IMG/VR virus record: IMGVR_UViG_3300023174_002899
Coordinates: 1-40,615 of that record
Reading direction: 5' to 3' (one strand)
DNA length: 40,615 nucleotides
From: a virus
Position 1 is the stretch's first letter. Each line of letters opens with the position of its first letter. This document shows, in pieces, positions 1 through 40,615 of the stretch. A program made the translations under genes and the position numbers. The notes under the pieces are model-generated. The model was given only the letters and a program-made list of their open reading frames with translations, was not told the DNA's origin and did no database searches.

Positions 1-2936
1 TTTTTAAGAAGCCAAGGTTTGACTTTGAAATTCTTAAAAAGTATAGTGAAGGAATTATTGTAACTTCCGCATGTCCAAGTAGTGTTATTGTAAAAGCACT
101 TGAAGAAAATGAATTTGCTATTGCTAAGAAACACATAAAGTGGTTTAAAGATACATTTGGTAGCGACTACTATATTGAAGTTATGCCACACAATACACCA
201 AAAATTAATAAGATGCTTATTGAGTTGGCAGATGAATTTAAAATTGATGTTGTTGTTACTCCAGACTGTCACCACTCAGATACTTCTCAAAAAGAAATTC
301 AAGAATTTAAATTGCTTATGAATACTCACGCAAAAGTAAATAAAGAAGCGTCATATGAAAAGTCTAAAAAGAAAGAAAACATGATGGCTCGCCTTGACTA
401 TCTTTATGGAGAAGATCGTCAAATTACTTTTAATAAATTTGACATCCACTTGCTTTCATATGAAGAAATTAAATCATCAATGGAAGCACAAGGAATTGAT
501 AGACCAGATATCTACGAGAATACATTAAAGTTAGCAGATACAGTACAAGACTATGATATTAAAAATGGATTAAACCTTCTTCCAGTTCAATATAAAAATC
601 CAGATCAAGAGTTGGCAAACCTTGCCTTTGCTGGACTAGAAGAAAAAAGGTTAACATCTAACTGGCTAGGAAATGATGAGTATGAAGTTCGTTTAATGGA
701 AGAACTTGAAATTATTCGTGATAAAAAGTTTGCACCATACTTTCTTGTTGTAAGTAATATGATTAACTGGGCTAAGAAAGAAGATATTATGGTTGGTCCA
801 GGAAGAGGTTCTTCTGCTGGCTCCCTTCTTTGTTATCTATTAGGAATCACTGAGATTGATCCACTTGAGCACGGACTTTTGTTTTTTCGTTTTATTAATC
901 CAGATCGTAATGACTTTCCTGATATTGATACAGATATTCAAGACACAAGACGTGATGATGTAAAAGATTATCTTGTAAGACAATATAGACACGTAGCATC
1001 TATTGCCACATTTCTTGAATTTAAAGATAAAGGTGTTGTGCGAGATGTTGCACGAGTTCTTGACATTCCGCTTACAGATGTTAATAAAGTTTTAAAACTT
1101 GTTGATACTTGGGATGATTTCTGTACATCTAAAAATACAGTTTGGTTTAGAGAAAAATATCCAGAAGTTGTTATTTATGGAGATCAACTTCGTGGAAGAA
1201 TTCGTGGTACTGGAATTCACGCAGCAGGAGTTGTAACAAGTAAAGATCCAATATTTAGATATGCCCCATTAGAAACTCGCTCATCTCCAGGATCGGATGA
1301 AAGAATTCCTGTTGTTGGAATTGATATGAGTGAAGCAGAAAAAATTGGACTTATTAAAATTGATGCTTTAGGACTTAAAACATTAAGTGTTATTCAAGAT
1401 GCAGTAAAGATGATTAAAGAAAATCACTATAAAGATATTGATTTATTATCACTTGATATGGCAGACCCAAAAGTGTATGAGATGATTTCTGACGGATACA
1501 CAAAGGGTGTCTTTCAATGCGAAGCAACACCGTATACAAATCTTCTTATTAAAATGGGGGTAAAGAATTTAAATGAACTTGCTGCTTCTAATGCTCTTGT
1601 TCGTCCAGGTGCAATGAATACTATTGGTAAAGACTATATTGCTCGTAAACATGGAAAACAAAATGTATCTTATATTCACCAAATTATGAAAGAATTTACT
1701 GGAGATACATATGGGTGTATCCTATATCAGGAACAAGTTATGCAAGCATGCGTATACCTTGGTGGTATGTCAATGTCTGAAGCAGACAAGGTTCGTAAGA
1801 TTATTGGAAAGAAAAAAGATGCGAAAGAATTTGATGAATTCCGTGATAGGTTTGTTACTGGTGCCTCTAGGTATATTAGTCCTAATTCCGCTTTGGATCT
1901 GTGGCATGATTTTGAAGCACATGCAGGCTACTCGTTTAACAAATCACACGCCGTTGCTTACAGTACTCTCTCGTATTGGACGGCGTGGCTCAAATACTAC
2001 TATCCGCTAGAGTTTATGTTTGCTCTTCTTAAAAATGAGAAGGATAAAGATGGTCGTACAGAATATCTTATTGAAGCAAAACGTATGGGTATTCCAATTA
2101 AACTCCCACACATTAATGATTCTGATTTAGACTTTAAGATTGAAGGAAAAGGAATTCGTTTTGGTCTCACTGGAATTAAATTTATTTCAAATAATATTGC
2201 ACAAAAATATATTGATGCAAGACCATTTAACAATTACAAAGAACTTGAAGAGTTTACTTTTACCAAAGGTAATGGAGTAAATAGTAGAGCCCTAAGTGCT
2301 TTAAGATTAACTGGTGCTGCTACATTTTCTGATAACCCACGTAATGATAATGAGATTAAAGAAAACATTTATGAATACTTAAACCTTCCAGAGTTTAATA
2401 TAACAGTTCCATCTCACTATCATGCATTTATTCAACCAATTGAAGACTTTGAAGAAAAAGGATCGTTTGTTATTATGGGAATGGTTAAGTCAATTAAGCG
2501 TGGCAAAGGTTGGTCAAGAGTTGAGATATTAGATAAGACTGGTAGCATTGGTATTTTTGATGAAGAGCAAACAAAAATTGAAACAGGTAAGACTTGTTTA
2601 ATTCTTGCAAGCGATAATAGAATTTTATCTTCAATTCCAGTTGACGAACTTAAAGGTTCAGACAATGCATTAGTAAAGTTTTTAAACTATAAGCAACTTC
2701 CATATAAGGATGATGAAATGTTTGTAGTTTCATTTAAATCAAGGATAACAAAGACTGGCAAAAAAATGGCGTCTCTAACACTGGCAGATGCATCAAGAGA
2801 ACTACACTCAGTAACCGTTTTCCCTACAGCATTTCCAAAAGCATACATGCATATTAAAGAGGGTAGTGCTTATAAATTTAGTTTTGGCAAAACAAAAGAT
2901 GGTACAGTAATAATGGAAGACATATTAAATGTTTAA
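1..2936 (+). CDS. dnaE: DNA polymerase III alpha subunit (DnaE-like), 5' truncated by window edge
   Basis: Replicative DNA polymerase of the bacterial C family. The reading frame is open from base 3 to the stop at 2934-2936, so the gene begins outside the window; the ATG at 183 is internal. Before it the frame already reads PHP-domain sequence (TSACPSSV). The polymerase core shows GPGRGSSAGS and then PDIDTDI with three Asp codons at 921, 927 and 933, matching the catalytic PDxDxD of C-family polymerases. Towards the C-terminus are a helix-hairpin-helix-like region and an OB-fold stretch (about 2455-2620). RecA follows 21 bases downstream. A phage using its own C-family replicase instead of a PolA-type enzyme suggests a large genome. 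Family assignment is secure. Confidence 0.96.
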   Translation, partial: FKKPRFDFEILKKYSEGIIVTSACPSSVIVKALEENEFAIAKKHIKWFKDTFGSDYYIEVMPHNTPKINKMLIELADEFKIDVVVTPDCHHSDTSQKEIQEFKLLMNTHAKVNKEASYEKSKKKENMMARLDYLYGEDRQITFNKFDIHLLSYEEIKSSMEAQGIDRPDIYENTLKLADTVQDYDIKNGLNLLPVQYKNPDQELANLAFAGLEEKRLTSNWLGNDEYEVRLMEELEIIRDKKFAPYFLVVSNMINWAKKEDIMVGPGRGSSAGSLLCYLLGITEIDPLEHGLLFFRFINPDRNDFPDIDTDIQDTRRDDVKDYLVRQYRHVASIATFLEFKDKGVVRDVARVLDIPLTDVNKVLKLVDTWDDFCTSKNTVWFREKYPEVVIYGDQLRGRIRGTGIHAAGVVTSKDPIFRYAPLETRSSPGSDERIPVVGIDMSEAEKIGLIKIDALGLKTLSVIQDAVKMIKENHYKDIDLLSLDMADPKVYEMISDGYTKGVFQCEATPYTNLLIKMGVKNLNELAASNALVRPGAMNTIGKDYIARKHGKQNVSYIHQIMKEFTGDTYGCILYQEQVMQACVYLGGMSMSEADKVRKIIGKKKDAKEFDEFRDRFVTGASRYISPNSALDLWHDFEAHAGYSFNKSHAVAYSTLSYWTAWLKYYYPLEFMFALLKNEKDKDGRTEYLIEAKRMGIPIKLPHINDSDLDFKIEGKGIRFGLTGIKFISNNIAQKYIDARPFNNYKELEEFTFTKGNGVNSRALSALRLTGAATFSDNPRNDNEIKENIYEYLNLPEFNITVPSHYHAFIQPIEDFEEKGSFVIMGMVKSIKRGKGWSRVEILDKTGSIGIFDEEQTKIETGKTCLILASDNRILSSIPVDELKGSDNALVKFLNYKQLPYKDDEMFVVSFKSRITKTGKKMASLTLADASRELHSVTVFPTAFPKAYMHIKEGSAYKFSFGKTKDGTVIMEDILNV

Positions 2937-2957
2937 TAATACAGAAAAGAGATCAAA

Positions 2958-3974
2958 ATGACAGTAACAATAGAAGACGTACTGGCACAGTTAAATCCTA
3001 AACTACGCAAAACAGTTATGTCTGGAGATACAATTCCAGCAACACAGTATGCACCAATGCCTAGTTTTGGTTTAAACCGTGCTTTAAATGGTGGACTTCC
3101 GTATGGTAGACAAGTTCTTATTTGGGGTTCAAAGTCATCTGCAAAGTCCTCCCTATGCCTTCAGATGATAGGTCTAGCACAAAAAGAAGGAAAGATCTGT
3201 GCATGGATTGATGCAGAAATGTCATATGATAAAAAGTGGGCAGAGCATCTTGGTGTAGATACATCAAAATTAATTGTTTCTCAATGTCGTACAATTAATG
3301 AAATGGTTGATATTGGAACCAGTCTTATGAATGCTGGCGTAGATGTGGTTGTGGTTGACTCAATAACATCACTTCTTCCAGCAATTTATTTTGAAAAAGA
3401 TTCAGATGAATTAAAGCAATTAGAAAATACAAAACAAATTGGCGCAGAGTCTCGTGACTTTTCAAATGCATGGAAAATGATTAACTATGCTAACAATAAA
3501 GTAAAGCCAACATTATTTGTTTTGATTTCACAATCACGTAATAATATTAATGCAATGTATACAAGTCAACAACCTACTGGTGGTCAGGCAACTAAATTTT
3601 ATTCATCTACAGTGATTAAATTATTTTCTTCCGAATCAGATAACCAAGCAATTAAAGGCAAAATTCAGGTTGGCGATAAACTAATTGAAGAAAAGATTGG
3701 TCGCAAGATCAGGTGGGAACTTCAGTTCTCTAAGACATCTCCTGGATTTCAATCTGGAGAATATGATTTTTATTTTAGAGGAGATCAATTAGGCATTGAT
3801 TCTATTGGAGATCTTGTTGATACAGCAGAATCGGTTGGATTAGTTAATAGAACTGGCGCTTGGTATATTTTACCAGATGGTACAAAGATTCAAGGCCGTG
3901 AAGGTTTTATTAATAGGGTTAAAGAAGATCTAGAGTTGCAGGAAGATTTAAAGGCAAAAGTTTTAAATGTCTAA
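2958..3974 (+). CDS. recA: RecA-like recombinase with altered Walker A
   Basis: RecA/UvsX-family ATPase that would form filaments on single-stranded DNA and drive strand exchange in phage replication or repair. At 338 residues it is near normal RecA length. The P-loop (residues 57-64) reads GSKSSAKS, so the usual Gly before the Lys is Ala, while Lys63 and Ser64 are kept. Walker B is VDVVVVDS, followed by a RecA-like SITSLLP segment and an SQSRNN stretch resembling L1/L2-side motifs. An AAAGAGA ribosome site precedes the ATG. It overlaps the next ORF by eight bases and sits between the polymerase and several nucleases, so one replication-recombination operon is likely. Confidence 0.92.
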   Translation: MTVTIEDVLAQLNPKLRKTVMSGDTIPATQYAPMPSFGLNRALNGGLPYGRQVLIWGSKSSAKSSLCLQMIGLAQKEGKICAWIDAEMSYDKKWAEHLGVDTSKLIVSQCRTINEMVDIGTSLMNAGVDVVVVDSITSLLPAIYFEKDSDELKQLENTKQIGAESRDFSNAWKMINYANNKVKPTLFVLISQSRNNINAMYTSQQPTGGQATKFYSSTVIKLFSSESDNQAIKGKIQVGDKLIEEKIGRKIRWELQFSKTSPGFQSGEYDFYFRGDQLGIDSIGDLVDTAESVGLVNRTGAWYILPDGTKIQGREGFINRVKEDLELQEDLKAKVLNV

Positions 3975-4155
3975 TCAAAAATTTTCTGTGTATCCTGGTA
4001 AATGGCCATGTAAAACTTGTGACGAAGTTGTTACATCTTTAAGACTTTGGCAAGAAACTGGAACCGTAAGTTGGATGTGTAGTAAAAAACATATTTCAAA
4101 GGTTGATTTAATTCCTAATAAAAAAAGAAAAAGAGATTATTTAAATGAAAAATAA
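3967..4155 (+). CDS. Small zinc-ribbon-like protein
   Basis: A 62-residue protein of unknown function. It has CKTC near the N-terminus and WMCSKKH about 20 residues later, which could give a CxxC...CxxxH zinc site, and a Lys/Arg-rich C-terminus (KKRKRD) that could touch nucleic acid. Its ATG overlaps the recA stop and its own stop overlaps the next ATG by 11 bases, so it is translationally coupled inside the recombination operon. No family was recognised; metal binding is inferred from Cys/His spacing only. Confidence 0.7.
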   Translation: MSNQKFSVYPGKWPCKTCDEVVTSLRLWQETGTVSWMCSKKHISKVDLIPNKKRKRDYLNEK

Positions 4156-4717
4156 ACAAGTTGATACTGGATTTTATATTTTTAATAGTAAAGATGTTTG
4201 TGGACAAAGTTTAATTCATTTAATTAATTTATATTTACCTAAAAATTTTATTGCTGCAGAAGTTGGCACAGATAAAGCACAAACATCATGCACAATTGCT
4301 CAAAATTGTTTAAATCTTAAAAAAATATATGCAATAGATAGTTATCTGCCTTATGAAAACAATAATGGCCCTAGTCCGATAGGGGAAAAAGAAAGTGATT
4401 ATTCAAAAATTATTGCAAAACATAACATTGAGTTTAGTGGAGTTAAAGAAAAAATAAAATTGATGGAATTGGATTGCATGTCTTCATTAAAAATGTTTGA
4501 AGATAATTCTTTAGATTTAATTTTTTATGATATTAATTTAGACTATAACACTTCTTTTAATTATTTATCAGAATGGTATAAAAAATTAAAAGCAGGCGGA
4601 ATATTTTCTGGACATTGTTGGGATGTTTTACAAATTCCAATTTTAGAACTTAAAAATAATGAAAATAATAATAATTTATTAAGCATATACGATAACGTTT
4701 GGGCATGGATAAAATAA
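4145..4717 (+). CDS. Class I SAM-dependent methyltransferase-like protein
   Basis: A 190-residue Rossmann-fold methyltransferase-like protein, closest in feel to the Methyltransf_24 group. Motif I is AEVGTDKAQTS (about residues 39-49). An acidic strand end follows (IYAIDSY), then LDLIFYDIN and a late KAGGIFSGH segment typical of the family. The substrate cannot be read; this group often acts on sugars or small molecules rather than DNA. Codon use is more AT-rich than in its neighbours, which suggests recent gain or a different history within this operon. Its stop overlaps the next ATG (TAATG). Confidence 0.72.
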   Translation: MKNKQVDTGFYIFNSKDVCGQSLIHLINLYLPKNFIAAEVGTDKAQTSCTIAQNCLNLKKIYAIDSYLPYENNNGPSPIGEKESDYSKIIAKHNIEFSGVKEKIKLMELDCMSSLKMFEDNSLDLIFYDINLDYNTSFNYLSEWYKKLKAGGIFSGHCWDVLQIPILELKNNENNNNLLSIYDNVWAWIK

Positions 4718-5016
4718 TGACAGAAAAAAATGAAAGTAAAAGAATCGGCGCCAAACAGCATAAAAATTCTGGTAGGAACACACAGAAGGGGGATGCAACA
4801 TGGCGTCAATTTGTTGTTGATTTTAAAGAGGTTGGTAAATCCTTTACTCTTAATAAAGATGTCTGGGCAAAAGCAGTTACAGATTCAATAAAGGCTGGAA
4901 GAGATAAGTCTCCAGCAATCATTGTGGTTCTTGGCGAAGGTAACACAAAAGTAAGACTTGCTATAATTGAAATGGATATGCTAGAACAATTAACGGAAGG
5001 ATATGAAAATGAGTGA
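4717..5016 (+). CDS. PD-(D/E)XK nuclease, Holliday-junction-resolvase (Hjc)-like
   Basis: A small nuclease expected to cleave branched DNA. The pattern is that of small phage/archaeal resolvases: RIGAKQHKNSGR near the N-terminus, then KGDATW, then FVVDFKE, then KSFTL, ending in a SPAIIVVLGEG strand. The active site would be Asp of KGD plus Asp-x-Lys of DFK, with Asp replacing the usual Glu in ExK. The ATG at 4717 sits in a TAATG overlap with the methyltransferase stop and begins MTEKNES; an in-frame start at 4699 would add six residues and overlap more, so 4717 is preferred. It lies in the same operon as RecA, a Cas4-like nuclease and a RuvC-like protein. Confidence 0.68.
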   Translation: MTEKNESKRIGAKQHKNSGRNTQKGDATWRQFVVDFKEVGKSFTLNKDVWAKAVTDSIKAGRDKSPAIIVVLGEGNTKVRLAIIEMDMLEQLTEGYENE

Positions 5017-5323
5017 AATGGTTCAACAAAAAACAACTATTGATATGGTTAATGGTCTTAGCGAAATTGCAGACTATATGCAAGATGAAGAACTTACGAT
5101 TGCCTTAACTATGATTGCTAAGATAATTATTAAGCCAGATGTTCCAATTCAGGTTGCAAGTCTTGAAATTGTAAGGCTGCAGGCAATTGCAGCAAAGATG
5201 TCTTTTAAGGCTACATGGATGGCCAATGTTGATAAATCTGACAGGGCAAAGAAAAACATATATTTTACAGCAGCACAAGCAATTAACGATCTAGTATCAG
5301 CACTTAAATACATAATGCGCTAA
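5009..5323 (+). CDS. Small helical protein of unknown function
   Basis: About 104 residues, predicted mostly alpha-helical, no recognised family. It is rich in Ile, Ala and Met, without Cys pairs or membrane spans. The start is taken at 5009 because GGAAGG at 4995-5000 is 8 bases upstream, whereas the in-frame ATG at 5003 is only 2 bases from it. It overlaps the end of the nuclease gene and is followed by a TGGTATACT extended -10 at 5325. Position between two nucleases suggests a DNA-metabolism accessory role, but that is context only. Confidence 0.72.
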   Translation: MSEMVQQKTTIDMVNGLSEIADYMQDEELTIALTMIAKIIIKPDVPIQVASLEIVRLQAIAAKMSFKATWMANVDKSDRAKKNIYFTAAQAINDLVSALKYIMR

Positions 5324-5324
5324 C

Positions 5325-5333
5325 TGGTATACT
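5325..5333 (+). promoter_or_regulatory. Extended -10 promoter element before the Cas4-like gene
   Basis: TGGTATACT fits the TGnTATAMT extended -10 seen repeatedly in this window. No clear -35 lies 17 bases upstream. Transcription would start near 5340, about 14 bases before the ATG at 5354, leaving AGGGG (about 5342-5346) as ribosome site. Confidence 0.5.
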
Positions 5334-5353
5334 TATATAAACAGGGGATAAAA

Positions 5354-6169
5354 ATGACAAAAAACTTACTACAAAGCGTTATGATTAAAAGTGTTTCAAA
5401 TAAGAATAATATCTTAGATTCAGATGCTTTAATTGAAAAGATTAAGTCTGGATATATTATTAATCGTGGACCAAAATTTCAAACAAAGAAAACATTTGCT
5501 CCATCAACTATTGCATATAGTCATGGAGAGTGCCCAAGATATTGGTATCTAGCATTTGACGGCGCAACTTTTGAAGATAATGCAGATGCATACGGTGCAG
5601 CAAATATGACCGCTGGAACTCTTTCACATGGAAGAATTCAAGATGCCATGATGAATGCTGGAGTGGCAAAAATATTTAGAGATGATGACAATCAGCCAAC
5701 AACAGAATTTAAAATTAGATATGATGATCCACCAATCTTTGGCTATGGGGATGCCATGATTGAATGGGAAGGCGAAGACATTGTTGGTGAAATTAAAACA
5801 ATGCTTAATGAAGGATTTGAATATCGTAAAAATTCTATGAAACCAAAACTTGGGCATCTTATTCAGTTGCTTATTTATATGAAAATTCTTGGAAAGAAAA
5901 AAGGAGTTTTAATTTATGAAAATAAAAATAATCATGAATTATTAGTTCTTCCAGTTCAAGTAGATGATTACTATCGTCAATGGATTGACAACACATTTCA
6001 ATGGATGCGTGATGTTCGCAAGGCCTGGGTAGATCGCACACTACCTACAAAAAATTATCGCTCAAACTCTAAAGTCTGTAAAACATGTCCAATTCAACAG
6101 GCCTGTGCAGATGCTGGAACTGGAGTAATAAAACTTAAATCCCTGGAGGGGTTAAGTGAAACTATGTGA
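5354..6169 (+). CDS. Cas4/RecB-like PD-(D/E)XK exonuclease with Fe-S cysteines
   Basis: A 271-residue nuclease. The PD-(D/E)XK residues are visible: His92 (SHGRIQ), Asp133 (YGDAMI), Glu146-x-Lys148 (GEIKT), and a following Gln-rich helix (HLIQLLIYM). Four cysteines, Cys60 (HGECPRYW) and C242/C245/C251 (CKTCPIQQAC), have the Cas4/AddB-type arrangement for a 4Fe-4S cluster that ties the two ends of the fold together. It would resect DNA ends for recombination with the nearby RecA. No cas1 or repeat array is present, so a CRISPR role is not indicated. Start ATG at 5354 with an AGGGG ribosome site. Confidence 0.88.
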   Translation: MTKNLLQSVMIKSVSNKNNILDSDALIEKIKSGYIINRGPKFQTKKTFAPSTIAYSHGECPRYWYLAFDGATFEDNADAYGAANMTAGTLSHGRIQDAMMNAGVAKIFRDDDNQPTTEFKIRYDDPPIFGYGDAMIEWEGEDIVGEIKTMLNEGFEYRKNSMKPKLGHLIQLLIYMKILGKKKGVLIYENKNNHELLVLPVQVDDYYRQWIDNTFQWMRDVRKAWVDRTLPTKNYRSNSKVCKTCPIQQACADAGTGVIKLKSLEGLSETM

Positions 6170-6449
6170 ACGATGCGATAATCACTTTGAACCTAAAGTA
6201 AGTTATCAAATATATTGTGGAGAAAAATGTAGAGATGACGCCACAAAAGAAAAAATTGCAGAGCGATACCAAATTACTCGTAGACAGAGGAGAATAGGTA
6301 AAAAAAGAGTATGTCTTGGAGGTTGTGGAGAACAACTTTCAATATATAATGATTTTGGATTTTGTTCTAATTGTAATGTAAATAAAAAAGAAGTAGAAAA
6401 AATGCTTAAACAATTAAAAGGAATTATTGACTATGAGCAAAACTGGTAA
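6156..6449 (+). CDS. Double zinc-finger small protein
   Basis: 97 residues with two cysteine knuckle pairs: CERC...YCGEKC at the N-terminus and CLGGC...FCSNC near residue 70, separated by a basic stretch (RRQRRIGKKR). This looks like a nucleic-acid-binding treble-clef or zinc-ribbon protein resembling HNH-type zinc knuckles without the HNH residues. Start is GTG at 6156 with a strong GGAGGGG site at 6145-6151, overlapping the nuclease gene by 14 bases. Function unknown. Confidence 0.75.
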   Translation: MKLCERCDNHFEPKVSYQIYCGEKCRDDATKEKIAERYQITRRQRRIGKKRVCLGGCGEQLSIYNDFGFCSNCNVNKKEVEKMLKQLKGIIDYEQNW

Positions 6450-7008
6450 GCCACAAAGAATATGTGCTATTGATGCTAGTACTAATAGTCTTGCTTTTGC
6501 TATTTTTGATGGCAAAGAATTAAAAGAAGTTGGCAAAATAAATTTTGAAGGAAAAGACATATATGAGAAAGTTGGAAATGCAGCAAGAAGAACTCTTGCA
6601 TATTTTGATGCAGTAATAAATGCTGAAGCAATAGTAATTGAACATACTGTTTTTATGAATAGTCCAAAAACTGCTGCAGATCTTGCTTTGGTGCAAGGTG
6701 CATTGCTTGGTGCTGCTGCCATGTATGGAATAAATACAGTTGGCAAAGTATCTCCAATAACCTGGCAAAACTATTTAGGAAATAAAAGACTAACAAAAGA
6801 AGAACAACTACTGCTTAGATCAAAAAATCCTGGCAAATCAGACTCTTGGTATAAGTCATACGAAAGACAGTTTAGAAAAGAAAGGACAATGAAATTAATT
6901 GAAATCAACTATGATAAAATTATTAACGATAATGACATTGCTGACGCTTGTGGTATCGGTCATTGGGCTATTAATAATTGGGATAAAGCAATAGGAAATA
7001 ATGAATAG
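6433..7008 (+). CDS. RuvC-like Holliday junction resolvase (RNase H fold)
   Basis: About 191 residues with the RNase-H-fold pattern of RuvC: ICAIDASTNS (Asp14), then AIVIEHTVF (Glu70), and near the C-terminus the acidic segment NDNDIADACGIG. These acidic residues would bind two metals to cleave four-way junctions. The ATG at 6433 is preferred over an in-frame TTG at 6427 because AAAAGGA ends about ten bases upstream. Together with the Hjc-like nuclease it gives this phage two different candidate junction resolvases in one operon. The start of a 57-residue gene overlaps its end. Confidence 0.8.
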   Translation: MSKTGKPQRICAIDASTNSLAFAIFDGKELKEVGKINFEGKDIYEKVGNAARRTLAYFDAVINAEAIVIEHTVFMNSPKTAADLALVQGALLGAAAMYGINTVGKVSPITWQNYLGNKRLTKEEQLLLRSKNPGKSDSWYKSYERQFRKERTMKLIEINYDKIINDNDIADACGIGHWAINNWDKAIGNNE

Positions 7009-7174
7009 AGATGGTTTTATTTTTAAAGAAGAAGAACATGAGGTTTCTTTAATTGTAAAAACACTATGTCCAGAAAAATGGCTATTAATAGATCGTGAAA
7101 CTGGACAAGTTTATCAAGGAAATCCTGGGGGGTTTTGGGATAAACTTAAAACAATAACAAGGAGTAGTGAATAA
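7001..7174 (+). CDS. Small protein of unknown function
   Basis: 57 residues, beginning MNRDGFIFKEEEHEV and containing LLIDRETGQVYQGN, which reads like a short beta-hairpin module. It starts inside the end of the RuvC-like gene and its TAA overlaps the next ATG (TAATG), so coupled translation is likely. No family recognised. The frame is convincing because it fills the gap exactly between two good genes with overlaps at both ends. Confidence 0.65.
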   Translation: MNRDGFIFKEEEHEVSLIVKTLCPEKWLLIDRETGQVYQGNPGGFWDKLKTITRSSE

Positions 7175-7818
7175 TGCCAGAGTTAAATGCAAATATACCG
7201 CCAATTGAGTGTTATGTTCGTGGTAATTTTTTAAGAGATCAGGAAGATAGCCATGACAAATATTTTCCATGCGTAATCTTTGGTGTGTCAAGTATTAAAA
7301 GCAGAAGTCCACTGTTTCACTTCCTAATGGAAGACGGAGGAATTTGGTGGAGAATGCCAATTAATGCATTTTGTACAAAGCCAGGAGTCCCAGAAGAACC
7401 AATTTATAATCTTGTGCTTTGGAATTCTTTTAGTCCACACATAGCAGTTACCAAATTTGAAAACTTAAGCAATATGAGAATGTCATATATAGATAGAAAT
7501 AAAAATAATGTTGGTGGAAAATATTTATTTACTTTAGATTGGCATAATCCAGAAAGTAATATTTTAGATGATGGCTACTCAGAAAATCCTGGGCAACATA
7601 AATGCGGTCACGTCATTCAAAGAGATGATGGAAATTTTGCGGTACAGCCTAACAATCGTATTAGATTAAAAGAACCATCATTCGTAACTAAGAAAGATCT
7701 AGTAATACAAAGACTTATAAATACAAACAAATGGGATGTTGAAAGTTATGACAAGTGGGTTCTAGAAGACTCAAACGCATATGACTATGACATTTCTGAA
7801 GCAGAAGTTGACAAATAA
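7174..7818 (+). CDS. Conserved-type hypothetical phage protein
   Basis: 214 residues, soluble, mixed alpha/beta, no signal peptide, membrane span or catalytic motif that I recognise. It is rich in Trp, Asn and aromatic residues (GGIWWRMPINAF, HNPESNILDDG) and has an acidic C-terminus. The ATG overlaps the previous stop as TAATG after AAGGAG. It lies between the recombination genes and the terminase; a virion or DNA-metabolism role is equally possible. Confidence 0.7.
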   Translation: MPELNANIPPIECYVRGNFLRDQEDSHDKYFPCVIFGVSSIKSRSPLFHFLMEDGGIWWRMPINAFCTKPGVPEEPIYNLVLWNSFSPHIAVTKFENLSNMRMSYIDRNKNNVGGKYLFTLDWHNPESNILDDGYSENPGQHKCGHVIQRDDGNFAVQPNNRIRLKEPSFVTKKDLVIQRLINTNKWDVESYDKWVLEDSNAYDYDISEAEVDK

Positions 7819-7822
7819 TAGA

Positions 7823-7978
7823 ATGGCTAGTAAACTATATACATCAGAAGTTTTTATGCGTAAGCGTTATGTTATGGATAAAAAGACTCCAGAAGAGATT
7901 GCAAAGGAGTGTGGATGTACAGTAGAGACTGTTTATGTTTACCTTGCAAAATTTGGATTAAGGAAGTCTAAGCGATGA
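7823..7978 (+). CDS. Small helix-turn-helix protein
   Basis: 51 residues from the ATG at 7823 (MASKLYTSEVF). The segment TPEEIAKECGCTVETVYVYLAKFGL is a textbook helix-turn-helix, with TVETVYVYL as recognition helix, like small phage regulators and resolvase-type HTH domains. An in-frame ATG at 7781 is rejected because it lies well inside the preceding gene. The stop overlaps the next ATG by four bases (ATGA). Probably a DNA-binding regulator or part of packaging-site recognition, given the terminase genes just downstream. Confidence 0.7.
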   Translation: MASKLYTSEVFMRKRYVMDKKTPEEIAKECGCTVETVYVYLAKFGLRKSKR

Positions 7979-8310
7979 AACTTGATCCAGTATATAAAGA
8001 TGTCAAAAACTTTGGTTGTCAAGATTTATATCTAAGATCGGTCGGAGCACCTTCTGGGCCCAAGATATGGATTGCATGTCATTCAATAGCAAGTATGTTA
8101 ATTGAAAAAAATATTGCCTATGGGGATTCAGCACTTGACCCAGTTAGAATTTTTAGCAAGGCAGACCCAGTAGAACAACTTAGAGTTAGAATTGATGATA
8201 AATTAAGCAGACTTATGAAGGGTACTGACTATGTTGGAGACAATGACATTGATGATTTAATAGGATATCTGGTATTATTGAAGATAGCAAAGGAAAAAAA
8301 TGTCAACTGA
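7975..8310 (+). CDS. DUF1599/Nmad1-like protein, possible nucleotide-modification role
   Basis: 111 residues. The segments EKNIAYGDSALDP, a short LRVRIDDKLSRLMKG, and DNDIDDLIGYLVLLK resemble the DUF1599 family, an all-helical MazG-like fold linked to phage nucleotide modification. In that fold the acidic residues would bind a metal and a nucleotide. I am moderately sure of the family and unsure of the substrate. It overlaps both neighbours (ATGA before; 11 bases after) and sits directly upstream of the terminase genes. Confidence 0.55.
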   Translation: MKLDPVYKDVKNFGCQDLYLRSVGAPSGPKIWIACHSIASMLIEKNIAYGDSALDPVRIFSKADPVEQLRVRIDDKLSRLMKGTDYVGDNDIDDLIGYLVLLKIAKEKNVN

Positions 8311-8836
8311 AAAAGATTTAGTAGATCACCTAGACCAGGTTAATACTGTCGTAACTGAATACTTAAAAGGCAATGACCCAACAGTTATATCTAAAGAACT
8401 TGATATTCCACGCACTCGTGTTGTTCAATTAATTAATGAGTGGAAGGTTATGGCTTCTGCAAATGATGCTATTCGTGCTCGTGCAAAAGAAGCATTAGTT
8501 GGTGCAGACACACATTATACTAAACTTATTACAAAAGCATATGAAGTTATTGATGAATCAAGTTTGACAAGTAATCTTAGTGCAAAAACTGCAGGAATAA
8601 AACTAGTAATGGATATTGAATCTAAAAGAATTGATATGTTACAAAAGGCTGGACTGCTTGAAAATAAAGAACTTGCAGAAGAGATGATTGAGATTGAACG
8701 CAGACAAGAAGTTCTTGTTGGAATACTTAGAGATATTGCATCATCACACCCAGAAGTTCGTGATATTATTATGCAAAGGCTTTCGGCTATTGCTAAAGAA
8801 GGCGAAGTGATTACAGTTGTCCACGATGTTCAATGA
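8300..8836 (+). CDS. Terminase small subunit-like protein
   Basis: 178 residues, almost entirely helical. Residues about 25-50 form a helix-turn-helix (DPTVISKELDIPRTRVVQLI), followed by long helices ending in a short beta-like tail. This is the expected build of a small terminase: an N-terminal DNA-binding domain and a helical oligomerisation core. Its end overlaps the start of the large terminase gene, the usual phage order. Assignment rests on HTH plus position. Confidence 0.7.
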   Translation: MSTEKDLVDHLDQVNTVVTEYLKGNDPTVISKELDIPRTRVVQLINEWKVMASANDAIRARAKEALVGADTHYTKLITKAYEVIDESSLTSNLSAKTAGIKLVMDIESKRIDMLQKAGLLENKELAEEMIEIERRQEVLVGILRDIASSHPEVRDIIMQRLSAIAKEGEVITVVHDVQ

Positions 8837-10598
8837 TTTTTTTGAAGTTCTTAAAGAGAATCACTTTGTTGAAAAACCAGTTGATGCAAAAACATTTGTT
8901 GAGTCTCTAGAATATTTAGGTCAGCCACAACTATCTTCAGTTCAATATGACATTGTTGAAGCAATGAGCCAGATTTATCGTAAAGAAGATTTACAAGAAC
9001 TTTATGGAAGCGTAGAAGGATTAAATTATTTTAATAAATATACAAAAAATGAAATTATTCTTCAACTTGGCAAGGGTAGCGGTAAAGATTTCGTATCAAC
9101 AGTAGCCTGTGCATATGTAGTATATAAATTATTATGTCTCAAAGATCCAGCGTCATACTATGGCAAACCATCTGGAGATGCTATAGATATTATTAACGTT
9201 GCCATTAACGCACAACAGGCTAAGAATGTTTTCTTTAAAGGTTTTAAAACTAAGATTGAAAAGTCTCCTTGGTTTGCTGGAAAGTATAATCCAAAAGCAG
9301 ATTCCGTTGAATTTGATAAAGCAATTACTGTTTATTCTGGACACTCAGAAAGAGAATCACACGAAGGTTTAAACTTGTTCATGGCTGTTCTTGATGAAAT
9401 TTCTGGTTTTGCATCTGAAGTTGGTACAGGTAATGAGCAGGGTAAGACTGCAGAAAATATCTATAAAGCATTTCGTGGTACTGTAGATTCTCGTTTTCCT
9501 GATCTTGGCAAGGTAGTTCTTCTTTCATTCCCACGTTATCAAGGTGATTATATTTCTCAAAGATATGATTCCGTTATTGCAGAAAAAGAAACTATAGAAC
9601 GTAGACATAAGTTTATTATTAATGAAGAACTTCCAGAAGGACCAGATAATGAATTTGAAATTCAATGGGAAGAAGACCACATTCTTTCTTACAAAATTCC
9701 AAAAGTTTTAGCACTTAAACGTCCAACATGGGACGTAAACCCTACTCGTAAAATTGATGATTTTAAGATTGCATTTTTAACTGATCTTGGAGATGCAATG
9801 ATGCGTTTTTTATGTACACCAACATATTCATCAGATGCATTTTTTAAACAAAAAGATAAATTAGTAAAATGTATGACAATGGCAAACCCTGTTGATAGTT
9901 TTAAAAGATTCTCAGAAAACTTTAAACCAGACCCAGACAAAGTTTATTATATCCATGCTGACCTTGCACAAAAACACGATAAATGTGCGGTAGCAATTGC
10001 TCACGTAGATAAGTGGGTAAATATTCAGGTAATTAAAGATTATGAACAAGTAGCCCCAATCGTAATAGTAGATGCAGTTGCATGGTGGGAACCAAAATCA
10101 GAAGGACCAGTAAATCTATCTGAGGTTAAGCAATGGATTATTAATCTACGCAGACAAGGGTTTAATATTGGTATTGTGTCTTTTGACCGTTGGCAATCAT
10201 TTGATATTCAGAATGAACTTAAGGCTGTTGGAATAAGAACTGATACTGTTTCTGTTGCTAAAAAACACTATGAAGATTTAGCAATGATGATTTATGAAGA
10301 ACGTGTAGCAATGCCAATGATTCCTTTATTACTTGATGAAATGTCAGAGTTAAAAATAATGAGGGGTAATCGTGTTGATCACCCTAGAAAAAAATCTAAA
10401 GACTTAGCAGACGCTGTATGTGGCGCTGTTTTTGGAGCAATATCACATACACCAAAGGATACTAATCTTGAGATTGATATCCATACCTGGTCTTCCTCTA
10501 CAAGACTTGCAGAGAAGCAGAGGGCTATGGTAGAATTAGATAACAAGGAAATGCCTGAAGATATCAGAGACTTTCTTGATAAATTAAATATAATATAA
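8826..10598 (+). CDS. terL: Terminase large subunit
   Basis: DNA-packaging motor ATPase and nuclease, about 590 residues. The ATPase half shows a Walker A-like LGKGSGKD (about 81-88, Asp where Thr/Ser is usual) and Walker B with catalytic Glu (MAVLDEISGF). The nuclease half has an RNase-H-like YIHADLAQKHDKCA and, late, SKDLADAVCGAV, supplying the metal-binding Asp residues. The ATG at 8826 is chosen; a TTG at 8817 is in frame and slightly better spaced from GAAGG at 8798-8802, so the start may be three codons earlier. No portal gene follows, which is unusual. Confidence 0.92.
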   Translation: MFNDFFEVLKENHFVEKPVDAKTFVESLEYLGQPQLSSVQYDIVEAMSQIYRKEDLQELYGSVEGLNYFNKYTKNEIILQLGKGSGKDFVSTVACAYVVYKLLCLKDPASYYGKPSGDAIDIINVAINAQQAKNVFFKGFKTKIEKSPWFAGKYNPKADSVEFDKAITVYSGHSERESHEGLNLFMAVLDEISGFASEVGTGNEQGKTAENIYKAFRGTVDSRFPDLGKVVLLSFPRYQGDYISQRYDSVIAEKETIERRHKFIINEELPEGPDNEFEIQWEEDHILSYKIPKVLALKRPTWDVNPTRKIDDFKIAFLTDLGDAMMRFLCTPTYSSDAFFKQKDKLVKCMTMANPVDSFKRFSENFKPDPDKVYYIHADLAQKHDKCAVAIAHVDKWVNIQVIKDYEQVAPIVIVDAVAWWEPKSEGPVNLSEVKQWIINLRRQGFNIGIVSFDRWQSFDIQNELKAVGIRTDTVSVAKKHYEDLAMMIYEERVAMPMIPLLLDEMSELKIMRGNRVDHPRKKSKDLADAVCGAVFGAISHTPKDTNLEIDIHTWSSSTRLAEKQRAMVELDNKEMPEDIRDFLDKLNII

Positions 10599-10615
10599 AC
10601 TAAACAAGGAGAAAG

Positions 10616-12226
10616 ATGAATTCATTTAAAAAGATCGCACTTGTTACGGCTGCAGCAGTAGCAAGCACATTTTTTGTTGCAATTCCTCAAGCATCAGCAG
10701 CGGTAACTAACGGATATGTATTATCCGATTCGTTGGCTGCAGGTTCTCGTGGCGTAACAGTATTAACAGACACAACTAAGGCAGAGGCTGGAGTTAATGC
10801 AGTAATTGCACTAACAACAAGTGATACCTTGGCTGCAACTGCAGATGACAATGTATCACTAGAAATTTCTGGTCCTGCAACATTTACTGATTACACAGCA
10901 GCAGGAGCAAATCCTACTGGTGTAACACTTACCAATCTAGGTAAGGCATTTACATTTACTGCTACAACATCATCAGCAGTTTCATTACCAACAAATGTAA
11001 AATTAACTGTTAATGGCTCAGGCACAATTACAGTAACTCAAAAGAAAAAAGTTGGAGCAGCAATTTCTGTTATTGATATCAAGACAATTTATGCTGGAAC
11101 TGTTGCAAAGACAGATATTCTTTCTGTAGCAAACAGTTTTGGTCGTGTCCAAGATACATCAACACAAGGAACTCTTGCATCTAGCGTAGACGTTACTGGA
11201 TCAACAACAGTTGTAAATGGTGGAACAGGATATGTAAACGTTCTTGCAAAAGACGGATATGATGCCACACTTGCAACTAATGGTGTTCTACAAGCATCCG
11301 CTACAGGTGGAGCAGTTGTTGCATGGGACGGTGCTCCAAGCACACAGGTTTCATTTGCTGTAAAGAACGGCGTAGGTGGTGTTCTTCACATTAAACAGGG
11401 TACTGCTAATGAGAACAAGCCAGTTGCAACAACAATCACAGTTTCATACAATGGAACAGTATTAACAACTAAGTCAATTACATTTACTGGACAGGCTGCA
11501 TCTATTGTAGTTTCTGGTGAAGACATTGCCCAAGCAGGCGGAACACGTACAGGAACATATGACTTTGTAGTCAAGGATGCTTCTGGAAATCAACTTGCTG
11601 GAATCACTCCAACTGCTGATACTGCAAAGTATAATGCACAAATAACTGCTGTTTCTGTTGCTGGAGCATCATCTGCTACAGCAGTACAAACTGGTGGTTG
11701 GACATGTGCTGCTACATCAGGTTCAACAAAAGTACGTATTAAGCATACACTTGCAGATCTAAGCGTAATCTACTCAAATGAGTTTGATGCACGTTGTGGT
11801 CAAGGTGTTAATAAGTACACAGCAGCCTTTGATAAGGCTTCATACGTCCCAGGCGAAATTGCAAAGTTAACTGTATCTGCAACTGACATTTCAGGTGCAA
11901 AAGTTTATGATGCAGCAACACTTGGAACTGGAGTAGCAATCTCTGCTGGTGGAATGACACTAGTTGGAACAGTAACTTCAACAGATACATTTGCAAACGG
12001 ATCAAAGACTTATCAGTTTACCGTTGGTAATAATGCTGGAGCATTTAATGCAGTAGTTGATCTACCTGCATATGTTTCAACAGATTCTGCTAAGGTAGTT
12101 TCATACAAGGTTGCAGAATCAAGTGCTACTGTATCTAATGCTGAAATTTTAAAGATGATCGTTGCACTTATTGCAACAATCAACAAGCAGATTGCAGCAC
12201 TACAGAAGGCACTTCTAAAGAAGTAA
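10616..12226 (+). CDS. Large secreted Ser/Thr/Ala-rich beta protein
   Basis: 536 residues with a clear Sec signal peptide: KK, a hydrophobic core (IALVTAAAVASTFFVAI) and an AxA site (QASA) near residue 28. The mature part is low in charge, rich in Thr, Ala, Gly, Val, and reads as repeated beta-sandwich (Ig/invasin-like) domains. The last 30 residues are an amphipathic helix (EILKMIVALIATINKQ). Such builds occur in actinobacterial S-layer-like proteins. Strong AAGGAGA site, 17 bases after terL, and a hairpin terminator after the stop. Codon use is less AT-biased than around it. It could be a virion fibre that needs export, or a protein placed on the infected cell surface. Confidence 0.85.
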   Translation: MNSFKKIALVTAAAVASTFFVAIPQASAAVTNGYVLSDSLAAGSRGVTVLTDTTKAEAGVNAVIALTTSDTLAATADDNVSLEISGPATFTDYTAAGANPTGVTLTNLGKAFTFTATTSSAVSLPTNVKLTVNGSGTITVTQKKKVGAAISVIDIKTIYAGTVAKTDILSVANSFGRVQDTSTQGTLASSVDVTGSTTVVNGGTGYVNVLAKDGYDATLATNGVLQASATGGAVVAWDGAPSTQVSFAVKNGVGGVLHIKQGTANENKPVATTITVSYNGTVLTTKSITFTGQAASIVVSGEDIAQAGGTRTGTYDFVVKDASGNQLAGITPTADTAKYNAQITAVSVAGASSATAVQTGGWTCAATSGSTKVRIKHTLADLSVIYSNEFDARCGQGVNKYTAAFDKASYVPGEIAKLTVSATDISGAKVYDAATLGTGVAISAGGMTLVGTVTSTDTFANGSKTYQFTVGNNAGAFNAVVDLPAYVSTDSAKVVSYKVAESSATVSNAEILKMIVALIATINKQIAALQKALLKK

Positions 12227-12241
12227 ATTCTTAATAAATTA

Positions 12242-12271
12242 GGGGGCAGATTAATTTCTGCCCTCTTTTTT
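12242..12271 (+). terminator. Rho-independent terminator after the 536-residue secreted protein
   Basis: GGGGGCAGA (12242-12250) pairs with TCTGCCCTC (12257-12265) around a six-base loop, followed by six T. It closes the transcript of the secreted protein and possibly the terminase operon. Confidence 0.9.
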
Positions 12272-12283
12272 ATTACACTTTTG

Positions 12284-12312
12284 TTGTTTAATTAAATAAA
12301 AAATGATATAAT
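12284..12312 (+). promoter_or_regulatory. Promoter for the 842-residue secreted protein
   Basis: TTGTTT (12284-12289), a 17-base spacer, then TGA-TATAAT with the -10 at 12307-12312. It directly follows the terminator, so a new transcript starts here. Predicted start near 12319, with AGGAG at 12332-12336 before the TTG start codon. Confidence 0.8.
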
Positions 12313-12348
12313 TAACCATATAATTAAACATAGGAGTTAGCCCCCAAA

Positions 12349-14877
12349 TTGAGTAACCTAAAACGCAAACTATTAATAGGCTTTGGGGTCGGACTATGTG
12401 TCACAGTTTTTGGAATAATGGCACCAGATCATGCTGGGGCTACAGAAAATCAAGAGCAAGTTATTGTAAGTCCTGCTCAACAGGCAGTTAACTCTGCTCT
12501 TTCTACTGCTGCAACAGAGGTCCAGCAGGCCATTACAGCCACAAACAATGCCTTGATAGAGGTAACAGAAGCACAAACTGAATATTCTCAAGCCCAATCT
12601 GCAACGGCAGAGGTAACATCAAAAATATCTTTGGCCAATACAGAAATAAATAATGTTCAAACCGCTATTAATACTATTAATAATGTTAACTTATCTTTTA
12701 CTCCAATAGATCAAAGTTCTCAGATAGTTCAAGATGCAAAGGCTACAGTAACTAATGCAACTACCGCTATAAATAATATAACAACACAAATAACAGAGGC
12801 TCAGACAGCAATATCTGAAACCGTTGCAGCAAAAACAGAAGCGTCTACAGCACAATCAACTGCACAAACTGAATTAACTCAAGCAAACCTTGCTATTGAT
12901 GCTGCTCAAACAGCAGTCAATAATTTACAAGCCACCATTGGAACAAGCACAAATGTTTTGGCTGGAGTAGATGATGCTGGTATTCGCATGAATCTTCCAT
13001 TTAATTTACAAATGGGTGGCACTTTATATAATAATGTTTATGTTGGATCTAATGCAACCATAACTTTTGGTGTAAATGAAGGAGCAAATTATTATTCAAC
13101 TCCAAATGCTCCATCTGTATCTATAGCAGGATGGGACTGGACAACATGGAGCACAGGAACAGGTATTACTTATGCAACAACTGGTACAAGTTTAGATATT
13201 GCATGGGATGTTAGACCATTTCCACAACAAGATGCTTCAACGCAAATGGTTCAAATTAGATTTAATTCAGATGTAAACCCAACAAACGGTGCATGGATAG
13301 CAAATGTAACTGCAGTTGGACCAATACCAAACCAGGCAAGATTTAATTATAGACAAACAACTGGCGGTGCAATAACTAATATTATAGATACAAATCCTGG
13401 ATCAGGTTTTGCTGGACAAATAAGTCAAGGTGCATCATTTACTCCATATGTAGATCCAAATACATCAACTGTTCAAGCAGCAGTTGATTCAGCCAATGCA
13501 ACCATTACTCAACTTAACCAAAGCCTTTCTCCAGTTGTTGTTCAAAATGCATTAAATACTTCTGCAATAAATAATATTAACACAACATCATTAAGTAATA
13601 CTGTTAATTCTGCGGTATCAACAAAAAATACTTTACAAGCAACATTAAATACAAGAGCAACTACGCTAACTACTGCTATTAATAATAACATTCCAACACC
13701 TGCCCCAATACTTGCAGAGCCTATTATTGAAGGAACAACAGTTACTATTACCCCAGAACTACCAGTTGGGTTTACTCCTAATACATGGTTTTATCAGGTT
13801 ATTGCTAATGATCCAACAGCAGAAAATCCCTATGCTGGACAAACATTAAATACAGATGGTGCTCCAAGTTCTATTCAATTAACTGGTTTAACAGAAGGTG
13901 CTACATATACTATTAGAATTGCTAACTGGTCTGGACCTATAAGTAATTATACTGAGACTGTTGTTTCAATACCTGCTTTACAAAGTGCAAATTTAAGTGG
14001 TGGAGGAATATCACAACCACCAGCAGAACAACCACCAGCAGAACAGCCACCTGCAGAAGAACCACCTGCCTTAGAACCACCTGCCTTAGAACCACCTGCA
14101 GAAGAGACTCCTGCTGTTGAGCCTCCAGCAGAAGAGCCACCAATGCCAGTTGAAGAGCCTCCTGCACCAGCAGAAGAAGCACCAATGACAGTTGAAGAAG
14201 TTATTGCTATAGTAGAAAATCTTGTTGCAGATGGTAATTTAACAGCAGCAGATGCTGAAGCGGTATTAGATGCTTTAATGGCAGATGGAGAAATTACATC
14301 ATCTGAAATAAATACATTAACTGATCAATTAATATCAGATGGAACTTTAAGTGCTAACGAATCAGCATTAATTGTAGACGCACTCAACGCTGATGGACAA
14401 ATTACAAATGCAGAAGTAAATAATTTATCAGATGCATTGACTGCAGATGGAACATTTACCCTAGCAGAAAAAGATTTGGTTGCAGAAGTTTTGATTGCAT
14501 CAGCAGATGGTGAGCCAGTTACTGCAGCAAATATAGAAGCAGCGGGACTTGAATATCGTGATCTTCCACCACAAATTCCAGTAGAAGTTAGAGAAGATTT
14601 AAATGGAAATCCTGTTGTTATTACAGCAGAGGTAGCATCAGCCCTTCTTACCCTTGAGTCTCCTGCTGCTTTGGTAGGAGCAATCGCTGGATGTTTTAAT
14701 CCAGATGAGGCTATTGAAGGCTTAACAGAAAAACAAAAATGTGAGGTATTCTTAGCATTAGCAAGTATTGGTGCTGATATGTCTCCACAAGAAAGACAAA
14801 AGGCTAAAGAAGTCCTTGTAGCAGCAGTGCTAGTTGGACAGGTCATAGTTGGTAGTGCAATGATAAGGAGAAGATAA
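12349..14877 (+). CDS. Large secreted multidomain surface protein with Pro-rich linker and C-terminal membrane helix
   Basis: 842 residues, TTG start at 12349; the next ATG (12418) would destroy the signal peptide. Order: signal peptide (about 1-32, ending HAGA), a long Ala/Thr/Gln/Asn-rich coiled coil (about 35-200), a beta domain with aromatic patches (GWDWTTWSTG, about 205-350), more coiled coil, a fibronectin-III-like domain (about 455-545), a PPAEQ/PPAEE proline-rich linker, then repeated units of about 18-19 residues with DG-rich turns (ADGNLT, ADGEIT, SDGTLS, ADGQIT, ADGTFT) resembling EF-hand or dockerin-type loops, and a hydrophobic C-terminal helix ending RRR. It looks like an envelope-anchored adhesin or fibre. 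Phage-borne proteins of this type are unusual. Confidence 0.85.
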   Translation: MSNLKRKLLIGFGVGLCVTVFGIMAPDHAGATENQEQVIVSPAQQAVNSALSTAATEVQQAITATNNALIEVTEAQTEYSQAQSATAEVTSKISLANTEINNVQTAINTINNVNLSFTPIDQSSQIVQDAKATVTNATTAINNITTQITEAQTAISETVAAKTEASTAQSTAQTELTQANLAIDAAQTAVNNLQATIGTSTNVLAGVDDAGIRMNLPFNLQMGGTLYNNVYVGSNATITFGVNEGANYYSTPNAPSVSIAGWDWTTWSTGTGITYATTGTSLDIAWDVRPFPQQDASTQMVQIRFNSDVNPTNGAWIANVTAVGPIPNQARFNYRQTTGGAITNIIDTNPGSGFAGQISQGASFTPYVDPNTSTVQAAVDSANATITQLNQSLSPVVVQNALNTSAINNINTTSLSNTVNSAVSTKNTLQATLNTRATTLTTAINNNIPTPAPILAEPIIEGTTVTITPELPVGFTPNTWFYQVIANDPTAENPYAGQTLNTDGAPSSIQLTGLTEGATYTIRIANWSGPISNYTETVVSIPALQSANLSGGGISQPPAEQPPAEQPPAEEPPALEPPALEPPAEETPAVEPPAEEPPMPVEEPPAPAEEAPMTVEEVIAIVENLVADGNLTAADAEAVLDALMADGEITSSEINTLTDQLISDGTLSANESALIVDALNADGQITNAEVNNLSDALTADGTFTLAEKDLVAEVLIASADGEPVTAANIEAAGLEYRDLPPQIPVEVREDLNGNPVVITAEVASALLTLESPAALVGAIAGCFNPDEAIEGLTEKQKCEVFLALASIGADMSPQERQKAKEVLVAAVLVGQVIVGSAMIRRR

Positions 14878-15053
14878 TGAACTGGTTAAAGAAAAGAATC
14901 ATGGCGATTCTAAGTGAAAACTTTACATTTCTAGGCTTCTTTGTAGCGTGGGTAGTTTTAGAGGGTAGTGCAAAGACAGTAGTAGGATATGTAACTTTAG
15001 CATCAATCGCTTTATGGTTTATGACCATTGGCATTCGTGAAGACGAAGAGTAA
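14877..15053 (+). CDS. Small membrane protein
   Basis: 58 residues with two hydrophobic segments: FTFLGFFVAWVVL (about 16-28) and VVGYVTLASIALWFMTIGI (about 35-53), a basic N-terminus and an acidic tail (REDEE). It starts in a TAATG overlap with the surface protein, after an AAGGAGA site. Next to a lipoprotein, another membrane protein and the endolysin, it could be a holin or spanin-type lysis partner; that is inferred from position and topology. Confidence 0.7.
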   Translation: MNWLKKRIMAILSENFTFLGFFVAWVVLEGSAKTVVGYVTLASIALWFMTIGIREDEE

Positions 15054-15061
15054 TAGTATAG

Positions 15062-15067
15062 TATAAT
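15062..15067 (+). promoter_or_regulatory. -10-like TATAAT before the lipoprotein gene
   Basis: TATAAT lies seven bases before the ATG at 15075, so transcription would begin at or next to the start codon. No recognisable -35 is present, so this is weaker than the other promoters. Confidence 0.4.
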
Positions 15068-15074
15068 AAAGGTT

Positions 15075-15272
15075 ATGAAAACCATTCGTAACCTACTAGT
15101 TATATCACTATTAGCCCTATCCTTGACTGGATGTGCTAATAAGTATCGTTATGAATGTCAAGATCCAGTAAACTGGAATAAAGAATCATGTAATCCACCA
15201 ACTTGTTTGGGGTATGGAGAATGCCTAAACGATATTTATGGTTATGATCCAAGAGAGGTAACAACAAAATGA
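15075..15272 (+). CDS. Small Cys-rich lipoprotein
   Basis: 65 residues. A lipoprotein signal peptide (MKTIRNLLVIS...) ends in the lipobox LTGC, so Cys20 would be lipidated. The short mature part has five more Cys (YECQDPVNW, ESCNPPTC, GYGEC). I recall similar YxCQDPxNW...PPxC lipoproteins in T4-like marine phages near lysis genes. A role in envelope disruption or superinfection exclusion is possible. It overlaps the next ATG by four bases (ATGA). Confidence 0.75.
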   Translation: MKTIRNLLVISLLALSLTGCANKYRYECQDPVNWNKESCNPPTCLGYGECLNDIYGYDPREVTTK

Positions 15273-15673
15273 GAGAAAAATATACTACAGAACAGTTAGA
15301 AGCAAGATTAAAATTTTTTCTTGGACTAACATTAGGAGCAATTTTATTATTTACAACAATGGGTATTTTATATGCCCTTGTTTTTGTAACTCAACCACTT
15401 GGCAGTGTGTCAGAAAACGATAAAATGTTCTTCAACGTTTTGTCATCTGTGGCAACATTTATTACTGGAACACTTGCTGGTATCTTGATTGGCAGAGATG
15501 GTGCTAAAGATGTAATGGCTGCACAGATAGCAAATAAAGAAACAGATGCTAAAAATATGCAAGCAGATAAAAAATTAGAAGCAGAAATTGATGCAACTAC
15601 AGCACGTTTAGCAGCAAAGCCAGACGGACAAATGCCAGAAGAACAACCAGTTGATACAAATTGGGATAAATAA
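15269..15673 (+). CDS. Membrane protein with coiled-coil tail, holin candidate
   Basis: 134 residues. Two transmembrane segments: LKFFLGLTLGAILLFTTMGI... (about 14-40) and VLSSVATFITGTLAGILIG (about 53-72), then a charged helical tail predicted as coiled coil (ANKETDAKNMQADKKLEAEID). It lies between the lipoprotein and the CHAP endolysin, the place where a holin is expected. Holin function is inferred. Confidence 0.68.
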   Translation: MREKYTTEQLEARLKFFLGLTLGAILLFTTMGILYALVFVTQPLGSVSENDKMFFNVLSSVATFITGTLAGILIGRDGAKDVMAAQIANKETDAKNMQADKKLEAEIDATTARLAAKPDGQMPEEQPVDTNWDK

Positions 15674-15675
15674 AA

Positions 15676-16254
15676 ATGGCAGAACAAGGTACAGCAGAAC
15701 GTTTAATTGAGGTTGCAAATGCAGAACTAGGAACTATTGAAGGTCCTAAAGACAATGAAACTAAGTATGGTGCATTTACTAAGGCTAACTTTCAGCCTTG
15801 GTGTGGATCATTTGTTATGTGGTGTGCAAACGAAGCAGGTGTAAAGGTTCCTAATACTGTTTATACTCCAGGTGGTGCACAAGCATTTAAAAAGTCTGGT
15901 GCTTGGATTGATGGAGACGTAGCAGATCCAGAACCAGGAGATATTGCATATTTTGATTTTCCATCAGATGGCGTTGATAGAATTTCACATGTTGGAATTG
16001 TTATTAAAGATAATGAAGATGGAACTGTATGGTGCATTGAAGGAAATACAAGTCCAGATAAAAAAGGTAGCCAAAGAAATGGTGGGCAGGTTTCAAAGAA
16101 ACTTCGTGCATTTAAAAAGAATAAGGCTGGAGAAATGATTTCTATTGTAGGTTTTGGTCGTCCAAAATTTGGAGTTTCTACCACAAAAAGTACTGTTAAA
16201 AAATCTCAAAATATAGCAAAAACTTGCCCATCCTGCGGTCAAAATATAAAATAA
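15676..16254 (+). CDS. CHAP-domain endolysin
   Basis: 192 residues. The CHAP (Cys/His amidohydrolase/peptidase) motifs are visible: Cys43 in QPWCGSFVMW, His105 in ISHVGIVI, and IEGNTS (Glu122, Asn124). It would cleave peptidoglycan peptide bonds at lysis. There is no signal peptide, so it would need a holin, for which the preceding two-span membrane protein is a candidate. After the CHAP domain a basic linker leads to a C-terminal CPSCGQNIK knuckle, an unusual single zinc half-site that could pair between two chains. The ATG follows two bases after the previous stop. Confidence 0.88.
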   Translation: MAEQGTAERLIEVANAELGTIEGPKDNETKYGAFTKANFQPWCGSFVMWCANEAGVKVPNTVYTPGGAQAFKKSGAWIDGDVADPEPGDIAYFDFPSDGVDRISHVGIVIKDNEDGTVWCIEGNTSPDKKGSQRNGGQVSKKLRAFKKNKAGEMISIVGFGRPKFGVSTTKSTVKKSQNIAKTCPSCGQNIK

Positions 16255-16259
16255 CCTGC

Positions 16260-16288
16260 TTGACCTGCTAAAGTTTTGCTGGTATACT
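16260..16288 (+). promoter_or_regulatory. Strong sigma70-type promoter before the Ntn hydrolase
   Basis: TTGACC (16260-16265), 17-base spacer, TGG-TATACT (-10 at 16283-16288). Start near 16295; GGAGGGG at 16305-16311 is the ribosome site for the ATG at 16319. This is one of the best promoters in the window. Confidence 0.88.
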
Positions 16289-16318
16289 AAATATACCGCA
16301 TTCTGGAGGGGTATTCTT

Positions 16319-16843
16319 ATGACTTGTATTGCCGTAGTTCGCCATGAAGATAAGATATATATGGCTGGTGATCGTGGTGCTAGCGATGATGGAACTATAT
16401 TAGCACTTGATGCTCCAAAGGTTTGGAAGATTGGTCCATATTTAATTGGTTATGCTGGCTCAATGGACGGAGAAAGAATCCGTTATAACTTTAAGCCAAG
16501 TGTTCCAAATATCAAAGATATAGATAAATTTATGCAAACTAGATTTATTAGAGAACTTAGAGAATTTTATAATGATTTTTGGGTTGATACATCAAAAGAA
16601 GGCGATCTTGGTTTGATTATTGCTGTTCGTGGACAAATTTACGAACACAGCGCTGTAGATATGTCTTTATCTAAATACACAGTTGACTATTTAGCAATGG
16701 GTTCTGGGGCAGAGTATGCATATGGAGTGTTGTATGCAACAGATAAACAAAAAAATGCAAGGAATAGAGTTGTATCTGCAGTAAATGCAGCAATCAAATT
16801 TAATCCGTCGTGCATGGGTCCAGTTGACGTAGTAAGCATTTAA
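16319..16843 (+). CDS. Proteasome-beta/HslV-like Ntn hydrolase
   Basis: 174 residues. After removal of Met the protein begins TCIAVV, and counting from that Thr gives Thr1, Asp17 (in AGDRGAS) and Lys33 (in APKVWKIG), exactly the proteasome beta triad positions. The GYAGSMDG turn matches the conserved AGS loop. There is no propeptide, as in HslV. It would therefore be an N-terminal-nucleophile hydrolase, possibly assembling into a small protease ring; no ATPase partner is in the window. Alternatives are an Ntn amidase or an inactive structural relative. It has its own strong promoter and ribosome site. Confidence 0.78.
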   Translation: MTCIAVVRHEDKIYMAGDRGASDDGTILALDAPKVWKIGPYLIGYAGSMDGERIRYNFKPSVPNIKDIDKFMQTRFIRELREFYNDFWVDTSKEGDLGLIIAVRGQIYEHSAVDMSLSKYTVDYLAMGSGAEYAYGVLYATDKQKNARNRVVSAVNAAIKFNPSCMGPVDVVSI

Positions 16844-16852
16844 GGCTATACT
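16824..16852 (+). promoter_or_regulatory. Leaderless-type promoter inside the end of the Ntn hydrolase gene
   Basis: TTGACG (16824-16829), 17-base spacer, TATACT (16847-16852), then six bases to the ATG at 16859. Transcription would start on the A of the ATG. The gene has no Shine-Dalgarno sequence, which agrees with leaderless translation. Confidence 0.75.
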
Positions 16853-16858
16853 TATAAT

Positions 16859-17074
16859 ATGGAAGAGTTTAAAGAAATATTAAAAGATATTCAGAGCAAA
16901 GAGTCGGAAGATAAAGAGTTTGAAATCTGGCTTGATAACGGGATTGAGCGGGGATGGATAACAGAACCGTTCTGCAATACTCATGACGGAGATCCGTACA
17001 TGACTGAAGAAGAACAACAAGAATGGGAAGATGGTGGGGATCCATGTCAGGTAGTATTCAAAATAAAAGAATAA
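16859..17074 (+). CDS. Small acidic conserved phage protein
   Basis: 71 residues, strongly acidic. The core (ERGWITEPFCNTHDGDPYMTEEE, with WEDGGDPC after it) resembles a short protein found in many actinobacteriophages with a CxTHDG...E-E...DPC pattern; its function is unknown to me. Two Cys and a His could bind metal. No Shine-Dalgarno sequence; a promoter places the transcript start at the ATG. The end overlaps the next gene by 31 bases. Confidence 0.72.
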   Translation: MEEFKEILKDIQSKESEDKEFEIWLDNGIERGWITEPFCNTHDGDPYMTEEEQQEWEDGGDPCQVVFKIKE

Positions 17075-17736
17075 AGGCAAAGATATTAGTCTTATCTTTA
17101 TTAGTATCATTTTTTTCATTAGGTTTATCTCAAGGCGCAAATGCAACCGATGGGGCAGGAGTATGGGCCGTTGTTGATAGTTCTGGAACTGTAACAAATG
17201 TGATCGTCTGTACACAGGCTGTCTGTGGTGGTGGAACTTTGGGTGGAGAGAGAGTGGTTCCACAAATTGCTCCCAATCCAATTACAAATGATGCTCAAGG
17301 GCAAGGCAGTTTTATTGGAAATGAAAGTGCTGGCATTAGAGTCACTGAGTCAAATGGAGTATTCACAGTTCATGAAAATGTAAGAACTTACAGTTCAGAA
17401 ACCGAAGTAGCAGTTGATGATAAAACTAAAACAACAACGACAACTATTTCAGAAATAAGCGTTCCAGTTGCTTCTAGATCTTTTACATACAATGACACTG
17501 TTGGAAAAACTTACTCAGAAATAAAATTAAATATTGAGTCTTATGATAATGAAAAGCCAACTAATTTATCTGTAACAAAAAAGACTGCAAAAACATCTTC
17601 ATCTCAATCAATATCTATTTCTGGTAGAAAAACTGCTTCAGAATTAGACATTATTTTTGTTCAAAATGAAATGAATCTTTTAAGATCAAAGATTAATGCA
17701 TTGCTTAAAATGCTTGGCAGTTGGGTAAAACCTTAG
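17044..17736 (+). CDS. Secreted protein with C-terminal coiled coil
   Basis: About 230 residues from the ATG at 17044 (MSGSIQNKR), which follows a GGTGGGGA site; an upstream in-frame ATG at 17023 would add seven residues and lacks a site. A Sec signal peptide (KILVLSLLVSFFSLGL, cleavage near ANA) is clear. The mature part starts with GVWAVVDSSGTVTNVIVC, a segment also seen in actinobacterial exported proteins, then Thr/Ser-rich beta sequence, and ends in a helix (ELDIIFVQNEMNLLRSKINAL). The general build, exported beta region plus C-terminal helix, matches the 536-residue protein. Confidence 0.78.
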   Translation: MSGSIQNKRIKAKILVLSLLVSFFSLGLSQGANATDGAGVWAVVDSSGTVTNVIVCTQAVCGGGTLGGERVVPQIAPNPITNDAQGQGSFIGNESAGIRVTESNGVFTVHENVRTYSSETEVAVDDKTKTTTTTISEISVPVASRSFTYNDTVGKTYSEIKLNIESYDNEKPTNLSVTKKTAKTSSSQSISISGRKTASELDIIFVQNEMNLLRSKINALLKMLGSWVKP

Positions 17737-17738
17737 CA

Positions 17739-18644
17739 ATGAATAATATTAAAAAAAAGGAATTACTGTTAAATTCTAATGATTTAAATTTTTTTCATAA
17801 AGACTTTATTACATGGAAAAGATTCAGAGAATTTAATAGTAATTTATTTTATTATAATGTAATAACAAAAAAGTATCAATTGGATAAACCAGAATCAGAG
17901 TACATTGAATACGTAGTTAATGATAATGGTTTTAGATCAGATAACTTTGATAAAAAAAATAAAGCAGATATTTTATTTAGTGGTTGTTCTGAAACCACTG
18001 GTGAAGGCGGTTCTTTACAAGATTGTTGGGCATACGATTTATATTCAAAAACAAATGCAAATGGATATTATAATTTAAGTATCCCTGGGTCTGGATATGA
18101 CACAATAATAGATAATTTAATTAGATATTTAAATCATTTTGGTGTTCCTAAAAATTTATTTATTTTATTTCCAAACATTGATAGAAAAAATTTATATAAT
18201 TTTAAAACTTTTAGAGATCAAAATAATAATTTTGCATATGATCATGAACAACCATCAGAATATTTTGATTGGTCATTTCAATCTATTGCGTCATGGAATA
18301 AGACTTCAAAACAATATCCAGAAGATTTTTCAATAAATTCTTTTGGATATAAAACATTACTTGGTTATAGAATAAAACAAATTGAAATGCTAGAAATTTT
18401 ATGTAAGTCTTTAAACATTAATTTTTATTGGACAACATATTGTAGGTTAGATCAAGAAAATTTTAACAATATAAAAACATTTAAAAATTATTTTATTTTT
18501 AATAATGAAGAATCAGAAAAATATATATTTAAATATAAAGAAGAAAACCCTACACTAAAAAATGTTTTTGATAAAGTTGATGGTCATAACGGAATTGCTT
18601 GGCACAAATATGTTTCAAAAATATTTAGTGAATATTTGATTTAA
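17739..18644 (+). CDS. SGNH/GDSL-hydrolase-like protein
   Basis: About 301 residues from the ATG at 17739; the TTG at 17721 is in frame but overlaps the previous gene. Block I is ILFSGCSETTGEGG, where GCSETTG replaces the usual GDSxTxG (Ser kept, Asp changed to Cys). VNDNGFRSDNF precedes it, as in phage SGNH-like proteins, and DGHNGIAWHKYVS near the C-terminus supplies a His for the D-x-x-H block. It would be an esterase or acetyl-modifying enzyme, perhaps acting on glycans. Codon use is extremely AT-rich. A carbamoyltransferase follows. Confidence 0.62.
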   Translation: MNNIKKKELLLNSNDLNFFHKDFITWKRFREFNSNLFYYNVITKKYQLDKPESEYIEYVVNDNGFRSDNFDKKNKADILFSGCSETTGEGGSLQDCWAYDLYSKTNANGYYNLSIPGSGYDTIIDNLIRYLNHFGVPKNLFILFPNIDRKNLYNFKTFRDQNNNFAYDHEQPSEYFDWSFQSIASWNKTSKQYPEDFSINSFGYKTLLGYRIKQIEMLEILCKSLNINFYWTTYCRLDQENFNNIKTFKNYFIFNNEESEKYIFKYKEENPTLKNVFDKVDGHNGIAWHKYVSKIFSEYLI

Positions 18645-18645
18645 A

Positions 18646-18732
18646 ATGCATTCTATATTTTATAAAATTAAATTTTTTTTATGGAAAAAAAAATACAGAA
18701 AAAAAAATAAAAAAAGAAAATATATATATTAA
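18646..18732 (+). CDS. Possible 28-residue lysine-rich peptide gene
   Basis: An ATG at 18646 opens a short frame (MHSIFYKIKFFLWKKKYRKK...) that ends in TAATG overlapping the carbamoyltransferase start at 18732. The peptide would be amphipathic then strongly basic. The stretch is almost pure A/T with poly-A runs, so the frame may be accidental. The exact stop/start overlap is the main argument for a real coupling peptide. Confidence 0.35.
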   Translation: MHSIFYKIKFFLWKKKYRKKNKKRKYIY

Positions 18733-20165
18733 TGATTATTTTAGGAGTTAATGAAACATCTCATGATGCATCTATTTCATTAATTAAAGATGGTAAAATC
18801 TTGTTTGCTGGCCATGCTGAAAGATATAGCAAACAAAAAAATGATTGGTATATTAATAATAATTTAGTAAAAGATGCTTTACAGTATGGCAAGCCAGACT
18901 ACATTGCTTACTATGAAAAGCCATTACTTAAAAAATCAAGGCTATTACTAAAAGGTGGGGCGGGAGACTGGCTTCCAAAATTTAATATAGATAATATTAC
19001 AAGAAAATCTTTTAATCATCACTACTCTCACGCCTGTGCTGGGTACTTTACAAGCAAGTTTGATCATGCAGCAATTGTAGTCCTTGATGCAATAGGAGAA
19101 TATAACACTTCAACAATTTGGGTTGGTGAAGGTGAAAAAATTAAACTTAAGTATAAGCAAAACTATCCAGTTAGTTTTGGACTATTTTATTCTGCCTTTA
19201 CACAACTAATTGGACTTATGCCTAATCAGGAAGAATATATTATGATGGGTATGGCAGCCTACGGAGACTTCACAAAATATTATAAAGAAGTAGATGAATA
19301 CTTTCCAAAATATGATACGCAAAAATATAATTTTCATAAAGGAATTAATGACTGGGGAATGCAAATAACTGAGCAAGACAGATTTGATATTGCTGCAGCA
19401 GTTCAGTTTGTTTATGAACAAAGACTTAATGATTTTATGCGTATGGCCTACAATCTAACTGGCAAGGATAACCTTGTGTTTATGGGTGGTTGCGCTTTAA
19501 ACTCTTCTGCTAATACATTGTTGTGGAATATATTTGGTGATGTTTGGATTATGCCCAATCCAGGCGATGCTGGAAGTTCTTTAGGTGCTGCAGCAGCACT
19601 TTATGGAAAACATATTGAATGGAAAAACCCATACTTAGGTTACGATTTGGGCGGGGAATATCCAATTGACAAAATAATTGAAGGTATATTAAAAGATGGA
19701 ATAGTGGCAGTAGCAACAGGAAGAGCAGAGTATGGTCCAAGAGCATTGGGCAATAGGAGTATCCTTGCTGATGCAAGAGATCCATTAATCAAAAACAAAG
19801 TTAATCTAATTAAACAAAGAGAATTATTTAGACCATTTGCTCCAGTAGTTATGGAAGAGTTTGCAAACAAGTGGTTTGATATGGACTTTGACTCTCCATA
19901 CATGCAGTATACCGTTAAATGTTTGCAGCCTCAAAAAATACCATCAGTAGTACATAGAGACGGAACATCAAGAGTTCAGACTGTAAACAAAGACCAACAT
20001 AGTGGCCTATGGAGGACTTTGAATAAGTTTTACTTACAAACTGGGGTGCCAGTTCTTCTTAATACTAGCCTTAATATTAAAGGACAGCCACTACTAAATG
20101 ATGAAAGTGATATTATTAATTGGGAAAAAGAGTATGATTTTAAAATTTTAAGAGGTGTGATATAA
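18732..20165 (+). CDS. NodU/TobZ-family carbamoyltransferase
   Basis: 477 residues with the family motifs: GVNETSHDASISLI at the N-terminus, HHYSHACAGY (metal and carbamoyl-adenylate site), VVLDAIGE, MGGCALN, and EYGPRALGNRSIL near residue 340. These enzymes make carbamoyl-AMP from carbamoyl phosphate and ATP, then O-carbamoylate an acceptor such as a sugar, antibiotic or, in some phages, possibly a modified base. It is slightly shorter than free-standing NodU (about 550). The acceptor here is unknown; nearby SGNH-like and glycan genes favour a sugar. Homologues occur in T4-like cyanophages. TAATG overlap with a possible small peptide gene. Confidence 0.88.
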   Translation: MIILGVNETSHDASISLIKDGKILFAGHAERYSKQKNDWYINNNLVKDALQYGKPDYIAYYEKPLLKKSRLLLKGGAGDWLPKFNIDNITRKSFNHHYSHACAGYFTSKFDHAAIVVLDAIGEYNTSTIWVGEGEKIKLKYKQNYPVSFGLFYSAFTQLIGLMPNQEEYIMMGMAAYGDFTKYYKEVDEYFPKYDTQKYNFHKGINDWGMQITEQDRFDIAAAVQFVYEQRLNDFMRMAYNLTGKDNLVFMGGCALNSSANTLLWNIFGDVWIMPNPGDAGSSLGAAAALYGKHIEWKNPYLGYDLGGEYPIDKIIEGILKDGIVAVATGRAEYGPRALGNRSILADARDPLIKNKVNLIKQRELFRPFAPVVMEEFANKWFDMDFDSPYMQYTVKCLQPQKIPSVVHRDGTSRVQTVNKDQHSGLWRTLNKFYLQTGVPVLLNTSLNIKGQPLLNDESDIINWEKEYDFKILRGVI

Positions 20166-20166
20166 T
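20158..20166 (+). promoter_or_regulatory. Extended -10 promoter for Hsp20
   Basis: TGATATAAT, -10 at 20161-20166, no clear -35. Transcription near 20173 would give a leader of about 50 bases ending in AAAGGGG before the ATG at 20224. Confidence 0.6.
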
Positions 20167-20223
20167 TAATATGTGCCTGCCAAAAGGGGGTACATTAACT
20201 TATTCGCTTGAAAGGGGAATAAC

Positions 20224-20637
20224 ATGATGAACGATCCATGGGCCATTTTTAATGACCCTTTTTTTATTGGGTTTAATAGAAACCTAACACAGTTAAACAA
20301 CGTATATAAAACAAATAACCAATCGTATCCTCCATATGATCTTCTTAAATTAGATGAAGATACATATCGCCTATCTCTTGCTGTTGCAGGATTTACAAAA
20401 GAAGATATTGATGTTTCAATAGACAATGGAAATCTTGTAATTAAAGGCGAAACTGTAGAGGTTATAGATGCTGAGGTTGTTCACAAGGGAATTGCTGGTC
20501 GTAAATTTACCCGCACATTTGCTCTTGGTGAATATATGGAAGTAACTGGTGCTGAACTTAGGGATGGCATGCTAACAATTAATATTGATAGAATTGTTCC
20601 AGAAGAAAAAAAGCCTAAGTCTATTAAGATCAAGTAG
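20224..20637 (+). CDS. Hsp20-family small heat shock protein
   Basis: 137 residues with a full alpha-crystallin domain: YDLLKLDEDTYRLSLAVAGFTKEDIDVSI, the G-x-L motif region NLVIKGE, RKFTRTFALGEYM, and GMLTINIDR, then a short tail ending PKSIKIK with the I-x-I-like anchor. It would act as an ATP-independent holdase for virion or replication proteins. IbpA-type Hsp20 genes are known in T4-like marine phages. Start at 20224, six bases after AGGGG; the ATG at 20227 is nearly as good. Confidence 0.93.
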   Translation: MMNDPWAIFNDPFFIGFNRNLTQLNNVYKTNNQSYPPYDLLKLDEDTYRLSLAVAGFTKEDIDVSIDNGNLVIKGETVEVIDAEVVHKGIAGRKFTRTFALGEYMEVTGAELRDGMLTINIDRIVPEEKKPKSIKIK

Positions 20638-20643
20638 TATAAT
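20638..20643 (+). promoter_or_regulatory. -10 element placed for a short RNA starting at about 20650
   Basis: TATAAT directly after the Hsp20 stop. Seven bases downstream is 20650, exactly at the foot of the predicted 11-bp stem, so transcription would begin at the first base of the structure. The -35 region is weak. Confidence 0.5.
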
Positions 20644-20650
20644 GTAGATA

Positions 20651-20731
20651 GTCCCTACACAGGACCTTGGGATGGAGTAGTTACCTTTCTCTATATTCCC
20701 TGGCTATCGTGCCTGGAATGCCTGTGTAGGG
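20651..20731 (+). ncRNA. Candidate structured small RNA closed by an 11-bp stem
   Basis: CCCTACACAGG (20653-20663) is perfectly complementary to CCTGTGTAGGG (20721-20731). The 57 bases between can fold into two further hairpins: GGGATGGAG with CTCTATATTCCC, and GGC with GCC around 20702-20713. This gives a three-way-junction shape. No ORF spans it, and a -10 element would start the transcript at the stem base. I do not recognise a known family (not a tRNA, tmRNA or hammerhead). It may instead be a long inverted repeat acting on DNA. An HNH gene follows directly. Confidence 0.5.
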
Positions 20732-20742
20732 CTTATACACAC

Positions 20743-20751
20743 TGATATAAT
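20743..20751 (+). promoter_or_regulatory. Extended -10 promoter for the HNH gene
   Basis: TGATATAAT (-10 at 20746-20751) is eight bases before the ATG at 20760, so the mRNA would be leaderless or nearly so. No -35 match. Confidence 0.55.
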
Positions 20752-20759
20752 TGTCATCA

Positions 20760-21035
20760 ATGACTAACAAAAAGTTGGACCATTATGATAAGCAAGAGTT
20801 TAAAAATAGACTTGCAAAAATTAAAGAAAAATCTGGCTGTGTAGATTGTGGAGTAAATAATCATATAATATTAGATTTTGATCATTTAAAAGATAAAAAA
20901 TATAATATTTCAAGGATGATTCATGATGGATTTTCTTGGGCAGCAATTAAAAAAGAAATAGCAAAATGCGAGGTTGTCTGTGCTAATTGTCATAGAATTA
21001 GAACGCATGACAGGTTGACACATAAGATAGCCTAG
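20760..21035 (+). CDS. HNH endonuclease
   Basis: 91 residues from the ATG at 20760. HNH parts: CVDCG knuckle, IILDFDHLKDKKYN (the DH pair of the first beta-hairpin), SWAAIKKEIAKCEVVCANCHRIRTHDR (second knuckle CANC and catalytic His). The two CxxC knuckles bind structural zinc and the His residues bind the catalytic metal. This small stand-alone type is common in phages as homing or packaging-associated nicking enzymes. A TTG at 20751 is in frame but lies in the promoter, so 20760 is used. Confidence 0.85.
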   Translation: MTNKKLDHYDKQEFKNRLAKIKEKSGCVDCGVNNHIILDFDHLKDKKYNISRMIHDGFSWAAIKKEIAKCEVVCANCHRIRTHDRLTHKIA

Positions 21036-21044
21036 TGATATAAT
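21015..21044 (+). promoter_or_regulatory. Sigma70-type promoter before the FmdB-like gene
   Basis: TTGACA (21015-21020), 18-base spacer, TGA-TATAAT (-10 at 21039-21044), located across the end of the HNH gene. The leader of about 25 bases contains AAAGGA before the ATG at 21077. Confidence 0.82.
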
Positions 21045-21076
21045 TAATAAGTAGAGCAGGGGTAAAGGAATAGTTA

Positions 21077-21250
21077 ATGCCAGTTTATGATTATAGATGC
21101 AATGTGTGTTCTTCTAGCATTGAATTTAAAAAAGAATTTGGTGAAGATAGAGAACCTTCATGCTGTCAGCAAACTATGCAAAGACAATGGACATCTCCAG
21201 GAGTTTTGTTTAATGGCAGTGGATTTTATTCCACAGATAATAGAAAGTAG
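21077..21250 (+). CDS. FmdB-family zinc ribbon protein
   Basis: 57 residues: MPVYDYRCNVCSSSIEFKK is the hallmark N-terminus of the FmdB/CxxC_CxxC_SSSS zinc ribbon family, with the second cysteine pair here as adjacent SCC instead of CxxC. The middle (TMQRQWTSPGVLFNGSGFYSTD) matches the family's conserved GSGFYxTD ending. These proteins are small putative regulators of unknown action. Ribosome site AAAGGA; stop followed ten bases later by the next gene. Confidence 0.85.
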   Translation: MPVYDYRCNVCSSSIEFKKEFGEDREPSCCQQTMQRQWTSPGVLFNGSGFYSTDNRK

Positions 21251-21259
21251 CGGTATACT

Positions 21260-21502
21260 ATGAATACAATGATTGCAGAAGAAGTTATAAGCAAAGAGTG
21301 GACTTTAAGTGCTATTGATCGCTGTGATTCATGTGCAGCAGAAGCACTAGTAAAAGTAACTGGACTTACTGGAGAATTAATGTTTTGTGGACATCACTAT
21401 AATAAAATTATGGACAATTCAAATGCTTATGCCAAAATGATGGCTTTTATGCTTACTATTATTGATGAACGTGAAAAATTAATTGAAAGTAAAGAAAAAT
21501 AA
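21260..21502 (+). CDS. DUF7455-like small zinc protein
   Basis: About 80 residues. RCDSCAAEALVKVTG and LMFCGHHYNK give CxxC...CxHH, resembling the actinobacterial/actinophage DUF7455 family (RCDRCGAQA...LLFCxHH). Function unknown. TATACT lies immediately before the ATG at 21260, so if it is a real -10 the transcript would start near a second in-frame ATG at 21269 and that would be the true, leaderless start. Confidence 0.75.
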   Translation: MNTMIAEEVISKEWTLSAIDRCDSCAAEALVKVTGLTGELMFCGHHYNKIMDNSNAYAKMMAFMLTIIDEREKLIESKEK

Positions 21503-21503
21503 A

Positions 21504-22226
21504 ATGAAACATAAAAAACATAAAGATATAACAACAGAAGACTATTTGGTTGATTTAAAACAAAGAACAAATAGACCAGACATTATTGAAAAGGTACTTA
21601 GAGTTCAAGATTCAGAAGATGTTTCAAAAACAGATTTAACATATCCAAAACCAAATAATGGAAAGTTTGACGAAAATTTTTCATATAAATACATTAAAAA
21701 ATACAATGTAGAAAAAATTATTGATATAGTTAAAAATTTTGATCAAGAGTGGTTAATTGAAATGGCACGTCAAAAGTCTGCTATTGTGCATGAAAACTCA
21801 CATAGTTATTTTATTTATGATCATACTAGACAGTGGACTGTCGGAGATCCATACAAAACAGTTTTAAAAAGTGATAATCAAGAATTAGTCAATCTTGTAC
21901 AGCCAATTATTGATGATTTAGAAAAAATACATAATGGTAAGGTGGGAATGGCAGTTTTAATTAAACTAAGAAAAAACTCTCCAGTTTGGGCACATAGAGA
22001 CTATCTTGACTATTTAAATACTGCACGTAGACATCACCTTGCAATCATCACTGATCCAAAAACTTTGTTTATGGTTGATGGAGAATTTAAAAACTTAGAA
22101 GTTGGAGATTGCTGGGAAATTAATAATAATAAAATTCATGCAGTTTACAATGATGCAAATATTGATAGAGTTCATCTAATGATTGACATTATTCCACAAA
22201 ACATACTAGATCTAGGAGAAAAATAA
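21504..22226 (+). CDS. Aspartyl/asparaginyl beta-hydroxylase-like dioxygenase
   Basis: 240 residues from the ATG at 21504 (MKHKKHKD); the TTG at 21483 lies inside the previous gene. The C-terminal half is a double-stranded beta-helix: WAHRDYLDYLN supplies the H-x-D iron ligands, NKIHAVYN the distal His, and DRVHLMID the Arg that would hold 2-oxoglutarate. Such 2OG-Fe(II) enzymes are frequent in large marine and freshwater phages; the target is usually unknown (protein side chains, nucleotides or glycans). The stop is directly followed by the nuclease ATG. Confidence 0.78.
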   Translation: MKHKKHKDITTEDYLVDLKQRTNRPDIIEKVLRVQDSEDVSKTDLTYPKPNNGKFDENFSYKYIKKYNVEKIIDIVKNFDQEWLIEMARQKSAIVHENSHSYFIYDHTRQWTVGDPYKTVLKSDNQELVNLVQPIIDDLEKIHNGKVGMAVLIKLRKNSPVWAHRDYLDYLNTARRHHLAIITDPKTLFMVDGEFKNLEVGDCWEINNNKIHAVYNDANIDRVHLMIDIIPQNILDLGEK

Positions 22227-22634
22227 ATGTACGAATATTTTGTAAAAGAAGTAAAAAACGTTGTTGATGGAGACACAATTGACGTTGTTATTGACTTAGG
22301 ATTTGATATTCTATTTGCATCTCGTGTTAGACTTGCTGGAATTGATACACCTGAATCACGCACAACAGATAAAGCAGAAAAGGCTCTTGGTCTTGAGGCT
22401 AAAGAATATTTAAAGAAACAACTTAAGGATGCAAAATCTGTAGTTATTCGTACAGAAAAAATGGATTCATCTGAAAAATATGGCCGTATTCTTGGTTGGG
22501 TATATGTTAATGGAGAATCTGAATCATTAAACAATAAAATGATAAATGATGGATATGCATGGGGCTATCTTGGTGATACTAAAATTAAAGACTTTGAAGC
22601 ATTAAAAAAGGCTAGAGCAAAGTCTGGAAAATGA
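22227..22634 (+). CDS. Thermonuclease (SNase) family nuclease
   Basis: 135 residues, an OB-fold staphylococcal-nuclease-like protein without a signal peptide. Motifs: VVDGDTIDVVID (catalytic Asp), RVRLAGIDTPESR (Arg and Asp/Glu site), KYGRILGWVYV (second Arg). It is slightly shorter than secreted SNases and would act inside the cell, perhaps degrading host nucleic acid. Start follows the hydroxylase stop without a gap; its end overlaps the thioredoxin ATG by four bases. Confidence 0.88.
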   Translation: MYEYFVKEVKNVVDGDTIDVVIDLGFDILFASRVRLAGIDTPESRTTDKAEKALGLEAKEYLKKQLKDAKSVVIRTEKMDSSEKYGRILGWVYVNGESESLNNKMINDGYAWGYLGDTKIKDFEALKKARAKSGK

Positions 22635-22909
22635 AAACAGTATTTTATTTTACAGCAGACTGGTGTCAGCCATGTAAAAAAGTACGGCCAATTGTAGATG
22701 AATTAAGTAGAGATTTATTTCCAAATACATTTCAAATTATAAATGTTGATCTTGAAATGGAACTGTGTAAAAAGTTTGAGGTTACTTCAGTTCCAACCTT
22801 TATATTAATAGAAGATGGAATAAAACTAAATCGTATAACGGGATCACAAACAAAGGAAAAATTAATTGAGTTTATTAACAATAAAAAAGATATTAAAAAG
22901 AATGTTTAA
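22631..22909 (+). CDS. Thioredoxin-like protein
   Basis: 92 residues with a thioredoxin fold: active site WCQPC at residues 11-15, where Gln replaces the usual Gly, and cis-Pro in TSVPTFILIEDG. It is shorter than host thioredoxins (about 105). It could reduce a phage ribonucleotide reductase (not in this window) or support a phage polymerase or enzyme. ATGA overlap with the thermonuclease gene; the next gene overlaps its stop. Confidence 0.88.
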   Translation: MKTVFYFTADWCQPCKKVRPIVDELSRDLFPNTFQIINVDLEMELCKKFEVTSVPTFILIEDGIKLNRITGSQTKEKLIEFINNKKDIKKNV

Positions 22910-23264
22910 TCCTGAAGATAAAAACATGATTCCAAAAGATCAAGAGATTTTAGACTATCTGATTCTTAATGGTGGATTAGAGATAGTGGGAGTTGACTCA
23001 TCAAACGGATCTTTCTTATACTCCTTTACCCCAAAAATTAAAGAACTTATGCCAGATCTATACACAGAGCATATAAATACAATCAATCAAGAAATGTTAT
23101 CTCTTTGGGAAAAAGGGTATATAAACATAGACTTTCTTGCTGATGATCCAGTAATAACCTTATCAAAGAAATCTCTAATAGATTCAGAGGTAAGTAAATT
23201 AACTAAAGATGAACAGTGGTCAGTTATGGAACTTAAGCGTCTTATGTTCAAGAAAGAAACCTGA
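22902..23264 (+). CDS. Hypothetical protein
   Basis: About 120 residues from the ATG at 22902 (MFNPEDKNM), overlapping the thioredoxin stop. Contents: YLILNGGLEIVGVDSSNG, LWEKGYINIDFLADDPVITL, and a helical C-terminus. It reads as a small winged-helix-like fold, with no recognised catalytic motif. Another in-frame ATG at 22926 is possible. Function unknown. Confidence 0.7.
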   Translation: MFNPEDKNMIPKDQEILDYLILNGGLEIVGVDSSNGSFLYSFTPKIKELMPDLYTEHINTINQEMLSLWEKGYINIDFLADDPVITLSKKSLIDSEVSKLTKDEQWSVMELKRLMFKKET

Positions 23265-23270
23265 TATAAT
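23262..23270 (+). promoter_or_regulatory. Extended -10 promoter before the 265-residue gene
   Basis: TGATATAAT (-10 at 23265-23270) straddles the end of the previous gene. A start near 23277 and AGGAGG at 23284-23289 give a normal leader for the ATG at 23296. Confidence 0.65.
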
Positions 23271-23295
23271 CAGTATATAACCTAGGAGGTTTATT

Positions 23296-24093
23296 ATGCC
23301 AGCAGGAAAAAGAAAGCCAGCAGGAGGATATCGTGCAGGAGCCAAAGGTTCTTATGGATGCGATGGATTCCCAACAGTAAGCGCAGATGGAACAGTTCAC
23401 GGATGTCACCCAACAAAGGCTCGTGCAGCAGCACAGGCTCGTGCTATCTGGGCAAGCACTGCTCGCAAATCAATTGCATCAATAGAAAAATCAATGGTCA
23501 CAGAAGGTGACTTTGTTATGTTTCTTAATGAAGATGACGAAATTAAAGTTGGTCGTGTTGAATATGTAATGACAAATCCTGGATTGCTTGGTCTTCCTGG
23601 TTCTGAATATTCAATGGAATATGCTGAAGATGATAAACCAGTTATTGTTCGTATGTATGAAGAAGAAGATGGCGCATGGGAAGAAGAGCCTTATGTTTGT
23701 TACCATCGCATGTCAGAAGTTGTAAAAATTGAATCATTGTCAGTATCAGTTGACATGATTGTTGAAATTGGTTCAACTGATTCAGGAATTCCAGAAATAG
23801 ATTCCGAAATGATGATGGCAATGTATGATGCACAAATTGGTAAAGCAGCGAAGCCTAAATATGAAGATTTAATTAAACCACGTAGTGGTGGTTCAACACC
23901 TTCAAATCCAAAATTATATGCAAGAGTTGTGCAAGCAGCAAAAGATAAATTTGATGTTTATCCATCTGCAGTTGCTAATGCATGGGTAGTTGCTGAATAT
24001 AAAAGACGTGGTGGAATGTATAAGTCAGACTCACCAGATACAACAAAAAGTATTTGGGATGGGTCTTTTGATCCAAAAGGATTTGTAAAGTAA
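23296..24093 (+). CDS. Multidomain phage protein with DUF5872-like C-terminus
   Basis: 265 residues. The N-terminus (about 20-55) has GCDGFPTVSADG and HGCHPTKARAAAQ, a short Cys/His module seen in many actinophage proteins. A middle region is acidic with small beta-barrel character (EGDFVMFLNEDDEIKVGRV). The C-terminal part, YARVVQAAKDKFDVYPSAV followed by NAWVVAEYKRRGG, matches the DUF5872-type helical module common in phages near head genes. Excellent AGGAGG site and its own promoter suggest high expression. A capsid-associated or head-maturation role is possible. Confidence 0.78.
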   Translation: MPAGKRKPAGGYRAGAKGSYGCDGFPTVSADGTVHGCHPTKARAAAQARAIWASTARKSIASIEKSMVTEGDFVMFLNEDDEIKVGRVEYVMTNPGLLGLPGSEYSMEYAEDDKPVIVRMYEEEDGAWEEEPYVCYHRMSEVVKIESLSVSVDMIVEIGSTDSGIPEIDSEMMMAMYDAQIGKAAKPKYEDLIKPRSGGSTPSNPKLYARVVQAAKDKFDVYPSAVANAWVVAEYKRRGGMYKSDSPDTTKSIWDGSFDPKGFVK

Positions 24094-24251
24094 TGGCTAA
24101 AAGATCTTCTGCATCTTATTATTCAAACCAAGCATTTAATCCAATGCAAATTAAAAATGGAAGAATTGTTCGTTTAAGAAAAGATGGATCTGTTAAAGCA
24201 GACCTTGGTCCATATTTAAATAAATCACAGAAAAAGACTGTCAATGGCTGA
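24093..24251 (+). CDS. Small basic protein
   Basis: 52 residues (MAKRSSASYYSNQAFNP...), basic, no family recognised. It contains GRIVRLRKDGSVKADLG, a beta-hairpin-like stretch. The start overlaps the previous stop (TAATG) and its end overlaps the next ATG by eight bases, so it is part of a coupled set of three small genes that probably act together. Confidence 0.65.
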   Translation: MAKRSSASYYSNQAFNPMQIKNGRIVRLRKDGSVKADLGPYLNKSQKKTVNG

Positions 24252-24615
24252 TACATACTCTCCAAATGCTGGCATGAAGTCTGCTGCACGTCGTGCTTTA
24301 AAATGGAAAGAAGATGGCAAGGCTACTGGCGCTGGCACTCCAGTTGGTTGGGGCAGAGCAACAGATATTGTTAATGGTTCTGCAATGTCATTAGATACAG
24401 TTAAAAGAATGTATTCATTTTTTTCACGACATGAGGTAGATAAAAAAGGTAAAGGCTTTTATTCTGGTCCAGAGTTTCCATCTAACGGAAGAATTATGTG
24501 GGACGCTTGGGGTGGAGACGCAGGCTTTTCATGGAGTCGTGCTATAGTTGAAAGAGAAAAGAATAAGGCAGAAAAAGCGTGGATTGGAAGCGCTTTTAGT
24601 TTCAAAAAGGGGTAG
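24244..24615 (+). CDS. Conserved phage protein of the 'MYSFFSRHEVDKKG' type
   Basis: 123 residues. The pattern SAARRALKWKEDGKATG, then DTVKRMYSFFSRHEVDKKG, then MWDAWGGDAGFSW is a module I know from many phage proteins, either alone or joined to prohead protease or DUF5872 modules. It is helical with conserved Trp and His; function not established. The gene follows the DUF5872-like gene, which agrees with this association. Confidence 0.78.
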   Translation: MADTYSPNAGMKSAARRALKWKEDGKATGAGTPVGWGRATDIVNGSAMSLDTVKRMYSFFSRHEVDKKGKGFYSGPEFPSNGRIMWDAWGGDAGFSWSRAIVEREKNKAEKAWIGSAFSFKKG

Positions 24616-24619
24616 ATAA

Positions 24620-24796
24620 ATGGATGATTTAACTAAAGAAGAGTTAATACAATTATTAACATTCTATAGACAGAGCAAATCTGATCTTGAACTTAGTTTA
24701 TTGCAAACACAAATAAAGTTAAATAAGGCTATTAGTCTTGCAAATAGCGATGTTCCAGTTCCAGCAACAAAAAAAGTTATTGACAAAAAAGAGTAA
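24620..24796 (+). CDS. Small coiled-coil protein
   Basis: 58 residues: MDDLTKEELIQLLTFYRQ then a helix with heptad-like Leu spacing (ELSLLQTQIKLNKAISL) and a basic tail. Probably a short dimerising coiled coil; function unknown. AAAGGGG at about 24606-24612 is the ribosome site. Confidence 0.7.
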   Translation: MDDLTKEELIQLLTFYRQSKSDLELSLLQTQIKLNKAISLANSDVPVPATKKVIDKKE

Positions 24797-24798
24797 CA

Positions 24799-25245
24799 GT
24801 GGATTCTTTAAAAATATTTTTCTATGCCTTGCCAGCAGCCTTGACATTCATGGCTGTTTGGTTTATACTTAAGGTATCAAACAAAGATAGGAAGATATTT
24901 TTAAAAAAGATTACATATAGACAAAGCAATATATATGAAATCATTAAAGATGTTATTCCAAAAGAAATGTTTGATAAACCAAAAGTTATAACTCAATCAC
25001 AAAAACATGTTCAGAAGAATATGCTAAAGGTTGTTATAGCCGATGATATGGCATATTGGACAGTTGACAATGTGTTTTATACCGCTAACTCTATCAATGG
25101 AAGAATAGATGAAAGCACTATAAAACCAATAGATATGTACTCTATGAGTAATAAAGAATTAAAAAAAATGATGGACATCTTAGATGATTTAAATAAAGGG
25201 GTTGGGCCAAATGATAGTAGCAGTGCAGGGGACGACAGAATTTAA
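24799..25245 (+). CDS. Membrane-anchored hypothetical protein
   Basis: 148 residues with GTG start. One N-terminal membrane span (IFFYALPAALTFMAVWFIL, about 5-24), then a basic stretch and a soluble domain with no recognised motif (ADDMAYWTVDNVFYTANSI), ending in helices. It has no signal cleavage site, so the domain is probably cytoplasmic behind a reverse anchor. The end overlaps the next gene. Confidence 0.68.
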   Translation: MDSLKIFFYALPAALTFMAVWFILKVSNKDRKIFLKKITYRQSNIYEIIKDVIPKEMFDKPKVITQSQKHVQKNMLKVVIADDMAYWTVDNVFYTANSINGRIDESTIKPIDMYSMSNKELKKMMDILDDLNKGVGPNDSSSAGDDRI

Positions 25246-25561
25246 AGACTATAACGTCTTTCTTCGTGCAATGAGCGTTGCTTTATCTAGCATGAAGGAA
25301 GATGATCAAGAGTTTATAATTTATTCTGTTGGTCCTTCAAATGTAAATAATTTTGTTTCTGAGTTTTCAAATCTCTCTGAAAGAGGAATGAAAGCAAGAG
25401 GAAAAAAGATTAAGTTTTATAATACTGCTCCAGCATGGTTAGATAAAAACATGGATCAAGTAAACTATTTTGCTTTTTTAAGTAAGCCAAATGAATCAAA
25501 GTCTAGATTAGTTTACTCTGCTGAAGCAAAGAACATTGAAGTTGGACTTTTTAGGTACTAA
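25211..25561 (+). CDS. SLOG/DUF2493-like nucleotide-binding protein
   Basis: 116 residues from the ATG at 25211, nine bases after AAAGGGG; an upstream in-frame TTG at 25202 is less well placed. MIVAVQGTTEFKDYNVFLRA resembles the first strand and loop of DUF2493/YspA-type SLOG domains (VAVxGxRxFxDY), a Rossmann-like fold that binds nucleotides or ADP-ribose derivatives. The remaining strands (EFIIYSVGP, KIKFYNTAP) fit. Family call is moderate. Confidence 0.55.
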   Translation: MIVAVQGTTEFKDYNVFLRAMSVALSSMKEDDQEFIIYSVGPSNVNNFVSEFSNLSERGMKARGKKIKFYNTAPAWLDKNMDQVNYFAFLSKPNESKSRLVYSAEAKNIEVGLFRY

Positions 25562-25569
25562 GGAGAGAT

Positions 25570-25779
25570 ATGTTTATTAGAAGTTTAAATACAATGGAAA
25601 AGATTATTAATAAAAATGATAACCTATTGTGGGATGGTTGGGACGTAATTGATTTAAAAGAATCAGACGTTGCTAAAACATCAGTTAATGGAATTAGAAT
25701 AAAAGATAAGTGGTATATCCACAAAGTTTATAAGCCTGGTCGTGATGGTTGGGATATCCCTAATAAGTATAGGGAGTAG
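25570..25779 (+). CDS. Small hypothetical phage protein
   Basis: 69 residues with a strong AAGGAGA site. Acidic N-terminal half and aromatic C-terminal half (KDKWYIHKVYKPGRDGWDIP), likely one small beta sheet. No family recognised. Two bases separate it from the WhiB gene, so co-expression is likely. Confidence 0.72.
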   Translation: MFIRSLNTMEKIINKNDNLLWDGWDVIDLKESDVAKTSVNGIRIKDKWYIHKVYKPGRDGWDIPNKYRE

Positions 25780-25781
25780 TC

Positions 25782-26063
25782 TTGAAACAGCATTTATGGA
25801 AAGATGAGGCATCTTGTTTAGGCCTTGAGACTAACCTTTATTTTGAAGACTATGAGGATAAATTAGAACTTCGTAATGGAATAGATAAAATTTGTATGCA
25901 ATGCCCCGTTAAAAAAATATGCTTTGCAAATGGCATATCTGGCAAAGAGTGGGGTGTTTGGGGTGGAGTATACTTAGAGGGTGGAGAAATTTCAAGGGAA
26001 TTTAATAGACATAAGTCAAAACAAGACTGGTCTAACACATGGCAAGCATTAACAATGGAGTAA
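25782..26063 (+). CDS. WhiB-family Fe-S transcription factor
   Basis: 93 residues, TTG start at 25782 behind AGGGAG. The four WhiB cysteines are present: C12, C38, C41 and C47 (ASC...ICMQCPVKKIC), as is the signature turn GVWGG (58-62). WhiB proteins are found only in Actinobacteria and their phages, hold a 4Fe-4S cluster, and bind sigma factor region 4 to alter promoter choice. This is the strongest single clue to the host. The basic C-terminal tail normally used to touch DNA is short here (NRHKSKQDW). Confidence 0.9.
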   Translation: MKQHLWKDEASCLGLETNLYFEDYEDKLELRNGIDKICMQCPVKKICFANGISGKEWGVWGGVYLEGGEISREFNRHKSKQDWSNTWQALTME

Positions 26064-26067
26064 ATAA

Positions 26068-26700
26068 ATGATATATTCTCAGGATCATAATTTTTTATTA
26101 ATTAGTAACCGAAAGGTTGCAGCAACATCTTTAGAGATAGAGTTGTCAAAAGTTCTTCCACTAAATGCTATAGTAACTACATTATTTCCTGTACGTCAAG
26201 ACCATAATCCAAGAAACCATAAAGATATATTTTATAAGCATATGGGCTATTCAGAAATAAAACAGTTTTTAAATTTAAAAAATGTAAAATCATATGTAAT
26301 GGTAAGAAATCCATATGATAGTGTTTTGTCTTCTTTTTTCCATATGCTACAAAATAAAAATCCAAATATATCTACATATGATTTAAAAGAAAATACTGAT
26401 CTTACAAAAAAAATTGACATTTATTTTAAAAATTATTTATTTAATGGAACCCATGAACTTTATACAGAAAATAATAAAGTTGTTGTAGATAAAATATTAT
26501 ATTATGAAAATGGTATTGAGAATGAAATAAATAAAGTATTGGTAGATCATAATATTGAACAGGTAAAAATTACAAAATTTGAAAACAAACATAGACCAGA
26601 ATGGGCCACATTTAAAAAAATGTTTAACAGGGAACAAATAAACATTATAAATGATAAATGGGCTTGGGAATTTGATAATTTGGGATATGATAAAATATAA
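26068..26700 (+). CDS. Sulfotransferase-like protein
   Basis: 210 residues. KVAATSLE (16-23) matches the 5'-phosphosulfate-binding loop and VRNPYDSVLSSF (79-90) the 3'-phosphate-binding loop of the PAPS-dependent sulfotransferases (Sulfotransfer_2 type), which move sulfate from PAPS to a hydroxyl or amine, usually on a sugar. It is shorter than cellular enzymes but has both loops. The next gene carries an APS kinase domain that could make PAPS, so the two form a plausible sulfation module. The gene is very AT-rich. Confidence 0.75.
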   Translation: MIYSQDHNFLLISNRKVAATSLEIELSKVLPLNAIVTTLFPVRQDHNPRNHKDIFYKHMGYSEIKQFLNLKNVKSYVMVRNPYDSVLSSFFHMLQNKNPNISTYDLKENTDLTKKIDIYFKNYLFNGTHELYTENNKVVVDKILYYENGIENEINKVLVDHNIEQVKITKFENKHRPEWATFKKMFNREQINIINDKWAWEFDNLGYDKI

Positions 26701-26701
26701 T
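26672..26701 (+). promoter_or_regulatory. Promoter for the APS-kinase fusion gene
   Basis: TTGATA (26672-26677), 18-base spacer, TATAAT (26696-26701), overlapping the sulfotransferase stop. Transcription would start near 26708, only about eight bases before the ATG at 26716; AAAGGGG (26702-26708) would then be just outside the mRNA unless read-through supplies it. Confidence 0.6.
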
Positions 26702-26715
26702 AAAGGGGTTATCAA

Positions 26716-27477
26716 ATGATAATACAAATAATTGGACTACCTGGATCTGGTAAAACAGAACTGGCAAAAGCACTTAAAGATCGCATTAATGCTATTCATC
26801 TTAATGCAGATGAAGTACGTGCAACAGTTAATTCTGATCTTGGATTTACCCAAGAAGATCGCATTGAGCAGGCACGACGTATGGGAGAAATGGCAAAACT
26901 TATTGCCAAACAAGGAGTTGCTCCAGTTATTGTAGATTTTGTTTGTCCAACAGAACAAACTCGTGAGGCTTTTGGTAAGCCCGATATTCTTATTTGGATG
27001 AATACAATTAAAGAAGGGCGTTTTGAAGATACCAATAAAATGTGGGAAGTTCCAAAAACTTATTCCTGCGCCTTTAACAATCATGAGTTAAATTCATATG
27101 AAAAAGCAACAGAAATTATAGTATTGTATAACCTACACGATTGGTCTGCTCCAACAACATTAATGCTTGGAAGATATCAACCTTGGCATGAAGGACATCA
27201 TGCATTGTATTTACAAGCGGGAATGAGAACAAATCAAGTATTACTTGGAGTGCGAAACACATACAATACAAGTGAAAAAGATCCACTTACATTTGATCAG
27301 GTAAAAGAATATATTGCCAAAGATGAGTTTATGGATGGTGCAATGGTATTACGTTTGCCAAACATTACTAACATTGTTTATGGCAGAGATGTTGGATACA
27401 AGATTGAACAAGTAGATTTGGGGGCAGAGATTCATGCTATTTCGGCTACTGAAAAACGTCGTGAACTGGGCATCTAA
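26716..27477 (+). CDS. Bifunctional APS kinase / nucleotidyltransferase fusion
   Basis: 253 residues. Domain 1 (about 1-120) resembles adenylylsulfate kinase: P-loop GLPGSGKT (7-14), LNADEVR in place of DGDxxR, DLGFTQEDRIEQARR matching DLGFSxxDRxEN, and IVDFVCPTEQTRE matching the ISPYxxxR segment. It would phosphorylate APS to PAPS. Domain 2 (about 145-253) is an HxGH nucleotidyltransferase: GRYQPWHEGHHAL (HEGH at 158-161) and ISATEKRREL. The GRYQPWHxGH form looks nearer to NMN/pantetheine adenylyltransferases than to ATP sulfurylase, so its substrate is open. Cellular PAPS synthases carry kinase and sulfurylase in one chain, which makes an unusual PAPS synthase one reading. Confidence 0.78.
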   Translation: MIIQIIGLPGSGKTELAKALKDRINAIHLNADEVRATVNSDLGFTQEDRIEQARRMGEMAKLIAKQGVAPVIVDFVCPTEQTREAFGKPDILIWMNTIKEGRFEDTNKMWEVPKTYSCAFNNHELNSYEKATEIIVLYNLHDWSAPTTLMLGRYQPWHEGHHALYLQAGMRTNQVLLGVRNTYNTSEKDPLTFDQVKEYIAKDEFMDGAMVLRLPNITNIVYGRDVGYKIEQVDLGAEIHAISATEKRRELGI

Positions 27478-27559
27478 CATTGGCCAAGGAATTGCTGATG
27501 CAGAAGAAGAGTTTGTTAAGGGTATGTTTGAGAAAGATGTAAAAAATGAAAGTAACTAA
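27461..27559 (+). CDS. Possible 32-residue acidic protein
   Basis: GTG at 27461 opens a short frame (MNWASNIGQGIADAEEEF...) ending at 27559, bridging two good genes with overlaps at both ends. It would be an acidic helix. The amino-acid mix is coding-like, but the short length and GTG start keep confidence modest. Confidence 0.45.
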   Translation: MNWASNIGQGIADAEEEFVKGMFEKDVKNESN

Positions 27560-27749
27560 GGCTAGATCTTTTGTTAAAGCATTAAGTTATCGCATATGGG
27601 GAACTCTATCCTCTGTTGCTGTTGCTTATGTTATTACAAAAAATGCTTCACTTTCTATAACAATTGCATTTTGGGAAACTGTAGTTAAAATATTTATTTA
27701 TTATGCACATGAACGTGGTTGGAATTACATTCAGTGGGGAAGAAAATAA
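27546..27749 (+). CDS. DUF2061-family membrane protein
   Basis: 67 residues. KARSFVKALSYRIWGTLSSVAVAYV is the DUF2061 hallmark, followed by a second span (ITIAFWETVVKIFIYYAHE) and HERGWNYIQWG. These tiny two-span proteins are widespread in bacteria and in cyanophages; function is unknown, although some sit near sulfate-assimilation genes (cysNC operons), which fits the APS-kinase gene just upstream. Stop overlaps next start (TAATG). Confidence 0.85.
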   Translation: MKVTKARSFVKALSYRIWGTLSSVAVAYVITKNASLSITIAFWETVVKIFIYYAHERGWNYIQWGRK

Positions 27750-27982
27750 TGTATACAGATTCTATGCGTAGGGTTGTACATAATATTCAAGCACCAAAAG
27801 GTTTTGGGGTTAATATTATTGACAATGAGCACTTTCTTACGATAAAATTAAATGAGAAAGAGTTTGAAAAAATGTTTCATGATGAAAAAATAAAAGCATT
27901 ACAATATATTGTTAACTTAAAAAATGCTTTAGAACAAAATGGTGCAATTGTTTTAGTTACAAGGGAGGCAGTACAAAAATGA
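27749..27982 (+). CDS. Small protein, tandem paralogue A
   Basis: 77 residues (MYTDSMRRVVHNIQAPKGF...). It aligns along its whole length with the next protein: M-x-x-x-x-NIxxPxGFxxxIxDxxxFLxIKxxExxxExM, then a helix and a strand ending GAIVLVTRE versus GASVLLVQE. Probably a small alpha/beta domain; no family recognised. The ATG at 27749 overlaps the previous stop, and an ATGA overlap leads to its copy. Confidence 0.72.
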   Translation: MYTDSMRRVVHNIQAPKGFGVNIIDNEHFLTIKLNEKEFEKMFHDEKIKALQYIVNLKNALEQNGAIVLVTREAVQK

Positions 27983-28224
27983 GTCAAGCATATTATACAA
28001 AAAAAATGTGGGATGCGTTTAACAATATTGAATGCCCAGGTGGTTTTCATATTAAGGTTGAAGATAAACTATTTTTCTTAAAAGTAACTGTTGATGAAGA
28101 ACAGTATAACAATATGACAGAAGAATCAAAACCAGTCGTATATGGATATCTTAATGAAGTTAAAAAAACTTTGGAAGACCTTGGCGCAAGTGTTTTACTA
28201 GTACAGGAAAAGTGGCATGGCTAA
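27979..28224 (+). CDS. Small protein, tandem paralogue B
   Basis: 81 residues (MSQAYYTKKMWDAFNNIECPGGF...), a diverged tandem copy of the preceding protein with the same order of motifs: PGGFHIKVEDKLFFLKVTVDE, then a long helix and GASVLLVQE. The two may form a heterodimer. Function unknown. Overlaps neighbours at both ends. Confidence 0.72.
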   Translation: MSQAYYTKKMWDAFNNIECPGGFHIKVEDKLFFLKVTVDEEQYNNMTEESKPVVYGYLNEVKKTLEDLGASVLLVQEKWHG

Positions 28225-28348
28225 AAAAATGTTAAATTTGTTTATTTGTAAACTTAGAGGCCACAACTTTATTGACGGCGGATATTGTCCATTTACTGGG
28301 AAAACATATAATGTATGCATTAAATGTGAAAGTATAGTTGCAGTATGA
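28217..28348 (+). CDS. Small zinc-binding protein
   Basis: 43 residues: ICKLRGHNFIDGGYC and VCIKCES provide C...H...C...CxxC, a possible zinc ribbon. I have seen C-x-GHxW...RCxxC miniproteins in other phages. It overlaps the previous gene by eight bases and the next ATG by four (ATGA). Confidence 0.62.
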   Translation: MAKKMLNLFICKLRGHNFIDGGYCPFTGKTYNVCIKCESIVAV

Positions 28349-28473
28349 AAAAAAGATTGGTTATCTTAATAAGTATTGTTAGTATTTTAATTATATCAAG
28401 CATTGCACTATTTGCATCAATATCAAAATCTTTTGATGGCATAAGCCTGGATGATGACGATTGGGATCTATAG
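28345..28473 (+). CDS. Small membrane-anchored acidic peptide
   Basis: 42 residues: a basic start (MKKR), one hydrophobic segment (LVILISIVSILIISSIALFA), then an acidic tail (ISLDDDDWDL). It would sit in the inner membrane as a single-span peptide. Coupled by ATGA to the previous gene. Function unknown. Confidence 0.6.
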   Translation: MKKRLVILISIVSILIISSIALFASISKSFDGISLDDDDWDL

Positions 28474-28500
28474 TGTCCGAGAATGTAGTACAATAGAATT

Positions 28501-28857
28501 ATGGAAAAAGGGCTTTTAATATTTTTTATGACACTAACATTTTCTTTTGCAATAGGATATATCTCAGCAATGCAAAAATTAAAAAAGACTAATTTTACTT
28601 TAGCAGAACTCCATGTTGCGTATACAATGCTTCAAGATTTAAATAAACTTAAGTTTAGCAATAATGAACAACACGAAGACTCACTTCACAAAGAAAACTT
28701 TATTAAATTTTTATCTGACTCTCGTGATTGGGCATTTGAATATATAGAAAATTCTCAAAAAACTATTAAAGAAGTTGCAGAACAATTAAACAAAGATGGT
28801 TTTGAACAACAATCAAAAAAACTATTAGAGTTATTACCAGAAAAGGTTGCAGAATAA
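28501..28857 (+). CDS. Membrane-anchored coiled-coil protein
   Basis: 118 residues. N-terminal span (LLIFFMTLTFSFAIGYISA, about 5-23), then an amphipathic helical region (LAELHVAYTMLQDLNKL, and FIKFLSDSRDWAFEYI with QKTIKEVAEQL), typical of phage membrane-tethered helical proteins. TACAAT lies six bases before the ATG, the same distance as in the leaderless genes elsewhere in the window, but there is no -35 and no ribosome site. Confidence 0.72.
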   Translation: MEKGLLIFFMTLTFSFAIGYISAMQKLKKTNFTLAELHVAYTMLQDLNKLKFSNNEQHEDSLHKENFIKFLSDSRDWAFEYIENSQKTIKEVAEQLNKDGFEQQSKKLLELLPEKVAE

Positions 28858-28858
28858 T

Positions 28859-29017
28859 ATGAAAGAACTTATACTTTCAATACTAACAGGTTTTGGATGT
28901 GGCATTATATTTGCTGCATTCAAATTGCCAGTACCAGCACCTCCAGTTTTTGCTGGGGTAGCAGGCATAATAGGCCTATGGTCTGGCTACGCTATACTAA
29001 CAAAAGTTATATCCTAG
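28859..29017 (+). CDS. XapX/DUF1427-family membrane protein
   Basis: 52 residues: two membrane segments with the family pattern GFGCGIIFAAFKLPVPAPPVF then AGVAGIIGLWSGY. The LPVPAPPVxAGxxGIxGxxxGY core is diagnostic of the XapX domain. Function is unknown in hosts. ATG at 28859, directly after the previous stop. Confidence 0.85.
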   Translation: MKELILSILTGFGCGIIFAAFKLPVPAPPVFAGVAGIIGLWSGYAILTKVIS

Positions 29018-29025
29018 GAGGAATA

Positions 29026-29307
29026 ATGAATAATATACTAAACGATAAAACAAAGGCAATGCTTGCATCATACGGACGATCTGTTCTTGGTTCAGTAATT
29101 GCACTTTACATGGCTGGCGTAACAGATCCTAAAGATCTTTGGGCTGCACTAGTTGCTGCTCTAGCACCAGTTGCATTGAGAGCACTTAATCCTAACGACA
29201 AGGCGTTTGGCGTACTGCCAAACACTGGTGCTGTTTCAGATGCGCTTAGCAAGATTGTACCTGCTAAGAAGGCTCCAGCAAAGAAGAAGGCTGCTGCTAA
29301 GAAGTAG
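29026..29307 (+). CDS. Small protein with membrane-like helices and Lys-rich tail
   Basis: 93 residues from the ATG at 29026, preceded by AGGAGGA. MLASYGRSVLGSVIALYMAGV and LWAALVAALAPVALRALNPNDKAFG form two moderately hydrophobic helices, then a histone-like tail (KKAPAKKKAAAKK). Similar ASYGRSVLxxxxA...ALRALNPxDxAFG proteins occur in actinophages and are sometimes called holin-like. The basic tail could bind DNA or the inner leaflet. A terminator follows. Confidence 0.75.
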   Translation: MNNILNDKTKAMLASYGRSVLGSVIALYMAGVTDPKDLWAALVAALAPVALRALNPNDKAFGVLPNTGAVSDALSKIVPAKKAPAKKKAAAKK

Positions 29308-29324
29308 TCTTATTTTAAATTAGG

Positions 29325-29357
29325 AAAGGCGAGTTGAAATATACTCGCTTTTCTTAT
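29325..29357 (+). terminator. Rho-independent terminator
   Basis: AAGGCGAGT (29326-29334) pairs with ACTCGCTTT (29343-29351), eight-base loop, then a T-rich run. It ends the long plus-strand operon before the last plus-strand gene. Confidence 0.82.
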
Positions 29358-29373
29358 TTAACAAAGGAAAAAT

Positions 29374-30066
29374 ATGGATTTTGTATATATATGTAAAGAT
29401 GGAGATAATGAAGAGTTAAAGTACTCAATTAGATCCGTTGTATCTTCTTTCCCAGACTCAAACATATGGGTTGTTGGTGGAAAACCAAATTGGTATACAG
29501 GTAACTTTATTCAGGTATCCCAAGTTTTTCATAAATATAGAAACGCTTTTGAAAACTTAAAGGAAATCTCAGAGTCAAAAGATATAAATGAAAATTTTGT
29601 TTTAATGAATGATGATTTTTATATAATGAAACCTTTAACACAAATAGATACTTTTCATGGATTGCCACTGATTGAAAAGGTTGAAATGTATGAAAAATTA
29701 AACGGTAGGTCGCCATATACTAAAAAACTAAGAATGACATATGAAAGATTAATAAAATTAGGTTTCAACGATCCACTTGATTATGAACTACATGTTCCAA
29801 TGCCAATGGAAAAAGAAAAATTAAAAGAAGTATTACTACAAAGAGATACCTTTTTATGGAGATCTGTATATGGAAATATGTTTAATGTTGGTGGTACATA
29901 TATGGAAGATGTTAAGGTTTATTTAAGTGGTGCCTTATTAGCAAAATCTCATAACATTAAAGAAGAAAACTCAATATACTTATCAAGTTCTGACAGTTCT
30001 TCTAGGCATATGATATCTAATATTCTTAAGCCACAATTTAAATCAAAAACTAAATTTGAGAGATAA
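29374..30066 (+). CDS. Stealth/glycosyltransferase-like phage protein
   Basis: 230 residues. The N-terminal half reads YICKDGDNEELKYSIRSV, then NIWVVGGKPNW, then ENFVLMNDDFYIMKPL. The NDDFYIMKP segment matches conserved region 2 of Stealth-type hexose-phosphate transferases and related actinophage glycosyltransferase-like proteins, where the paired Asp bind metal and sugar nucleotide. It probably modifies a surface glycan or virion protein. It lies tail-to-tail with the minus-strand glycan operon, overlapping its last gene by 17 bases, and shares its theme. Confidence 0.72.
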   Translation: MDFVYICKDGDNEELKYSIRSVVSSFPDSNIWVVGGKPNWYTGNFIQVSQVFHKYRNAFENLKEISESKDINENFVLMNDDFYIMKPLTQIDTFHGLPLIEKVEMYEKLNGRSPYTKKLRMTYERLIKLGFNDPLDYELHVPMPMEKEKLKEVLLQRDTFLWRSVYGNMFNVGGTYMEDVKVYLSGALLAKSHNIKEENSIYLSSSDSSSRHMISNILKPQFKSKTKFER

Positions 30067-31087
30067 CTTCTAGCCACTTATCTTTAAGTATACTGTTAGA
30101 GAAATTATTAAATCCTATAGCAAATGCTTTTTCTTTTTCATCCTGTTTATTTGTTAGACTAATATAATTGTCAACGCATAGTGCTAAGTCTTTTCTATTA
30201 GCCTCAAAAAACTCAATTCTAACTTTTGTTCTAAAGGTACCAAGAGATGAAGATTTAACCAACCAATTGGCTGGAAGTATTTCATTGTTTGGAGATATAT
30301 CTGTCATAAAAACGGGGAGTCCAGAAAGCAATGCCTCATTCATAGGTAAACAAAGACCAGCATAACGTCTAGGAAGTATCATAGCGTCAAACCCAGTATA
30401 CATATCTTCTCTATTGTCTGGATTGCCAACCTCAATTGTTAACCTAGAATCCTTTATGTTAGTCTCTACCTCATTTTGACTTCTTATAACTAATTGATAA
30501 TCAGCCTTTGAATACCGCAACATTTCAAGAACTGTATCAGTTCCATTTCTATCTTTTGCTGCCTTTCTACCAGTAATATGTAATATCCTGTTGTGATCCT
30601 TAGACATATTTGTTTCTTTAGCATTAATAAAAGTAACTGGATTAGTTGGTGGTGGCAAGTGCATAACATTTGATCTACTGCCAAAAAGTTTTTTAACATG
30701 GTTTATATTCCAACTGCTAGGTGCTAACAAAACATCTGCGACTGGTAGTTCTGGTGTAGAAAGACTTCCAAAAAGTTCATAGTTATATTGAAGAATTGTT
30801 TTAACGTTTCTTCTTTTAGCATACTTTACAAAATTTTGATCATAAAATGTTTCACAACTTATAACAACATCAAGGTTTTCAAGAAAAGAAACAATTTGTT
30901 CTTTAGTTGGAAAGCCATTTGTTTTAATTGTTTCATATCCTTGATACCATTCTGGATGTTGTTTATTTTTATTAAAGGGGGTTGAGTCAATAAGCATAAC
31001 CTTGCTTGGAGTAAGCATGTTAACTAATTCTCTTGTTTGATTTCCAAGACCAGTGTTATCTGATCTGGCAATAATACCAACTCTCAT
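30050..31087 (-). CDS. GT4-type (GT-B) glycosyltransferase
   Basis: 345 residues. GT-B fold with an N-terminal GxGNQTRELV motif in which the Gly-rich loop lies, a middle RILHITGRKAAKDRNGTD strand that starts the second domain, and the nucleotide-sugar region FDAMILPRRYAGLCLPMNEALLSG, matching the E-x7-E-like signature of GT4 enzymes. It would transfer a sugar from a nucleotide donor. Last gene of the minus-strand glycan operon; its ATG overlaps the upstream stop (ATGA). Confidence 0.85.
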   Translation of the reverse strand: MRVGIIARSDNTGLGNQTRELVNMLTPSKVMLIDSTPFNKNKQHPEWYQGYETIKTNGFPTKEQIVSFLENLDVVISCETFYDQNFVKYAKRRNVKTILQYNYELFGSLSTPELPVADVLLAPSSWNINHVKKLFGSRSNVMHLPPPTNPVTFINAKETNMSKDHNRILHITGRKAAKDRNGTDTVLEMLRYSKADYQLVIRSQNEVETNIKDSRLTIEVGNPDNREDMYTGFDAMILPRRYAGLCLPMNEALLSGLPVFMTDISPNNEILPANWLVKSSSLGTFRTKVRIEFFEANRKDLALCVDNYISLTNKQDEKEKAFAIGFNNFSNSILKDKWLEVISQI

Positions 31088-31845
31088 TGTTTATTAAACC
31101 AAACATCATCATCTGATGTAAATTTTCTTCCACCTTCACGACCATCTAAATGATAAGAGCGTTTAATGTTTCCTTCTGGATGGTATATCCAGAGTTTATG
31201 TTTGTTCCATCCATCTTCAGAAAATTCTCCATTTGGAGAAATATCATCTTGTAATCTTCCATGAGTTTTATCTTCAATAAATGCTTTGTCTTCAAGCGGT
31301 GGAAGTATAATATCTCTATAATATGAAACTTTGCTAAGATGTGGTCTTTGACTCCATTGAGATGTTTTCATAAAACCATCTTCCAATCCAAACATCAAGT
31401 GATTGTGTGATTCTGGGATTGACGCTTCATGATGAAAACGAACTGTATTAGCCTTTTCATATGCAATTAAATCACAACATTTTTGCCAATCAATTTCTGC
31501 ATCTGGCGTAATGGGTGCATCTCCTTCAACATAAAGAATTGCAGATGTTTGAACTTCATCAATAGTATTACGCATCATTGTGCTTTGATGGCTGTGGTTA
31601 TCAAATATTATTGGAAGAACGTTGTTATATTCATGCAAACATTTCCAAAGAATTTTATTCTTATACTCATTATAGTCTTTTTCACGATTCATTTGTTCTT
31701 GTCGTAATCCATCAATCTGCATTATAATTTCATTTTTAGGAAAATGAACTCTAATACATCTAATAGTCTCATCAATAATATGTGTATTTGGATGGCTTGG
31801 CAAAACAGATGTTGCTAAAATAATAGTTATATCATTTTTATTCAT
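31084..31845 (-). CDS. GT-A-like glycosyltransferase
   Basis: 253 residues. ITIILATSVLPSHP at the N-terminus, EIIMQIDGLR, then TSAILYVEGDAPITPD, with EGD taking the place of the DxD metal site, and downstream RFHHEASIP and HGRLQDDIS. This is the pattern of GT-A-fold transferases of the GT2-like group, although divergent. It overlaps both neighbours in the operon (ATGA and eight bases). Confidence 0.68.
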   Translation of the reverse strand: MNKNDITIILATSVLPSHPNTHIIDETIRCIRVHFPKNEIIMQIDGLRQEQMNREKDYNEYKNKILWKCLHEYNNVLPIIFDNHSHQSTMMRNTIDEVQTSAILYVEGDAPITPDAEIDWQKCCDLIAYEKANTVRFHHEASIPESHNHLMFGLEDGFMKTSQWSQRPHLSKVSYYRDIILPPLEDKAFIEDKTHGRLQDDISPNGEFSEDGWNKHKLWIYHPEGNIKRSYHLDGREGGRKFTSDDDVWFNKQ

Positions 31846-32686
31846 TTATTTGCCTCATTAGTTTTATTCCAAGATCTCTTTTATATTTCATCCACCAGCA
31901 TACCACCTTGTGCATGTTGTGAGGGTATTTATTTAATAGTTCAGGAACTAAGTATCTTAACTCAGCCCAAGTAGAAACAAAACTTACAGGAACATTTTCT
32001 TCAAATATAATATTATAAAAATCAATAGAGTCACCTTTTGAATTAATCTTATCTCCTATTGGAAGGCATAACATTTCTATAGCCTCAAAAAATCTAAAGG
32101 TATCTATTGTTACCGCACCAGAAGGGGCTGGAGCAATCCTAGCGTTGGCAAGGTTGCGATAGTAGTCTATTGGCTGATCGCCCTGTGCAAAGCCTGCTGT
32201 GGGCTTAAAAAGGGTGTTTGGCATTGACTGTATGGCCTTTGATAGTTGCTGCCTTCTTGAATGAGTTATTTGACCACCAAAATATAAATCATAATTCTTA
32301 ATAGGATAGTCTGGCATAAACTGCTTTAAATGTTGGGGAACTCCAATAGGTAATTTATTATATTGCTTATTACTTTCATTAGGATACTGAATCCATATTT
32401 CAATGTTAGGATGATTAATCTTTTTTATATCAAATCTACTTTCTTCATCTCCAGTGATGAACAAAAGCACCCTTGATATATTTTGTATTTCTTTATTTAT
32501 ATTTTCTTCATGTCCAAGACTTTGTGGTCCAGGAACAATAACAAAGCCTCTGTCAACTTTTGGAATAGAAGTAACCTTAACCTGATCAATTTCATACTTA
32601 TCAAATACTTCTTTTAATAAACCATAGTCCCATTTGTCATTAGCATAGTCTTTACCATTATGAGAATATAAATAGGCTCTAATCAT
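31838..32686 (-). CDS. Exostosin-like glycosyltransferase
   Basis: About 282 residues from the ATG at 32686 (MIRAYLYSHNGKD), which overlaps the upstream TGA as ATGA; a GTG at 32701 is in frame. The region YDLYFGGQITHSRRQQL followed by RNLANARIAPAPSGA and TFRFFEAIEMLCLPIGD matches the exostosin/GT47-type donor domain (FxGxxxxxxR...R...FxEAxxxGCIPV). Likely transfers a sugar during glycan assembly. Confidence 0.72.
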   Translation of the reverse strand: MIRAYLYSHNGKDYANDKWDYGLLKEVFDKYEIDQVKVTSIPKVDRGFVIVPGPQSLGHEENINKEIQNISRVLLFITGDEESRFDIKKINHPNIEIWIQYPNESNKQYNKLPIGVPQHLKQFMPDYPIKNYDLYFGGQITHSRRQQLSKAIQSMPNTLFKPTAGFAQGDQPIDYYRNLANARIAPAPSGAVTIDTFRFFEAIEMLCLPIGDKINSKGDSIDFYNIIFEENVPVSFVSTWAELRYLVPELLNKYPHNMHKVVCWWMKYKRDLGIKLMRQINE

Positions 32687-33300
32687 TTTAAAATTTTCCA
32701 CAACTTTTCTTCTACAACAAGTTTACCGATTAAATCTTCGTCTATGTATGATGGATTATGTGCATGTGATATCTGTGAGTTGTACATTTTTATTGCATCA
32801 ATTTTATGTTGTGTAAAGTTAATACTAACATTTTCTAAAGTATGGTTTGATTCAAAGATTCTTAATCTTGTTCTATGTAATTCTGGATATAATAATCTAT
32901 ATGGTAACTCAGCATAAACAAAATATGTTTTATTAAAATCTTTCATTAAATTGAATAAAGTATCTGATAAAAAAACATGATCTGGATGATGAATTCCCAA
33001 TGGAATATATACATTGTCAAAATTTATTATAGTATTTTTTATCCAATTAATTAAATCATCTTCATTCTGTTTTCCATAAACATCATCTAATAAGTCTCCA
33101 TTAATAACTTTAGCATTAATCATAGAGCAGGCCTCAAAATGTTCTTGTCTTAATGTACTATGTTTCTTATATCCAATATCATCTGTTGGTATACCAGCAA
33201 ATGCGGATGCAATAGTAAAATTATGATCATTATCAATGATATAATCGCCTAAAGAAAAAATTGCATCGTCTGTGTGTGGAGAAAAAATAAGACTACTCAT
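32683..33300 (-). CDS. PIG-L/LmbE-family deacetylase
   Basis: About 205 residues from the ATG at 33300 (MSSLIFSPHTDD). SPHTDDAIFSLG gives the His9 and Asp11-Asp12 zinc/catalytic residues (P-H-x-D-D), and HHPDHVFLSD supplies the second His pair. Members remove acetyl groups from N-acetylglucosamine-containing molecules; in Actinobacteria the family includes MshB and Mca of mycothiol metabolism. In this operon it probably deacetylates an amino sugar on a glycan. Confidence 0.85.
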   Translation of the reverse strand: MSSLIFSPHTDDAIFSLGDYIIDNDHNFTIASAFAGIPTDDIGYKKHSTLRQEHFEACSMINAKVINGDLLDDVYGKQNEDDLINWIKNTIINFDNVYIPLGIHHPDHVFLSDTLFNLMKDFNKTYFVYAELPYRLLYPELHRTRLRIFESNHTLENVSINFTQHKIDAIKMYNSQISHAHNPSYIDEDLIGKLVVEEKLWKILK

Positions 33301-34000
33301 AAAATAAATGAACCTCATGTTGATAGTCAAGCAGTACTTCTTTGTAACCCAATTCTTTTATCCATTGTCTAAGATTATATAAGTATTCATTCCATTGCTG
33401 TAGCATAAACTCAGGGTGTCCAGATAGCCATATCTTAGGCTTATATTCTTTAAGAACCTTCTCAGCCCCTCCTAAGACTCGCCATTCACTACCCTCTACA
33501 TCTAAAGAAATTGCGGTAGGTGGTTTAATACCGTGATCATAAACACATGAATCTATAGTAATCTGACCATATGAATCACCTTCAAGATATAACTCTTTAA
33601 ATCCATGTGCTGCTATAAGTTCATTATCAACTTCTGGTGGCCATTCGTTATAATAGATACGTGCAAGACTGTTTATTTTATCAGATGCAAATCCAGGAAT
33701 AGATACCATTGGAATTTTTAAATTATTAGCAGACCATGTTATTGGAAAGTGTGACCAGACCTTTGGATTAGGTTCAAATAAAACTACTTCTGCTCCCCAC
33801 ATTTGACATAATGCAGTCATTTCACCTTCTTCTGCACCAACATAATAAATAACATCACCTTTACCAAGATTGTTGTGCATTGATTTAAGCCTTAATTTTT
33901 CCCAACCTGCTTCGCTATGCCATTCTGGTCTATCTGCACGATGTTTTGGAAGAACCATTTCAAACTCTCCGTTTAAAATTGTCTTAATCATTTCTGTCAT
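33293..34000 (-). CDS. FkbM-family methyltransferase
   Basis: 235 residues. Motif I is VIYYVGAEEGEMTALC, followed by EVVLFEPNP (acidic end of strand 2), and the FkbM core PTAISLDVEGSEWRVLGGAEK with KIWLSGHPEFM. FkbM enzymes O-methylate sugars or polyketides with SAM. ATGA overlap upstream and an eight-base overlap downstream, so fully within the operon. Confidence 0.88.
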   Translation of the reverse strand: MTEMIKTILNGEFEMVLPKHRADRPEWHSEAGWEKLRLKSMHNNLGKGDVIYYVGAEEGEMTALCQMWGAEVVLFEPNPKVWSHFPITWSANNLKIPMVSIPGFASDKINSLARIYYNEWPPEVDNELIAAHGFKELYLEGDSYGQITIDSCVYDHGIKPPTAISLDVEGSEWRVLGGAEKVLKEYKPKIWLSGHPEFMLQQWNEYLYNLRQWIKELGYKEVLLDYQHEVHLFYE

Positions 34001-34506
34001 TTCATTGCCTCAACAAAATAAAACTCATGTTCTCTTGTGTCAATTTCGTATATTTTTTCATTTGAATATACTGTTTGTTTAAAGTTTGTTTCAGCAACAT
34101 TATTAAAGCCAACAGCCTGTAATTTATATTGTAACGCCTTGCTTGTTAGTAGCGATGCTGATTGTGAATACCAAGTTAGCCATGCAGAAAATCTTTTATC
34201 TAGATCATCTTCAGAATTAGGGAAAAAATTAATATTATTATTCTTATATGCATCAAACCCAGAGACTATATCTGGAAGGCTAATTCTTACAACTCCACTT
34301 GGTTTTAAAACCCTATAAAATTCTGATAATACCTTTTCAATATTGTGATATTTAACACAACAAATTATTGCATGACAAACAAGAATATCACAAGAGTTGT
34401 CAGTTATTGAACTTAAATCCCTGTGTTCAGTTTTAAATTCTGGATCAAGGTCTATGTTAACCCAATCAGATGGCTGTATACTTCCACATCCAAAGTTTAT
34501 ATTCAT
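33997..34506 (-). CDS. Class I SAM methyltransferase (Methyltransf_11-like)
   Basis: 169 residues. NINFGCGSIQPSDWVNIDLDP is motif I and II of the predicted-SAM-methyltransferase group, then SCDILVCHAIICC (motif post-II), and FYRVLKPSGVVRISLPD. Slightly short compared with the usual 200 or so. The W-VNIDL form is common in glycan-cluster methyltransferases. ATGA overlaps on both sides. Confidence 0.85.
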   Translation of the reverse strand: MNINFGCGSIQPSDWVNIDLDPEFKTEHRDLSSITDNSCDILVCHAIICCVKYHNIEKVLSEFYRVLKPSGVVRISLPDIVSGFDAYKNNNINFFPNSEDDLDKRFSAWLTWYSQSASLLTSKALQYKLQAVGFNNVAETNFKQTVYSNEKIYEIDTREHEFYFVEAMK

Positions 34507-35432
34507 TTGTTTTCCATATAAAAATCAACTATTTCTTTCATTGTGTCTCTCATGGTGTGTTCTGGCTTCCATCCAGTTTTTTCGTGTAGTAAGGATGAAT
34601 TCATAAATTGTTTTTTAATTTCAAAGCCATCACTTTCAACTATCTCATGTCTAACTTTTTTACCAATGACATCTTGTACAATATTAAATACTTCAAGGGT
34701 AGAGTATCTTTCACCAGATGATATATTAAATGATGGAATATTGTTTGTTGTTTCTCCGTATGTAAGTATGTTTGAGTATGCTGATACAACATCTTTAACA
34801 TTTATATACTCTCTGATATCTCTACCAGCATTTCTTATGGTAAACAACACATCGTTTTTATATGCCCTTACAATTCCAGGGATCAATCGTTGAATATTAT
34901 TATCACCAGTTCCATAGATGTTGCATGCACGAGTAGTTATAACAGGCATATTGTAAGTATTCCTATAAGAGTTACAAATGATATCTGTGATTGATTTAGA
35001 GGCATCATATGGATAAACTCCATTTAAAATATGATCTTCAAAGTATTCATCTTTAGTTAATTCACCATATGCTTTATCGCTAGATGCAACAATAATTGAT
35101 TTACATTTTTTGTACTCTCTTAATGATTCAAGAACATTGAGTGTGCCAACTACGTTTGTATAAAAAGTACTGTATGGGTACTTAATTGAGTCATAGGCTT
35201 GTGTTTGTGCTGCAAGATGAATAAAATAATCTGGTCTTGACTTTTCTATAAAGAAATCAATGTCTGTTTTATTATTAATACTTCCATATACCTTGTTTAC
35301 ATTTTTAGAAAGTTCTGTACGGCTATGCTCATCCTTTAATAATACAAAAACATCCCAGCCCAAAGAAAGATAGTGGTTTGATAAATGAGAACCAAGCAGT
35401 CCAGTTGCTCCAGTAATCGCTATGCTCTTCAC
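34503..35432 (-). CDS. NAD-dependent nucleotide-sugar epimerase/dehydratase
   Basis: About 309 residues, extended SDR family. GATGLLGSH is the NAD-binding loop, HLAAQTQAYDS and IIVASSDKAYG follow, and YDASKS carries the catalytic Tyr-x-x-x-Lys. The sequence (SSDKAYG, YDASK, RACNIYGTGD) is closest in feel to CDP-glucose or GDP-mannose 4,6-dehydratases. GTG at 35432 in a TAGTG overlap is the preferred start; upstream in-frame codons lie inside the preceding gene. It would supply an unusual deoxy-sugar donor for the operon's transferases. Confidence 0.88.
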   Translation of the reverse strand: MKSIAITGATGLLGSHLSNHYLSLGWDVFVLLKDEHSRTELSKNVNKVYGSINNKTDIDFFIEKSRPDYFIHLAAQTQAYDSIKYPYSTFYTNVVGTLNVLESLREYKKCKSIIVASSDKAYGELTKDEYFEDHILNGVYPYDASKSITDIICNSYRNTYNMPVITTRACNIYGTGDNNIQRLIPGIVRAYKNDVLFTIRNAGRDIREYINVKDVVSAYSNILTYGETTNNIPSFNISSGERYSTLEVFNIVQDVIGKKVRHEIVESDGFEIKKQFMNSSLLHEKTGWKPEHTMRDTMKEIVDFYMENK

Positions 35433-36388
35433 TATATACCCAACTCTCTGATTATTGCATCCCATCTGTGTACATAGGTATGTTCTTTCTTTGTTCTTTC
35501 ATGCCCACTAACTCTTATGCTTTCTCTTGACACTCCATCAAAAAGATATTGATCTATTTTTGTTTTTAAATCATCAAAGTTTCCATGTTCATAAAAAATA
35601 ATTTCTTTGTTATCTTCAAAATATTCTTCAAGGCCTTTGATGCGAGGGTAAATAGTAAAGCCACCACGACCAGTGCTTTCAAATAGCCTATCACTAGTGT
35701 AGTAAGGATAGTTAAAGTTAATATTAAGACTGTCTCCTATTGCTACCTTGCTTTTTGCGTAGATACGATTTAACGCATCTCCACGAACAGTTCCAGTATC
35801 ACCATCTCCACCAACATGAAGGAATCTTTTGCCATACGTTTTTCTTAAAAATTCTATTAGTTCTGGGCGATATTTATGTTCATGGTGATACCCTTTACTT
35901 CCAACAAATATTACATCATTCTCAAAATTATTAATATCATAATCAGAATGTATATAACATTCTTTATCATAAACACCAGCAGGAATAAAGTGTCCTTTTA
36001 CATTTGTGTTTTCATTAAACCAATTAGCCATCAGTTTATCAACTGTAAAGAAGTGACCAATTGTTTTATAAAAATTATCATTCTCTAAATCTTTTTGTCG
36101 TTCAATTCCAAACCATAAATCAAGATGGTATGTCATGGTAGGAATGCCAGCAGAGTTTGATTGTCTTAGTACTTCATCCATTGGAATTGATCCTGGGGTA
36201 TTCCATCTATGTGTGTGAACCCATATAAATAGGTTTGACTGTAATGCCCTCTTTAATATCTGCTCGCTTGTTGCTTTCTTTTCCTGCAATTTTTCAACGG
36301 TATGTCCAAGAGACTCTAAAGACTTAGCATGGTGATTTTCACTGCTATAAGGAACTTCAAAGTTACCAAGAAAAACTATGTTAGCCAT
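35432..36388 (-). CDS. Glycosyltransferase (GT1/GT4-like, DUF3880-type)
   Basis: 318 residues. N-terminal ANIVFLGNFEVPYSSENHHAKS, a middle TYHLDLWFGIERQ and IGHFFTVDKLMANWF, then VIFVGSKGYHHEHKYRP and the acceptor/donor part DRLFESTGRGGFTIYPRIKGLEEYF, in which GRGGF and the following Glu correspond to the donor site of bacterial glycosyltransferases. First transferase of the operon, starting in a TAATG overlap with the IscA-like gene. Confidence 0.8.
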   Translation of the reverse strand: MANIVFLGNFEVPYSSENHHAKSLESLGHTVEKLQEKKATSEQILKRALQSNLFIWVHTHRWNTPGSIPMDEVLRQSNSAGIPTMTYHLDLWFGIERQKDLENDNFYKTIGHFFTVDKLMANWFNENTNVKGHFIPAGVYDKECYIHSDYDINNFENDVIFVGSKGYHHEHKYRPELIEFLRKTYGKRFLHVGGDGDTGTVRGDALNRIYAKSKVAIGDSLNINFNYPYYTSDRLFESTGRGGFTIYPRIKGLEEYFEDNKEIIFYEHGNFDDLKTKIDQYLFDGVSRESIRVSGHERTKKEHTYVHRWDAIIRELGI

Positions 36389-36732
36389 TAATGAAAACTA
36401 TCTCCACAGGAGCATGATCCATCAGCATTAGGATTATCAATGGTAAAGCCTTGCTTATCAATCTTATCTTCAAAATCCATAACAGCACCATTTAGGTATG
36501 GGACAGACATCTTGTCTATTCTTAAATCAAATCCTTCATAGTTAAATATAGAATCATCTTCATTAGCATCGTAATCAAACATGGTTTGGTATCTTAATCC
36601 AGAGCAACCACCAGGTTGAACAGAAAGACGAAGAAACAGTTTTTTGTCTGGAATTGCAACCTGAGACTCTTGAATTAGTTCAGCAACTTTTAGTTGCGCT
36701 GCTTCACTTAGTTGCATTTGTTTGAACCTCAT
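36388..36732 (-). CDS. A-type Fe-S cluster carrier (IscA/ErpA/HesB-like)
   Basis: About 114 residues from the ATG at 36732 (MRFKQMQLSEAAQ), which has GAGGGCAG seven bases upstream; the ATG at 36717 is possible too. The three family cysteines are present: Cys43 in PGGCSG and the C-terminal GSCSCGDSF. The protein would accept and deliver Fe-S clusters. Possible clients here are the WhiB protein and the Cas4-like nuclease, both cluster-binding. Phage IscA/HesB homologues are known in marine phages. Coupled by overlap to the 77-residue gene upstream and the glycosyltransferase downstream. Confidence 0.9.
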   Translation of the reverse strand: MRFKQMQLSEAAQLKVAELIQESQVAIPDKKLFLRLSVQPGGCSGLRYQTMFDYDANEDDSIFNYEGFDLRIDKMSVPYLNGAVMDFEDKIDKQGFTIDNPNADGSCSCGDSFH

Positions 36733-36934
36733 TCTGCCCTCTTGCAATTGCTGCTGATATTTCAAATGCTTTTTGTGTTCTACGTGATTTGTTTAAACCT
36801 TTTGCTTTCCATAATACCGAAGTACCCTCAATATCTACAGCAATTTGATCTCTAATTTCTTTGACCGTAAACACTATAAATTCCCAAATTTCTTCTTTTT
36901 GTTTCTCTGTAAGTTCTTCTGTCCAGTTACTCAT
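36704..36934 (-). CDS. Small helical protein
   Basis: About 76 residues from the ATG at 36934 (MSNWTEELTEKQKEE); GAGG lies six bases upstream. Mainly helical and charged (WEFIVFTVKEIRDQ, then RRTQKAFEISAAIARGQ). No family recognised. It overlaps genes on both sides, linking the zinc miniprotein to the IscA-like gene. Confidence 0.65.
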   Translation of the reverse strand: MSNWTEELTEKQKEEIWEFIVFTVKEIRDQIAVDIEGTSVLWKAKGLNKSRRTQKAFEISAAIARGQNEVQTNATK

Positions 36935-37028
36935 CTTCATCCTCAAAATCTCTCAGGGCACTTGAATTGCTAAAGCAATTACTACAATCATTATTAACCA
37001 ATCTGCCACCACAGTAGTCACAAAACAT
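36927..37028 (-). CDS. 33-residue zinc-ribbon miniprotein
   Basis: MFCDYCGGRLVNNDCSNCF has CxxC...CxxC, a compact zinc ribbon, followed by an acidic tail (DFEDEDE). The ATG at 37028 is six bases after TATCAT of a TGGTATCAT element, so the mRNA may be leaderless; no good ribosome site exists. Longer in-frame starts would run through the tRNA genes and are rejected. Confidence 0.68.
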   Translation of the reverse strand: MFCDYCGGRLVNNDCSNCFSNSSALRDFEDEDE

Positions 37029-37034
37029 ACTTCT

Positions 37035-37043
37035 ATGATACCA
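37035..37043 (-). promoter_or_regulatory. Extended -10 for the 33-residue zinc protein
   Basis: On the minus strand TGG-TATCAT, then six bases (AGAAGT), then ATG. The -35 position falls in the end of tRNA-Glu (TTCTCT) and is poor. The spacing equals that of the four better leaderless promoters to the right. Confidence 0.45.
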
Positions 37044-37048
37044 GATCG

Positions 37049-37120
37049 TATCTCCAGAGAGAATTGAACTCTCGTTTACACCGTGAAAGGGTGTTGTCCT
37101 AACCACTAGACGATGGAGAC
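37049..37120 (-). tRNA. tRNA-Glu (UUC)
   Basis: 72 bases; acceptor GTCTCCA pairs with TGGAGAT, T-arm GAGAG-TTCAATT-CTCTC, anticodon loop CTTTCAC with anticodon TTC. CCA is not encoded. Confidence 0.93.
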
Positions 37121-37121
37121 G

Positions 37122-37197
37122 TGGAGCGGAAGACGAGACTTGAACTCGCAACAATCTGCTTGGAAGGCAGAAACTCTACCAATTGAGTTACTTCCGC
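37122..37197 (-). tRNA. tRNA-Gly (UCC), CCA encoded
   Basis: 76 bases; acceptor GCGGAAG pairs with CTTCCGC, discriminator T, encoded CCA. Anticodon stem TCTGC/GCAGA around loop CTTCCAA, anticodon TCC. It begins almost directly upstream of tRNA-Glu. Confidence 0.93.
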
Positions 37198-37202
37198 ATT
37201 CG

Positions 37203-37275
37203 CTGGTCTGGCAGGGCACGATCCTGCGACATCCGAATTAACAGTTCGGCACTCTACCAACTGAGTTACAGACCA
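37203..37275 (-). tRNA. tRNA-Asn (GUU)
   Basis: 73 bases; acceptor TGGTCTG pairs with CAGACCA, anticodon stem CCGAA/TTCGG around CTGTTAA, anticodon GTT. T-arm GCAGG-ATCGTGC-CCTGC. CCA not encoded. Confidence 0.93.
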
Positions 37276-37279
37276 ATAG

Positions 37280-37353
37280 TACAGCAGGTAGGACTTGAAC
37301 CTACGATAGCCGAATTATGAGTTCGGTGCCTTGACCAACTTGGCTACTGCTGC
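37280..37353 (-). tRNA. tRNA with CAU anticodon (Met, or Ile if lysidine-modified)
   Basis: 74 bases; acceptor GCAGCAG pairs with CTGCTGT, anticodon stem CCGAA/TTCGG around CTCATAA, T-arm GTAGG-TTCAAGT-CCTAC. The stem has no initiator G-C triplet (GGG/CCC), so it is not initiator tRNA. Elongator Met and tRNA-Ile2 (AUA) cannot be separated from sequence alone; the latter would suit an AT-rich phage. Confidence 0.88.
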
Positions 37354-37360
37354 TTAAAAA

Positions 37361-37507
37361 CTATCCTCTAGCAATTTTAGCAGCAAGTATTCTCATTCCA
37401 AGAGCATTAGCAATACTATTTTCAATTTCAATAGCCTCAATTTCTTTGGCTATTTGTTCTCTAATTTCTTTAATATGCATTTCTAATGTTTTTTCCACTT
37501 TATCCAC
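37361..37507 (-). CDS. Small helical protein
   Basis: 48 residues, GTG start at 37507 (a second GTG three codons on is possible). MDKVEKTLEMHIKEIREQIA and EIEAIEIENSIANALGMRI form one or two amphipathic charged helices, probably a coiled coil. It ends eight bases before the tRNA cluster. Function unknown. Confidence 0.58.
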   Translation of the reverse strand: MDKVEKTLEMHIKEIREQIAKEIEAIEIENSIANALGMRILAAKIARG

Positions 37508-37517
37508 CCAATCTATT

Positions 37518-37670
37518 TTAGTTATCTGCTCTCACATCTGAACTCTTTAAATAAAATACCAATGTCATTTTTAACCCACAAGGACAATGAAAGTTATAAT
37601 CTAACTCTTTATGGATTTCCATAGTAATCTTTGTGCTACAAGCATCACAGACAAACTCATAGGTATGCAT
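37518..37670 (-). CDS. 50-residue zinc-ribbon miniprotein
   Basis: MHTYEFVCDACSTKITME and DYNFHCPCGLKMTLVFYL give CxxC...CxC, a zinc ribbon or rubredoxin-like knuckle. TAATG overlap with the gene upstream. Function unknown; it belongs to the run of zinc miniproteins in this part of the genome. Confidence 0.7.
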   Translation of the reverse strand: MHTYEFVCDACSTKITMEIHKELDYNFHCPCGLKMTLVFYLKSSDVRADN

Positions 37671-37768
37671 TACTTGTCTTCCTTTTCCCAAACGATTTTA
37701 CCATCTTTCCAGACTGGCCAATATCCAAGACTTCTCCAGTCCATGGTCATAATCTTAGGTTCTTTCAC
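37670..37768 (-). CDS. 32-residue small protein
   Basis: GTG start at 37768 in a TAGTG overlap; WRSLGYWPVWKDGKIVWEKEDK is Trp-rich and hairpin-like. The overlaps at both ends support translation even though the product is tiny. No family recognised. Confidence 0.55.
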   Translation of the reverse strand: MKEPKIMTMDWRSLGYWPVWKDGKIVWEKEDK

Positions 37769-37851
37769 TAATCAACCTTATATGTCATTACAAAATAACA
37801 TGCAACGTATCCCAACACAAATGCTGGAATTAACAATAAAGCATTAATCAT
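37768..37851 (-). CDS. 27-residue single-span membrane peptide
   Basis: MINALLLIPAFVLGYVACYF plus a short tail (VMTYKVD) is one transmembrane helix. Its ATG overlaps the end of the 51-residue membrane protein and its TAG overlaps the next GTG, so it is read as part of a coupled chain. Confidence 0.5.
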   Translation of the reverse strand: MINALLLIPAFVLGYVACYFVMTYKVD

Positions 37852-37999
37852 GTTGTTTTTTTTCTGCTTTTTTAAAGATAGCGTGAATGCCAAAGAAAGC
37901 AGTACCAACAATGACCGTCATGCCCAAAACCAAAGCGGTAGCAAAGCAGATATTGATAGTAAATGTAGCAAGGGACTCAACCCATGGATATAGTTTCAT
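37844..37999 (-). CDS. 51-residue membrane protein read from a leaderless-type promoter
   Basis: MKLYPWVESLATFTINICFA followed by TALVLGMTVIVGTAFFGIHAIF forms one long or two short membrane spans, with a basic tail (KKAEKKQHD). The ATG is six bases after TATACT of a consensus promoter, so the first base of the mRNA should be the A of the ATG. First gene of the coupled chain running towards the tRNAs. Confidence 0.68.
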   Translation of the reverse strand: MKLYPWVESLATFTINICFATALVLGMTVIVGTAFFGIHAIFKKAEKKQHD

Positions 38000-38005
38000 C
38001 TATCT

Positions 38006-38034
38006 AGTATACCAAACACAATGACTTGGGTCAA
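38006..38034 (-). promoter_or_regulatory. Leaderless-type promoter (TTGACC-17-TATACT)
   Basis: Minus strand: TTGACC at 38034-38029, 17-base spacer, TGG-TATACT with the -10 at 38011-38006, then AGATAG and ATG at 37999. It overlaps the stop codon of the upstream gene. Confidence 0.82.
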
Positions 38035-38219
38035 TGACATATGATGCAGTAGAAAGGGGTTCTCATATTATTTTCGGATATGATAAATACCCTAGAGCAT
38101 TTTATGCATGTTGCTCTTATGAGACCATTTTCAATGTGCTCTGATTTAATAGACATTGATCGTGTGTAGTATATTTTTGTTAGATACCAAGTAATTGCTA
38201 TAGCGAGTAAAATTGTCAT
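38031..38219 (-). CDS. Membrane-anchored zinc-ribbon protein
   Basis: 62 residues: N-terminal span (MTILLAIAITWYLTKIYY), then ATCIKCSRVFIIS and FYCIICH, giving CxxC...CxxC(H). A zinc ribbon held at the membrane. Leaderless-type promoter six bases upstream. Function unknown. Confidence 0.7.
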   Translation of the reverse strand: MTILLAIAITWYLTKIYYTRSMSIKSEHIENGLIRATCIKCSRVFIISENNMRTPFYCIICH

Positions 38220-38225
38220 ACATTT

Positions 38226-38254
38226 AGTATATCAAGGTTTGGCGATAAAAGCAA
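38226..38254 (-). promoter_or_regulatory. Leaderless-type promoter (TTGCTT-17-TATACT)
   Basis: Minus strand: TTGCTT at 38254-38249, 17 bases, TGA-TATACT with -10 at 38231-38226, then six bases to the ATG at 38219. An AGGTTTG element (plus orientation, 38235-38241) lies inside the spacer, where a repressor could act. Confidence 0.72.
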
Positions 38255-38307
38255 GGCGCAAAATAGGTTTTAAGTTCGGCGAAATATAGAAATATCAAAC
38301 CTCCCTA

Positions 38308-38321
38308 TGCCCTAAAGGGCA
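38308..38321 (-). other. Short perfect hairpin after the 35-residue zinc-finger gene
   Basis: TGCCC-TTTA-GGGCA directly after the stop at 38322-38324. There is no T-run, so it is a poor intrinsic terminator; it may protect an mRNA end. An AGGTTTG copy (minus orientation, 38296-38302) follows. Confidence 0.35.
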
Positions 38322-38429
38322 CTATCGGTGAGTAGTCTTCATATGCCTAAATAAAGAATCGTGAGCAAATATACCCCATCTAAGTTCCCACTCTTTATTG
38401 CAGGTAGGACAGATTATTATCCTAGTCAT
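38322..38429 (-). CDS. 35-residue C2H2 zinc-finger miniprotein
   Basis: MTRIIICPTCNKEW then FRHMKTTHR: CxxC and HxxxxH, the classical C2H2 finger spacing with WELRWGIFAHDSL between. Such single fingers occur in actinophages. The ATG at 38429 overlaps the upstream stop (ATGACTAG). A longer frame from 38537 is rejected because a better zinc gene occupies that stretch in another frame. Confidence 0.68.
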   Translation of the reverse strand: MTRIIICPTCNKEWELRWGIFAHDSLFRHMKTTHR

Positions 38430-38529
38430 TTTTATTAACGCACCATAATTTTCCTGGAAGCCATTGATGGGTTTCGTAAAAGTCTTCTTCAAATTCTGAC
38501 ATATTACATTCATTACATTTAGTATCCAT
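38422..38529 (-). CDS. 35-residue Cys-containing miniprotein
   Basis: MDTKCNECNMSEFEEDFYE, then THQWLPGKLWCVNKND: CxxC followed much later by a single Cys with His before it, a possible zinc site. ATG at 38529 overlaps the end of the upstream gene and its own end overlaps the next ATG. Confidence 0.58.
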   Translation of the reverse strand: MDTKCNECNMSEFEEDFYETHQWLPGKLWCVNKND

Positions 38530-38737
38530 TTAAACACACATTTCTAGTATGGTAAAGCCTGACCCTAGTCATTATTTTTTTTGTCGGGGCATACAAAGAT
38601 TCCCCACAACAACTACAGGTATAAGACCATTCCTTAGCAAAGAAGTCATACATAACACCTTTATACAACTGATATTTTTTAGATACAAAGGCTTGAAATG
38701 GATCTGGGATCTCGTATGTTTTAGAACTCAAAGCCAA
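38519..38737 (-). CDS. Zinc-binding protein
   Basis: 72 residues with TTG start at 38737 (another TTG two codons on is possible). YTCSCCGESLYAPTKK and LYHTRNVC give CxCC...H...C, a zinc-knuckle arrangement. The N-terminal part is hydrophilic. It overlaps both neighbours. The start is the least certain part. Confidence 0.6.
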   Translation of the reverse strand: MALSSKTYEIPDPFQAFVSKKYQLYKGVMYDFFAKEWSYTCSCCGESLYAPTKKIMTRVRLYHTRNVCLNGY

Positions 38738-38858
38738 CCCAAAACCATAAAAAGTCTATGTTAATATGATATCTATCAATACGAAAGCCTAATCCAAAAC
38801 CTTTTGACATTCCTATGTACAGCCAACATTTATTTTGAATGCGATATTCTTTGATCAT
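38721..38858 (-). CDS. 45-residue protein read from a leaderless-type promoter
   Basis: MIKEYRIQNKCWLYIGMSKG then FGLGFRIDRYHINIDFLWFW ending VGFEF: alternating polar/aromatic residues suggest a small amphipathic beta sheet. The ATG is six bases after TATGAT of a consensus promoter. No family recognised, and no ribosome site is present. Confidence 0.65.
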   Translation of the reverse strand: MIKEYRIQNKCWLYIGMSKGFGLGFRIDRYHINIDFLWFWVGFEF

Positions 38859-38864
38859 ATATCT

Positions 38865-38893
38865 ATCATATCAAATTTAGGTAGTAAAGTCAA
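38865..38893 (-). promoter_or_regulatory. Leaderless-type promoter (TTGACT-17-TATGAT)
   Basis: Minus strand: TTGACT at 38893-38888, 17 bases, TGA-TATGAT with -10 at 38870-38865, then AGATAT and ATG at 38858. The -35 overlaps the stop of the upstream gene. Confidence 0.8.
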
Positions 38894-39150
38894 ACACACA
38901 CAACATGCTTGATATTTTTGTTTTTCTTGTTCCATAAAATCTCTGTACCAACCGATATATTATTATCGCAATTGCAGCACTTACTCTTAAACTTACTTAC
39001 AATTTTAACCCACTTGGGACCACCTTTAGGGTGTTTCTTAACAAGTTTCTTGAGTTCTCTTTTTCTAGATGGCGTTAATATATTTCCAGCGCTATCGTAT
39101 TGTACGGTGCTAAATCTATTGTTTTTTGTTCTGACTTGTCTAACGTGCAT
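38890..39150 (-). CDS. Basic zinc-knuckle protein
   Basis: 86 residues. A basic N-terminal half (SRKRELKKLVKKHPKGGPKW) precedes KCCNCDNNISVGTEILW and a final HVVCV, giving CCxC...HxxC, like the zinc-binding PARP-type or CxxC knuckles in phage ssDNA-handling proteins. Probably binds nucleic acid. ATG overlaps the upstream TAA (TAATG), so it is expressed with the 58-residue gene. Confidence 0.7.
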   Translation of the reverse strand: MHVRQVRTKNNRFSTVQYDSAGNILTPSRKRELKKLVKKHPKGGPKWVKIVSKFKSKCCNCDNNISVGTEILWNKKNKNIKHVVCV

Positions 39151-39326
39151 TAATTATCCATCTCAATGACGCCTTTGGTATCAAGGCATAGTTTGCATAT
39201 TTCAAAGAAGGCAGGCTGTCCTGATATAGAATCAACTATATAGTTGTAGTCACATACATGGGGAGTCTTACGCATCTCATTAAAGTGTTTCCAAGGATCT
39301 TTAAGAAAGTCATCAACATTGCTCAT
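39150..39326 (-). CDS. 58-residue zinc-ribbon-like protein read from a leaderless-type promoter
   Basis: MSNVDDFLKDPWKHFNEMRK, then HVCDYNYIV and FEICKLCLDTKG: HxC and CxxC about 20 residues apart, a likely zinc ribbon. The ATG at 39326 is six bases after TATGCT of a consensus promoter and lacks a ribosome site. It is the first gene left of the large repeat-rich non-coding region, so it could be among the earliest transcribed. Confidence 0.7.
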   Translation of the reverse strand: MSNVDDFLKDPWKHFNEMRKTPHVCDYNYIVDSISGQPAFFEICKLCLDTKGVIEMDN

Positions 39327-39332
39327 ACATCA

Positions 39333-39361
39333 AGCATATCAAATTTTGCGGGGGAAGTCAA
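39333..39361 (-). promoter_or_regulatory. Leaderless-type promoter (TTGACT-17-TATGCT)
   Basis: Minus strand: TTGACT at 39361-39356, 17 bases, TGA-TATGCT with -10 at 39338-39333, then TGATGT and ATG at 39326. It lies at the left border of the repeat region. Confidence 0.82.
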
Positions 39362-39664
39362 TAAGAACCGTATTACCCCTATAAGACATAACCCTATATG
39401 CCAAACCTTGTTTTTGGGATATGCCAGATATCCAGGATATAAAGGTTTGAACCTATGTGCAACTATCTGGTTTGACAATGAGAATATGCACAATATGGAT
39501 CCAGGATGATGGTTTGATACCCTCCCAAAATAGGCTTAGAAGGCTTATTTGATACCTTCTGGAGTGTTTGATAGGATAATTAAATCTTACTGATATTTTT
39601 TAAATATGGTTTTGGTGGAGGAAAGTGGAGTGAAGTGGGTGATTAGGCGCTTTTATAGATGGCG

Positions 39665-39673
39665 TCGTAATGT
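39665..39673 (+). repeat. TCGTAATGT repeat, copy 1
   Basis: First of three exact nonamers in the gene-free region; context GGCG-TCGTAATGT-CCTGG. Confidence 0.6.
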
Positions 39674-39937
39674 CCTGGAGCGCCAAACCTCCTACCATCA
39701 AACCTTCATATTGTCAAACCATCATATCCCGATAGCGGATTATACTACCAAACCTCCTATTTGTCAAACCTTGTATGCTAAAAACCCCTATAAATTTTGT
39801 ACAAAAATGTAGAAAAAATGTAGCAAAATCCAGCAAAAAGAATAGAAAGGTTTGGTATTTATTTAAAAACCAGGAGAAAAGGTTTGATATCTTATAGGGG
39901 GTAATTAGTTGTATCTTTCTGGATCCCCCGCCAAACT

Positions 39938-39985
39938 TTCTGGGATTTTTTGAGGCCCGTCGTAATGTCTAACAGGATAATTAAA
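39938..39985 (+). repeat. Imperfect ~45-base repeat, copy A (contains TCGTAATGT at 39960)
   Basis: Reads TTCTGGGATTTTTT, then GAGGCCCG, the nonamer TCGTAATGT (39960-39968), CTAAC and AGGATAATTAAA. It matches copy B in order and spacing. The AGGATAATTAAA part also occurs at 39573-39584. Confidence 0.6.
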
Positions 39986-40116
39986 ACGCTTTAGGGCGGG
40001 GGATAAAAAGATATGATCGTAATACCTATAGTATAAGATATAAAACCCTATAGCCTGGTATAAAGGTTTGTCGGCTATAAGGTTTGAAAGGTTTGAGATA
40101 TAAAGGTTTGGCATGA

Positions 40117-40162
40117 ATCTGGGAAATTTTTTAGGTCTTCGTAATGTTTTTTTAGGAAAATA
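40117..40162 (+). repeat. Imperfect ~45-base repeat, copy B (contains TCGTAATGT at 40139)
   Basis: Reads ATCTGGGAAATTTTTT, AGGTCT, the nonamer TCGTAATGT (40139-40147), a T-run and AGGAAAATAA, followed directly by AGGTTTG at 40163. Copy A begins 179 bases earlier. Confidence 0.6.
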
Positions 40163-40196
40163 AGGTTTGTACCATATGTCCCTTTTGATATGATTT

Positions 40197-40219
40197 GGGC
40201 CGCCCCGCCGCAGCGGGCC
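40197..40219. other. GC-rich hairpin at the edge of the repeat region
   Basis: CCCGC (40204-40208) and GCGGG (40213-40217) flank a CGCA loop within a block of almost pure G/C, in strong contrast to the AT-rich surroundings. It lies 8 bases beyond the stop of the minus-strand gene at 40228, so it may be its terminator, although no T-run follows. It could also be part of an origin or a packaging site. Confidence 0.45.
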
Positions 40220-40227
40220 TGCAACCG

Positions 40228-40491
40228 CTAGTCTTGAATAGAGTTAAGTAATTCGTCTAGGCTTTCAAACTCTATATCCTCTGCACCTAAAGACGAGATC
40301 AAAAGTTCATACGTTTCATTAACATACACCTCTGATTGTTTTGTTGGCAAAACCAATTCATTCATTAGCAGATAAGCCATTGGCAAACCTAAGTCGTTGT
40401 ACTCTATAAAATCTTTTAATTGGTCGTCATCTCTATAGTTCATCCACAACTCAGCAAGAATAGTTATCTTGTTAGAAAAGTCGTTCGGCAT
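40228..40491 (-). CDS. Acidic hypothetical protein
   Basis: About 87 residues from the ATG at 40491 (MPNDFSNKITIL). Helical and acidic: WMNYRDDDQLKDFIEYND, LGLPMAYLLMNELVLP, ending FESLDELLNSIQD. It resembles short phage proteins of the LxDFIEYNDLGLPLAYL type, which I know only as hypotheticals. It overlaps the partial gene upstream by 20 bases. Confidence 0.75.
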   Translation of the reverse strand: MPNDFSNKITILAELWMNYRDDDQLKDFIEYNDLGLPMAYLLMNELVLPTKQSEVYVNETYELLISSLGAEDIEFESLDELLNSIQD

Positions 40492-40615
40492 AGTATTTAC
40501 CAATCTCTCTGTATTCTGCTACTGTCTTATTATACTCTGTTGCTTCTAATACTTCCAATGCCCTCGCATAAACCACATAAGGCTGAGCAGTTGCTAAATA
40601 TTTTCCTACGGCTTC
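40472..40615 (-). CDS. Hypothetical protein, 5' end beyond the window
   Basis: Only the last 47 codons are visible (ending VAEYREIGKYYAERLF), read from the right edge without a stop. The segment is helical (YARALEVLEATEYNKT). It overlaps the ATG of the acidic protein gene by 20 bases, so the two are probably co-translated. No family can be named from this part. Confidence 0.65.
   Translation of the reverse strand, partial: EAVGKYLATAQPYVVYARALEVLEATEYNKTVAEYREIGKYYAERLF

Follow-up and report, generated by a model that had tools for sequence, protein, structure and literature searches.

A candidate oriC-type replication origin beside a heptad array in a large phage related to Stanwilliamsviridae

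What is the role of the repeat-dense region, rich in the heptamer AGGTTTG, that lies close to the end of the phage DNA studied here (the window, a linear fragment of 40,615 bp that constitutes a whole IMG/VR record)? The window encodes a DNA polymerase III alpha subunit (DnaE), RecA, four tRNAs and sugar-modification enzymes, and its DnaE is 53–56% identical to those of Streptomyces phages, e.g., BillNye (56%) of the family Stanwilliamsviridae. The first-pass annotation of this DNA described the region as gene-free, and this is borne out: the three ORFs of at least 60 aa inside it are broken in relatives by frame-shifting length differences (indels), and it is therefore regarded as non-coding. 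An Rfam scan returned nothing but tRNAs above threshold. Three candidate functions had been proposed, i.e., an origin with iterons, a stoperator-like repressor array and a partition site, among which the origin is best supported, by adenine trios, DnaA boxes in relatives and a conserved array; the accompanying ideas of even spacing on one face and a GC-skew turn do not stand. Motifs, their geometry and conservation, and the direction of the promoter are read directly from the DNA (Table 1). Based on these, the region is probably the replication origin, or one of several, of a large phage related to Stanwilliamsviridae, in which an oriC-type unwinding module is combined with a heptad array that would control the adjoining promoter. 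For the module as a feature of the family the sequence evidence is strong; how it acts in the window phage is less firmly supported.

Table 1. Coordinates of features in the window and of second DnaA-box clusters in relatives
Feature	Position	Strand	Basis or remark
AGGTTTG heptad array, 13 exact copies	39402..40169	both	motif count; conserved in relatives; ladder
Variant heptads TGGTTTG	39468, 39510, 39715		within array
Variant heptad AAGTTTG	39932		within array
Outlying AGGTTTG copies	38235, 38296 (span 38235..38302)	+, -	motif count
Slot of tandem DnaA boxes in relatives; here degenerate heptad GTGTTTGATAG	39564..39581		alignment
CAGTAAGAT, first three DnaA-trio-like triplets	39584..39592	-	alignment of relatives
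AT-rich stretch ATATTTTTTAAATATGG	39593..39609		sequence; AT-rich in relatives too
Three GTGG-based repeats, exact 10-bp period (GTGGAGGAAA GTGGAGTGAA GTGGG)	39615..39639	+	logo of 65 unique sites
TCGTAATGT element 1	39665..39673	+	between promoter and core; retained by nearly all relatives
Perfect sigma-70 promoter TTGACA-17-TATAAT, pointing at core	39739..39767	-	motif scan
TCGTAATGT element 2	39960..39968	+	motif position
TCGTAAT, fourth, shorter copy	40017..40023	+	motif position
TCGTAATGT element 3	40139..40147	+	motif position
Gene for 91-aa acidic helical protein, adjoining array	40228..40503	-	neighbour used to find relatives
Second box cluster, G007 (L179–L182)	33790/33802		
Second box cluster, G005 (L169–L173)	74395/74407		
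Second box cluster, G026	16950–17007		
Second box cluster, G018	79187–79881		
Second box cluster, G028	44466/44490		
Second box cluster, G020	13429/13440		

Related regions were collected through homology to the 91-aa gene, which gave 80 loci, 15 of them with a neighbour protein 69–92% identical to that of the window. The sequence CAGTAAGAT, directly beside the array, is nearly invariant among them, and the best-conserved aligned block as a whole is AAAATATCAGTAAGATTTA on the minus strand. From CAGTAAGAT into the AT-rich stretch, adenine recurs at each third base over about six triplets, with frequencies at successive third positions of the aligned sites of 1.00, 1.00, 1.00, 0.87, 0.83 and 0.81. 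The AT-rich stretch itself is the presumed unwinding element. Read along the minus strand, the module consists of the promoter, TCGTAATGT, three GTGG-type repeats, the AT-rich stretch, the trios and, in most relatives, tandem DnaA boxes. The GTGG repeats are conserved across the family, and we take them to resemble MraZ operators; a phage MraZ was not found in 32 related records. The three TCGTAATGT copies claimed in the first-pass annotation were recovered, together with the shorter fourth one.

In relatives outside the window's clade, tandem DnaA boxes follow right after the conserved block (...TATCAGTAAGATTTATCTGTGGATAAACCTGTGGATAACT...), in most cases at a trio-to-box spacing of usually exactly 5 nt and with perfect tandem boxes 11–12 bp apart. 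Homology of the neighbour gene, with boxes left out of account, gave 47 unique loci; up to 130 nt from their trios perfect boxes show a 143-fold enrichment, and 24 of these loci have one at most 16 nt away. When all aligned loci are pooled, the perfect boxes number 266 in one orientation and none in the other, again mostly spaced by 11–12 bp. The published rule for the basal unwinding system (BUS) of bacterial origins calls for a DnaA box, a spacer of up to 16 and NAN repeated at least three times (PMC8287927). The combination of boxes with adenine at every third base matches this pattern, which supports an oriC-type reading, and the window contributes six NAN triplets from 39584 onward. The tandem TTATCCACA boxes of the relatives at 11–12 bp, the short spacer, the (NAN)6 trios and the AT-rich stretch are thus all features shared with the bacterial BUS. 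Unlike the bacterial element, the module is phage-borne and phage-specific in sequence, with one phage-like match in bacterial genomes; it also adds the heptad array, the TCGTAATGT and GTGG repeats and a promoter directed into the element, and in the window's clade it has no boxes.

Boxes and trios could instead act as a decoy that titrates the host's DnaA, their purpose being to block host initiation and not to launch phage replication, as might be suspected from the tandem perfect boxes in many relatives and from the finding that none of 32 related records contains a recognisable DnaA. Titration would, however, need neither strictly phased trios nor a fixed 5-nt spacer, a single orientation and a promoter into the element, and the window's clade lacks boxes there with which to titrate; we therefore consider a decoy very unlikely.

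The window's clade is a real complication for the origin reading, since to judge from the alignments it has kept the trios and lost the perfect DnaA boxes. In the window, the 16 bp next to the trios contain no DnaA box with up to two mismatches, the nearest such sites being more than 100 nt away, and a DnaA box is likewise missing behind the trios of 16 other AGGTTTG arrays. Many of these box-less arrays carry the heptad-like TATCAAACC in the box slot. With perfect boxes gone and trios retained, loading in this clade must use another route, which may run through boxes of degenerate sequence, a box cluster farther off or the heptad protein. A specific version of the last, in which a phage-encoded protein polymerising on AGGTTTG heptads (8.3–8.4 bp per unit) replaced host DnaA as the loader onto the conserved trios, so that the initiator was swapped and the opening element kept, is rather unlikely. 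Several relatives have a second DnaA-box cluster about 10–12 kb upstream of the module, intergenic where inspected and with no obvious trio element; one of these relatives, G007, belongs to the same clade as the window and has its tandem box pair about 10 kb away. The module therefore need not be the sole or main origin.

The array itself contains 13 exact AGGTTTG copies in 768 bp, as counted before, where about 0.13 are expected, a roughly hundred-fold excess over chance. The whole window holds 22 copies on both strands versus 6.9 ± 2.6 in dinucleotide-preserving shuffles; beyond the array the heptamer is at chance level, so it is not equally dense elsewhere in the window. The two outlying copies at 38.23–38.30 kb and all of the pair spacings given previously (39684/39699, 39749/39765, 39848/39880, 40064/40080 and 40089/40104) are correct, and the reported 45-base imperfect repeat exists, in the form of a 30-nt repeat of 63–73% identity. 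All 15 close relatives (L089–L103) conserve the array directly downstream of the 91-aa gene, with recurring spacings of 8–9, 15–16 and 32 bp, so that copies and spacing both passed the conservation test set in the first-pass annotation. Among 31 mutually diverse arrays, copies of the same orientation form a ladder of 8.3–8.4 bp that extends out to 66 bp (R = 0.50 versus a jittered-null 95% of 0.17). Even spacing on one face is thereby contradicted, R being 0.06 at 10.5 bp.

Other lineages use other heptamers (TGGTTTG, ATGTTTG, TATTTGG and others) while retaining the layout and TCGTAAT, and these variant classes show weak ladder peaks only, on thin data. Because the identity of the heptamer varies by lineage with its layout maintained, we argue for a co-evolving and probably phage-encoded binding protein. 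The ladder is suggestive of a protein array in which each unit takes up about 8 bp, of the sort that ribbon-helix-helix proteins form, and points to an uncharacterised DNA-coating protein.

Arrays of this kind have known counterparts. The met boxes bound by MetJ are 7–8-bp units occupied by a ribbon-helix-helix protein array over promoters. In pSM19035, parS consists of 7–10 heptad units over promoters, and the omega protein, also of the ribbon-helix-helix type, covers 7 bp per unit (PMC9499535). The array in the window is similar to both in having 7–8-bp units over a promoter, and differs in that the units are gapped, stand beside an origin-type module and are accompanied by no detected RHH_1 protein or ParA. 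A partition (centromere) site like that of pSM19035 would fit the asymmetric 7-bp units in both orientations that overlap a promoter. Against this, neither a ParA-type ATPase nor an RHH_1 protein was found in 32 partly incomplete records, the units follow the 8.3–8.4-bp ladder instead of being contiguous at 7 bp, and nothing, an integrase included, was seen that would indicate a plasmid-like prophage, which makes partition highly improbable. Because several of the records are fragments, the lack of a gene family in them is not proof.

Mycobacteriophage L5 stoperators are likewise short, asymmetric, repeated sites in a phage. The array here is by contrast confined to one region, in both orientations and next to oriC-type elements; given the mixed orientation, no dispersal through the window (a fragment), no tyrosine integrase in 32 related records and an HTH_3 protein in only one of them, the stoperator proposal is not supported. 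Iteron plasmid origins (P1, F and RK2) place an array of roughly 20-bp iterons beside DnaA boxes and an AT-rich region, with repeats overlapping a promoter. This arrangement is close to ours, but the 7-bp unit on an 8.3–8.4-bp ladder falls short of the 17–22 bp of iterons.

The promoter is the only 12/12 sigma-70 site between 38.0 and 40.6 kb and occupies the same place in all close relatives. Of 105 unique regions, 57 have a perfect promoter directed toward the core and none a reversed one, as compared with 0.16% in shuffles. One AGGTTTG copy overlaps the -35 element (39765–39771) and a second lies in the spacer (39749–39755), a position also occupied in many relatives. A protein bound at these heptads should therefore compete with RNA polymerase. 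The array might then be no more than a set of operators at which a phage repressor shuts off a strong early promoter, the DnaA-type motifs being secondary. This is consistent with the way heptads in close relatives overlap a perfect promoter at its -35 and spacer, and with heptamers that differ among lineages as repressor specificities do. Yet the best-conserved sequence is the trio element and not the operators, copies reach about 700 bp upstream of the promoter, and the 32 records contain a cI-like (HTH_3) protein in one case only and no tyrosine integrase. An operator function can also coexist with an origin; as an explanation in its own right we find it unlikely.

For the origin reading, DnaA binding, strand opening, the role of the promoter and the heptad protein are what we infer from these motifs. 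Host DnaA would bind the boxes, polymerise onto the trios and open the AT-rich stretch, which would then be handed to the phage's own replisome (DnaE in the window; BillNye, a relative, has annotated genes for helicase, primase and SSB); the presence of DnaE and RecA in the phage, with no DnaA recognised in the 32 related records, fits this. Opening or priming may be aided by transcripts that the strong promoter sends into the element. The heptad protein, bound to AGGTTTG every ~8.3 bp, would coat the array, cover the -35 and spacer, and gate transcription and thereby initiation. If this is correct, large phages of a widespread group, equipped with a DNA polymerase III alpha of their own, use a bacterial-type DnaA-box/DnaA-trio module. 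With boxes present or lost, heptamers changing and trios constant, these phages would form a natural series in which the requirements of the trios and the replacement of an initiator become testable.

No initiator family was recognised in the small ORFs that neighbour the array, nor a Rep gene among the neighbours scanned. The 91-aa ORF has no tblastn match among cultured phages; an AlphaFold model of the protein comprises five helices (pLDDT 90.7), and a fold search with it gave no significant match. Beside it is a second small conserved gene of 77 aa with no family match (91232–91465 in G008), whose window copy (40500–40615, minus strand) is cut by the window end; it is conserved along with the origin region. 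When gene conservation was used to look for the heptad binder, only an HTH_17-like protein of the replication module was singled out, and since it varies so little between heptamer classes it is no obvious match. This very basic protein of 197 aa (G008, 47245–47838, L176; phrog_9440; weak HTH_17 match with E 0.015) is encoded about 5 kb before dnaE, is conserved in most relatives, BillNye included, and is a candidate origin-binding protein.

The module CAGTAAGAT-N3-6-TGTGGATAA is present in at least 120 viral contigs, and among the matches listed the spacer is 5 nt in 74 of 81 modules, so that CAGTAAGAT-N5-TGTGGATAA could serve as a signature to locate candidate origins in uncultured phages. 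When 84,980 genomes of bacteria and archaea were searched with a stricter form, a single match emerged; its contig (CANGYR010000020.1, L228), assigned to a Chitinophagaceae MAG, carries the phage origin with the same neighbour gene and is probably mis-binned phage DNA. The module therefore belongs to phages and does not exactly reproduce any host oriC among those genomes. A blastn search of an origin region against cultured phages gave short chance-level matches only, and a literature search on DnaA-box origins in lytic phages found none with the terms used. In BillNye, TTATCCACA boxes cluster in a gene-poor stretch at ~119150–119780 that also has TTACGAA and GGACAT repeats, the boxes and TTACGAA repeats lying at 119.2–119.5 kb; this cluster, located by motif only, is a candidate origin. 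It resembles the present region in its gene-poor box cluster and TTACGAA repeats, and in a DnaE 56% identical, and differs in having neither the CAGTAAGAT core nor the AGGTTTG array.

The region might also mark a packaging or genome-end site, given that in G013 (L188–L194; 124,540 bp) the candidate origin region is contained in an exact terminal redundancy of 8,517 bp, i.e., a long terminal repeat or an assembly overlap. In most long relatives (G007, G018, G025, G026 and G028) it is interior, and an end site leaves trios, boxes and promoter unexplained; this possibility is extremely improbable.

Cumulative GC skew, suggested earlier as a check, does not turn at the array. Its maximum in the window is near 30 kb, at the switch in gene strand, and in relatives it falls 0.8–16 kb downstream of the module in eight of nine and 38 kb in the ninth; because skew tracks gene orientation, it gives the origin reading no support. 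The minus-strand block at 30050–36388 of the window encodes glycosyltransferases, a sugar epimerase, methyltransferases and a PIG-L family protein, and a carbamoyltransferase gene is located at 18732–20165.
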